This document shows, one piece after another, positions 1 through 41,368 of a stretch of DNA of 41,368 bases (the stretch's first letter is position 1; each line of letters begins with the position of its first letter). Source of the DNA: a virus; the IMG/VR virus record IMGVR_UViG_3300036806_000012, positions 1 through 41,368 of that record. One strand, written 5' to 3'. The position numbers and the translations under genes were made by a program. The notes under the pieces were generated by a model, which worked only from the letters and a program-made list of their open reading frames with translations, did no database searches and had not been told where the DNA came from.

Positions 1-11
1 AGCCGGAGCAT
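1..11 (-). CDS. Start of a truncated gene downstream of the major tail protein
   Basis: A minus-strand ATG lies at positions 11-9, with an AGGAGA ribosome binding site a few bases upstream, immediately after the stop of the major tail protein. Only three codons and part of a fourth remain before the window ends. In siphoviruses the gene after the major tail protein is usually the tail assembly chaperone, so that is a reasonable guess from position alone. Nothing in the sequence identifies the product. Confidence 0.4.
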
Positions 12-26
12 TCGTTCTCTCCTCTT

Positions 27-899
27 CTAGCTGACGTAGGTGAACATCCACTCCGTGACGTACGGAGCGTTGAACACGTAGTTGACGTCGGCACGGGCCG
101 TGACGACCTTGCTCTGACCAGTGGTCAACAGCTGCGAGCCACCAGCGTGCAGAACACCGTCGACGTAATACTTCACGCCGGCTTCGGTCGGAATCGTGAT
201 GGTGTGCGCGCCGTCGAAGGTCGGCGCAGTGAGCGTGATCGCGTTGACATCGCCGGCGAACAGAGCGATGACCGCATCTGGCGAAGGCAGTTCGGGATCG
301 CCGGACGTGCCGTACAGAAGATCGGTCAGATTACCGAGCGAATCGGAATCCACCAGCGTCGAATCGATCACGATCAGCGACGTCGGCTGAAGACCAGTCA
401 CAGAGACCGGCGTGGTGGTGAAGTCCCACGAGAACTCAACCGAGGCCGGCGAGTCGTTGATCGAGGCGTAGTCCTTCTCGGATGGGGCCGCGAGGGCTCC
501 ATACACGAGATGGAGCTTGAACCCCAGGTCTGACGTCACGTCGTTACCCACCTTGGTTCGGTAGGACAGGCCGAACGTCTGACGAGGCTGCTGACCGACT
601 TGCACACCAGCCGAAGGAGTGTCGGTGCCGTCACAGGCTCCGAACTCATCCGGATAAGTGTACGCAGTGATGGTCCCGCCGAAAGTCTCCAACGACAGAA
701 GGTTGGAGTACTTGATGTTGTCCGCGTACGTCGGGTTCGGGGCAGCACCGTCAGGCTTCTCGTTGACGGCAGTCAGCCCGTTCCAGGCGAAACCGGTGTC
801 GTAGAGGGCAGTTTCGGAGTTCAGCGGGTAGAGAACCCCGTGATCGACCCCCGTCTCGAACCTCTTGTTGCCGGTGTCATCCCAGACCAGTGCGGTCAT
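27..899 (-). CDS. Major tail (tube) protein
   Basis: This 290-residue protein matches, from memory, the siphovirus major tail protein family that forms the hexameric rings of the tail tube. Recognisable stretches are WNGLTAVNEKPDGA (39-52), YADNIKYSNL (58-67), ETFGGTITAYTYPDEF (71-86), TFGLSYRTKVGND (108-120) and YGALAAPSEKDYA (133-145). The last ~70 residues, from TAPTFDG on, form a separate small beta domain ending WMFTYVS. This domain is also found at the C-terminus of the capsid protein in this window. The ATG follows GGAGGATTC. The gene lies 8 nt after the tail terminator, at the end of the head-to-tail gene run, as expected. The role is well supported by family and position. Confidence 0.9.
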   Translation of the reverse strand: MTALVWDDTGNKRFETGVDHGVLYPLNSETALYDTGFAWNGLTAVNEKPDGAAPNPTYADNIKYSNLLSLETFGGTITAYTYPDEFGACDGTDTPSAGVQVGQQPRQTFGLSYRTKVGNDVTSDLGFKLHLVYGALAAPSEKDYASINDSPASVEFSWDFTTTPVSVTGLQPTSLIVIDSTLVDSDSLGNLTDLLYGTSGDPELPSPDAVIALFAGDVNAITLTAPTFDGAHTITIPTEAGVKYYVDGVLHAGGSQLLTTGQSKVVTARADVNYVFNAPYVTEWMFTYVS

Positions 900-907
900 G
901 AATCCTC

Positions 908-1213
908 CTAGAAGTAAACGTCGTAAATGTCATGGTTGAGATTTTGTGTTGTGAAATGCCTGACGTACTTCGTCAGAGGCAAGTCGGCAACCTTGTCAGG
1001 TATCGCACTGTCTGGATCGCGGTCGATAACAGTTACCTGATAGCGGAGTTTCTTGTTATAAGCAAAATTGTCCGCATAATCGACGCTCTGAAAATCCCGG
1101 TTATAGACGATTGCCGGATACACCATAGTGACGTTTGGCGGAGGCTGGAAATATATGCTTACGCCGTCCTGGAGATCTTCGAGAACGGTTTGAAACTCAA
1201 GCCTCGTTCCCAT
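908..1213 (-). CDS. Tail terminator / tail completion-type protein
   Basis: The 101-residue product resembles the small proteins that cap the tail tube and join it to the neck. It contains VSIYFQPP, YPAIVYNRD, an SVDYADNFAYNKKLRY stretch and an NLNHDIYDVYF end, all typical of this family in siphoviruses of Gram-positive hosts. The open frame extends upstream to a TTG at 1228, but the ATG at 1213 has a better-placed GGAGA site. This start gives a 17-nt overlap with the preceding connector gene. It sits between the connector and the major tail protein, the usual place. The family assignment is from memory of sequence patterns, not from a search. Confidence 0.75.
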   Translation of the reverse strand: MGTRLEFQTVLEDLQDGVSIYFQPPPNVTMVYPAIVYNRDFQSVDYADNFAYNKKLRYQVTVIDRDPDSAIPDKVADLPLTKYVRHFTTQNLNHDIYDVYF

Positions 1214-1529
1214 TCCACAGATCTCCAATCGTCAATATGAGTCTCGGTCTGCGTACCTCGACGTTTGTAACTGTCCAGCGATGCCCCTCCCACTCGAGGT
1301 ACCTGATGTTCACAAAGTTGGCGTAGGCGTCAGCATCTGCCAAGAGACTGAACGAGTTCTCAAGGGCGAGGTTAACGTTAAGCTCTGGCGGAACTTGCAC
1401 CGGAGGCTCCAGACGTCTGGCATTTCGGACGACATCACCATAATACATCTTCTCGGTAATGACTTCTTGCCAGACGCCTGGAGTTACTTCAGTGCTAGCT
1501 GCATAGCCTACGGCTCCGTAGAACCGCAT
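1197..1529 (-). CDS. Head-tail connector protein
   Basis: A 110-residue protein directly downstream of the capsid gene and overlapping the tail terminator. It starts MRFYGAVGYA, has a central WEGHRWTVTNVEVRRPRLILTIG segment, and ends in NGNEA. Small proteins of this size and position in HK97-like phages are neck or stopper components that attach to the portal ring. The sequence looks like a beta-rich small connector, and I recall similar proteins in the same position in related phages. A precise family name is not certain. Confidence 0.7.
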   Translation of the reverse strand: MRFYGAVGYAASTEVTPGVWQEVITEKMYYGDVVRNARRLEPPVQVPPELNVNLALENSFSLLADADAYANFVNIRYLEWEGHRWTVTNVEVRRPRLILTIGDLWNGNEA

Positions 1530-1537
1530 GGGCTACC

Positions 1538-3535
1538 TCAGCTGGCGTTGCGGGTGAAGGTCCAGTCCTCGTTCGCGTCGTCGGCGAAGGCGTAGGTGGA
1601 CGCCGCCTTGGCGCGGTAGTGGACCGACTCGCCCGCAGCGATCGCGGTCTGGGCGCCTGCAGTCAGCGCAGAGCCCTCGGAACCGTCGTCCGGATCCACC
1701 ACCACGTAGGTCACGTGGGCAGTGGTCGGAATGGTGCCGACGCCAGTGGTCTTGACGAAGGTCGGAGCGGTCGGGTTCGGCAGCATGCCGCCGGCGCCGG
1801 TGAACTCCGTGATCGTCAGGGCGCCCTTGTACTTGGTCATGGCACCCGAAACGCGAGTCTCCATCAGGTACTTGAACTGGTTGTAGTCGATGTCGAAGAA
1901 GTCGAACATCGAGACCTGGCCGCCCTTGTCGGCGCCGATGGTGTAGTCCGACAGGTTGACGATGATCCCGATCAGGCCCGGGGTCTGCTCCAGCGCCTCA
2001 CAGGTGACGACTCCGCTGACGCCCAGGGCGGCAGACAGTTCCTGCGTGGTCCCGTACAGACGCCGGCCCAGCGTGTCCTTGGCCAGCAGCATCTTGGACA
2101 GGTAGATCATGGTGGTGTACAGGACCGGGTTCCCAGAGCCTCTGTAGTACCGCATGGCCGTGACGACCTGGTCCACGATCTCATCGGCGGAACTGGCCGC
2201 GTCGCTCAGATCGATGTTCAGGTTGGTCACGTACATGTCGTCGTCGCCGAAGATCGGACGCACGTTGGTCGCGTTGATCTTGTCCGTGTCGTCGACCTCG
2301 CGGCCGTCACCGACGAGAATGGCCCTCGCGAGCTCCTCGTCCAGCATGACGCGCATCTCGGTCTGCAGCCACGTCACGACATCGAAGTCGGTGATGTCGA
2401 TGATGTCATCACGGTCCAGCTTCTGCTTCTTGTAGATAGTCTGCGGAAGGGTGATCCGCTTGGCCACCGCGAAGAACTCCTCCTTCTTCAGGTCGCCCTT
2501 GATGTAACCCTTGGCCCGGGCCTCGTCTTGGGTGATGTCCGCGGTCCAGCTGCGGATGCGCGAGAACGGAGTCTTGCGGGTGCCGCTGAGAACGCCGGCG
2601 ACCCACTGAGTCCTCCGCGAGATGAACTCCGGGGTGTCGGTGACGGCCTGGTCGTACGGGAACAGGGTGCTGATGTCGTCGATGCCGTGGGCGAGCGCGT
2701 ACTCCTCCACGGCCTCCTTCAGCGAGCCGCCCTTACGGGCCGCGGCGAAGATCTCCTGAGCGTCGGAATGCGACAGAGTGTTTCCCGCCGCCTTCGGGTC
2801 GTTTCCGTTCTTGCTGTCGAAGACGTTACGGGTCACTGGGTCTTCGCCCTTCTTGTTGGTTGGGATGTTGGCCGGGTCGTCTCCCCCCGTGCTGCCCTGC
2901 TGAACGGTGGCTCCGACAAGAGCGTAGACGACGCTCTTCTGCTCATCGCTCAGGGTGTTGAACACGTCCTCGACCGACGGTCCACTTCCGTCAGGCGAAG
3001 AAGGTGCAGCAGGCATCGCTGCCTTGGGACGCATGACGATCTGTCGCGGGCCAGGAACCGTCGTGCTCATGCTTCCGTGCTCGAGGAGTTCGCCGCTGTA
3101 GATCACGGCCTCTTCCTCGGAAATGGTCGGAACATCGTCTCCGTGGGCGATGTTGATGTTCTCGATGAACGCGCCGGGATTCGCGCCCGACAGAACCAGA
3201 CTGACCTCACGGATGACCCCGTGAACGACGTTCTTGGCCTGCTGAACCAGCTGGTTCGCGTAGATAGAAAGCGAGTTGATGTCCTTGTGAAGCACGAGCG
3301 CCTTGGCCTGCTGGCCTGCAGGGGTGTCATTGAAGAAACCCTCGCCCCAGACGCCGTCATCACGGTTGTGGAGCTGGACGTGGCCCAGAACGTTGTCGGG
3401 CGCGTCGTGCTGGTGCTGCCACACGAGAGGGACCTGCTGCTTGTCGTTGCCCTTGAAGGCGTGAGCCATGATGACCCGGCCGTCGGAGCACTTGATCCCA
3501 CTCTTGGTGACGTAGCCAGAGAAGTCAGCTACCAT
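1538..3535 (-). CDS. Prohead protease-major capsid protein fusion
   Basis: This 665-residue polypeptide carries two functions usually encoded by separate genes. Residues ~1-135 are an S78-type prohead serine protease: VWQHQHD (38-44) supplies the histidine region, INSLSIYA (86-93) the serine, and REVSLVLSGANPGAFI (109-124) is the conserved following strand. A linker rich in P, S and G (~150-230) resembles a scaffolding delta region. Residues ~250-590 are an HK97-fold major capsid protein, with EISxR-like and LDEELARAILVGDGRE (404-419) segments. The last ~80 residues are a beta domain ending DWTFTRNAS, related to the C-terminus of the major tail protein. The start is ATG at 3535 and overlaps the portal stop. 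Protease-capsid fusions are known in some phages. No frameshift or internal stop is visible. Confidence 0.9.
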   Translation of the reverse strand: MVADFSGYVTKSGIKCSDGRVIMAHAFKGNDKQQVPLVWQHQHDAPDNVLGHVQLHNRDDGVWGEGFFNDTPAGQQAKALVLHKDINSLSIYANQLVQQAKNVVHGVIREVSLVLSGANPGAFIENINIAHGDDVPTISEEEAVIYSGELLEHGSMSTTVPGPRQIVMRPKAAMPAAPSSPDGSGPSVEDVFNTLSDEQKSVVYALVGATVQQGSTGGDDPANIPTNKKGEDPVTRNVFDSKNGNDPKAAGNTLSHSDAQEIFAAARKGGSLKEAVEEYALAHGIDDISTLFPYDQAVTDTPEFISRRTQWVAGVLSGTRKTPFSRIRSWTADITQDEARAKGYIKGDLKKEEFFAVAKRITLPQTIYKKQKLDRDDIIDITDFDVVTWLQTEMRVMLDEELARAILVGDGREVDDTDKINATNVRPIFGDDDMYVTNLNIDLSDAASSADEIVDQVVTAMRYYRGSGNPVLYTTMIYLSKMLLAKDTLGRRLYGTTQELSAALGVSGVVTCEALEQTPGLIGIIVNLSDYTIGADKGGQVSMFDFFDIDYNQFKYLMETRVSGAMTKYKGALTITEFTGAGGMLPNPTAPTFVKTTGVGTIPTTAHVTYVVVDPDDGSEGSALTAGAQTAIAAGESVHYRAKAASTYAFADDANEDWTFTRNAS

Positions 3536-4859
3536 TTTGACTCTTCACTCCTTGCGTTATAGCCGGGACTTCCTTGAATGGCAACATGTGTTGCGGCGGC
3601 GGTCTGATTGCCGCTTTGGCAGCTGCCTTGGCTGCATTCGCAGCAATCGTCGGATCAGTCTGGTCGATCGGAAGGTTCTTGTTAAGAAGTCTGTCTGCCT
3701 TCGGATCTGCGGACGGCCTGAAACCGATAATACTTCGCATGTCGTTGGAACTGAGAATTTCATTCCTTGTGAACTTGTCCGCAATAGCGGCCAGATCCTT
3801 GACAGGAACCAGACTGAATGGATCTCTGATGTAGATGATGGACTGTCCTTGCGAACGAGCCGTCTTTGTCAGGAACGTCATGATCAACGATTCCGTAAGG
3901 GCGGCAAGGATAGGCTCAACCGTTCGGTTGTAATAGCCCAGCATCGTGTTCTCGTCGGCAGTTCCGTTCATGATCTCGGCCGTCAATCCAAGCTGACCGT
4001 AGAGCATGTTCGTCAAGTACTCGACTTGCGCCATCAGATTGTTTTCGGCTGGCCTGTTCAGCTGTGTGACTTTCTCAGTACCGTCGACATAAGCAATGCC
4101 ATACTGAGAACCCTTGAGCTGAAACTCGATCTCTTTGAGCCTCTTGTCAGCTTCAATTCTTCGAGCCTCCGTCTTGATGACGTAGGGAAGCTGAATGATA
4201 AGATCGAGTTGTCCTGAAGCGCTTTGCTCATCTACAGCATCCAGAAGATTGAGCTTTCTGAGAAGACGCTGAAGTGTAGAGCTTGGCTCATTCATGACTG
4301 TGTAAAGAGGATTCTCTACGATGGCGACCATGCTCTTAGGAACGAGTACGTCTTCCTGAATCCCTTTTTGAGGACTGTCGTTGTAGGCCCTGACGAGAAC
4401 GTGCCTCGGATACCACTGCATGACACGGCCAACACGCATGGTGTTAACGTCGTACCCACCAGTAGTCAGAGGGTTCAACGTCGTATCGACAGGAAGAATT
4501 GCAGCAACGCCTTCATCAAAGAGCGTCTGGACAAGGTCCTGCCTGAACTGACGAGCACCTTGATCGATGTTCGCCTGAACGTTCAGACAATCATTAAGAC
4601 CGCTACTTATGTCTTCCTGATACTGCCTGTTATTGTCCAGACGAACATGACGAAGTGGCACTGCTGCCACGTCAATCGCAATCCGCGTGTAGATCGCAGA
4701 CACGATCGTCTTTTCGCCTGCGAACCGCAAACGTCGTCTTTCAGGACGAGTCGTGTAAGACGTTCCTAGATCTGACGAAGTTGCCAGTGTTTCGGGATGC
4801 TCATCCTGGAACCTGAACGCATTCCAAGCACCCTTAATGCGGTCTGTGAGTTTGCTCAT
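3525..4859 (-). CDS. Portal protein (HK97 type)
   Basis: A 444-residue portal subunit, twelve of which form the DNA channel at one capsid vertex. The N-terminal half has AIYTRIAIDVAAVPLRHVRL (56-75), typical of HK97 portals. The centre has YPRHVLVRAYND and a VPKSMVAIVENPLY stretch. The C-terminal half has YGQLGLTAEIMNGTADENTMLGYYNRTVEPIL, the conserved clip/stem region of this family. The ATG follows a GGGGGTGG site, and the stop overlaps the protease-capsid start. The gene order large terminase, head fibre, portal, protease-capsid fits packaging and head assembly. The length is close to the usual 400-500 residues. Confidence 0.92.
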   Translation of the reverse strand: MSKLTDRIKGAWNAFRFQDEHPETLATSSDLGTSYTTRPERRRLRFAGEKTIVSAIYTRIAIDVAAVPLRHVRLDNNRQYQEDISSGLNDCLNVQANIDQGARQFRQDLVQTLFDEGVAAILPVDTTLNPLTTGGYDVNTMRVGRVMQWYPRHVLVRAYNDSPQKGIQEDVLVPKSMVAIVENPLYTVMNEPSSTLQRLLRKLNLLDAVDEQSASGQLDLIIQLPYVIKTEARRIEADKRLKEIEFQLKGSQYGIAYVDGTEKVTQLNRPAENNLMAQVEYLTNMLYGQLGLTAEIMNGTADENTMLGYYNRTVEPILAALTESLIMTFLTKTARSQGQSIIYIRDPFSLVPVKDLAAIADKFTRNEILSSNDMRSIIGFRPSADPKADRLLNKNLPIDQTDPTIAANAAKAAAKAAIRPPPQHMLPFKEVPAITQGVKSQNGS

Positions 4860-4899
4860 ACATTACCACCCCCTTTCTGCTGGAAGGAAAAGCCGGTTG

Positions 4900-5151
4900 T
4901 TACGCCTCGAGAATGGCCAGACGTGACTCGATCTTCGCCATCGCTGCGTTGACACTGTCTCCTGCAGCCAGAGCGTGAACTCCCGTGGTGGTTGTGTACC
5001 CGGTGAGAAGCACGGTTGCTCCAGTGTCGGGAGCAACGGACAGAACGCTTCCGTCCACGTTGAACAGAGCCAGCTGCTCGACTCCCTGGCTCGGACTCAT
5101 GATCGCCTGCGAAACGACGACCGCCTGGGTAACCTTCTGGTTGTTGATCAC
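4900..5151 (-). CDS. Head fibre / capsid accessory protein
   Basis: This 83-residue protein contains VLLTGYTTTTGVHALAAGDSVNAAMAKIESRLAILEA. It matches the pattern of phage head fibre proteins (TGY...ALAATDSVNxALGKLE) known from phi29-like and many siphoviral genomes. The C-terminus is a short amphipathic helix suited to trimerisation, and the N-terminal half is beta-rich. Such proteins decorate the capsid and are often dispensable. The gene lies between the large terminase (4-nt overlap) and the portal. The assignment rests on the C-terminal motif. Confidence 0.75.
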   Translation of the reverse strand: MINNQKVTQAVVVSQAIMSPSQGVEQLALFNVDGSVLSVAPDTGATVLLTGYTTTTGVHALAAGDSVNAAMAKIESRLAILEA

Positions 5152-6893
5152 TCGAATGACTCCTTGTTCAGTTTGTACGCCACATAGGCGTCCATCATTG
5201 CTGCAACGTTGTCGATCTTCTGTTCTTGACGCCTCTTGAACAGCTTTCTGTTCCCGTTGGTGTCTTCCATGGTAATCGCGTTACCCATGGCGAAACCCAT
5301 CAGTTCCTGATCGAAGATGAGCATTCTCTCGCCAGACAACGCTTTGAGTTCACCTAGAGGAACAGACTCTGTTCTGGCACCCTGAATAACTTTCTCTATT
5401 CCGAAAGGCCCGTTCTCTGCCTCCCAGCGAGTAACAAATTCCTTTGCGTTATACGGGTCGAACCCGAAAGATCTAATATCGTATTCGTTATCCAGAATAA
5501 AGCGTTCCAGATCGTCATAGACTTCCATCATGTCCAGAACGGCACCTTCAAGAACATGCAAGCTGCCTTCATGGATGAATTCATCGTACTTCTGACGCAT
5601 AGCACCAGGAAGTTTCGACATTGTCAGACTCGAAATATAGCTTCGTGTCTTAACCCCGAATGAACCGTTGTTAATCGGGAACAAGAACGTAAAGGCTGTG
5701 AAGTCGTCACCTTGAGAAAGGTCGGCGCCCATAGAACAAGGCATCTTCCAGAACTCACGTTTACGGTGAGGAAGCGTCTCCTCGTATGTGAAGAAATACG
5801 TGAAGCCCTCCATCGGAATTCCGAAACGTTTGGCCAGAATATCGTTTCTTGAAGCAGGCGCTGCTTCAGCCCGCTCGACATCTAGCTGATAAGTCTCATA
5901 GGTAACTGTTTTCCCCAAGTTAGGGTTGGCCTTTAGCCATGTTGATGGATCTGCGACTTCTGTAATATCGTCTAGCTTGTAATGCCAAATCGAAACGTGC
6001 GGATTGATGTAATCGCCCTTAAGTATGTCTGCGAGTTCAAGTTTAATAGTGTCACCCGAACCATTCCTGACTGTTCCTTCAGAACTGGTGGCAACAATTA
6101 CATAATCGGAAAGCTTCGAAGCACCTTGCTCCAAAGAACCGATAACGTCTTCTCGCAGATCTCCTGAAAGCCACTCATCAATTGTAGAGACCTTAGGTCT
6201 CAATCCCTGAAGTTTGTTGATGGCCATAGGCCTGACTTCAAGAATAGAACCCGTCAGGAAATTCTCAATCCCCTTCTTAGTTGAAGCAAGTTTAACTCGC
6301 ATCGCTCTTGAACCAGTCGTGTTCTGAAGAGAACCTTCAGTCAGGAACTGGAACAAAGGTCCTCGCGCGCGCGTGATGGCCGTCCTGAAAGGAGACATCA
6401 CTTCTTCTGCTTGCTTCATGGTTGGAGCAGTTGTTATCTGATGAGTTGTTGACGTATCTACGTTAAGAAAATACGCCTGAATACACTCAGCGTACATGGA
6501 CTTAGCTGAGCCACGAGCAACGATCAAATATTGCTTGTTAACGAGTCTCTTGCAAATCCTTTTCCTGACATAATGGCCTCCGTGGCCATCAGGATTAGGA
6601 GTGTAGACACTTCGCTCTACGTAGTAGAACCATGCAAGAAGAGATTCGGCCCACAGTTTGAAGCTATCCAGCAAATGGAAATCGCTTCCGTCTGTTAGCG
6701 TTAGCTCATTCTCACAATATCTGATAAACCCGTCGATCGCGGCGTCGTCGTAGTAGAAATTCGGATCAGCAATGAGATCGTCGATACGATTCATCTCAAG
6801 CGAAATTTCCTGATTTACCGGAATTTCCCCACGAAGAACCGCGTCACGGAACATCCCATAATACTTGGGAGTTGCCGTGTTCGACAAAGACAT
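5148..6893 (-). CDS. terL: Terminase large subunit
   Basis: A 581-residue packaging motor protein: an ATPase that pumps DNA into the prohead and a nuclease that cuts the concatemer. The ATPase part has a Walker A-like VARGSAKS (125-132) after the adenine-binding segment KQYLIV. It also has a TAPTMKQAEEV stretch (155-165) and a Walker B ending STIDEW (236-241) with the catalytic Glu. The nuclease part has MGADLSQGDDFTAF (388-401) and FGFDPYN (475-481) as candidate metal-binding acidic positions. It starts at ATG with AGGAGG 6-8 nt upstream. It is separated from the putative small terminase by about 6.6 kb of other virion genes, which is unusual. Confidence 0.92.
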   Translation of the reverse strand: MSLSNTATPKYYGMFRDAVLRGEIPVNQEISLEMNRIDDLIADPNFYYDDAAIDGFIRYCENELTLTDGSDFHLLDSFKLWAESLLAWFYYVERSVYTPNPDGHGGHYVRKRICKRLVNKQYLIVARGSAKSMYAECIQAYFLNVDTSTTHQITTAPTMKQAEEVMSPFRTAITRARGPLFQFLTEGSLQNTTGSRAMRVKLASTKKGIENFLTGSILEVRPMAINKLQGLRPKVSTIDEWLSGDLREDVIGSLEQGASKLSDYVIVATSSEGTVRNGSGDTIKLELADILKGDYINPHVSIWHYKLDDITEVADPSTWLKANPNLGKTVTYETYQLDVERAEAAPASRNDILAKRFGIPMEGFTYFFTYEETLPHRKREFWKMPCSMGADLSQGDDFTAFTFLFPINNGSFGVKTRSYISSLTMSKLPGAMRQKYDEFIHEGSLHVLEGAVLDMMEVYDDLERFILDNEYDIRSFGFDPYNAKEFVTRWEAENGPFGIEKVIQGARTESVPLGELKALSGERMLIFDQELMGFAMGNAITMEDTNGNRKLFKRRQEQKIDNVAAMMDAYVAYKLNKESFE

Positions 6894-6907
6894 CGCTGCC
6901 CTCCTTT

Positions 6908-7507
6908 CTAGCCAGCTTTCTTGAGCAAGGCGTCGATTCCTTCGGCCGCATATCTATTGGCGTAGGCCGCAGCTTGCTGCTTGGCAACGCTTCCACCGAC
7001 CTTGAGAAGCTCGTTCACAATCGCGTGACCAGCGCTCACCTTTGCAGGATTGAGCTGTCCATGCTGCTTTTCGAGATTCAGTCTGGTCACCAAGTGTTGA
7101 AGATCCTGGTTGGTCAAAGCAGAAGTTCCGTGTTTGCTCACTGTGGCCCTGAGCTGATGCGCTCTTGCCGCGTCAGGTGAGACGTGACTGGACGCCTGTC
7201 CCGTTCCAGGCTTTCGAACTCCCCATCTCATTCCCTTGATACCGAAATGAGCAAGGAACTCTTCGAAGTTGAAATGCTTCAGAGAACCGTCAGAGTTCCA
7301 GTTGTCTGGAATCTTACTGGAAAGATTCAGAGCATTGGCTCGCTTGATGATGTGCTTCCTGATCGAGTCGTGTCCTGCGTTTCCACGTCCTACTGCGTGA
7401 ATTGCATCGTCAAGTTCCTGAGCATTTCTGATGTAGTATGAACCGTCAGGCATTGCAACGCCTGATTTGGAGAACATCTTGCGCTGCGCTGCCGTGACAT
7501 CAGCCAC
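6908..7507 (-). CDS. Conserved phage head-region protein with a GIKGMRWGVRK motif
   Basis: A 199-residue protein starting at GTG (7507) after GAGGGGAGG. Residues ~5-70 have the pattern KSGVAMPDGSYYIRNAQELDDAIHAVGRG followed by HIIKRANALN, a small domain often fused to phage head or protease proteins (DUF6582-like, from memory). HFGIKGMRWGVRK (86-98) is a short motif widespread in phage head-region proteins (DUF7211-like, from memory). The rest is Ala/Gln-rich helix. I cannot assign a biochemical activity. Its place between the fibre and the large terminase suggests a virion or assembly role. Confidence 0.65.
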   Translation of the reverse strand: MADVTAAQRKMFSKSGVAMPDGSYYIRNAQELDDAIHAVGRGNAGHDSIRKHIIKRANALNLSSKIPDNWNSDGSLKHFNFEEFLAHFGIKGMRWGVRKPGTGQASSHVSPDAARAHQLRATVSKHGTSALTNQDLQHLVTRLNLEKQHGQLNPAKVSAGHAIVNELLKVGGSVAKQQAAAYANRYAAEGIDALLKKAG

Positions 7508-7520
7508 GGGTTACCTCCCC

Positions 7521-10500
7521 TCAGACTGGTGTGAATATGAATAGATTCGAAGCTGTCGGACGACCTTGACGTCCTTGAAGTCGCATCTTGTGCATTGAGA
7601 CTGAACCGAAGCCTGTGATCTTCTCATACGCAGATCCAGACAAGCTCATCTTATGCATACGAACTGAGCCGGAACCTCTTACAATCTCGATTCCTGTCCC
7701 AGACAAGCCCATCTTATGAAGTGCAACTGATCCTGACCCAGAAACGGATTCTGTACCGCCCGAACCAGAAAGACCCATCTTGTGCATACGAACTGAGCCT
7801 GTGGCTGTTAGCTTCTCATGACCAGACGCAGACAATCGCATCTTGTGCATACGAACTGAGCCGGTAGCCGTGAGCTTCTCGTGACCAGATCCAGACAAGC
7901 CCATCTTGTGCATGCGAACTGAGCCTGTGGCTGTGAGCTTCTCAAATCCAGATCCAGACAGGCCCATCTTGTGCATCGAGATTGAACCGGTGCCAAACAA
8001 CGGAGCTGTTCCAGCTGCAGACAAGCCCATCTTGTGCATCGAGACAGAGCCTGAACCGCTTACAACATTACCGACAGTTCCGCCACCAGACAGGCCCATC
8101 TTGTGCATTGAGACAGAGCCTGTACCATATAGAGGCGCAGTTCCTGTTCCAGACAAGCCCATCTTATGCATAGCGACAGAACCTGAGCCAAGCAAGGGTG
8201 CTTCGCCAGTTCCAGACAGACCCATCTTGTGCATTGAGACAGAGCCTGTACCTGAAATCAGTTCTTGACCCGTTCCAGACAAGCCCATCTTGTGCATCGA
8301 GACAGAACCAGATCCCGAAAGCTTCTCGAAACCGGTTCCGCTCAGGCCCATCTTGTGCATGGCAATTGAACCAGTGCCATACAATGGAGCTATACCCGTT
8401 CCAGACAAGCCCATCTTATGCATAGCGACAGAACCTGTCGCCGTGAGCTTCTCAAATCCTGAACCAGACAGGCCCATCTTGTGCATTGCAATGGATCCAG
8501 AACCAAACAACGGTGCTGTTCCAGTTCCAGACAAGCCCATCTTGTGCATCGAGACAGAACCTGTTGCTACAAGCTTCTCATACCCAGAACCAGACAGACC
8601 CATCTTGTGCATTCGAACTGAACCAGAACCGAACAGGGGAGCATGACCAGTTCCGGAAAGGCCCATCTTGTGCATGCGAACTGAGCCTGTGGCTGTGAGC
8701 TTTTCGAACCCAGAACCAGACAAACCCATCTTGTGCATTCGAACTGAAGGAGGACTGAGAGGTCCATTCTCAGAGAAACCGACTACATCGATCCAGAACG
8801 GACCGTCGCTAGTCGCGCTGTTCTGGTTTCCAACATCGATCCGCCCAATCACGTCGCCGAAAGTGATGGACGAGAAATCTTTGACAACAGCAGGAACCGC
8901 GTCTTTTTGATGCGTATACACTTCGACGTGAATCGTTCCTGCGACGGTGTCAATGTATCCTTCGATTCGGAAATACGTGTTGTTGGCTATCCCGCTAAGG
9001 ATTGTTCCAACTCCAGTAAACCCCGAACCATAAGAAGCGGTAATTGTATTGGCTGTGACTAGCGGAGAGAAGAGATGTGTACCTGAACTATTCCGGAATG
9101 CGAACGGACGGAACGCAGGCGTTGCTGCTGCCGTTATAAGCTGGTCACAACGGAAATACATCTTCGTTCTTGTATAGCTAAGAGATCCTGCGAGGGTCCA
9201 CTGACCAGAAACAACCCCTGCAGTTCCCGCTGTGGCTACCTTGAGAGCCATGGCGTCAAGACCGAGATTGGTATTGTCAGCTGCAAGAGTTGCAGACGCA
9301 GGAATAACAATCGCGTCGAACTTTCTTCCGGATACTCCACCAGTATTGCCTGTAGTGAGAGTCGTTCCGTTACTCAAGCCAGAGAAATCGTTCCACAGAT
9401 CTGGAGCATGGAGAACGCCAGTAATAGCGATACCCATTTTGTGCATGGCTACCGAACCGGTGCCTCCGACGAATGCTACGCCAGATCCAGACAAGCCCAT
9501 CTTGTGCATGTGAACTGAGCCTGTGCCTGTAACCATTGAACTAACAGTTCCAGACCCACTGAGACCCATTTTGTGCATCGCAACAGAGCCAGTGGCTGTG
9601 AGCTTCTCGTGACCAGTTCCACTCAGGCCCATCTTGTGCATACGAACTGAGCCTGTGGCTGTGAGCTTCTCATGACCAGTTCCGGAAAGACCCATCTTGT
9701 GCATGGCAATTGAACCAGTGCCTGTAACAAGAACAGGAGGAATTGCGCCAATTGCACTGACAGCCACATCGCCGAAGTACAGATCGCTTCCTACAGAACC
9801 GAAGTCAGAAGCACCAATCCAGAATTGATCTGCAGCAGCATGAGTATTGACGTTGGTTCCGCTGAGAGTTTCTGCTGGTGTACCAGATTCAGGGTTCGTG
9901 TAGATTTTGAGTGAGAAACTTCCAGTAGTAGCATTACCCACGAAGTCAAACTCAAGTCTTACGTCCGCACCTGTAATGACTGTGGTTGATGTAGCAAGAC
10001 CTGCGAATGTGGAATCCAGGACCACTATATGACCTGACGTGTCCACATACGCACCACAGCACATCGTGAACGTGCTGTTGTCATCCCACGCCATAATTCT
10101 TGCAAGTGCTGTTGGAGGTGACGCCATGTAGATGTAAGCATCAGAGTAGCCGTCTGTCGGTGCTACGTGCCATGCACAGTAAGCAACGCTAGCACCACCT
10201 ACAGCATGTATGCTCGTAGCTTTCCCGTTGAATGTATGACTATTCGAGAAAGCAAGAGAAGAGCCCGCTCCTGAAACATTCGCCTCAGCAAACTGATCTG
10301 GACCGCCTGTGTTTGCAGTCGTTACAGTAGATGCGTTAGTTCCAGTACAACTGTTCTTGAACTCTGATTTAGGAAGCGGTCTGACTGCTATGACTATGGC
10401 AGAGTTTCTTGCTTGAGATGTATCGAACGCACTGAACGTAGCTACATCTTCTGATGCTGTATTGTTCTGTCTGAAAGCAACAGCGGCATCACAGCCGCCA

Positions 10501-11069
10501 ACTGCATCCTGGCTAATTCCAGTTCCAACAAGATTACTATAGTTTGTTGGAGCTGTTGAACCTATACCTGTAAATGAGCCAGTAGTAGAAGTTTCGCCAC
10601 ATCCACCCAGAGCAATCCACAAAGTATCATCAGCTCCCCAGCTTGGAACAAGAGCCGCCGGGTTTGCAGCTGAAGACGTGCCATTCGCAATTGCAGTGTG
10701 TTCAGGAGGTGTAGTCGCATGCGCACCAGGAATCGACAGGATAAACATAACTGCGTCGCCAGTTACAGTCGCAGCTTGTGTGACAGCGATCGTTCCTGTC
10801 TCAGATCCCGTAGACCACTTATATGCCATGCCGATGGACATGTTGGATGTAGTTCCTCCAACATCTCCGAACTCAGTCCAGCCAGCACTCCAGCCGGAAA
10901 ACACTGCTCCGGCTGAGGCGCTCGACTGATAGACAACACAAACAGCGATCAGCAAATCGCCCGAGTTTTTGGTAAGACCAGAAAGATTCGGGAAAGTACG
11001 AGTCGCCGTTGCATTAGCCTGCACATTATGAACAATGCGACCACCTGTAGGGATGGTGGGAAACGTCAT
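7521..11069 (-). CDS. Large repeat-rich virion fibre / adhesin-like protein
   Basis: This 1182-residue protein has an N-terminal beta domain (~1-230). Next come a lectin/LamG-like beta domain (~235-445, with SEFKNSCTG, a CAWHVA region and FWIGASDFG), five short repeats, a second similar beta domain (~560-770) and 19 more repeats. The repeat unit is about 21 residues, GSVxMHKMGLSGtG plus a variable tail of about seven, giving 24 units in all. The composition (Gly, Ser, Thr, Val) and the repeats point to an elongated beta structure on the virion, such as a head or tail fibre that binds the host surface. It lies among head genes, not after the tail tip, so a head fibre is possible. No enzymatic motif is visible. 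Confidence 0.7.
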   Translation of the reverse strand: MTFPTIPTGGRIVHNVQANATATRTFPNLSGLTKNSGDLLIAVCVVYQSSASAGAVFSGWSAGWTEFGDVGGTTSNMSIGMAYKWSTGSETGTIAVTQAATVTGDAVMFILSIPGAHATTPPEHTAIANGTSSAANPAALVPSWGADDTLWIALGGCGETSTTGSFTGIGSTAPTNYSNLVGTGISQDAVGGCDAAVAFRQNNTASEDVATFSAFDTSQARNSAIVIAVRPLPKSEFKNSCTGTNASTVTTANTGGPDQFAEANVSGAGSSLAFSNSHTFNGKATSIHAVGGASVAYCAWHVAPTDGYSDAYIYMASPPTALARIMAWDDNSTFTMCCGAYVDTSGHIVVLDSTFAGLATSTTVITGADVRLEFDFVGNATTGSFSLKIYTNPESGTPAETLSGTNVNTHAAADQFWIGASDFGSVGSDLYFGDVAVSAIGAIPPVLVTGTGSIAMHKMGLSGTGHEKLTATGSVRMHKMGLSGTGHEKLTATGSVAMHKMGLSGSGTVSSMVTGTGSVHMHKMGLSGSGVAFVGGTGSVAMHKMGIAITGVLHAPDLWNDFSGLSNGTTLTTGNTGGVSGRKFDAIVIPASATLAADNTNLGLDAMALKVATAGTAGVVSGQWTLAGSLSYTRTKMYFRCDQLITAAATPAFRPFAFRNSSGTHLFSPLVTANTITASYGSGFTGVGTILSGIANNTYFRIEGYIDTVAGTIHVEVYTHQKDAVPAVVKDFSSITFGDVIGRIDVGNQNSATSDGPFWIDVVGFSENGPLSPPSVRMHKMGLSGSGFEKLTATGSVRMHKMGLSGTGHAPLFGSGSVRMHKMGLSGSGYEKLVATGSVSMHKMGLSGTGTAPLFGSGSIAMHKMGLSGSGFEKLTATGSVAMHKMGLSGTGIAPLYGTGSIAMHKMGLSGTGFEKLSGSGSVSMHKMGLSGTGQELISGTGSVSMHKMGLSGTGEAPLLGSGSVAMHKMGLSGTGTAPLYGTGSVSMHKMGLSGGGTVGNVVSGSGSVSMHKMGLSAAGTAPLFGTGSISMHKMGLSGSGFEKLTATGSVRMHKMGLSGSGHEKLTATGSVRMHKMRLSASGHEKLTATGSVRMHKMGLSGSGGTESVSGSGSVALHKMGLSGTGIEIVRGSGSVRMHKMSLSGSAYEKITGFGSVSMHKMRLQGRQGRPTASNLFIFTPV
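7556..8748 (-). repeat. Tandem 63-bp coding repeats, 19 units
   Basis: Nineteen consecutive units of about 63 bp encode the C-terminal MHKMGLSGtG repeats of the fibre protein. The core (plus strand cccatcttgtgcat) is nearly invariant, while the intervening segments alternate between a few versions (xEKLTAT, xAPLFGS and others). The units keep the reading frame, so unequal recombination would change protein length in steps of 21 residues. Confidence 0.95.
9418..9732 (-). repeat. Tandem 63-bp coding repeats, 5 units
   Basis: Five units of the same family lie between the two lectin-like domains of the fibre protein. The last-translated unit (MHKMGIAITG) is degenerate. Their near identity with the larger block suggests duplication or gene conversion between blocks. 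Confidence 0.93.
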
Positions 11070-11096
11070 GGATCTGCCACCTCCCTTTCAGGCAGG

Positions 11097-11525
11097 CTAC
11101 TCGAGCTGGGTGATGGTGAACGAACTGATCTCGACATCCTCGCCGGCGACAAGCGACGTGGTGACCAGGTTGAGGTCAGAGGCACTGGTTCCGACCTGAC
11201 CGTCGAACACGATCGAGGTTCCGTTGGACTTGAGCACACGGAACCAGGCCGCGGTGCCTGTGTTGTCAGCTGAAGTGTCTCCCGTGATTGTGGCCGCAGT
11301 CGCGGTGACCACCTTCGAGCCCGCGGATCCGGAAGCAGAGGACGCGCCGAACGCAGTCGAAGCCAGGGTCAGAGTTGCGAGAAGCGTCTGGGCACCAAGC
11401 GCCGTATTGGCGTCAGTGGGCTGCGAGCCGGTGTAGATCTTGAGAGTTCCCGAGTTGCACAACGCGGCGACGGCGTCAACCGCAGCCTTCGTCGCCTCAT
11501 CGGAGAAGAACGGAGTATTGCCCAT
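11097..11525 (-). CDS. Small beta-rich virion protein
   Basis: A 142-residue protein rich in Ala, Ser and Thr. It begins MGNTPFFSDEATKAAVDAVAALCNSGTLKIYTG, followed by LLATLTLASTAFG and a C-terminal half of beta strands. Proteins with this plan (a short helix, SGTLxIYxG, then ATLTLxxxAFG) are common in actinobacteriophage virion gene clusters, and their function is not established. It sits between the connector and the large fibre and is likely made late as a decoration or minor structural protein. Confidence 0.55.
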   Translation of the reverse strand: MGNTPFFSDEATKAAVDAVAALCNSGTLKIYTGSQPTDANTALGAQTLLATLTLASTAFGASSASGSAGSKVVTATAATITGDTSADNTGTAAWFRVLKSNGTSIVFDGQVGTSASDLNLVTTSLVAGEDVEISSFTITQLE

Positions 11526-11552
11526 GTTGTTCTTTCCTTGTCGTGTGAGTGA

Positions 11553-12266
11553 TCAGAAACCAGCAGTGAAACCCGAGAACCATTCAGCGTCGGACTCGCT
11601 GTAGATAGAGCTGATGATGTCTGTGGATGCTGGAGACAGATCCGGCTCTCCAGCACTTCCCCAGTTCCAGCCGGCACCCCAGGTAACGCCGTGGCCGTTG
11701 GACTTCAGCTCCACATTGATGTGCTCGCCGTCCACACCATTGACCGGAGCATTGAGTGTGCAGTCTCCGGTCAGCGTGAGATAGAACGTATTGCCCAGAG
11801 AAGCGTCAGGAGTGATCACAGACGCAAACGACAGCTGCACAACCTTGACAGCGAAGAACGTGATCTTCGACTGCTCGAAGACAACTGGAGTATCGGTCGC
11901 GAAAGGATCACTTGGCGGGCTGAGAGCTTCAACAGCCACGTTGATACGCCATCCAAGCTGCAAAAGCTGCTGTGTCACTGCATCGATCGCGAAAGACGTC
12001 GCCGGCGGATCGAAAGCCATCTTGACTGACTGGAAAATGTACTGCTTTACCATTCCGAGATAGCCAAGATCGGCAATGTACTGAGACCACAGAGTGGTGT
12101 TGTCCTGAATGATGAAGCCGGTGTCCGAGCCCACACCGAACTGCTGGAGAGACCCGAACGCAGCGTTGATGAACACGACGATGTCGAGATCGAACGCTGT
12201 GTACTCAGCATCAAAGCCGAGTGTCTTCTTGACTGTGTCCAGAATGCTGTCTGGATTGGTTGACAT
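11553..12266 (-). CDS. Head-tail adaptor domain fused to a fibre-like beta domain
   Basis: Residues 1-~115 resemble the gp6/Ad1-type head-tail connector: SILDTVKKTLGFDAEYTAFD (7-26), VVFINAAFGSLQQFGVG, LGMVKQYIFQSVKMAFDPPATSF and a WRINVA helix end. This kind of protein forms the ring below the portal. Residues ~135-237 are different, with LGNTFYLTLTGDCTL, GEHINVELKSNGHGVTW and DAEWFSGFTAGF. That is a beta domain usually seen at the ends of phage tail or head fibres. The combination suggests a neck protein with an exposed appendage. It lies far upstream of the portal, downstream of the endolysin. Confidence 0.7.
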   Translation of the reverse strand: MSTNPDSILDTVKKTLGFDAEYTAFDLDIVVFINAAFGSLQQFGVGSDTGFIIQDNTTLWSQYIADLGYLGMVKQYIFQSVKMAFDPPATSFAIDAVTQQLLQLGWRINVAVEALSPPSDPFATDTPVVFEQSKITFFAVKVVQLSFASVITPDASLGNTFYLTLTGDCTLNAPVNGVDGEHINVELKSNGHGVTWGAGWNWGSAGEPDLSPASTDIISSIYSESDAEWFSGFTAGF

Positions 12267-12284
12267 CGGGTCTCTCCAGAGTGG

Positions 12285-13130
12285 TTAGATATGGCAGGCC
12301 TTCTGGGCAGCCAGGAAAGCCTTCTCCGTGTTCATGCCCCAGATGCCGTCCACTCCCTTGGGATCGAAGCCCATGTCCTTGAGAGCGGTCTGAGCATGCT
12401 TGACCGTCCCCGGCAGAGAAGCCTTGGAATTGGGGCCCCAGATTCCGTCAGCGGACGTGCCGACGCACTGCTGCGTATACTTCACGCCGAACGGGAACTG
12501 CATAGCACCCGCAGCGGCCACAGCGAGACCGTGATTGCTGGTCTGATGACCCCACATGTTGTCTTCGGTCGCGCGGACAGCCTTCTGGAACGACTTGCAG
12601 TTGGGCCTGGCAGGGTCAGGAACCGGCGTTGGTGCTGGGGGAGAAGAAGCCTTCCAGAACCTGTCGTCGTAGATGATGCTCCTGTCCCAGTGACCACCGG
12701 TCTGTCCCGTGCCGTCGCGCTGACAGCCCATGACGCCGAAGCCCGTGTACGGAGTGCCGTCGAGAGTCGCGATCCACAGGAAGTAATCCTGATTCAGGAT
12801 CTGGCTCTTGGTGAGACGTCGCACCTCGGGAATGGTGGAGCGGTTGCAGTAGATCACCGCGTCCTTCTTGCCGGTGTGCTTGTTGTGCTGAATGACCCAC
12901 TGCTCGAGGTCGCCGGTCTTATCACCGGTCTCCCAGTCACGGGCATCCGCATCGGGACGCGATCCGTTGACGTCGATGATGCAGTGACCGTACTTGGAAT
13001 GCGGGAATCGGAGCTGCAGTGCAGCCTGAGTCACGACACCGAAGTGACCGTCGACATAGACGCCGACGATTTGCACGGTCTTGGGAATGTCGAACATGTC
13101 AGTGGAGTCACCCATAACACGATTCGTCAT
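12285..13130 (-). CDS. Endolysin with C-terminal peptidoglycan-binding domain
   Basis: A 281-residue cell-wall hydrolase. Residues ~15-160 form a glycoside-hydrolase-like domain of the DUF1906/GH25-like type: VGVYVDGHFGV, CIIDVNGS, DAVIYCNRSTIP, YFLWIATLDG and WDRSIIYDDRFW. A Pro-rich linker (~165-178) follows. The C-terminus has a PG_binding_1-like unit with ADGIWGPNSK and VDGIWGMNTEKAFLAAQ. No signal peptide is visible, so release would depend on a holin; one is encoded about 20 kb away at 33112-33435. The ATG follows AGGAGAGG. The catalytic class (muramidase or other) is inferred, not proven. Confidence 0.8.
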   Translation of the reverse strand: MTNRVMGDSTDMFDIPKTVQIVGVYVDGHFGVVTQAALQLRFPHSKYGHCIIDVNGSRPDADARDWETGDKTGDLEQWVIQHNKHTGKKDAVIYCNRSTIPEVRRLTKSQILNQDYFLWIATLDGTPYTGFGVMGCQRDGTGQTGGHWDRSIIYDDRFWKASSPPAPTPVPDPARPNCKSFQKAVRATEDNMWGHQTSNHGLAVAAAGAMQFPFGVKYTQQCVGTSADGIWGPNSKASLPGTVKHAQTALKDMGFDPKGVDGIWGMNTEKAFLAAQKACHI

Positions 13131-13142
13131 TTGTTCCTCTCC

Positions 13143-13550
13143 TTACCAGAAGGTAGTGTCTCCCGGCCGCCTCTGAATGAACGGCCTCTCAAGAAGACTT
13201 GCGTCCCCGTAATGTATGGCATTGTGAGTTCTGAGTGAAGTCGCAATCAGATACTCAGAATCAAGAATCGCTGGATCCGCTCTTGTAATGTCCACAACTT
13301 TCATGGGATTCATGTGATGAATACAAATTTTGTTCCAGATCTCGCGACCTTCAATGCCAAGATCACAACCAAGATCCCTTGCGATGACCTCATAACGAAC
13401 AAGTCTCCATTGCGCAGAGGTATAGAACGTTTGGTTGATCCATCGCTCAAAACCGAAGGTTGCGACACCTACTGAAGAATGCACACGCAAATACTCGTAG
13501 CGTTCTTCGAAACCTTGGATTCTGCTTAGCTCAGTATAGGTTCTAATCAT
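13143..13550 (-). CDS. HNH endonuclease next to the small terminase
   Basis: A 135-residue protein with the phage HNH signature: CIHHMNP (76-82) and a later THNAIHYGD (108-116) contribute the His and Asn metal-site residues. HNH proteins beside terminase genes in siphoviruses cooperate with terminase in DNA cutting at packaging (established for HK97 gp74-like proteins). The ATG at 13550 overlaps the end of the small terminase (GATGATTAG). An upstream in-frame start at 13580 is less likely because it would lie deeper in that gene. No CxxC zinc pairs flank the motif. Confidence 0.72.
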   Translation of the reverse strand: MIRTYTELSRIQGFEERYEYLRVHSSVGVATFGFERWINQTFYTSAQWRLVRYEVIARDLGCDLGIEGREIWNKICIHHMNPMKVVDITRADPAILDSEYLIATSLRTHNAIHYGDASLLERPFIQRRPGDTTFW

Positions 13551-13875
13551 CGAGTTCCTCGGGCTCTTGCATACCTGCATACGACCGCATAGCCTTCAGT
13601 GCGTTGGCATATAGCTCTTCGACACGAGCGGCCGATGCCAACGACTCGACTTTTGCTTTAAGAAGCTCATTCTCGCCCTTGAGCCTCTCTTGTTCGAGTT
13701 TCTCTCTTGTTGTTCCGAGTTTGAGATAGTGAGTGATTACTTGCGAGGAAGCTCTTCCTGCTCTAATTTGCTGCTCGGCAAGGTCGACTGCAGCCGCAAT
13801 GAGCTGATTCTCACGGGCTTCTGGTGTGGTGGCCGGTGGACGCTCAGGCTTTTTATTTTGACTGCGAGAAGCCAT
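13543..13875 (-). CDS. Putative terminase small subunit
   Basis: A 110-residue, highly charged helical protein. It starts MASRSQNKKPERPPATTPEARENQLIA, then has VDLAEQQIRAGRASSQVITHYLKLGTTREKLEQERLKGENELLKAKVESL and an acidic tail. The central part is a long coiled coil. From memory, this family is annotated as terminase small subunit in many phages of Gram-positive hosts and is found beside HNH and large terminase genes. It would recognise the packaging site and recruit the large subunit. The ATG follows GGAGGTGAACGC. The assignment is by pattern and place. Confidence 0.65.
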   Translation of the reverse strand: MASRSQNKKPERPPATTPEARENQLIAAAVDLAEQQIRAGRASSQVITHYLKLGTTREKLEQERLKGENELLKAKVESLASAARVEELYANALKAMRSYAGMQEPEELDD

Positions 13876-14050
13876 GCGTTCACCTCCACTTACAGAGACT
13901 ATTAGCTGACTGACGAGGACTTCAGGAGGAGACGCCGGAACTTTCCTGTACCTTCCAGAGAGGTAGAAGGTGAAGCTGGCCCCGGGGGAGTAGACCTAAC
14001 TTCAAGGAGAAAACCGGCGTCTCCAGCTGAGGCACCCTCCAGACGGAGAG
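13876..14050 (-). other. Structured non-coding segment upstream of the small terminase
   Basis: There is no gene in this 175-nt gap. A perfect 11-bp stem (13928-13938 pairing with 14014-14024, GGAGACGCCGG and its complement) encloses about 75 nt. That loop contains at least one inner stem (ACCTTC at 13950-13955 with GAAGGT at 13966-13971) and a CCCCGGGGG run. No T-run follows, so it is not a plain terminator. Its place just before the small terminase fits a packaging (cos/pac) site or a structured leader RNA. Which of these is correct is not decided by the sequence. Confidence 0.5.
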
Positions 14051-14296
14051 CTAAGCCACGTCGGCGTCGAAAACGCCCGTTCCCCTGCTCAGAACCCTGA
14101 CGTCGCTTGAACCTTCTGAGACGGCGAAGTAGGCGTCACCTCCGCCCACGGCGACAGCTCTTCCGGCCGAAACCTGAAGGCCGTTGTCCACTGTGACGTC
14201 TGCATCGTCCAGAACGTACAGCGGATCGTCTCCCAAGTTCTGGATCAGAAGCGGACCTGGCCCGAGTTCTGCCACGTTCGTGTCGACAGTTGGCAT
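14051..14296 (-). CDS. Small beta-rich putative virion decoration protein
   Basis: An 81-residue protein starting MPTVDTNVAELGPGPLLIQNLG, followed by VLDDADVTVDNGLQVSAGRAVAVGG and a beta-rich end. The pattern (an N-terminal short strand, xNLGxxPxYVxxxxVTxxxGxxVxAG) is that of small phage structural proteins of unknown role. ATG at 14296 has AGGAAGGA 5-6 nt upstream. A longer frame from 14380 would begin inside the G/C hairpin and lacks a binding site. It is the first gene after a probable terminator and may head the late operon. Confidence 0.6.
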   Translation of the reverse strand: MPTVDTNVAELGPGPLLIQNLGDDPLYVLDDADVTVDNGLQVSAGRAVAVGGGDAYFAVSEGSSDVRVLSRGTGVFDADVA

Positions 14297-14340
14297 TTGT
14301 GTCCTTCCTGCACGGCTTGAAATTGATCGACTTTGAGGCA

Positions 14341-14375
14341 AAAATTCCGCCGGGGCCTTTTTAGGCAGCGGGCGA
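14341..14375 (-). terminator. Probable intrinsic terminator
   Basis: On the minus strand a GC-rich hairpin (outer CGCC/GGCG, inner GCCT-AAAA-AGGC) spans 14375-14349 and is followed by GAATTTTT at 14348-14341. It lies between the 85-residue gene and the next operon, so it would end transcription coming from the RNA polymerase-like gene. Confidence 0.5.
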
Positions 14376-14381
14376 TGCATA

Positions 14382-14412
14382 GGGGGGGTACAAATTTTCG
14401 AGACCCCCCCTC
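14382..14412. repeat. Perfect G7/C7 inverted repeat
   Basis: AGGGGGGGT (14382-14390) pairs exactly with ACCCCCCCT (14404-14412) across a 13-nt loop. Additional G runs of the minus-strand transcript lie just upstream (GGGGGTGG). The hairpin is not followed by a T-run. It may stabilise an RNA 3' end, block a polymerase, or mark a DNA processing site. Confidence 0.6.
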
Positions 14413-14426
14413 CACCCCCTTTAGAA

Positions 14427-14684
14427 TTATGCAGCCGTTGGACGTACAGCTTTCCTGTATATTCCGCTAACGTTCTGCTGACAAATCTCTTCGATCGCTG
14501 ACTCTATCTCTGCATCCTGATCAGCTTCAGACAAATCAAGACTAACGTTAGCTATCCTAGCCAGGAAGCCAGGTGTGTCGTACCCTTGGTCATGGTCGAA
14601 TGCATACCACTCATCGTAATTCGTGAAGGGATTCCAAGGATTATCGACAGTAGTCAGCATGTGTTCTTCGCTACCGTCAGCCAT
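14427..14684 (-). CDS. Conserved small phage protein paired with the RNA polymerase-like gene
   Basis: This 85-residue acidic protein carries MLTTVDNPWNPFTNYDEWYAFDHDQGYDTPGFLARI, then an acidic helix EADQDAEIESAIEEIC and IYRKAVRP. I recall the same plan (TTIDNPxxPFxxFDEWYxFDxxxGYxTxxxLARI) in many phages of Gram-positive bacteria, commonly next to homologues of the 883-residue neighbour. Function unknown. The conserved adjacency suggests it could be a partner of that protein. The ATG is preceded by AGGAGGACC and lies 7 nt after the neighbour's stop. Confidence 0.65.
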   Translation of the reverse strand: MADGSEEHMLTTVDNPWNPFTNYDEWYAFDHDQGYDTPGFLARIANVSLDLSEADQDAEIESAIEEICQQNVSGIYRKAVRPTAA

Positions 14685-14691
14685 GGTCCTC

Positions 14692-17343
14692 CTAACGATG
14701 AAGAGCTGAGTTGAGTGTGCTAACTGGTATGCCTAGTGAATCAGCGATCTCTGCTTGTGTGTAACCAGAAGCAAGTCTTGCCTTTGCTATTGCTAGCTTA
14801 GATGGTGTGACCACAGTTGCTGCACGTGGTGTAGCCAGAGTACGAACACGATCAGCATCAGCATTGTCAAGGATCTGACTAAGCTTGTTAGTACTGATAG
14901 CACCAGACTGTATGGCCTTCCACTCTTGATCGCTAATCATTATCTGCTGCTTCTTGGCACCAACACGATCACGAGCAGCAGTCAGAGCCTGACCCTTAGC
15001 CTTCTTAAGATCGGCGGCATCCATAGAGGGGTTGCTATGTTGCTTGGCGGATACCACGGCGTTTGCTATTAGCTGGGCCTGCCGTTCAAGGGGCTTGTTC
15101 TTAAGGGCCAGGTTAAGCTTCGCATTGAGAGAAGCTACATCAGAAGCGTACGTTTCCTTGGCTGATGGTGAGTACCTCAGACTACCTGTAGTGATCGCTG
15201 ACTTACGAGCCTGGTTAGCCAGAGCCTTAAGACTATTGGAGTGCTCAGCATAGATGTTCTCTATAGGCATACCACTAGACAAAGACCTGGCATCCTTGGC
15301 TTCTGCCAGCTTAGTAGACGGTACTGTACGAACTATAGTTCTTCCTCTTCTGTCTACGAAAGTCTCGCCAGTTCTCTCGAAGACCTTAGCACCAGTCTTA
15401 ACGTCGACAGGTCCGCCTCTAGATGCAGGCCTGAGCTTTCGTTCTGGAACACGAATCTCTGAGCTTGCCTTTGAGACAATGGTCGACGCCCCTGCTAGAC
15501 GACCAGTACTGCCACGACCCTGGTACTTCTCTTTCAGTGCTGCTATTCCGTTGTCTATATAGGACGCTCTGTAGTTAAGACTGTGCTTCTCAGCATCAAT
15601 CACAACCATTGAATGACGAACTGCTCGAGCAAGCTCGTCAGGCTTGGCGCCCTTAATAGTCATGTCTGTAATCAGGTTTGAGACGTCACCCATTTGCTGC
15701 TGCTTAGATCTAGGCGACATCACCTTCATTCCTGGATAGGCAGGATAAGCCTGCTTAGGATCGAAGTTCTGAAGACCCTTGAGTGGCGACGAAGTCTTTA
15801 CTTCACGTCTCGTATTCGGTATAACGAGAACTGTGTCGCCATCGAAGTCTGCTCCTGACAGACGTTCAGCAACCTTAGGATGAATGCCTATTGCATCGAG
15901 AGCATTGCCTAGTGTTGCTCTTGCTTCTGGATGTTTGTTATTGACAGTGACTTCTGGAATCTCGAACGTTCCGCCATGAGGAAAGCGGATCAGTGCAACC
16001 TTCTCACCATTCCTGTAATTAGGCGCATAGACTTCGCCTTCTTTCAGGGATTCGATGGGAAGAATTACATGAGTCCCTTGCCGTGGGAGAGCAGCAGCCT
16101 TCAAGTGAACTGATGCATAATCCGCACTGTCAGCGTACGATTCGAGAAGCTTCTTCTTAACTACAGGATTCGTCAAACGGTTAATCTCATTTAGCTCATC
16201 TTGACGAGAAGCTAGTGCGAGATCGAGCTGACGCTTAGCCAAAACAGTACTTTGCTTTGAGAGAACTTGACTAGACAAGCTGCGAGACCAGTCTTTCCAG
16301 TCTCCTTCTTCATTGACTATGTTCATAGGTGAAAGATGTTCTTTCCCATCTTTACCTGTATAAGTCTTCTGCCTGACTGTGGAACCGAAAGGATTCTCTT
16401 CATCCTTCTGAAGTTTCATGGCGTCGAGCTTGTTACCTGTGTCAGACTTGTTTGTGTTGAACACAAGATCTACTCCAGCAGGCAAGTCGTTCCTGTACAT
16501 CGCCATGCCTTTGAGATAATGTGTTCCATCCACAGCAACTCTGACTTGTGCATACCGAGACGAACCCAGAGATACGTCATCTACGCCAGGACGAACGAAG
16601 ATAACGCCATCTGCATTAGCACCACCATCTTCAGCATATCTGACTGAGATACGCTTTGAGTTTACATTGGTGGGGGGCTTAATTTTGGTATAGCTAAGGC
16701 CACCGTCTTCACTGTAAGCAGCAACCGTCTTGATGTTTCCTGGATTCTTGACGATGTCCACGTACTTCGTTCCTGGTGCAGCAAGGACCTTGATCGTTGT
16801 CTTCTTGCCAGTCCCTAGCTGATCAACCTGAACATTGTGAACTTCATAACCTCGTTCCCGAAGCATGGCTACAGACGTCGAGAGTTTGGTCGAACTGATT
16901 CCAAGGTGATTCTCAGTACCAGTTCCTATATCCAGAAAACTTCCAGAATCCACTTTGCTCTGAAGAAGGTCTGCTGTAGTGACCAGAATGTCGCGCTTCT
17001 GCGAAAGGGCAGGATTGAGAAGAGTCCTGACAGTTGACTCGTTAAGACCCATCCTTTGCCCAATTGCAATATTGGACATACCTTTGTCTTTGAGCCTCAG
17101 AGCTTGCGTAGCATTAGAAGCGTGAATTTCATTCTTTGCTATCGCACGAGCAGCTCTGAGTGCAGTTGTCGTAGTTCCGAAGCCCTTAGCTATCTCTACT
17201 TCAGACAGACCTTGAGCTCTGAGACTGTCGACATGTCCAAGGAAACCACGGCTTCTTTCCTGAACTGTTCCGCCAGATCCCCAAGGATAGCGGCCAGACC
17301 GGCGAAGAATACCGTAGTGCAACAATTCGTCAACTGTTATCAA
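14692..17343 (-). CDS. Single-chain RNA polymerase-like protein with DPBB ADFDGD motif and HTH segments
   Basis: An 883-residue protein. IHPKVAERLSGADFDGD (487-503) closely parallels the beta' active-site segment (HPLVxxxxNADFDGD) of cellular RNA polymerases, whose three Asp residues bind the catalytic Mg. RFPHGGTFEIPE (453-464) occupies the place of the beta' RxPTLHR strand. An earlier beta region (~235-300, with HYLKGMAMYRNDLPAGV) could be the second barrel supplying a Lys. Two N-terminal helix-turn-helix segments (GLSEVEIAKGFGTTTTALR, 45-63; GMSNIAIGQRMGLNESTVR, 88-106) and one at the C-terminus (YTQAEIADSLGIPVSTLN, 861-878) suggest DNA binding. The N-terminal HYGILRRSGRYPWGSG is a known but uncharacterised phage-family signature. 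The start is TTG, overlapping the nuclease stop. The closest known class would be YonO-like two-barrel polymerases. Polymerase activity is inferred. Confidence 0.7.
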   Translation of the reverse strand: MITVDELLHYGILRRSGRYPWGSGGTVQERSRGFLGHVDSLRAQGLSEVEIAKGFGTTTTALRAARAIAKNEIHASNATQALRLKDKGMSNIAIGQRMGLNESTVRTLLNPALSQKRDILVTTADLLQSKVDSGSFLDIGTGTENHLGISSTKLSTSVAMLRERGYEVHNVQVDQLGTGKKTTIKVLAAPGTKYVDIVKNPGNIKTVAAYSEDGGLSYTKIKPPTNVNSKRISVRYAEDGGANADGVIFVRPGVDDVSLGSSRYAQVRVAVDGTHYLKGMAMYRNDLPAGVDLVFNTNKSDTGNKLDAMKLQKDEENPFGSTVRQKTYTGKDGKEHLSPMNIVNEEGDWKDWSRSLSSQVLSKQSTVLAKRQLDLALASRQDELNEINRLTNPVVKKKLLESYADSADYASVHLKAAALPRQGTHVILPIESLKEGEVYAPNYRNGEKVALIRFPHGGTFEIPEVTVNNKHPEARATLGNALDAIGIHPKVAERLSGADFDGDTVLVIPNTRREVKTSSPLKGLQNFDPKQAYPAYPGMKVMSPRSKQQQMGDVSNLITDMTIKGAKPDELARAVRHSMVVIDAEKHSLNYRASYIDNGIAALKEKYQGRGSTGRLAGASTIVSKASSEIRVPERKLRPASRGGPVDVKTGAKVFERTGETFVDRRGRTIVRTVPSTKLAEAKDARSLSSGMPIENIYAEHSNSLKALANQARKSAITTGSLRYSPSAKETYASDVASLNAKLNLALKNKPLERQAQLIANAVVSAKQHSNPSMDAADLKKAKGQALTAARDRVGAKKQQIMISDQEWKAIQSGAISTNKLSQILDNADADRVRTLATPRAATVVTPSKLAIAKARLASGYTQAEIADSLGIPVSTLNSALHR

Positions 17344-17900
17344 GCTATCCCCCCCATCTTGAGGTTCTCGATGTGCTGGTCGAAAACTACGATCTTACTC
17401 ATTATATGAGCGATCACGTCTACGCCAGGATTTTTAATCTCTACTACGTCATTCTGGTAAATACGCAACTCTATCTCAAGCTCTCCTGGCTTGAAGGCAT
17501 ACTCAAGACAGAACAAAGCTGCGTAGATCTCTAGCTGATGCATAGAACCTGGAATGATGCCTGTCTTCAGATCGTGGATTCGAAGAACGTTTCTTGCAGA
17601 GGCGATCGCGTCACAAGTGCCGTAACAGTTGACTGAATAGAACAGCACTTGTTCAGTAGACATGCGATAGCCGATTGCATCGTTCACATACATGTTAAGC
17701 GTTTTGCTAGATCGTGGAAGCTTGACACCGAGTCTGATGGCGTTATGCGCAAAGGCGTGAAGTTCAGTGCCTCTCCTGGCTGCCTGTGCGTTGTTATACG
17801 ACTCTGTCAGTTTGTCGGCGTCGTAGTTGATCCAGTGATACTTGCTGGCGCTTAGAAATGCGTGCTGGCCCACGAGATTCAAATGCGTGTTGAAGATCAT
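17340..17900 (-). CDS. PD-(D/E)XK superfamily nuclease (RecB/Cas4-like)
   Basis: A 186-residue protein with the exonuclease layout of the PD-(D/E)XK fold: RGTELHAFAH (43-52), YGTCDAI (93-99), LRIHDLKTG (106-114, the D-xK core) and HQLEIYAALF (121-130, the conserved Q-x-x-x-Y helix). It probably processes DNA ends during replication or recombination. It overlaps the VRR-NUC gene by 107 nt in another frame and the RNA polymerase-like gene by 4 nt, so the three are translated from one message. No Cys cluster for an Fe-S centre is apparent. Confidence 0.75.
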   Translation of the reverse strand: MIFNTHLNLVGQHAFLSASKYHWINYDADKLTESYNNAQAARRGTELHAFAHNAIRLGVKLPRSSKTLNMYVNDAIGYRMSTEQVLFYSVNCYGTCDAIASARNVLRIHDLKTGIIPGSMHQLEIYAALFCLEYAFKPGELEIELRIYQNDVVEIKNPGVDVIAHIMSKIVVFDQHIENLKMGGIA

Positions 17901-18168
17901 TGAGAACTTGTTCCTCGTTGCCCGGATGGATGAATGCCGCGAAAGACATCGCGTCCATCAAATCCACATAGTTGGCTTGATTTGGCTGGACCTTAGCCGT
18001 AGCGCTAGCTTTGCATTCCAGTGCTGCCCAGTTCTGTCTCCAGAGGATCAGCAAATCCGGAACGCCTTGAAGATAGTTAGGATCGTTTCTCAGAATCATG
18101 CATCCAGGGAACATTCTTCTGAGCTTTCGAATAATGTATGCCTGGAATCTGCTTTCTTTTCCAGTCAT
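17794..18168 (-). CDS. VRR-NUC domain nuclease
   Basis: A 124-residue protein covering a complete VRR-NUC domain: an N-terminal Glu (KESRFQAYII), LRNDPNYLQGVPDLLIL (26-42) and WAALECKASATAKVQPNQANYV (47-68). These give the E, D and ExK catalytic residues and the trailing Q. Phage VRR-NUC proteins are structure-specific or end-processing nucleases, usually near helicases and polymerases, as here. The ATG is preceded by AAGAGAGGAAGCG. Its C-terminal third overlaps the next nuclease gene in a different frame. Confidence 0.85.
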   Translation of the reverse strand: MTGKESRFQAYIIRKLRRMFPGCMILRNDPNYLQGVPDLLILWRQNWAALECKASATAKVQPNQANYVDLMDAMSFAAFIHPGNEEQVLNDLQHAFESRGPARISKRQQVSLDQLRRRQTDRVV

Positions 18169-18194
18169 CGCTTCCTCTCTTAAGCGATATGGAA

Positions 18195-18252
18195 GTGCAG
18201 GCCGTCTGAGCCCCGTGGATCCCCGCTAGGTCCAAACTCAGACGGCCCGCAC
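18195..18252 (-). promoter_or_regulatory. Long leader hairpin upstream of the nuclease/RNAP operon
   Basis: GTGC-x-GGCCGTCTGAG (18195-18210) pairs with CTCAGACGGCC-x-GCAC (18237-18252): 15 base pairs with one mismatch around a 26-nt loop that itself contains GGATCC and GGACC-like pairing. It lies in the presumed 5' leader between the promoter-like motif at 18311-18339 and the VRR-NUC start. There is no T-run after it, so it is more likely a processing, stability or regulatory element than a terminator. Confidence 0.6.
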
Positions 18253-18262
18253 GATCGTGAAG

Positions 18263-18308
18263 AAAAAACAGAGGAATGCCGCTCGCTGATGAGCATGCGT
18301 TCTCTGTT
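18263..18308 (-). terminator. Attenuator-like terminator at the promoter start point
   Basis: On the minus strand AACAGAG (18308-18302) pairs with CTCTGTT (18273-18267), with an inner GCTC/GAGC pairing, and is followed by an uninterrupted run of T (to 18263). The hairpin begins about where transcription from the upstream TATAAT (18320-18315) should start. It would give an RNA of about 45 nt unless read through. Confidence 0.55.
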
Positions 18309-18310
18309 CC

Positions 18311-18339
18311 TTCTATTATAGTCCATGTTTTTACGCCGA
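18311..18339 (-). promoter_or_regulatory. Promoter-like motif, copy 4
   Basis: The minus strand reads TCGGCGTA, 3 nt, ACATG, 3 nt, TATAATAGAA. This is the most divergent of four copies of a conserved element. It is the only clear promoter candidate ahead of the nuclease and RNA polymerase-like genes. A -35 TTGACA at normal spacing is absent. Confidence 0.6.
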
Positions 18340-18588
18340 GTTGGACATTCGGCGCTGTGTTAGACAATTTCCAATCGGAAGGACATTTTGACTCTCGTGT
18401 GATAATGTGCGATATTTTTCGGTCTACCTCGCTGCTGTACGCTGTGAGCGTTTCTGGGCTCCCCTATATTATATATACTACTACTACTACTACTATAATA
18501 AAATAATTATCACATATATCACAAGATAGCTTTGAGCTGCGAGTTTACCAAGATAACCCAATCTCAAAACCACCTCGTTGTGATAACT
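18340..18588. other. AT-rich intergenic region with repeats; candidate replication origin
   Basis: There is no credible gene between 18169 and 18588, the longest gap in the window. This part holds the octamer TGTGATAA/TTATCACA at 18398-18405, 18507-18514 and 18579-18586, plus a one-mismatch copy at 18516-18523; two of the copies are preceded by CTCG. A (TAC)n microsatellite lies at 18476-18495 beside a run of TATAT. Repeated short sites next to an AT-rich segment between replication genes are what a phage origin would look like. They could also be operator sites. Confidence 0.45.
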
Positions 18589-19725
18589 TTAATAGCACAC
18601 CTTCATGAACCTAGTTTCGTTGAAATTGCGCTTTTCATGCTGTGCGGTTTTGATACCCCTATCTATGATGTTTTGAGAGGCCAATGTGAAGTATTTCATC
18701 TCGCTGAATGACGTATTCAGACGGTCAATTCGGCCTTTTGCTTGCTCCGTGGCCCTGTAAGAGTACGTCAGAGAGTAGAAGACCATCGTATCTGTGGTGA
18801 TGCAATTCCATCCTTCAGCCCCTGCAGCGTACTGAACGAGATATACCCACTCATCTCCAGAAGGTATCTCTTCATGCTTGTGACCGTTCCATTCTGCTAG
18901 TGTTACATCAAGAGTTCTGAGAATCTCCAGTTCATAATCGAAGTTGTAGAAGATAATCATCTTGGGATGCTCAATCAAGAGATCCCGGATCGCCTGCACC
19001 CTTGACTGGTGTGAATTGACTACACGCCTTCCAAGGCTGAAGAGCTCAGACACGTGACGAATTGGCCGCTCTTCAAGGTAGTTCCAGCGTCTCTTCCACA
19101 CCACATCGAAGAGGTCTTTGTCGTAGTCTGCGAAGACATCTACCTCACGCCGTGTCGTCTTTTTCTCGAACGGCATCTCCACGAGAATCCTTGAAAGCAG
19201 CCAGGCTAGTTTTTGAGTACCCAGGATGCGTTCTACTTTGGGGTACTTCGTAAACCGTGAATAGACGACATGCTCCCTCAAGAACTCCGTACGATTCTTG
19301 TAGAAGCCGTTGGCCACGAACACAGGAACATAGTCCAGCCACGTGTCTCCAGGCGTCGCACTGACCAGTACCCAGTTGTTTTTCTTGGTTATTGTCAGAA
19401 ACGCTTTCACCCATATCCCTGATCCCACCACTCTTTGCTCATCGAAGATGAAGAACGCTCCCTCAACGTCCTCGTAATCCATCAGGTTATTCCACGAGTC
19501 CACCTCCGGAAACAGAGCCATGCTCTGAGCTTCAGCCTGCCAGTCTCCACTGTCTCGCTTCTTGGCTGTGGTTATGACTATGAGCCGCTCAGGCTGCTCT
19601 GTATCATCGTAGTACGACAAGGCAGTCAAGCTCTTGCCTGTTCCAGTAGCTCCTTTCAAGATGCATCCATTGTGCATCTCCATCATTGCTTTCTTCTGAT
19701 GTGGCATGAGCTCGTTGCGGCTCAC
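18589..19725 (-). CDS. SF2 (DEAD/DEAH-like) helicase
   Basis: A 378-residue ATP-dependent helicase. From the GTG start at 19725 (AAGGAGGTATT upstream), motif I is GATGTGKS (25-32), motif II FDEQR (94-98), motif III SATPG (122-126), and motif VI is the QAKGRIDRLN segment near 345. The Walker B is DEQR, not DEAH. It is short and lacks extra nuclease or SNF2 insertions. Phages with this gene use it for replication initiation, branch migration or recombination. It ends the replication gene run, directly before the AT-rich gap. Confidence 0.85.
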   Translation of the reverse strand: MSRNELMPHQKKAMMEMHNGCILKGATGTGKSLTALSYYDDTEQPERLIVITTAKKRDSGDWQAEAQSMALFPEVDSWNNLMDYEDVEGAFFIFDEQRVVGSGIWVKAFLTITKKNNWVLVSATPGDTWLDYVPVFVANGFYKNRTEFLREHVVYSRFTKYPKVERILGTQKLAWLLSRILVEMPFEKKTTRREVDVFADYDKDLFDVVWKRRWNYLEERPIRHVSELFSLGRRVVNSHQSRVQAIRDLLIEHPKMIIFYNFDYELEILRTLDVTLAEWNGHKHEEIPSGDEWVYLVQYAAGAEGWNCITTDTMVFYSLTYSYRATEQAKGRIDRLNTSFSEMKYFTLASQNIIDRGIKTAQHEKRNFNETRFMKVCY

Positions 19726-19762
19726 AATACCTCCTTTCAAAAATTAGAGAGCGAGCACAGAG

Positions 19763-19795
19763 GTCTGGGGCAGAGCTGACGGCTCCACCCCAGAC
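19763..19795 (-). promoter_or_regulatory. Strong hairpin upstream of the helicase gene
   Basis: GTCTGGGG and CCCCAGAC enclose TGGAGC/GCTCTG, giving a stem of about 14 pairs (two G-T) with a 5-nt loop CGTCA. It lies 38 nt before the helicase GTG start. No T-run follows immediately; a TTTTT comes about 20 nt later, next to the ribosome binding site. It could be a leaky terminator or an RNA processing site. Confidence 0.55.
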
Positions 19796-19809
19796 TTGTG
19801 CACTCCAAA

Positions 19810-19940
19810 CTAAAACGCATCAAACATGTAACTACCACCAGAATCGTTGCCGTAGGCTTCCGTTACCACAGTTAGACCGGCAGGCACAATATCTGTACCT
19901 CTTCCACGTCAGTCTTCGGCCGTGTTGGCGGTCGCCGCAT
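19810..19940 (-). pseudogene. Possible broken or frameshifted small gene
   Basis: An ATG at 19940 has a perfect AGGAGG site but yields only 22 codons (MRRPPTRPKTDVEEVQILCL..., stop at 19872). A second frame takes over at the same point and reads PAGLTVVTEAYGNDSGGSYM to a stop at 19810. One base change in indel state near 19885 would join them into a protein of about 43 residues. No slippery heptamer is visible. It could be a decayed gene, a sequencing error, or chance. Confidence 0.3.
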
Positions 19941-19999
19941 ACGCCCCCTCCTCTCGGTTCCCCAGTTCTTCCGCTGGCCTACTGACCAGAACGGAAGTC

Positions 20000-20125
20000 T
20001 TAGTTCAGGCCGGCGAAGTAATCAGCCATCAAGACAAGTATCCCGATGACAAGAAACAGGAGGGCACAGACTATGAGAGCCGCTGCAATTCTGTAGATCA
20101 GCTCCCGCCACAGTTCCCTGGACAT
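20000..20125 (-). CDS. 41-residue single-pass membrane protein
   Basis: The short frame MSRELWRELIYRIAA is followed by an uninterrupted hydrophobic stretch (ALIVCALLFLVIGILVLM) and ends DYFAGLN. It is a typical one-span small membrane protein with a charged N-terminus. The start lies 1 nt downstream of the preceding gene's stop, consistent with coupled translation; its own ribosome binding site is weak. Function unknown. Confidence 0.6.
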   Translation of the reverse strand: MSRELWRELIYRIAAALIVCALLFLVIGILVLMADYFAGLN

Positions 20126-20126
20126 G

Positions 20127-20315
20127 TCAGATCTTTTCAGGGAAAGTGACCAGGTACTTATCCACTTCCTGCAGCTGCGCCCTGTACTGAGTTTCTGAAT
20201 CCACGTCGTCGAACTCGTAGTCAGTACCAGGATTGTGCAAGGCCCTGATGAGATCCTGGCGGTAATCGGATGCTTCTTCCTGAGTCAGGCTGGTGACGTT
20301 TAGAACGATGTTCAT
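20127..20315 (-). CDS. Small protein of unknown function (62 aa)
   Basis: MNIVLNVTSLTQEEASDYRQDLIRAL and an acidic middle (EFDDVDSET) lead to a helical end. The start overlaps the stop of the upstream sponge-like gene (CCATGA), so it belongs to the same operon. I do not recognise the family. Confidence 0.6.
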   Translation of the reverse strand: MNIVLNVTSLTQEEASDYRQDLIRALHNPGTDYEFDDVDSETQYRAQLQEVDKYLVTFPEKI

Positions 20316-20584
20316 GGATCATCAATCTTGTGTATGACTTCGAACGGCTTCTGTCTCTCGGGCAAGGGAGACGCTGAGTCCTGATACTCGAACTCTTGCC
20401 TGGTACCAGGAAGGAAGGGTCTTGACTGCAGATCCCTCGCCAGTGCTTCCTCAGTCGGCACGCATTTCTGCAGCCACATCTCGCACTCATCGAGCTTGGT
20501 TCTTGCCAGGGATTTCTCCCGGCCGTCTTCAAACTCCTCGAACAGTTCACGCATTCTTCCGAACTGATAGATAGGATTCATCAT
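20312..20584 (-). CDS. Probable Acb2/Tad1-like cyclic-nucleotide sponge
   Basis: A 90-residue protein. The segment GREKSLARTKLDECEMWLQKCV (21-42) matches the helical hairpin signature REKSLAxTKLEEAxMWANxxIA. I remember that signature from phage proteins annotated with the Acb2/Tad1 hairpin domain (DUF7681). Characterised members bind cyclic oligonucleotides or gcADPR and so shut off CBASS or Thoeris defence. Upstream, YQFGRMRELFEEFED fits the first helix. The C-terminal ~45 residues are Pro-rich and not part of the known hairpin. It is small, lies among early replication genes, and overlaps both neighbours. The assignment is by motif memory, and binding is inferred. Confidence 0.5.
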   Translation of the reverse strand: MMNPIYQFGRMRELFEEFEDGREKSLARTKLDECEMWLQKCVPTEEALARDLQSRPFLPGTRQEFEYQDSASPLPERQKPFEVIHKIDDP

Positions 20585-20880
20585 ACGTCGATATCAGCTC
20601 CGTCCGATGTCTTGAGGTGGAAGTCTTCAGGTCCAGGAACGATGAATCTGAACCCATCTCCAGCACACACAAGGTAGCTGAGGCTGTAGACCTCGATTCC
20701 CTCGCTAGTGTATGTAACGGCCTTAAGCCGGACTGCGCCGATCTCTACTGGATTGTAGACAAGAGTTTCGCCCGGCTTGGTCTTGAATGATGTTCTCTTG
20801 ATTTCCTCTTCTTTGCAGTCGTACAAGACTATGTCGACTCTTCGGATGTCAGAAATCAAGGAACGAAGGCCTTCTATCAT
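20581..20880 (-). CDS. Protein of unknown function (99 aa)
   Basis: A beta-rich 99-residue protein (VDIVLYDCKEEEIKRTSFKTKPGETLVYNPVEIG..., VCAGDGFRFIVPGPEDFHL). Its ATG overlaps the stop of the ssDNA-binding protein (TAATG), with GAGGAG as ribosome binding site. No family is recognised. Translational coupling suggests a replication or host-takeover role. Confidence 0.6.
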   Translation of the reverse strand: MIEGLRSLISDIRRVDIVLYDCKEEEIKRTSFKTKPGETLVYNPVEIGAVRLKAVTYTSEGIEVYSLSYLVCAGDGFRFIVPGPEDFHLKTSDGADIDV

Positions 20881-21386
20881 TACTCCTCGTCAGGCTCGTC
20901 GTGCTGCATGATCGCCGCGGCCGCACTGTCGGGGACGTCAAGATACTTCTTCTCGAGCTCGTCCTCCTGAATCGTAACGTAGATCGACTTGACGTAGGCC
21001 TTCACACCTGTGCGCCCGTTGACGTCCCACTGGTATGGACGGATAATCATGTCCACGTTCACGATCTCAGCCCAGTCAAGGACTGACACCATGCTTTCGT
21101 CGAGCGGCGTCTTGCCGCGGCTTGTGATCATGACCACACGCGGTGGATTCCGGCCGTAGTGAACGCTGACCTCGAGCCTGGGCTGGGGCTCATCGCCCTC
21201 TTCCCGAGGCTGGAGATACTTGACGTTCCAGCCGTCCCTGAGCATGGCCTTCGCTTCCTCATCGCCCAGAAGGACGTTGAAGTTGCGCTGGCCCTTAGCG
21301 TTGAACCGGCCTTCCTCACCTGAGAAATTCCGGAACAGAATCCGCCGGTCCTCAAGGACGACTGGCTGCATCTGCTGCCTACCCGC
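20880..21386 (-). CDS. Phage single-stranded DNA-binding protein
   Basis: A 168-residue protein with LEDRRILFRNFSGEEGRFN, RNFNVLLGDEEAKAMLRDGWNVKYLQPREEGD, PRVVMITSRGKTPLDESMVSVLDWAEI and IIRPYQWDVNGRTGVKAYVKSIYVTIQEDELEKKY. The whole length fits a phage SSB-like family that I know from siphoviruses of Gram-positive hosts. It would coat template strands made by the helicase-primase-polymerase. The start at 21386 (GAGGTGGAAG-ATG) is preferred to an upstream frame start at 21452 that lies inside the DUF6275 gene. The C-terminus is acidic (HDEPDEE), as in many SSBs. Confidence 0.75.
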   Translation of the reverse strand, partial: AGRQQMQPVVLEDRRILFRNFSGEEGRFNAKGQRNFNVLLGDEEAKAMLRDGWNVKYLQPREEGDEPQPRLEVSVHYGRNPPRVVMITSRGKTPLDESMVSVLDWAEIVNVDMIIRPYQWDVNGRTGVKAYVKSIYVTIQEDELEKKYLDVPDSAAAAIMQHDEPDEE

Positions 21387-21657
21387 CATCTTCCACCTCA
21401 TCGGGGAATACCACGTTGTCGAACTTCTTGTATGCGTCGAGGTATGTCTCATGTCTGTCGCCGTTGTGGGTGACTTCGTAGTACATACCGTCGGGCAGTG
21501 TCGTGCTCACCAAGGCCTTCCAGTTTTGGAGAGTCTTGCTGAACCACACGACGTAGACGTCCTCGTCCTTGAGTTTGACGTTATCCGTCTTGTCAAGGTG
21601 ACCTTTCAGCCACATCCGGACGAGGAACTTGGCTTTCTCCTGAATGGGAAGTGACAT
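21379..21657 (-). CDS. DUF6275 family protein, copy 1
   Basis: A 92-residue protein with EDVYVVWFSKTLQNWKALVSTTLPDGMYYEVTHNGDRHETYLDAYKKFDN, the hallmark of DUF6275 (recalled), a small phage family of unknown function. A paralogue lies at 30957-31310. The fold appears alpha + beta, with a helix, VVWFSK strand, and YYEVTxNG hairpin. It overlaps genes on both sides (TGATG and an 8-nt overlap). Confidence 0.75.
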   Translation of the reverse strand: MSLPIQEKAKFLVRMWLKGHLDKTDNVKLKDEDVYVVWFSKTLQNWKALVSTTLPDGMYYEVTHNGDRHETYLDAYKKFDNVVFPDEVEDGG

Positions 21658-21971
21658 CAGATGATATTGAACCTCTCCAGGACCGCCGTCAGGCCTTCGA
21701 TGTGGTTCTCCTGCGCCGTCGCCAGGGCACCCAGGTCCTTGTCATGGATGAACTGCGTCTGCGCCTTGATGAAGGCGTTCTGAACCTGCGTCAGAAGCTG
21801 GACCGCGGCCACGTTCATGTCGGTCAGGTCGACCTTCTTCGGCTGGTTGTCAGGCGTGTACATGGGAAGACCGGCTTCGCTTCTGGCCGCGTTGGGGTTA
21901 ACCGCGTTTTCCAGATCGGACTTCGCATCCCTCTGAGCCTTCTCAGCCGCATCTCCGATTGGGTTGGACAT
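21657..21971 (-). CDS. Conserved helical phage protein (104 aa)
   Basis: MSNPIGDAAEKAQRDAKSDLENAVNPNAAR, then QPKKVDLTDMNVAAVQLLTQVQNAFIKAQTQFI and a helical end IEGLTAVLERFNII. It is mostly amphipathic helix with a short disordered middle. ATG at 21971 has AGGAA upstream; the frame extends to 21998 but without a site. Not recognised. It sits next to the DUF6275 and SSB genes. Confidence 0.6.
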   Translation of the reverse strand: MSNPIGDAAEKAQRDAKSDLENAVNPNAARSEAGLPMYTPDNQPKKVDLTDMNVAAVQLLTQVQNAFIKAQTQFIHDKDLGALATAQENHIEGLTAVLERFNII

Positions 21972-22036
21972 GTCATGTTCCTTTCCACCATTGTGCACTG
22001 GGGTGTGTGTTGATTATGACTGTTGAGCTGGGTTTT

Positions 22037-22237
22037 CTAGAGAAATTTACGGAATTCGGCCGCCATCTCTGTGGCCTTCTCCATCTCACCTGCCAGCCTT
22101 GCACGAAGCTCGTCTGCTTCGTCCTGGGTAATCGCGCCCGATTCATGCAGGACAGTGACGTTGCCAATGTCGATCTCACAACGCTCAGCGAATGCCTCTA
22201 TCGCTGCAATCATCACCATCCGTGCGTTCTCGCCCAT
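22037..22237 (-). CDS. Small helical protein, paralogue of 22493-22705
   Basis: 66 residues: MGENARMVMIAAIEAFAERCEIDIGNVTVLHESGAITQDEADELRARLAGEMEKATEMAAEF. The layout (helix A with A-R/Q...I.A, then EIDI, then an E-A-x-E-hxAR-x-x-GE helix) is shared with the 70-residue gene 250 nt upstream, so the two look like duplicated copies. The ATG overlaps the preceding stop (TGATG). The open frame also has a TTG one codon earlier, which is less likely. Function unknown. Confidence 0.6.
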   Translation of the reverse strand: MGENARMVMIAAIEAFAERCEIDIGNVTVLHESGAITQDEADELRARLAGEMEKATEMAAEFRKFL

Positions 22238-22479
22238 CAAAGTCCTCTCTGTTGTGCCAGTGGCACCACCTTGACCGAAGGCTTCGGAGCGGGGGCTGGA
22301 TGACTATCGAACGCGCCCAGGGAATACAGGCTGATCAGCACCGTCACAGCCGCAATCACGATAGCGATGATGATCTCGCCTGCACCCCAGAACCTGACTG
22401 TGGGCCGGGAGCTGTATCCAGGCCTGAGACCTGGAGGAATTGGACCTTCGTTCGAGAAGTGATCTGGATGCATCTTCAC
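22237..22479 (-). CDS. Single-pass membrane protein (80 aa)
   Basis: The N-terminal ~30 residues are polar and Pro-rich (MKMHPDHFSNEGPIPPGLRPGYS). Next comes one transmembrane span (EIIIAIVIAAVTVLISLYSL), then a short Pro/Ala-rich tail. The start may be GTG at 22479 (GGGAGAGAC upstream) or ATG at 22473. Function unknown. Confidence 0.6.
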   Translation of the reverse strand: MKMHPDHFSNEGPIPPGLRPGYSSRPTVRFWGAGEIIIAIVIAAVTVLISLYSLGAFDSHPAPAPKPSVKVVPLAQQRGL

Positions 22480-22492
22480 GTCTCTCCCTAAC

Positions 22493-22705
22493 TTACGGAT
22501 TCCAGCCTCTGAAGAGTTTAACCTCTTCGATCCATGTGTTGATTATGTCAAGTTCTCCCTGCATCCTCGCAAGGATCTCGTTTGTTTCTTCTTCGGAGAA
22601 CACCTCTTCTTCGTTGAGCTTCTTGGTCTTCGCTATGTCTTCTTCAAGCTTCTCTGAATATGCGTTGAGAGCCTGAAGAAGAATACGCTGTGCTTCGGTT
22701 GCCAT
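22493..22705 (-). CDS. Small helical protein, paralogue of 22037-22237
   Basis: 70 residues: MATEAQRILLQALNAYSEKLEEDIAKTKKLNEEEVFSEEETNEILARMQGELDIINTWIEEVKLF. It is highly charged and helical throughout. ATG at 22705 overlaps the stop of a 53-residue gene (TGATGG). The frame extends upstream to 22756 without a binding site. It aligns with the 66-residue gene downstream; function unknown. Confidence 0.6.
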   Translation of the reverse strand: MATEAQRILLQALNAYSEKLEEDIAKTKKLNEEEVFSEEETNEILARMQGELDIINTWIEEVKLFRGWNP

Positions 22706-22866
22706 CAGTTCTCTTCTCTGAGAACTTCGACGTGGTCGCCAGTGAACTGCCTGCATCTTTCGGTTGGATGCTCACTGACTTCTGCTCTGCACTTGCAGTA
22801 GAGCAAGACAGGAACATTCTTGATCAGGACAGACCTCGATGGCGTAACGACTGTGTCTTTGCGCAT
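22705..22866 (-). CDS. 53-residue protein with Cys residues
   Basis: A short frame MRKDTVVTPSRSVLIKNVPV, then LLYCKCRAEV and ERCRQFTGDHVEVLREEN. TAGGAGA sits just before the ATG, 8 nt after the polymerase stop. The CKC and later Cys, with neighbouring His (SEHPTERC, GDHVEV), could bind a metal ion. Not recognised. Confidence 0.6.
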   Translation of the reverse strand: MRKDTVVTPSRSVLIKNVPVLLYCKCRAEVSEHPTERCRQFTGDHVEVLREEN

Positions 22867-22874
22867 TGATTCTC

Positions 22875-25800
22875 CTAACTAGTGAACCACTCAAAGTCTC
22901 CGTAATGAGAGACATTCTTGCGGGCAGCGTCTGACAGCTTCCGGAAATAGTCCATGTCGATGTCAGCTTCAAGGCCGAGCTCCTTGACGGCTACTGCTTC
23001 TCGCCAGAAGAATCCTTTAGTTCCACCGACAGAATAGTACTTTCCCTCTTTTTCGCGGAGGAGTGTCGCCCCGCCGGTTCCAGATCGAACAGGCACGAAG
23101 CTACCCGCTCGTCCAACAAAGTGAGGCTCTTCTTCGCCAGTCTGGAGATAAAGCGAAGTGGTGACCGTCTTAGTTTGGCAGTAGTCATCGAAGTTAACCT
23201 CCTCTCCGCTGAACAGAGTCTTGAACACGTATGGTTCCTGGAACTGAGCTCCGATCGCAATCCACTTACCGTACTCAGTAAGCGCGATGTAGACCGCATC
23301 ATTCACAAGACAGAATCTGTCGTAGGTCGTCTCGTGCTCGAAGTCGTACCCGTATTCTTTCCCGAAGTCTATGACGTACTGAATGATCTCAGGCGACGCA
23401 TTCGGGATCTTGATCGAATCCGTCTTGATGTGGATGACGCTGAATCCCTTGTGCTGGACAGCTTCCTTCAGCTCGATCATGAACAAGGCGCCACGCTTTG
23501 CGACGATGTTGTCCTTGTTTCGGTTGTCCCTGAACGGGTTGGGGAAGCTCGCACTTGTCAGGCCATACACGATGTTGATGACCAGCTTCAGAGCCTCTGC
23601 AAGCGCCTTAGCATCTGCCTCTGAGTCCAGGAACGGCTCAAGGGCACCGCCGAGCATTGACTTAGCTGCTCGGTAATCCTTCCGTTTGATAGCGACACGA
23701 GCATCTTTGAGGTCTGAGAACTTCTTCGTGTAAGGGCCAAATAGATCGAGCAGTACAATGGAAGTCGGGTGCATGGAGGCAACATCCAGCACGGCGACAT
23801 CTGTATACATTCCAGGTTCTGCGTAGACATAACCGCCTTCTCCTGTCACTTCGCCCTTGTACATGCTCGTACCGGAGTCGTAGTAATACCCTGGGAACGT
23901 GTTCGACAGATCTGTGTAGATGAACTCTTCCTGCACGTTCTTCGCGTCGCCGAAGATGATCTTGGCTGTGTGTCGCTGAGTCGTGTCATTCACAGTCAGA
24001 CCGCTCAGTGAAGCCAGTATCTTCCTTGCGACGAAGTCTTGTTTCCGGTCATCGAATACGGCTTCCGTCGTAACGACGTCGTTCGCACAGTAATCGGTGA
24101 CCTCTTCCCATTTCTCAGGGGGAACTGGCTGATCCCATGGATAACTGAGCTCTTTGTGATTGAGTCCGAGCTCGATCTGGAACCGCTTCAGTGACTGTCT
24201 CTTGCTCGAGAAGTCCCATACATCGGCATACGACAGGCCATATGCGTCGCCGAACATGGTGCTTTTCTCGTTTGCTACGATCCTCTGACTCAGTGCGAAG
24301 AGATCCTTCTCACTGTAGCTCATGATGCGGGCATAAAGAATGTGGTTATCGTAGCGCCGGCAATTGAAACCCACGAGGCGAGTCTTGCAAAGCTCCTCGA
24401 TTGCAGCCGGCTTCGGGTTAACCATCTTTACGACGTTCGCGTCGCCTTGGTACTTCCAGCACACTACGAAGAGGTTCGGGAATACCTCGACATCGTAGAA
24501 TACAAGGCGGTCATCTTCAGCCTCAGCTGGTTCAGACTTCTCCGACTCGGACGCGAACTGCATCGACATCACTAGCTTGACGCAGTACACCGAATGGTTG
24601 GTGGATCCATTGGCGAATGCCAGTATCCTTCCACGCAGATCGGTAACGTCGTAAGGCATCCCCGAGTTCCATGCGTCCTCAAGGATCTTCCAGATGAAGT
24701 CAATGCTGGACTTCGTTCCGGGATGAATTTCCTTTCTCAGGTTCCGCAAGATCAGATCACGCAGAGCGCGTTCACTTCTCATCGTGTCGGAATCAAGCAC
24801 TTTCCTCTCCTTGTGCGGCAATCCACTTCTGATCGTCGCGATAGGAACATTGTTGCAGTTTGTCAGCCGGCGCCGAAGAGAAGCGTCGTCAGGGAAAGTT
24901 TTCACCTCGATGCCCAGGCTGTAGTCATGGCTAAGCTCTGAGTCATCTCCTTCGTAAAAGTAATGCAGATGAATGCCAGCCCCGCCCTGGCTGAACTCCC
25001 CGTATGTTGCTGGCCACAAACTCGCGGCGGAGAGATTCTTAGCAAGGCTCTTATTACCGTCATCATCCTTGAGATCGAAATCGATGACTATGAGTTTTCT
25101 GCCTGGCTTAATGTAGTGCAGTTTGGTTGTGTCCAGGTCCGACAGCTTTGTGCTGACTTTGGCCCAGGGTATTCCAGGCTTTCCGTCGTCTCTTGCATAC
25201 TGAGCTGGTGCCTCAGCAAACAAAGCGTCGAACAACGATTCCTTGTTCTCCATCACAAGGGAAGGTGGCTCTTCATCCTCAAGGGGGGTTATTGACAGCT
25301 TCTCGGTTTTGAAACCTGTGAACAAGCTCCAGACCTGTACACCGTCAACTCGTCCTCTTTCTGAGAAATGAGAGAAGTAGTTCCTCAGCTCATCCCTGAA
25401 CCGGCCAAGGTTGAGCTTCCAGTCATAACCGCCCTCGTCACAGAACGTCTTGTAGAGTGTCCAGGCCTGCTTGAGAGTCGTCCCGTCTTGCTCCTTGAAC
25501 AGCTCATAGTTTCTTGCCAGGAAATTGTAGAACACGTCAGTCCTGACAATCATGTCTGTTGGACGGTAACGGGAGAAGTAATTCGGTCCACGGCTTCTGT
25601 AATGCTCCAGGCAGTGATGCGCTATGGCGCCCAGCTCAAATGCGATTCCGTGTTTGGCTGCGTCGTATTCATTCACAGGAAGAAGATCTCCTGTGGGATG
25701 AACATCAATCAGCCGGCGGATAAGACCCGACTTGGCGTCTGTGATCCTGACTGACTGATTCGAGCCGACAAACAGCAGAGCGTTGATTCTTCCTTGATAT

Positions 25801-26570
25801 GGCGATCTGTACTTCTCATTGATGATGATGTCTTCATGCGACACGATCGAATTGAGCTGTGTATTGTCCTCGATCTTTGAAAGGTCACCATCATGCTGAA
25901 TCGCCACAAGAGGATTGTTCTTGAAGGATTCTGATGCGAACGCATTGCTCGAACCAGTCAGCGCCTTCGCATCGAAGACCGCTGTATATCCTTCGAACAG
26001 CATCTTGAGGATGTCCAGAAACGTCGACTTGCCCGTTCCTGCCTCTCCATACAGAACGAAGAACTTCTGGATCTTCTTGGAATCCCCAGACAAGATTGAG
26101 CCAATCGCCCATTCAAGCTTATCTCGTTCTTCAGGGGCGTAGAGCGTTCCCATCAACTTGTCATAGGCGACTGTAGGACCTGCTTCCAGTGCGTAAGGAA
26201 GCCGTCTTGTGCAGTAATCTCCTTTCTTCGGCGGCGTGTTAGAAAATGCCAGTACTCCGTCTAGCTGCTGGTGAGAACTTGGAAGATTACCAGCGTAGCT
26301 GCGGAAGTCCTTCCATACATTACTCTTATAGCTACTGAGAGATTTGACACGAATCGATCCCTCAAGCTTATCCGCATGAGCGTACAGATCAGCATCGACA
26401 AGGCGCTGGACGTCATACTCGTTAAGTGACCACAGTCCAGTTTCCTCGTCCCACACCGCATAGAAGGAACCGCCACGAATCATCAGGTCTTTTGACGGGC
26501 GGACGATGAAGTCCGGGTAAATCTCAATACCGGTCTTCGTCTCTCGCTCTCTGACCTGATAGAAATCCAT
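22875..26570 (-). CDS. SF3 helicase - PrimPol - family B DNA polymerase fusion
   Basis: One 1231-residue chain holds three replication enzymes. Residues ~130-330 are a P4/D5-type SF3 helicase: Walker A GEAGTGKST (175-183), Walker B region VAIQHDGD (222-229), sensor LLFVGSNQ (265-272), arginine finger LIRRLID (283-289). Residues ~460-670 are an archaeo-eukaryotic PrimPol: IDFDLK (496-501), GGAGIHLHY (529-537), IEVKTF (554-559), then a helical primase tail. Residues ~685-845 are a DnaQ-like 3'-5' exonuclease: YDVEVF (692-697), GFNCRRYDNH (734-743), YCANDVV (827-833). Residues ~920-1231 are PolB: motif A DVASMHPTSI (929-938), motif B KLVINIVYG (995-1003), motif C KTDSIKI (1049-1055). PolB motif C is usually DTDS; here Lys replaces the first Asp. 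The frame is open throughout, and each motif set is complete except as noted. Confidence 0.88.
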   Translation of the reverse strand: MDFYQVRERETKTGIEIYPDFIVRPSKDLMIRGGSFYAVWDEETGLWSLNEYDVQRLVDADLYAHADKLEGSIRVKSLSSYKSNVWKDFRSYAGNLPSSHQQLDGVLAFSNTPPKKGDYCTRRLPYALEAGPTVAYDKLMGTLYAPEERDKLEWAIGSILSGDSKKIQKFFVLYGEAGTGKSTFLDILKMLFEGYTAVFDAKALTGSSNAFASESFKNNPLVAIQHDGDLSKIEDNTQLNSIVSHEDIIINEKYRSPYQGRINALLFVGSNQSVRITDAKSGLIRRLIDVHPTGDLLPVNEYDAAKHGIAFELGAIAHHCLEHYRSRGPNYFSRYRPTDMIVRTDVFYNFLARNYELFKEQDGTTLKQAWTLYKTFCDEGGYDWKLNLGRFRDELRNYFSHFSERGRVDGVQVWSLFTGFKTEKLSITPLEDEEPPSLVMENKESLFDALFAEAPAQYARDDGKPGIPWAKVSTKLSDLDTTKLHYIKPGRKLIVIDFDLKDDDGNKSLAKNLSAASLWPATYGEFSQGGAGIHLHYFYEGDDSELSHDYSLGIEVKTFPDDASLRRRLTNCNNVPIATIRSGLPHKERKVLDSDTMRSERALRDLILRNLRKEIHPGTKSSIDFIWKILEDAWNSGMPYDVTDLRGRILAFANGSTNHSVYCVKLVMSMQFASESEKSEPAEAEDDRLVFYDVEVFPNLFVVCWKYQGDANVVKMVNPKPAAIEELCKTRLVGFNCRRYDNHILYARIMSYSEKDLFALSQRIVANEKSTMFGDAYGLSYADVWDFSSKRQSLKRFQIELGLNHKELSYPWDQPVPPEKWEEVTDYCANDVVTTEAVFDDRKQDFVARKILASLSGLTVNDTTQRHTAKIIFGDAKNVQEEFIYTDLSNTFPGYYYDSGTSMYKGEVTGEGGYVYAEPGMYTDVAVLDVASMHPTSIVLLDLFGPYTKKFSDLKDARVAIKRKDYRAAKSMLGGALEPFLDSEADAKALAEALKLVINIVYGLTSASFPNPFRDNRNKDNIVAKRGALFMIELKEAVQHKGFSVIHIKTDSIKIPNASPEIIQYVIDFGKEYGYDFEHETTYDRFCLVNDAVYIALTEYGKWIAIGAQFQEPYVFKTLFSGEEVNFDDYCQTKTVTTSLYLQTGEEEPHFVGRAGSFVPVRSGTGGATLLREKEGKYYSVGGTKGFFWREAVAVKELGLEADIDMDYFRKLSDAARKNVSHYGDFEWFTS

Positions 26571-26591
26571 TCAAGTTCCTCCCTTGCATGT

Positions 26592-27131
26592 CTAGTAGAG
26601 ACGGTTTTCATTCATGTACGCACCCATCTGGTACCAGAGTTCTACTCGTCTCTGGTCCTTCAAGGGACGCATTAGAGGAAACAGCCCACCTGAGCCGCGG
26701 GCTGTGTATCTCCGGTTGTTGAATCTGTTGAGGCTACTGACGATTCGTCTTTGCGAGGCAGAAAGAGAGTAACAGTAGGGGTCACTGAGATGATCCAGTT
26801 TCAGATTTTGCAGGAATATGCCGAACCACATGGCCATGTCCTGCTCAACCATGACACTGGCTCTCTTTGCAAGAGCAACCAGGACCTCGAATATGCTTAC
26901 TTCTCTTTCGTACAGCACCACACCCGAACGGTTTTTCATGAACGTATTACGAAGTTCGAAAGCGTCACCTTGACGGTTCTCGTCCATCGCGATAAGAACC
27001 TTGAATGGAATCTCGTGCATGATCTCACATACCTGGGTATAGCTGTGTGGCGAATCGACGTCCCGGACTGTACACACCTGGTTGTAAAGCCAGATGAAAT
27101 ACAGTCCGGGCAACCGACTGTCGGACATCAA
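26592..27131 (-). CDS. Conserved phage protein of unknown function (179 aa)
   Basis: Contains IAMDENRQGDAFELRNTF (48-65), SIFEVLVALAKRASVMVEQD (79-98), MWFGIFLQNLKLDHLSD and a C-terminal GSGGLFPLMRP...RRVELWYQMGAYMNENRLY. I recall this arrangement (PMDENRxxDGxxLR...SVLEMMVALA...GGLFxI...EIWYQMxxYL) from many phages of gut Firmicutes and Actinobacteria. It has no known activity. The gene lies directly upstream of the polymerase and overlaps the membrane-protein gene by 4 nt, so an early or replication-linked role is likely. Confidence 0.7.
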   Translation of the reverse strand: MMSDSRLPGLYFIWLYNQVCTVRDVDSPHSYTQVCEIMHEIPFKVLIAMDENRQGDAFELRNTFMKNRSGVVLYEREVSIFEVLVALAKRASVMVEQDMAMWFGIFLQNLKLDHLSDPYCYSLSASQRRIVSSLNRFNNRRYTARGSGGLFPLMRPLKDQRRVELWYQMGAYMNENRLY

Positions 27132-27871
27132 GTCCCCTTTCCGGCCGGATTGCCGTAGTTGAGGACTGCTTCCGCGTACGACTGGGCACTCAGAATGATC
27201 TCGAAGTCGATCTCGAGATCTTCGTTCCTGACGTATCTGATATGCGGGTCTTGGGAGATTCCGCCGAAACTCAGAGCCGACAAAGGCCCGACCGTCTTGA
27301 GGATGTCCCTGATGGGCAACTCCTGGTCGTCGGCGAGCACTTTGTCACCAGCATAGTACGTAATGGTGAGCTGCTGAATGCCTGGACCGGATTCTCCGAA
27401 CTCTTGGACCGAAATGGCATACGGCTTGCTCGTGTCTCGCGGAGTAATGTCTATGTCTCCAGACTTTTCGGGCGAAGACGTCTCAGCATCTCCATCCCCC
27501 AAGTCCAGCTTGTCTCTTCCAGCCAGTCCGTCTTCGCCATCACCTCCGCCAGACTGCTTGTCATCAGGATCGGCTGTGGCTGGGATATCGTCAGTGATTC
27601 TGAAGGAATCGACCACAATCCCGGACTCGTAGTCCACGGTGGGTGGCCCGACGATTCCGTGATCACCTTGGCTGGCCACAAAATCAGCTCTGGCATCGGC
27701 GGCTCGTTTTGAATAATGGGCCTTGACTGCTTCGACCTCGTCGTCGAGACGTGCTGCGAGTCTTTGCTCCAGCACGACGCGAGCATACTGGTAACCAGCA
27801 AGCCCACCGAGGCCAAAGCCGACCAGAGCACCACCCAGAACAGACACGACATCTATCCTCATCCTCTCCAT
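27128..27871 (-). CDS. Membrane-anchored conserved phage protein (247 aa)
   Basis: An N-terminal Gly-rich transmembrane span (VLGGALVGFGLGGLAGYQYA) is followed by a coiled-coil stretch. A long acidic, Gly-rich disordered segment comes next (~95-150). The folded C-terminal part carries KPYAISVQEFGESGPGIQQLTITYYAG, YVRNEDLEIDFEIIL and AEAVLNYG. From memory, that C-terminal part (PYVISPxEFGE...LTYYADGVL...VRNxxLxxDYEIL) is common in phages of gut bacteria and of unknown function. It is probably anchored in the cell membrane with the C-terminal part in the cytoplasm or outside; topology is not clear. Confidence 0.65.
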   Translation of the reverse strand: MERMRIDVVSVLGGALVGFGLGGLAGYQYARVVLEQRLAARLDDEVEAVKAHYSKRAADARADFVASQGDHGIVGPPTVDYESGIVVDSFRITDDIPATADPDDKQSGGGDGEDGLAGRDKLDLGDGDAETSSPEKSGDIDITPRDTSKPYAISVQEFGESGPGIQQLTITYYAGDKVLADDQELPIRDILKTVGPLSALSFGGISQDPHIRYVRNEDLEIDFEIILSAQSYAEAVLNYGNPAGKGT

Positions 27872-27872
27872 A

Positions 27873-28742
27873 TCAGATCCTTATCGGGCCGTCGACGTTG
27901 AAGTCGAGGAGAACAGTGTGCTCGATGAGATTCACGAACGCACGGTTCCCTTCGTCTCCGATCGAATAGAGACCGAAGTCGACGAAGCCGTCTCCATCTC
28001 CCTTGAGCTTCCAGCCCACGATCTGCCCGGCCTGCGAGCGTTCCAGGCCAAGCGCCTCATAGACCTCGTTCAGGAAGACATATCCATATGCGCGCAGGCG
28101 GTCATTAGCCCAGTCCTGCTGACTGCGAAGAAAGAGAAGGTTGTACTCCGGGGTCTTCGTCCAGTTACGGCTGGCTTCATCGAAGAACCTGGCGTACGGA
28201 GACGGCGGGATGTTTGCAGGATCAATGATCTCGCAAGCCTCTCCTTGCTCATTGAAGCTTTCGATCGCCCGCACGTTTCTGTACAGAGCCTCCTCTTCCT
28301 CCTCTCCGAGCCTCTCAGAGACACGCTTCCTGTACGCCTTGTATCCGGCGTCCAGAGCTGTGTACGCAGCCAGCAGACTTGCCTGGCGCTTGAGCATTAT
28401 GCCGTGAGCACTGAGAATGCAGACGATGGAAGCTGAGCCGATGATGAGCGGCGGCGCATACGCCTTGGCAAGGATCACACCGCTTTCGGCATAAGCCTTG
28501 CCAAGACGCTCCACCTTCTGCCTGTCGTTGTCCTCTTCGAGCGTGGACAGGATCCTGGCGTTCTTCAGCTTGCCGTCGACGACAGCGAACTTGTCTTCGG
28601 CCTTTCTTGTGGCGATGACGGTCAGTGCAGTGGTCGCGATGAAACCCACCACGCCGGCGCCGGTGAGGAGCGTTGGGCCATTCTTGCTGAAGAAGAACCT
28701 TGTCGAGCCGACGGCTCGTGTTGCGAATACTGGTGGTTTCAT
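27873..28742 (-). CDS. DUF6353-like membrane protein, copy 1
   Basis: A 289-residue protein with two hydrophobic spans, GPTLLTGAGVVGFIATTALTVIA (~22-44) and PPLIIGSASIVCILSAHGIML (~97-117). A helical, charged stretch follows (AYRKRVSERLGEEEEEALYR). The C-terminal domain has NLLFLRSQQDWANDRLRAYGYVFLNEVYEALGLE, VGWKLKGDGDGFVDFGLY and VNLIEHTVLLDFNVDGPI. The same plan appears in the gene at 31582-32364, so they are paralogues. The family is widespread in phages of Gram-positive bacteria and uncharacterised. A role at the host membrane early in infection is a guess. Confidence 0.7.
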   Translation of the reverse strand: MKPPVFATRAVGSTRFFFSKNGPTLLTGAGVVGFIATTALTVIATRKAEDKFAVVDGKLKNARILSTLEEDNDRQKVERLGKAYAESGVILAKAYAPPLIIGSASIVCILSAHGIMLKRQASLLAAYTALDAGYKAYRKRVSERLGEEEEEALYRNVRAIESFNEQGEACEIIDPANIPPSPYARFFDEASRNWTKTPEYNLLFLRSQQDWANDRLRAYGYVFLNEVYEALGLERSQAGQIVGWKLKGDGDGFVDFGLYSIGDEGNRAFVNLIEHTVLLDFNVDGPIRI

Positions 28743-28764
28743 CTTGTTCCTCGTTCTTGGTTGG

Positions 28765-29355
28765 TTAGTAAGACCAGGCCGCGATCGGCTGGCCGTCGAT
28801 GTTCGGGGCGTACACGATCTGACCGTGCGGGCGGGGGACGTCGAACGCGACCCAGCCCGAAGAAGACTGGCCGGCTCCCAGATTTGCCGTCACGTCCTCG
28901 TTCTCCTGTGCCGAGTTCAGCGCCTCGAACGAGTTCCCGGTGTCAGTTGCGAACACGCGGCCACCGTTCATGACGTCACTGAAGTCGAACGTGTTGATCT
29001 GGAACCCATCACGGTACATCGAGTCGGCCGCAGCAGTGACATGAGCGACGACGTACCAGCCGTTGGCCGGCGCTTCGCCGAACTCGGGATCAGACGGGCG
29101 CTGGGTCACGGTCACCTTGTCGACCGAGACGGTTCCCTCTTCGTTGTTCTGGTTGTCGCCGATGTCAGCGTGATCACCGATCTTCAGCTGGGCTGGCCCC
29201 ACAGGAGCCGACGTCGACGAAACTGCAGCAGGCCTCGCCACTGGGGAAGCCTTGGCCGCGGGAGTTGCGTGCTGGGTTCCTCCGCAGGCACTCACGATCA
29301 TGAGCAAACCCACGACGAGAACCACGATACCCATGATGCGCTTCTTGTTAAGCAT
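28765..29355 (-). CDS. Lipoprotein with a DUF4352-like (Ig-fold) domain
   Basis: A 196-residue protein with a bacterial lipoprotein signal: MLNKKR, a hydrophobic core (IMGIVVLVVGLLMI) and lipobox VSAC at residues ~22-25. A Thr/Ala/Pro-rich linker leads to a domain (~60-190) with NNEEGTVSVDKVTVTQRPSD, NGWYVVAHVTAAAD and GWVAFDVPRPHG. This is the DUF4352/telokin-like Ig fold of secreted lipoproteins. The mature protein would be anchored outside the membrane. ATG at 29355 has GAAAGAGG upstream; the frame extends further but without a site. Phage lipoproteins of this size often block superinfection; here that is inference. Confidence 0.78.
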   Translation of the reverse strand: MLNKKRIMGIVVLVVGLLMIVSACGGTQHATPAAKASPVARPAAVSSTSAPVGPAQLKIGDHADIGDNQNNEEGTVSVDKVTVTQRPSDPEFGEAPANGWYVVAHVTAAADSMYRDGFQINTFDFSDVMNGGRVFATDTGNSFEALNSAQENEDVTANLGAGQSSSGWVAFDVPRPHGQIVYAPNIDGQPIAAWSY

Positions 29356-29518
29356 GAGAACTACCTCTTTCCTGGTTTTCTTGAGTACTACGTTTGTTTG
29401 TGATTCTCTGATAGATGACGAACACTTGCTCATCTGTCATATGCAAGACGCGGGCCTTCCATTTCATGCTTCCTGGATAGGCCTGTATGATCGCGCCTCG
29501 CATCTGGTCGGTCGTCAT
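29348..29518 (-). CDS. Small protein of unknown function (56 aa)
   Basis: Reads MTTDQMRGAIIQAYPGSMKW, continues KARVLHMTDEQVFVIYQRITNK, and ends in a polar tail. It lies 2 nt after the upstream stop and overlaps the lipoprotein start by 8 nt, filling what would otherwise be a gap in the operon. The compact alpha/beta pattern (RxAI..AYPGxxW...VxxMxDxQVxAIYxR) is common in short phage proteins. Function unknown. Confidence 0.65.
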   Translation of the reverse strand: MTTDQMRGAIIQAYPGSMKWKARVLHMTDEQVFVIYQRITNKRSTQENQERGSSHA

Positions 29519-29520
29519 GA

Positions 29521-30165
29521 CTAAGTGATGGGCTGAGTCCGCGGAAGGTTAAGGAGATAGCCTCCGCGGATCGCACGAACACTGGCCGACCGAAGATCGT
29601 ACCAGCCCCATTTGTCGTCGGTGAACTCGCCGGTCAGTCCGACAAGATCGTAGAGATCGGAGACTGTTGCTACTTCGTACTGACTGATCAGATCACGCAA
29701 CCGGTCGAGTACGTCTTCAGCTTCTCCGCGGCTTTCGAGGATGATGTCACTAAAGTTGTGAGTTGCCCTGTCTTGCCTGGACATCTCACGTCGTCGTTCC
29801 ATCTGCTGACCTAGCCGGCTGTAATTCGTGTAGCCAGGCCTGCTAGAAGACTGACGTGGTCTTGAGTCGCCGAACAGAATTCTCTCGATTCCCTGGCTGA
29901 CCGCATCCGAAACCATGTTTTTGGCTGCGGGTACCAGTACTTCCATGACGACGTAACTGACCACAGTGTGCGAATCTTCGCTGAAGAAAGTCTGAGACAT
30001 TCTCTCAATGACACCTCTCTTCCGCTTGACTGCTTCACCCTCGATTACCTTCTCAGGGCGAGCTTTCTCCTGAGGTTTGAGCTGTGCTTTCCTTGAGTTG
30101 GCGGGATAATCCACACGGACTTTGCTCTGGCGTCCGCTGCCAATATCGACATTCATTTCACTCAT
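29521..30165 (-). CDS. Conserved phage protein of unknown function (214 aa)
   Basis: A basic N-terminal half with KARPEKVIEGEAVKRKRGVIERMSQTFF precedes VVMEVLVPAAKNMVSDAVSQGIERILFG. A low-complexity SSSRPGYTNYSR stretch follows. The C-terminal part has DIILESRGEAEDVLDRLRDLISQYEVATVSDLYDLVG, YGWxDLR-like WGWYDLRSASVRAIRGGYLLNLP. I recall this domain order in many phages of gut Gram-positive bacteria, always as hypothetical. The hydrophobic segment is weak, so a peripheral membrane or nucleoid-binding protein is possible. The start at 30165 (AAGGAACACT upstream) is preferred to 30195. Confidence 0.65.
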   Translation of the reverse strand: MSEMNVDIGSGRQSKVRVDYPANSRKAQLKPQEKARPEKVIEGEAVKRKRGVIERMSQTFFSEDSHTVVSYVVMEVLVPAAKNMVSDAVSQGIERILFGDSRPRQSSSRPGYTNYSRLGQQMERRREMSRQDRATHNFSDIILESRGEAEDVLDRLRDLISQYEVATVSDLYDLVGLTGEFTDDKWGWYDLRSASVRAIRGGYLLNLPRTQPIT

Positions 30166-30303
30166 AGTGTTCCTTAACGTAGATGAAGGGCACATGCCTG
30201 GCGCAGGGCGGGGGGGTTGCCCAAGAATCGCCGGCTTTATTGTCGTTTAAGCTCGAGGACTGGAGACAGGGAGACCAGTCCAGAGTCCCTCCAGAAATGA
30301 ACG
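30166..30303 (-). other. Short gap with hairpin
   Basis: No gene. A perfect 7-bp stem GGACTGG/CCAGTCC (30257-30263 with 30275-30281) lies between the two flanking genes. A GGGC...GCCC pairing and a run of seven C on the minus strand follow near 30211. There is no T-run; probably an RNA-level element or leaky terminator. Confidence 0.4.
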
Positions 30304-30960
30304 TCAGACAGGCGGTTCCCAGTCAGTGCTCTTCCGGCGCATGGCGTCCAGAAGCTGAGCCCTGGTCATCGCAGTGAGCTCGTTGTCAGTGGGATGCCTG
30401 TAGGCCCACGCCACGAGTTTTCCGTTCTTGATCCTGGGCTCCTTCAGACCAGTCATCTTGTCCTGTTCGGCTTCGGTTGGCCCGACATCGATGGAAGCGT
30501 TTTTGACGATCGGCCTTCCGGGCCAGGCTCCCTGCTTGTCCAGGCCGTGCGGATCGGGCAGACCTGCCGCCACGATCGCCTTCACGACGTCGGGCTCACT
30601 GGCAAGGTCCTTGGGGACCACGCCGTTGATGAACTCCGCCGCAAGACCCGGGTCCGTTAGCAGCTGGCCGTAGAACTGATCGAAGGCCGGCGATGTCAGG
30701 AACTCGTTCGAGATCTCATCGGACTTCACGAACTTGCTCCCAGTCTCACGATGGCCGTAGGACTTGGAGATGATGAACTTGAAGGTGTCGAGGATCTGCT
30801 TCGGGTCTCCGGACTCGGTGATGGCCTGCAGCTTGGCCGACATGCCTCCTTCCTCAGCCAGTTCCAGGTCGATCAGCTCCAGCTTGCTGAGGTGAAAGTA
30901 GTGTTCCTCTGTCACCTCCTCGTCGTCGAAGTTGGTGTACGTGATGGACTGCCTGATCAT
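30304..30960 (-). CDS. Conserved phage protein, possibly tail-assembly-chaperone-like
   Basis: A 218-residue protein with MIRQSITYTNFDDEEVTEEHYFHLSKLELIDLELAEEGG, DPKQILDTFKFIISKSYGHRETGSKFVKSDEISNEFLTSPAFDQFYGQLLTDPGLAAEFINGVVP. The N-terminal ~115 residues match a common phage family of this form (TYxDFNGxxxxExFYFNLtxxEL...ILKSYGxxSxDGrrFxKSxELSxxFxxTxAYxxLFxELAtD...FINGIVP). That family is sometimes annotated as a tail assembly chaperone. The C-terminal ~100 residues are extra. It is not next to the tape measure here, so the role is uncertain. It overlaps the DUF6275 gene by 4 nt. Confidence 0.6.
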   Translation of the reverse strand: MIRQSITYTNFDDEEVTEEHYFHLSKLELIDLELAEEGGMSAKLQAITESGDPKQILDTFKFIISKSYGHRETGSKFVKSDEISNEFLTSPAFDQFYGQLLTDPGLAAEFINGVVPKDLASEPDVVKAIVAAGLPDPHGLDKQGAWPGRPIVKNASIDVGPTEAEQDKMTGLKEPRIKNGKLVAWAYRHPTDNELTAMTRAQLLDAMRRKSTDWEPPV

Positions 30961-31310
30961 TCGGTCCCTCCCGCAGGGATCTTGAAGTTGTTGAGCTTCT
31001 TGTATACGTCCATGTAGAACTCTTCTTTGTGACCGTTGAAAGTCACTTCCCAGAGGATGCCGCGGACGACGCCTGAAGCTATGATCGTCTTCCAGTTCCC
31101 GAGAATCTTCGAGAACCAGACGATATAAATCATGTCAGGCGTGAGTTCTGGAGACTTGATGACGTCCCTGTGATCGTTGTAGTTCGCAACGACCATCGCC
31201 TTCGCCCTCTCCATGAACTTCTCAGCCTCGACGGGCCTGTTGGCTCGCCTTGCCTGAGACGGAGTCATGAGAACCGGAGATGGAGTTACGGCTACTATTC
31301 CCTCTGGCAT
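30957..31310 (-). CDS. DUF6275 family protein, copy 2
   Basis: A 117-residue protein with DMIYIVWFSKILGNWKTIIASGVVRGILWEVTFNGHKEEFYMDVYKKLNNFKIP, homologous to the 92-residue protein at 21379-21657. It has about 25 extra N-terminal residues, rich in Pro and Val, before the domain. The ATG is preceded by AGGAGATATTT. It is the first gene after promoter-like copy 3 and so opens the long operon that leads into replication. Confidence 0.75.
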   Translation of the reverse strand: MPEGIVAVTPSPVLMTPSQARRANRPVEAEKFMERAKAMVVANYNDHRDVIKSPELTPDMIYIVWFSKILGNWKTIIASGVVRGILWEVTFNGHKEEFYMDVYKKLNNFKIPAGGTE

Positions 31311-31336
31311 AAATATCTCCTTGTAGGTTTACTTCG

Positions 31337-31400
31337 AAAAATGCTAGACCACGAGTTTTGTGTATTATCTCGTGATCTTCGATTCGCTTAATGGCGAATC
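31337..31400 (-). promoter_or_regulatory. Structured leader with terminator-like hairpin
   Basis: Directly after copy 3 of the promoter-like motif, a perfect hairpin GATTCGC-6 nt-GCGAATC covers 31381-31400. A second stem of nine pairs (31369-31377 with 31347-31355) is followed by TAGCATTTTT. The ribosome binding site of the DUF6275 gene comes next. The arrangement resembles an attenuator. Confidence 0.5.
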
Positions 31401-31601
31401 TGGTTTCACTATAGTCCGTGTAATTCCTGCGAGCTCCTTTCTCATCTGGATTACATCGGATTTTGGCATCATTTTGCCAGTGAACTGGAAGCACGCAAGA
31501 CGAGTTCCTCTTGACACGATGTAGGGCCACATCACCCAGAACAGGAAATGACCCAGATGCGGGAAGAGTTTCCTGATCCAGCTAGAACTTGCCGTAATCA
31601 C
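31365..31601 (-). CDS. Possible small membrane protein (78 aa)
   Basis: From a GTG at 31601 the frame reads ITASSSWIRKLFPHLGHF, then LFWVMWPYIVSRGTRLACFQ, and ends SPLSESKITR. One transmembrane span is plausible. It overlaps the end of the DUF6353 gene by 20 nt, and its last ~20 codons run through promoter-like copy 3, which argues against part of it. No clear ribosome binding site is seen. I keep it as tentative because otherwise 31434-31581 would hold nothing. Confidence 0.35.
   Translation of the reverse strand: MITASSSWIRKLFPHLGHFLFWVMWPYIVSRGTRLACFQFTGKMMPKSDVIQMRKELAGITRTIVKPDSPLSESKITR
31405..31433 (-). promoter_or_regulatory. Promoter-like motif, copy 3
   Basis: The minus strand reads TCGCAGGA, 3 nt, ACACG, 3 nt, TATAGTGAA. 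It is identical in plan to copies 1 and 2 and lies about 95 nt upstream of the DUF6275 ATG. It would drive the operon that includes replication genes. Confidence 0.65.
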
Positions 31602-32364
31602 GCCTTGGAAGACGCGCATACCCCATGGCAAGGCAGGGTTGCCCATCGTCGGCCAGGTGTGAGGAGAAGATGAGCTCGATGAAGTTCTCGAGGTTCCATC
31701 CCAGTTCGTCGCCAATAGTGACGTCAGCCAGACCGAGAAGGCCATAGAACTCATTTTGGCTTGCGTACATATCGCCGCCGACAATTCGCCGGTTGATTTC
31801 GTTCTCAGACTGACGAATGGTTTCGATATCACTTTTGAAGTACCTCCCGGTAAGGGAGTCGTAGCACAGATTCTCACCGCCTTTCGTGATGATCACCTGC
31901 GTGCTACTTACAGGGCGATCATCGATCTGGTTCTTGGCGACGGCTTCTGTGACCTTGCGCTCCTTGGCAACGCCGATCTGGTTCAGGACTTCGTCTTTGT
32001 ACTCACGCAAGGCCGTATCTGCCAGTGTGTACGCACCGACAAGAGCTGCATTACGCCTCATGCCGACCTGGTTGGCTCCCACGACGCACCCGACAGTTGC
32101 GGCACCGGAGATCGCAGCTGGAATATAAACCTTCCAGCAAGCTTTCACTTTCTCTGTGAGAGGGAAGACTTCTCCCTCGACCCAGGAGTCAGAGCCAACC
32201 CATTTGTCTCTGGCTTCTTTGATCTTCTCACAGGCCCTTGGGCTGGCCTTGGCCGCCAGGATCGCTGTGGCGATGACTCCGCCTACAGCAAGACCTGACA
32301 AGATTGTAGGCGAGCTCTGGTTCATGGACTGCCCTGCTCGGCGCAGCCAAATTGGCATGGACAT
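31582..32364 (-). CDS. DUF6353 family membrane protein, copy 2
   Basis: A 260-residue protein with hydrophobic spans SPTILSGLAVGGVIATAILAA (~18-38) and YIPAAISGAATVGCVVGANQVG (~80-101). A helix AALVGAYTLADTALREYKDEV follows, and the C-terminal domain has LCYDSLTGRYFKSDIETIRQSENEINRRI, ASQNEFYGLLGLADVTIGDELGWN and IELIFSSHLADDGQPCLAMGY. This C-terminal pattern is typical of DUF6353 (recalled). It is a paralogue of 27873-28742. The Gly/Ala-rich double span suggests insertion into the host membrane. No known activity. Confidence 0.75.
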   Translation of the reverse strand: MSMPIWLRRAGQSMNQSSPTILSGLAVGGVIATAILAAKASPRACEKIKEARDKWVGSDSWVEGEVFPLTEKVKACWKVYIPAAISGAATVGCVVGANQVGMRRNAALVGAYTLADTALREYKDEVLNQIGVAKERKVTEAVAKNQIDDRPVSSTQVIITKGGENLCYDSLTGRYFKSDIETIRQSENEINRRIVGGDMYASQNEFYGLLGLADVTIGDELGWNLENFIELIFSSHLADDGQPCLAMGYARLPRRDYGKF

Positions 32365-32379
32365 GGTCTTCCTCTCTGA

Positions 32380-32414
32380 AAAATGAAAAGCCTTGAGCCC
32401 TTGTTACAGGGCTC
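32380..32414 (-). terminator. Probable intrinsic terminator
   Basis: GAGCCC-8 nt-GGGCTC (32414-32395 on the minus strand) is followed by AAGGCTTTTCATTTTT. A CCCC/GGGG pairing lies just upstream. It sits between the 59-residue gene and the DUF6353 gene and may reduce read-through. Confidence 0.55.
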
Positions 32415-32435
32415 TGTGGCTCCCCGGTTAAGGGG

Positions 32436-32615
32436 CTACTCCGAATCGTTCTTCGGGATGATGACTTCGTGGACGCGGGTTGCGACCTTGGCGATGAGGG
32501 CGTTCGCCACAACACCCAGCACCACAGTCACGGCGGTCGATGCGACGACAGCAGTGACCTGGCGCTTGGTGGATACGGCGTTGGTCTCTTCGGCAGGGGT
32601 CTCAATAGCGGTCAT
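32436..32615 (-). CDS. 59-residue single-pass membrane protein
   Basis: MTAIETPAEETNAVSTKRQ is followed by one hydrophobic span (VTAVVASTAVTVVLGVVANALI) and a charged end (AKVATRVHEVIIPKNDSE). ATG at 32615 with AGGAGAGG upstream; the frame reaches 32675, but that start would lie inside the promoter-like motif. Function unknown; small membrane proteins of this kind cluster here. Confidence 0.65.
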   Translation of the reverse strand: MTAIETPAEETNAVSTKRQVTAVVASTAVTVVLGVVANALIAKVATRVHEVIIPKNDSE

Positions 32616-32643
32616 TATGCCTCTCCTAAAACACGGTGTCGGG

Positions 32644-32671
32644 TTCACTATAGGGCATGTAAATCCTGCGA
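32644..32671 (-). promoter_or_regulatory. Promoter-like motif, copy 1
   Basis: The minus strand reads TCGCAGGA, 3 nt, ACATG, 3 nt, TATAGTGAA, about 30 nt before the ATG at 32615. A TTGCTC lies 17 nt upstream of TATAGT, but this -35 is not shared by the other copies. It follows a terminator-like hairpin at 32696-32735. Confidence 0.65.
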
Positions 32672-32695
32672 GCAAAAGTTGAGAGGCTATGTAAA

Positions 32696-32735
32696 CTGAG
32701 ACCCTGTGCAGCGGGGAAGTGCCACACAGGGGTCA
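32696..32735 (-). terminator. Hairpin after the 99-residue gene
   Basis: CTGA...CCCTGTG pairs with CACAGGG...TCAG around a 16-nt loop, and the minus-strand transcript continues GTTTAC. The T-run is weak. Placed between a gene end and a promoter-like motif, it probably separates two transcription units. Confidence 0.45.
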
Positions 32736-32762
32736 GTCGTCGGTCATTGATCGTCAGAAGTG

Positions 32763-33062
32763 TTACTGCTTGATCTTCGGCACGAAGCTCAGCGACTTCG
32801 ACGTGATCACATTGGCCTTCTCGAATCCGAGGATGAGTCCGATGCTGAGAAGCGTTCCTGCGATGCTGGCAATCATGTCAGGACTCACGGAATCTTGTTT
32901 CGCTCCAGCCTTGTCGGCGGTGCGAGCTTCCATGAGCGTTTTGATGTTGTCAGCTGCGAATCTCTTCTCTTCGTCGGTCTCCATTCCTGCGAACTCAGAG
33001 ATCAAGTGGGTAATGGTCTCGTCTAGTTCGTGAACTTCGTCCTTAGGCTTTCGGCTAAACAC
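32763..33062 (-). CDS. Conserved phage membrane protein (99 aa)
   Basis: Begins at GTG (33062) after AGAGGA. It has a charged helix (EVHELDETITHLISEFAGMETDEEKRFAADNIKTLMEAR), then SVSPDMIASIAGTLLSIGLILGFEKANVITSKSLSFV. The last part, VSPDxIxxIAxxLLxIxLILxxExxNVITSKAL, is a recurrent single-span membrane motif in phages of Gram-positive hosts (recalled). Function unknown. Promoter-like copy 2 lies 21 nt upstream, so the message has an almost leaderless start. Confidence 0.7.
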   Translation of the reverse strand: MFSRKPKDEVHELDETITHLISEFAGMETDEEKRFAADNIKTLMEARTADKAGAKQDSVSPDMIASIAGTLLSIGLILGFEKANVITSKSLSFVPKIKQ

Positions 33063-33082
33063 GTCAGTCCTCTCTTTTGACT

Positions 33083-33110
33083 TTCACTATATGACGTGTT
33101 TTTCCTGCGA
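33083..33110 (-). promoter_or_regulatory. Promoter-like motif, copy 2
   Basis: The minus strand reads TCGCAGGA, 3 nt, ACACG, 3 nt, TATAGTGAA. It lies directly between the holin stop and the 99-residue gene. No TTGACA-like -35 at 17 nt is present (TGATTC instead). Confidence 0.65.
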
Positions 33111-33111
33111 A

Positions 33112-33435
33112 TCAGGTCGGTGTCACCTTGAGGGTGATCGCCTTCTTCCCCGCGAGTTCTTCGACCGGAGTTGTGAGTTCCAGTGAATAAGTGTCCTTAG
33201 CCGGATCAGTCTTGTCGACCACAAGCTTGCCGTCAGACGGTGGTGTGTACGACGATGACGACAGATGCAGAGCCGCACCCAGGAACGTATCGATCGCAGA
33301 TATCGTTCCCACGACCTGCTCCACGGCGCCCAGATGCCAGATACCGGCCACAGCAGCGTAGAGAGTCGCTGCACCGGGTAGCCAGATCAAGGCGATCGGC
33401 TTGAGAAGGTTATAGAACTTGTTACTGAATGTCAC
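33112..33435 (-). CDS. Holin of the Dp-1 type
   Basis: A 107-residue protein beginning MTFSNKFYNLLKPIALIWLPGAATLYAAVAGIWHLGAVEQVVGTISAIDTFLGAALHLSSSSY. It fits the Dp-1-type holin family (KFYDxLKxxALxxLPAxGTLYxALAxIWGLPxxEQVVGTIxAxDTFLGxLL). Two membrane-compatible segments lie at ~10-33 and ~38-56. The C-terminal ~45 residues are polar. It would permeabilise the membrane so that the endolysin (12285-13130) reaches the wall. Confidence 0.85.
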   Translation of the reverse strand: MTFSNKFYNLLKPIALIWLPGAATLYAAVAGIWHLGAVEQVVGTISAIDTFLGAALHLSSSSYTPPSDGKLVVDKTDPAKDTYSLELTTPVEELAGKKAITLKVTPT

Positions 33436-33459
33436 GTTTGTCCTCTCTGAAGAAATAGA

Positions 33460-33717
33460 TCAGCAGCCAAGCTGCCTTGCAAGGCTAGCTCGCCGCAATT
33501 TGAGTTCCCATTCCCTTTCCACTTGAGAGTTGGGCGCTGCGCCTACAGGCTTTGTGATTGGATCCTTCAGGTGAATTGCAAGCACCTGACAGAACTTGTG
33601 GTTGTTGGTGGAAATCTCCCGAAGGCCCACAAGAAGAACCAGACCAGAAAGCATCATGGATATCAGAACCAGAACTACGTAAGGCCTGTTGACCTTGAAC
33701 CAGTGCATTATCCACAT
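33460..33717 (-). CDS. Small membrane protein with NNHKFC motif, paralogue of the next gene upstream
   Basis: 85 residues: after MWIMHWFKVNRP comes one transmembrane span (YVVLVLISMMLSGLVLLVGL), then STNNHKFCQVLAIHLKDP, a Pro-containing linker and a charged helix ending RQLGC. The span, the NNHKxCxV motif and the LGC end match the protein at 33708-33950. The C-terminal part is likely on the outer side. Proteins with a span plus (S/N)NxKWC motif occur near holins in actinobacteriophages; the function, perhaps in lysis, is unproven. Confidence 0.65.
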   Translation of the reverse strand: MWIMHWFKVNRPYVVLVLISMMLSGLVLLVGLREISTNNHKFCQVLAIHLKDPITKPVGAAPNSQVEREWELKLRRASLARQLGC

Positions 33718-33950
33718 CCAAGAGATCTGTCGAGTCTTACGAACTTCTGGTAAAACTCGTAGCTTTTCTCCCGGCTTGGATGCGCCTTCGGATCAGCAGG
33801 TTTAGGTACTGGCGTGATGATAATTGTGCTCACCACATCACACCATTTGTGGTTGTTGCTCCGCACGAAACTTATGCAGAACAGAATGCACATAGCCGAT
33901 AGCACCACAGAAACCGCGGCGAGCACGACATAAGCTCTTCGCTCTCTCAC
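33708..33950 (-). CDS. Small membrane protein with NNHKWC motif
   Basis: 80 residues starting at GTG (33950, AGAGGA upstream). It has RERRA, a span (YVVLAAVSVVLSAMCILFCI), then VRSNNHKWCDVVSTI, KPADPKAHPSREKSYEFYQKFVRLDRSLGCG. It is a clear duplicate of the following gene and overlaps it by 10 nt. Placed directly upstream of the holin, it may belong to the lysis cassette. Confidence 0.65.
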   Translation of the reverse strand: MRERRAYVVLAAVSVVLSAMCILFCISFVRSNNHKWCDVVSTIIITPVPKPADPKAHPSREKSYEFYQKFVRLDRSLGCG

Positions 33951-34203
33951 CGTTATCTTCCTCTGGGTGTGAAGGCAGCGACGGCTGCTCCGACTGATGG
34001 TGAGATGACGATGAGGATGGCCCAGGCTCGGACAAGATCGATATGATCGCGGCCCTTGCTGATGGCACCATGCACGCTAGCCCTATGAGAGCCAGATACC
34101 CGCTTGGAGTGGTCGCGTAGACCTGTTTCCAGATAATCCATGCGCCGAACCCCGTGAGAGCTATGTCTCGGAAGCTCTGACCTAGGACCGAAAACCATTT
34201 CAC
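33838..34203 (-). CDS. Two-span membrane protein, lysis region
   Basis: 121 residues with LTGFGAWIIWKQVYATTPSGYLALIGLACMVPSARAAIISIL (two membrane-compatible stretches). A Ser/His/Pro-rich tail (GPSSSSSHHQSEQPSLPSHP) follows. From memory, this plan (GxWxIWKQVYxxxPSxxLLxxGLALxVPA) is a recurring actinobacteriophage membrane protein near holins. The start appears to be GTG at 34203, close to GGGGAGAG. The frame overlaps the next gene by 113 nt, so the last ~35 residues may be of little importance. Confidence 0.6.
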   Translation of the reverse strand: MKWFSVLGQSFRDIALTGFGAWIIWKQVYATTPSGYLALIGLACMVPSARAAIISILSEPGPSSSSSHHQSEQPSLPSHPEEDNGERAKSLCRARRGFCGAIGYVHSVLHKFRAEQQPQMV

Positions 34204-34219
34204 CTCTCCCCGCCTTATG

Positions 34220-35323
34220 TTAGATACTAGAACTAGGTACCGTCTTCTGAAGTGACAATGTCGGATATGATCTGTCTCCGGTATCGTCTGAAGTAAATAT
34301 CTGTTCTGTAACGAGCATAAGGCTTACGTTCCCCATGTCATCACGTTCTTCTACAAGATCTCCGAGATTGTAATCCACCCCGTAAATATAGGGAACGGTC
34401 GGAGGTAGCTGGCCGTCAAAGCTGTAGATCTCTTGCTGGTCTCTGAGTGCCTGAAGACCTTCTTGCATCAGAGCAGAAGTGAGAGCGTCGCTTGCGTCGG
34501 CGTCGTTGCTGGAGTTCACAAGGAGAACTTTCCTGTCAGCTCCTGAAACGCTTGAGACAACTCCTGGAGCGTTAACAATTACAGCTCCATTCGTCGCAAA
34601 CACGTAAGCTACAGTCTTCAGCTGTGCAGTCGATACAAGCTGACTGATCTGCTGAAGAGTGTCGAGATTTGGGTCAAATATGATTGGCGACATGATGCTT
34701 TGACCAGTCGTCAAATCATTACCTGTGTAAACCTCGAAATAGATCTGACCAGTCTCGCCGTTTCTGACCATTCTGAACCCGAGGCTGTATGTATCGCAGA
34801 CTGTCTTGATGGCGTTGTAGAGCGTGTCAGGAGGCGACGTCACTGTGACTACAACCGCAGGAAGCGGAATGTTTCCTGGCTGTAGGAGTCTCCCGCCAAT
34901 GTAGAACGGAATATCGTCGTTGTCGCTGATCGCACCGTCAACGCAAACTGCGTTGAACATGAACTGAACTATGACGTCAGGAGACCCTGTGATCACCCAG
35001 TTAGGTGTCGCAGTGGTACTCGCAAGAGCCGGCATAGCAACACGATCATCAAGCAAAGCCTCTATCGATCTTCCGGCGACAGTGAGATTTCTGGAACCGT
35101 CTTCATCAGTATCGTCAGAGACACTGTCGACAACCATGACTCTGTATGATCCTTGCATGGCCAGCATTGTCCTGGGCGCAAGCATCATCTTGCAGTCTGT
35201 GCTGTATGGTGCGACTATCTGAAAGTCACCGAATGCGGAATATCGTTCAGTCCAGACGAACGATGTGTATTCTTCAATGACTTCATTACGGCGAAGTGCA
35301 TCGTCCAGGGTATACCATTCCAT
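34220..35323 (-). CDS. Gp37-like tail-tip (Tal/baseplate hub type) protein
   Basis: A 367-residue protein starting MEWYTLDDALRRNEVIEEYTSFVWTERYSAFGDFQIVAP. It fits the ReqiPepy6 Gp37-like family of tail proteins (DALLRRExVIDxFxSxIWTERYSAYGDFxLV...). Other conserved parts are VVDSVSDDTDEDGSRNLTVAGRSIEALLDDRV and DTLYNAIKTVCDTYSLGFRMV. It follows Dit and would form the hub at the tail tip. The ATG overlaps the Dit stop (TGATG); the open frame continues to 35446, but that part lies inside Dit. Confidence 0.85.
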   Translation of the reverse strand: MEWYTLDDALRRNEVIEEYTSFVWTERYSAFGDFQIVAPYSTDCKMMLAPRTMLAMQGSYRVMVVDSVSDDTDEDGSRNLTVAGRSIEALLDDRVAMPALASTTATPNWVITGSPDVIVQFMFNAVCVDGAISDNDDIPFYIGGRLLQPGNIPLPAVVVTVTSPPDTLYNAIKTVCDTYSLGFRMVRNGETGQIYFEVYTGNDLTTGQSIMSPIIFDPNLDTLQQISQLVSTAQLKTVAYVFATNGAVIVNAPGVVSSVSGADRKVLLVNSSNDADASDALTSALMQEGLQALRDQQEIYSFDGQLPPTVPYIYGVDYNLGDLVEERDDMGNVSLMLVTEQIFTSDDTGDRSYPTLSLQKTVPSSSI

Positions 35324-36147
35324 CAGATACCCCCGATCTTTGCCGTGTATGTCAAATCGTACGGAACTCCGTTTCCGAGTGAATAAGCCCTGAATTGATT
35401 GATGCCCTTCTTCAGGGTAATCCAGGTCGGGAATGCATCCACCCAATAGAGAATCGACGAGGTAACGCCGTCTCTTGTGAGGGTCACACTCCTGAAACCT
35501 GGAACGGAGTTCACGATTATGACATCGCCATCTGTGAAAGTCGCACCTGTTATACCGAACTGCTGAACTATTCCGTCTGGAGCGATGTTGTACAAGATGA
35601 CACTTGTCATATCACGGTTCACGTTCAGGGTAAATATAACCCCTGTGTCTGTGGTCCCTTGATAGTCGACCATGTTCGCGTTTGTGTTCGGAACGGTCTC
35701 AGAGCTGAGATTGGTCATCTCAGGGAAATAGAAATCAGGATCGTAGCAGATCAGTGAAATATCGACCTGCGGGTCGGCCGAGAACATGCTGTTTTCGCAG
35801 CTCTCGACCTGACCCGTAGTCACGACGTATTCGACGTTGTCAAGAAAGAATGCCAGATCTACCACTGCCTTGGTCGTGAAATATGAATACAAGGCATCTC
35901 TGAGCGACTGCACGGTTGTCGTCACGTAGTCCGGCTCAAGGCCGACACTGATCGTTATGTTCCGTGGATCACGACGGGCATTCTGGAACTGAGCCCCGTC
36001 AACTTGCGACAACGTCGAAGACGTCAGCGTTGCCTTGACAGGGTTCAGTCCCTCGATGTCCTTTACCACGTAACCGGCAGAAGAATCCTGCATCGGGAGC
36101 TGCAGCGTGTTACCGCGTGAGTTTGTTACTTCCACCTGCGTTAGCAC
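35323..36147 (-). CDS. Distal tail protein (Dit-like)
   Basis: A 274-residue protein between tape measure and hub, in the standard Dit position. It has VVKDIEGLNPVKATLTSSTLSQVDGAQFQNARRDPRNITISVGLEPDY, SLICYDPDFYFPE and a galectin-like C-terminal half (VTLTRDGVTSSILYWVDAFPTWITLKKGINQFRAYS). The start is a GTG (36147) that lies 38 nt inside the tape-measure gene. Dit rings join the tail tube to the tip. Confidence 0.8.
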   Translation of the reverse strand: MLTQVEVTNSRGNTLQLPMQDSSAGYVVKDIEGLNPVKATLTSSTLSQVDGAQFQNARRDPRNITISVGLEPDYVTTTVQSLRDALYSYFTTKAVVDLAFFLDNVEYVVTTGQVESCENSMFSADPQVDISLICYDPDFYFPEMTNLSSETVPNTNANMVDYQGTTDTGVIFTLNVNRDMTSVILYNIAPDGIVQQFGITGATFTDGDVIIVNSVPGFRSVTLTRDGVTSSILYWVDAFPTWITLKKGINQFRAYSLGNGVPYDLTYTAKIGGI

Positions 36148-39100
36148 TGGACAGAGCCCCCTTCGCTATGGATAGCTGGTTCTTGGTCTGACGGTAAATA
36201 GTCGCTGCGGACAGTGACTGCGGAGAAGTGTTGTACTGATTGAACGTGACGTTTGTCTTGTCTGGGGTTATGAGACCGGCCGACTGAGCGGCTGCAGCAT
36301 TGGACGCAGATATAGACGTAGCAGAAGCAGTCGACGCTGTTGCTGCAATGATTTGCTTCTTAGACAGATCATTAAGGCTTCCGAAGCCCTTCTTAGCCTC
36401 TGTCAAGTCGATCACAGGAGTGATCTTCGGCTGAAGATCGATGTTGTTTCCGATCACATTCCCAGCATTGGCAAGTGTGTCGCTCAAGGTACTGAGCATC
36501 GACTTACCGGCCTTCTCCACAGAATCGTTAACCTTACCTATGGAGTTAGTGATACCTACAGCCATACCAGCGGCAGACTGAGCACCAACCTCCATGAACG
36601 CCTTGGACGGCGAACTGATTCCAAGGAAATGCTTGGCCGCACTGAGAGCACTTGATGCAGCATGTACTGCAGCACCGATTACTCCTCCGATGCCTCCGGA
36701 TATGCCAGCAATCATGCCCTGGATGATCGCACTACCCAGGTTGGCTGCGGCGGCATGAATTCTTCCGCTGCTTCCTCTGATCTTGTTGGCTATTCCATTG
36801 ACAAGGTTGATCACCATATTGACGCCGGCGTTCACGATTCTCTGAGCACTATTGCCCACAGCATTGATGAATGCCACTACGACGTTTACGGCAGATCTGG
36901 CGACCTGCGGAATCTTTCTTGCCACGCCGTTCAGGAATGCGACGATAAGCGCTGCGCCCTGAGAGACGAATCTCGGCGTGTATTTCACTGCTGCCTGAAT
37001 CATTCTCAGAAGCAGATTAAGGAAGGTAGTGATGATCCTCGGGGAGTACTTGTTGATAGAACTGAGAACGCCGTTCATGACCGAAGCGAAAGCTTGAGCC
37101 GCCAGAGGAGCAACCTTGATGATTGCCCTGAGCAGTGCTGTCAGAATGGCTGTGAACGCCTTGGTGATCGCTACAGCGCCAGTACCGATGGCATTAGCGA
37201 ACTCGACTATTCCTTCGCCTATCTTCTTCAAGGTTTCTGGAATAAGGCTGAGGATGCTTGTCACGAACGACAATATGGCCGCACCTGATGCCGTAACAGC
37301 CACAGCAAGGGCGGTTAGACCTGTTGCGAAGAGAAGAACTCCTGCGCCGGCCGCAAGAACGCCAACGCCCAGCAGAGTAATCGCCAGTCCTAGCCCGAGA
37401 AGAGTCGGAATAAGAGGTGTCAGCAGAATTCCCGCGGCGGCAATTATCAGGAAAACAGCCGCAAGTGCAGTCAGTCCCTTGGCAATCGCCGACCAGGAAA
37501 GGCTTCCCAGAGCAACTAGCACAGGCGTCAGGATAGCCAGAGATGCTGCAACCACGAGCAAAGCGGCCGCACCGGGCAAAGCACCTGACATCAAGTACAT
37601 AGCAGCAGCAATGATTGCCAGTGAAGCTGCCAGAACGATAAGTGACTTGGCTATCGATCCTATGGACTGGCCACCCATTGTCTGAAGCGCGTCAGCGATT
37701 ATGACCAGCGCCGACGCAACGAGAACTAGACCTAGAGATGTCGCAATCATGCTTGGCGGCATCAAGTTCATAGCAGCAGCAATAATAAGCAGAGCAGCTG
37801 CGATGGATACCAGACCCTTGGCCAGCGTTTCAGGAGACAGAGAACCTAGTGTCTCCACAGCCCTGGCTATGATGTTGAGCGCGACGCCCAGGATAACCAT
37901 CGCTGCAGCAGTGCCGATTAGCTGGACACCACTGATCTGGTTGAATCCGGCAAGGATAGCCAGAAGAATAGCGATCGAGCCTATTCCCTTGGCAAGGTTA
38001 GCAAGACTCAGCTTTCCGAGTCTGCCAACAGCCAAAGACAAGACGTTGAGCGCTACAGCCATGACTTCCATGGAATATGCGGTCGCGATGAGGCCCACAG
38101 AGTCAGTCGACATCAAAGCTGTTGCTACCACGAGCTCAAGAAGAAGAACAGCAATGGCTGACAGACCCTTGGCAAGCTGTTCCCAGCTAAACTGCGCCAA
38201 TATAGCCACAGCACCAGCAAGGATGACTATGGCTGTAGACAGAAGGTTCAGTGCCAGCGCAATGGCTTCCATTTTGAGGATTCCAGCGGAACCCCCAATT
38301 TTAGTCACCACAGCCATCGCAGCAAGAAGCTGAATGAACATTGCCGTAATCGCAGTCAGGGCCTTGGTCAGGTTCTTGACGTTGATGAGCGACAAAACGA
38401 GCAAGGAAGCCGCCAGAAGAGCCACGGCAATGGCGATCTTCTGCAGAATGCCAGCCTTGAGATTGGCCTGCATGACTTCCAGCGTGTTAGTCAGGGATTC
38501 GAAGGACTCCTTGATGGTGCTGAAGAGACCTCCGCCACCTCCACCCTTTCCGAGATCCTTGATGAACTTCCTGATCGCTACAAGAATCCCGCCAAGCAGA
38601 AGCTGGTTAATGATGCCAGTTACTGCACTGAAGTTTCCGCTTTGGATGCCCTGAACGACGGCTCCGGCCAGTTTGGAGAACTCTTGGCCGATCTTCTGAA
38701 CGAAGGGAGAAACGGCGGCGATGACCTTGTCGAATGCTCCACTCAATCCGCCAAGTGCTCCGACAATGGCGATGATTGCCTTGATCGGGATGGACAAGAT
38801 CTTACCAAGAATCGTAAAGAACTTGGTAAGAGCATTGCCTGATTCGATGGTTTGCCTGATCTTGGTAAGAAAGTTGCCGATCCTGGCGGTCAAACTCAGG
38901 AAACTTCCCCCACCGCTTGCAACCACGCCGAACAAGGAGAACAACGTCTTAACTAGGCCGCCGATAATATCGAAGACGATCTTGACCACAGAGAATATGC
39001 CGACGAATGTGGCCTTTAGATCCTTAGTTCCCTGACTACTGAGACGCAAGCTCTCTGTAAACTTCTCGAGAGCTACTGTCATTTTGACCAGTGTCAGCGC

Positions 39101-40336
39101 AGTGACCGGCGGGAAGACTTCCCTGAATGCCGATCCAATCGTTCCAAGGATCTGTCCAAGATTCCTGAACGCATCGCTGATGGCCTGGATGAGCTCATCA
39201 CGTCCGCCGAGCTTATCCCACTCTTCGAGAAGCTTCGCAAGGCCATTCAGAGGGCTGGTGAACGCATTCTCAAGAACGTTATGAACCTTGGACAAGGTAG
39301 CCGTAGCATCGGTTACGTTTCCGATGACTGCTTCCCAGACATGCGACCATGCCGTTGCGACTTCCTCAGCCAGAGCCTGATGCAGCTGTGTCAGTGTCCG
39401 AATATCGGTTGCTGACGACTGAGCCGCTTTGGCTTGCTTGAGAATGGCTTCTGTTTGCTTCTGGGAATATCCCAGACCTCTTAGTTGAGAGGCACTGAGA
39501 TCTCCAGTGAACGTTTCAAGCGTCTGAGTAAGAATCTTGGACGTAAGCCAGCCCTCTTGCAGGGTATTCCTGAAGCCCTTGTCCTTCTTGATCATCTGAT
39601 CAATGGCGACGCCATGTACCTTGGCAGTCTGAATAAGTGCATTCTGGAATACTTTACCGCCCAGACCGGCGTTGACTACTGAGTTCCAGTCCTGAAGCTT
39701 GACAGTGCCTGAAGCGATAGCCTGAGACAACTGGTACATCGCGGTAGAGGCTTGCTCCGAAGACGACCCTGAAAGCGCTGCGAGATTCGCGATGCCCTTG
39801 ATTGAGGCTACCGATGTCTTCAGATCGACGCCGGCTGCAGTGAAGGTACCGATGTTCTTCGCCATCTGACCGAAGTTATAAACGGTCTTGTTGGCGTAAG
39901 TGTTCAGCTGGTTAAGAGCGGACGTAACCTGCTTAAGATTCGTCCCTTGGGCCTGTGTGTTCGCAAGAATTGTCTTGATCGCATTGATCTTGGTTTCGTA
40001 GACGTCCAGTCCAGCCTTGATTGGATCGATCGTCAAGGACTTAAGAATGGATATGCCGGCGTTTACGGCCTTGTTTGCGATCGTTGCTATGGCGGTGACG
40101 CCCACAATGCCCAGCGTCTTGAACTTGCCTGCGATAGACGAAACACCGTCAGCCATTCCCTTGAGAGAGAATCTCTTTCCGGCCTCGTCCAGGTTGTTGA
40201 TGTCCTTCTCAGAGCCTTTCAGGCCGTTCAGGCCGTTCTTAAGACTCAGAAGCGCTTCTACGGTGCCTTTGACGCTGGCAACGAAAGACTCGCCCTTAAA
40301 GGTCATCTCGACAATTCGCTCGTCGATGCCACTCAT
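36110..40336 (-). CDS. Tape measure protein
   Basis: A 1408-residue protein. The N-terminal ~350 residues have the tape-measure N-terminal domain (TYANKTVYNFGQMAKNIGTFTAAGVDLKTSVASIKGIANLAALSG, YQLSQAIASGTVKLQDWNSVVNAGLGG). The middle ~650 residues are very hydrophobic and repeat a unit LAKGLxSIAxLLLxIA about every 65 residues. The end has HFLGISSPSKAFMEVG. The length sets tail length: about 1.5 angstrom per residue predicts about 210 nm. ATG at 40336 (GGAGGTGAC upstream) is chosen over 40357, which would place the start before the ribosome binding site. The long membrane-like region may help DNA entry. Confidence 0.93.
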   Translation of the reverse strand: MSGIDERIVEMTFKGESFVASVKGTVEALLSLKNGLNGLKGSEKDINNLDEAGKRFSLKGMADGVSSIAGKFKTLGIVGVTAIATIANKAVNAGISILKSLTIDPIKAGLDVYETKINAIKTILANTQAQGTNLKQVTSALNQLNTYANKTVYNFGQMAKNIGTFTAAGVDLKTSVASIKGIANLAALSGSSSEQASTAMYQLSQAIASGTVKLQDWNSVVNAGLGGKVFQNALIQTAKVHGVAIDQMIKKDKGFRNTLQEGWLTSKILTQTLETFTGDLSASQLRGLGYSQKQTEAILKQAKAAQSSATDIRTLTQLHQALAEEVATAWSHVWEAVIGNVTDATATLSKVHNVLENAFTSPLNGLAKLLEEWDKLGGRDELIQAISDAFRNLGQILGTIGSAFREVFPPVTALTLVKMTVALEKFTESLRLSSQGTKDLKATFVGIFSVVKIVFDIIGGLVKTLFSLFGVVASGGGSFLSLTARIGNFLTKIRQTIESGNALTKFFTILGKILSIPIKAIIAIVGALGGLSGAFDKVIAAVSPFVQKIGQEFSKLAGAVVQGIQSGNFSAVTGIINQLLLGGILVAIRKFIKDLGKGGGGGGLFSTIKESFESLTNTLEVMQANLKAGILQKIAIAVALLAASLLVLSLINVKNLTKALTAITAMFIQLLAAMAVVTKIGGSAGILKMEAIALALNLLSTAIVILAGAVAILAQFSWEQLAKGLSAIAVLLLELVVATALMSTDSVGLIATAYSMEVMAVALNVLSLAVGRLGKLSLANLAKGIGSIAILLAILAGFNQISGVQLIGTAAAMVILGVALNIIARAVETLGSLSPETLAKGLVSIAAALLIIAAAMNLMPPSMIATSLGLVLVASALVIIADALQTMGGQSIGSIAKSLIVLAASLAIIAAAMYLMSGALPGAAALLVVAASLAILTPVLVALGSLSWSAIAKGLTALAAVFLIIAAAGILLTPLIPTLLGLGLAITLLGVGVLAAGAGVLLFATGLTALAVAVTASGAAILSFVTSILSLIPETLKKIGEGIVEFANAIGTGAVAITKAFTAILTALLRAIIKVAPLAAQAFASVMNGVLSSINKYSPRIITTFLNLLLRMIQAAVKYTPRFVSQGAALIVAFLNGVARKIPQVARSAVNVVVAFINAVGNSAQRIVNAGVNMVINLVNGIANKIRGSSGRIHAAAANLGSAIIQGMIAGISGGIGGVIGAAVHAASSALSAAKHFLGISSPSKAFMEVGAQSAAGMAVGITNSIGKVNDSVEKAGKSMLSTLSDTLANAGNVIGNNIDLQPKITPVIDLTEAKKGFGSLNDLSKKQIIAATASTASATSISASNAAAAQSAGLITPDKTNVTFNQYNTSPQSLSAATIYRQTKNQLSIAKGALSSANAGGSNKLTR

Positions 40337-40713
40337 GAAGACGTCACCTCCTTCCACACAGCATTAGCGATTTGGTCAAATATCGGCCTTATCGCTGGGT
40401 TGATGTAGTCTCTTCCTTGCACGTATCCGCCAGTGCCAGTTCCGTGCCCGTACTGAAGCATGACCGCGATGGGAGTTCCAGCTGGATCTAGGTGGGAGTT
40501 TGTCCAGAATATAGACGCACTCCCACCTCTGATCTGAATTTCATAACTCCACGATGCAGCTGTAGCTCCGCTTTCCACAGGAGTGACTGACGCAAGAGCG
40601 TCCACTCCCTGTTTGGCATACTGATTCAGCGCCCTGTACATATCGCCTCGCTGAATCCTTGCAAGGAATTTGTCAGTTCTGTCGAAGGAGCCTCTTGACG
40701 TGATCTGAAGCAT
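40333..40713 (-). CDS. HK97 gp10-like neck/tail completion protein
   Basis: A 126-residue protein with FLARIQRGDMYRALNQYAKQGVDALASVTPVESGATAASWSYEI, then LQYGHGTGTGGYVQGRDYINPAIRPIFDQIANAVWKEV. The pattern (hxKxG...L...TP.xTGxTAxSWxYxI...LxYGHGTGxGGYVxGRDYINPAI) is that of the HK97-gp10_like family, a component at the head-tail junction. Here it lies directly before the tape measure, after the major tail protein on a circular map, which is later than usual. The stop overlaps the tape measure start by 4 nt. Confidence 0.75.
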   Translation of the reverse strand: MLQITSRGSFDRTDKFLARIQRGDMYRALNQYAKQGVDALASVTPVESGATAASWSYEIQIRGGSASIFWTNSHLDPAGTPIAVMLQYGHGTGTGGYVQGRDYINPAIRPIFDQIANAVWKEVTSS

Positions 40714-40721
40714 CGGGCTCC

Positions 40722-41324
40722 CTAGGCTAGGAGATACGTGAAACCGAGGTGAAGTACGTCTCCTGAAGCAATCGTGGCGGTCGGGGACAAGGTTTTGATG
40801 GTGATCTCGCCGTTGGTCTCGATGAAAGCACCTCCGGAAGAAGTACCGCCCTTGTCATACAAATGAACTTCTTCGGATGCAGGCTTCAATCCGACTGGAA
40901 GAGTGGCACAGATGACATCTGGAGTGATGTTTCCAGTAGAAGTTGCAGTTAGTGTGCTTCCACTGTATGTCAAGTCGATGTCTACACATGCAAGACGGCC
41001 CACGATATAAGCCTGGAAGTTCGTCACAGAAAAGTTTGTTGCGGCCGCGAGAGTCAGACCTGGATCGACCAGATCATCAATCGGGTTGATTGGGCCGACG
41101 TCGACCGTGCTTGTGTCTCCATGCGTGACGATGAGATGGTTGCTTCCGTCTACCGAAAGCGACTTGACGTAGGCGCCAGTGAAAGAACCAACATCGACTG
41201 TGGTTCCATCGCCCTTTGTAAGAATGAGATGGTTGCTTGTGTCGATGGCTGCTGCCTTGACGAAGATGTCTGTGTCTGCGATTCCAGCAGGACCTTTGAT
41301 GTTTCCGATAAGAATCTTGGGCAT
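40722..41324 (-). CDS. Fibre-like virion protein with internal repeat
   Basis: A ~200-residue protein starting MPKILIGNIKGPAGIADTD, with a short collagen-like GPAGIA. Next come two similar units (VKAAAIDTSNHLILTKGDGTTVDVGSF and VKSLSVDGSNHLIVTHGDTSTVDVG), then a beta-rich C-terminal domain ending LHLGFTYLLA. The plan resembles tail or head fibre ends. The start is uncertain: GTG codons at 41348 and 41330 are in frame, and the ATG at 41324 has only a weak site. Its place before the gp10-like gene is unusual for a fibre. Confidence 0.6.
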   Translation of the reverse strand: MPKILIGNIKGPAGIADTDIFVKAAAIDTSNHLILTKGDGTTVDVGSFTGAYVKSLSVDGSNHLIVTHGDTSTVDVGPINPIDDLVDPGLTLAAATNFSVTNFQAYIVGRLACVDIDLTYSGSTLTATSTGNITPDVICATLPVGLKPASEEVHLYDKGGTSSGGAFIETNGEITIKTLSPTATIASGDVLHLGFTYLLA

Positions 41325-41368
41325 GGTCACGCACTCGCATCCACGCACAAGGCGTTATCGAAGTTGAC

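Follow-up and report, generated by a model that had tools for sequence, protein, structure and literature searches.

The window encodes a protein whose predicted fold and invariant residues argue strongly for a two-barrel RNA polymerase. We lean towards the reading that it is a head-packaged, injected, single-chain DNA-dependent RNA polymerase that starts transcription at early promoters of the phage's own. The window is the whole stretch of viral DNA that was analysed (41,368 nucleotides; IMG/VR record IMGVR_UViG_3300036806_000012).

Family, predicted fold and catalytic residues

The features of the gene are as follows.

14692..17343, minus strand: RNA polymerase-like protein, 883 aa, PHROG 4291 member (phrog_4291, phage records, AlphaFold2 model)
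17272..17319, minus strand: tag HYGILRRSGRYPWGSG near the N-terminus, residues 9-24, a candidate signal for head packaging (invariance, disorder, other carriers)
17119..17265, minus strand: N-terminal helical, helix-turn-helix-like segment 1, residues 27-75 (AlphaFold2 helices 27-43, 48-54, 59-86)
17008..17106, minus strand: helix-turn-helix 2, residues 80-112 (Pfam HTH_28 E 2.7e-4; AlphaFold2 helices 91-98, 102-108)
16309..16671, minus strand: residues 225-345, predicted region of the beta-like barrel, in which Q266, R268, K278 and K310 are invariant (QDE-1 alignment from its residue 683, conservation)
15814..16101, minus strand: residues 415-510, predicted region of the beta'-like barrel, which contains both R453-P455-H456 and D499-F-D-G-D503 (QDE-1, msRNAP beta'/Rpb1, gp64 hhalign)
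14695..14805, minus strand: C-terminal helix-turn-helix, sigma region 4-like, residues 847-883 (Sigma70_r4_2 E 3.9e-9, HTH_23 E 1.4e-8)

The open reading frame starts with a TTG codon at 17343 and, with the stop codon counted within its coordinates, encodes a single chain of 883 residues, as the sequence-only reading of this DNA had it. That reading placed the gene between replication genes and late genes, and this position was borne out. The protein matches phrog_4291 with 1309.5 bits over residues 3-882, and the PHROG 4291 proteins of actinophages and Lactococcus phage 1706 belong to the same family over their full length, with nothing structural that differs. Database labels of PHROG 4291 are "RNA-dependent RNA polymerase" or "HTH protein", and the majority of the phage records listed annotate the homologue as a helix-turn-helix protein. 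By tblastn, the family was detected in 250 of 50,697 phage records, 249 of which cover at least 80% of the length (Arthrobacter, 95; Gordonia, 55; Streptomyces, 54; Lactococcus, 13; Siphovirus contigs, 12; Curtobacterium, 7; few others). It is also present in bacterial assemblies, mainly those of Lachnospiraceae, Oscillospiraceae and other Clostridia and including a Hungatella hathewayi chromosome, where the copies are presumably prophages. When the protein of phage 1706 was used as the query against IMG/VR, it matched nothing except itself.

PDB sequence searches with the protein or with the profile of alignment A2 (86 rows; relatives 41-80% identical to the window protein) returned only helix-turn-helix and chance matches, so that a comparison of folds was needed. 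The Pfam family PF05183 (RdRP) reached 16.9 bits, under its cut-off of 23.8, and only over residues 490-589. The AlphaFold2 model of the protein (pLDDT 84.6, pTM 0.70) has QDE-1 and the P23-45/P74-26 RNA polymerases as its best Foldseek matches. According to VIA-align, model residues 225-717 align with residues 683-1186 of QDE-1 (Z 15.8), and the same core aligns with maize RDR2 (Z 15.4), in both cases at about 14% identity; gp64 of Thermus phage P23-45 gave Z 14.0, and the largest msRNAP subunits (beta'/Rpb1) gave Z near 11 over about residues 414-618. The model thus places residues 225-717 on a two-barrel polymerase core; judged by these alignments, this agrees with the double-psi fold that structure prediction had been expected to give.

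A segment resembling the beta' active-site strand, HPKVAERLSGADFDGD, and a preceding RFPHGG had been pointed out from the letters of the DNA; they occupy residues 488-503 and 453-458, respectively. D499, F500, D501, G502, D503, R453, P455 and H456 are invariant in 86/86 rows of A2, most of which were chosen for containing DFDGD. The conservation of DFDGD is not due to chance, since it is kept in 80/80 of the first relatives, which were retrieved with other peptides. Moreover, hhalign with gp64 alone puts GADFDGD opposite GADYDGD (E 0.0026 over the DFDGD barrel). Q266, R268, K278 and K310 are also kept in 86/86 rows, and K299 in 81/86, so that K278 and K299, both in the predicted upstream barrel, are candidates for the active-site lysine proposed to lie at about residues 242-300. 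Taken together, the model, the structural matches, the invariant residues and the hhalign result make a strong case for a two-barrel polymerase.

Three helix-turn-helix segments had also been proposed. Those at residues 80-112 and, at the C-terminus, 849-883 were recovered by profiles, and the N-terminal pair at 27-60 by predicted structure only, segment 1 (27-75) having no Pfam profile match of its own.

The N-terminal tag and the head module

The tag had gone unnoticed in the sequence-only reading, as had the repeated promoter-like motif described below. H9, G11 and S16-G24 (SGRYPWGSG) are invariant in all 86 sequences of A2, where the invariance of the GRYPWGSG part is by construction in the rows that came from the tag search; in alignment A1, whose 80 relatives were found with other peptides, that part is invariant independently of such a search. 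The tag, which lies within the first 25 residues, is disordered in the AlphaFold2 model. A segment that is invariant yet disordered suggests a short motif with a binding partner.

Searching IMG/VR at the DNA level for GRYPWGSG yielded 120 ORFs, 102 of which also contain DFDGD. Those without DFDGD are mostly truncated at contig ends or frameshifted, as in L092, where the polymerase is split between frames, and some are different proteins. L143 encodes a 376-aa non-polymerase protein with the tag HFGIAKRSGRYPWGSG between terminase (phrog_9) and portal (phrog_12), and its sole family match is to residues 9-40 of PHROG 4291. In L111, a row of adjacent small ORFs carrying the polymerase-type tag (157-3801) follows the terminase, and two of them are GNAT acetyltransferases. 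The segment therefore moves between proteins, and its other carriers are found in the head module. From this gene position we infer that the tag of the polymerase would be a head-packaging signal.

The window itself contains a further tagged gene.

6908..7507, minus strand: 199-aa protein with DUF7211 tag HFGIKGMRWGVRK, adjoining the terminase (Pfam DUF7211 E 2.3e-11, pattern)

By eye, HYGVKGMKWG of DUF7211 looks like the same signal as the polymerase tag (H-x-G...G-x-x-WG), a resemblance that is supported by the carriers in L143 and L111; PF23847 (DUF7211) is not among the Pfam matches of the polymerase at E up to 1. In Gordonia phage Mossy, tags outside the polymerase occur only in genes 13, 15, 16, 17, 19 and 20, with terminase and portal being genes 14 and 21, respectively. 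In the first 20 kb of Arthrobacter phage Nightmare, the part that was scanned, they occur in genes 6 and 8-12, with terminase and portal being genes 7 and 13. A 22-aa tag search identified 240 phage records, with genus counts nearly equal to those of the polymerase search, and the stringent tag pattern is present in 32 of 40 polymerase contigs. Tag-positive contigs without the polymerase (8/21) are mostly fragments that begin near the terminase. Two long ones (G013 and G018) have neither the polymerase nor the promoter-like motif, which fits a link between these two, two contigs being too few to carry weight.

Also in the window, positions 7521-11069 encode a 1182-aa protein that has no family matches and in which a 21-residue repeat (GSVxMHKMGLSGxG) occurs about 17 times.

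Gene annotations point in the same direction as the tag. The polymerase homologue of Lactococcus phage 1706 (GenBank EU081845), orf75, was labelled 'structural protein' by the depositors, and so was orf7, which has two tags and is the only other tagged protein found there; many neighbours are labelled 'unknown'. That isolated ORFs of 1706 (62, 71, 75) carry this label suggests detection of the proteins, with proteomics assumed, rather than homology. The annotation of ReqiPoco6 gp106 as similar to '1706_gp75 structural protein' refers back to this record. The polymerase probably rides inside the phage particle, although its gene sits with nuclease genes, outside the head module, which counts against a virion enzyme.

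Promoter-like motifs and the polymerase operon

The early region of the window contains three copies of a class I motif on the coding strand, at 33109, 32670 and 31431, and one class II copy, at 18338, precedes the operon of the polymerase.

33076..33111, minus strand: early promoter-like site, class I (PWM score 31.0)
32637..32672, minus strand: early promoter-like site, class I, directly before a short ORF (ATG about 32615) (PWM score 41.2)
31398..31433, minus strand: early promoter-like site, class I, before ORF 30957-31310 (PWM score 41.0)
18305..18340, minus strand: class II promoter-like site (score 41.6, matrix trained on other loci)
18262..18312, minus strand: hairpin and U run that immediately follow the class II site (-20.1 kcal/mol, z -3.9)
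17794..18168, minus strand: endonuclease, first operon gene (phrog_93 endonuclease E 2.4e-15)
17340..17900, minus strand: Cas4/RecB-like exonuclease, second operon gene (phrog_3953 exonuclease E 1.3e-76)

Class I, TCGCARGAWTTACAYGnnnTATARTGAGACCCC, is an intergenic motif repeated upstream of early genes in polymerase phages; in the early region of Mossy, the intergenic gaps have CGCAGRRATTACAYGCCCTATAATGA in common. The class I PWM found no sites in shuffled sequences, on the opposite strand or in three control phages. Allowing at most one mismatch, TACAYGnnnTATARTGA has more than 80 sites in 40 polymerase contigs, almost all on one strand within each contig, versus 3 for the reversed pattern. 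When IMG/VR was scanned blindly with CGCAnGnnnTACAYGnnnTATARTGA, at least 120 stretches were retrieved, and among those listed the polymerase is encoded by 30 of the 34 contigs of at least 35 kb and by 27 of the 28 of at least 40 kb. Conservation extends past the letters searched for: in a logo of 160 distinct sites, T precedes CGCA in 96%, G and A follow TATARTGA in about 80% each, and CCC comes next. The logo contains no -35 box, and its upstream part has a weak T-rich stretch.

Using blastn, the 44-nt consensus matched 196 of the 50,697 phage records even at E 10 (Gordonia, 55; Arthrobacter, 55; Streptomyces, 54; Siphovirus, 12; Lactococcus, 8; Rhodococcus, 4; Curtobacterium, 4; Microbacterium, 2; Caudovirus, 2). 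By genus counts, rather than record by record, none of these lies outside the polymerase-bearing set. Late genes of six annotated phages have no strong sites, the sites being clustered in the early region. Distant gut phages required the motif variants TATTATGA and TTTTATGA, and in two of five such phages tested (G030 and G026) neither motif nor variant was recognised. We consider the link between the polymerase and the motif to be good; that the polymerase itself recognises the motif is our inference.

Class II, CTCGCGGGAAAAACATGGATTATAATAGAAGGAGTA, precedes the operon of endonuclease, exonuclease and polymerase, some 960 bp upstream of where the polymerase tag is encoded. Where the window has its endonuclease gene, Mossy has one of the VRR-Nuc type. 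A class II matrix trained on one locus set detected the site in 59 of 90 held-out viral loci, with none on the opposite strand; two matrices combined, at a lower threshold, found it in 62 of 69 prophage loci, with 2 on the opposite strand. The hairpin and its U run begin directly where transcription from the class II site is predicted to start, an arrangement that is enriched in relatives: folding z is below -2 in 36% of 148 loci, compared with 8% upstream. Either an attenuator or a short RNA is conceivable here.

Some minor features accompany the class I sites. Two hairpins (z -5.6) lie 3' of the site at 31398..31433. A terminator-like hairpin directly follows the motif at 6 of 158 class I sites (L419, L422, L399, L428, L351 and L385), as if a short RNA of about 50 nt were made there. 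A tRNA-like sequence after one Mossy site was not confirmed by ARAGORN. The gut-type polymerase phages G030 and G026 (L450-L452, L459-L461) have many coding-strand copies of the 10-mers AAAGATATTT and TTATATTT.

According to the reading that we favour, the tag would load the polymerase into the head during assembly, together with the other tagged cargo, whose genes lie between terminase and portal, and the enzyme would enter the cell together with the phage DNA. It would recognise TCGCARGAWTTACAYGnnnTATARTGA, which does not have a sigma-70 layout, probably via its own helix-turn-helix ends, and would transcribe the early genes immediately, so that the host enzyme need not act first. Later, it may transcribe its own operon from the class II promoter, leading toward the late genes and perhaps into them.

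Alternative readings and relation to known systems

The strongest rival, which we nevertheless regard as unlikely, is a non-virion phage polymerase that acts on the same promoters but is made after infection, with the host enzyme producing the first transcripts and the tag serving another interaction. The gene is located among replication and nuclease genes in an operon that has a class II promoter of its own, which agrees with this, and gp64 of P23-45, one of the fold matches, is a non-virion RNA polymerase (PMC10770324). The 'structural' label of 1706 orf75, the sharing of the tag with head-module proteins and the occurrence of the motif where the earliest expression is expected all speak for a packaged enzyme instead.

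The TATAAT-like hexamer within the motif means that the host polymerase, aided by a phage activator or sigma-like factor, may read it, in which case the polymerase-like protein would perform primer synthesis, RNA copying or a similar task. Phage 1706 does encode a 'putative positive regulator of sigma', and the closest fold, QDE-1/RdRP, agrees with the database label. We find this quite improbable: besides lacking a -35 box, the motif has the wrong spacing for sigma-70, and a sigma-70 scan of the early region of the window gave no more hits than shuffles and none of the three class I sites. In RosaAsantewaa, the TATAAT box can be replaced by TTAAAT in both classes, and in other lineages it is TATTAT or TTTTAT, while the TCGCA/TACA half is kept. 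Drift of this kind inside a single genome is easier to reconcile with a recogniser encoded by the phage than with a host sigma factor. The motif also occurs in phages of two bacterial phyla and was unseen outside the polymerase-bearing genera. A real caution is that these phages are related, so that motif, tag and polymerase could have descended together within a single clade and have no direct link. PMC7302621 links several of these phage clusters to each other and, in its passages on Microbacterium phages Camille and Count of the same group, mentions neither the tag nor the motif.

The sequence-only reading had proposed a late-transcription enzyme of the YonO class. YonO of SPbeta is a single-chain two-barrel phage polymerase of similar size that transcribes the late genes (PMC5467207), and the gene studied here lies directly before late genes, into which transcription from the class II promoter could read. 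Neither part of the proposal held up well. In hhalign of A2 against one SPBc2 YonO sequence, a comparison in which distant kinship may go undetected, only a 19-residue chance match was found (E 0.1), and the best folds are QDE-1 and gp64. The invariant tag and the early-region motif shift the reading away from a late polymerase: promoter-like sites cluster early, apart from the one before the polymerase operon, and the 1706 homologue is labelled structural. We therefore give a late role little credence. That the protein is a catalytically dead or structural relative, as the 1706 label could also be taken to mean, is very improbable indeed, every catalytic position being invariant in 86 diverse sequences.

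Among known enzymes, QDE-1 and plant RDR2, which are two-barrel polymerases that act in RNA silencing, resemble the window protein in the catalytic core (225-717); to our knowledge, they have neither helix-turn-helix ends nor a tag, and the phage context and promoter motif of the window protein point to DNA templates. Phage P23-45 has two single-chain two-barrel polymerases, the non-virion gp64 and the N-terminal part of the virion protein gp96. The phages studied here differ in having one enzyme, a head tag rather than a tape-measure fusion, helix-turn-helix ends and a recurrent promoter motif. If packaged, the window protein would work like crAss-like phi14:2 gp66 and the N4 virion polymerase, which are injected with the DNA and start early genes. 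The phi14:2 protein was a weak structural match only (rank 31, E 0.032), and the N4 enzyme is T7-like, with another fold. The internal head proteins of T4 (Alt, IPs) are unrelated head cargo with a common capsid-targeting sequence; as short N-terminal cargo tags the two may be analogous, but the sequences differ, and the tag of the phages studied here is not known to be cleaved.

Two-barrel phage polymerases and virion polymerases are already known (PMC5467207, PMC10770324). In the literature searched, which included few subscription papers or bioRxiv preprints, we found no description of the role, tag or promoters of this polymerase, nor of a tag-loaded single-chain polymerase with helix-turn-helix ends and a promoter class in phages of two host phyla. 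A broader claim, which we hold only tentatively, is that siphophages of Actinobacteria and Firmicutes have a widespread head-cargo system, in which a modular tag (HxGxxGMKWG / HYGxxxxSGRYPWGSG) loads into the capsid host-directed enzymes and a complete single-chain two-barrel RNA polymerase with sigma-like helix-turn-helix ends that fires its own promoters without sigma. If true, hundreds of isolated phages that are easy to grow (Gordonia, Arthrobacter, Streptomyces, Lactococcus), as well as many gut prophages, would have host-independent early transcription, a system overlooked behind the labels 'HTH protein' and 'RNA-dependent RNA polymerase'. At roughly 100 kDa, and with a promoter predicted to span about 30 bp, the enzyme would be a model for sigma-free promoter finding by two-barrel polymerases and a means of expressing genes in Actinobacteria.

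The tag would also flag injected effectors in any genome of the group. The tagged cargo includes a 2'-5' RNA ligase-like protein, GNAT proteins and a papain-fold deamidase-like domain. Mossy gene 17 (L323 11669-13213), between terminase and portal, combines two DUF7211 tags with a GNAT acetyltransferase and the papain-fold deamidase-like domain, and its product is possibly an injected effector. Mossy gene 13 (L323 6619-8340), directly before the terminase, encodes the DUF7211-tagged 2'-5' RNA ligase-like protein, which may be an injected enzyme that serves in RNA repair or anti-defence.
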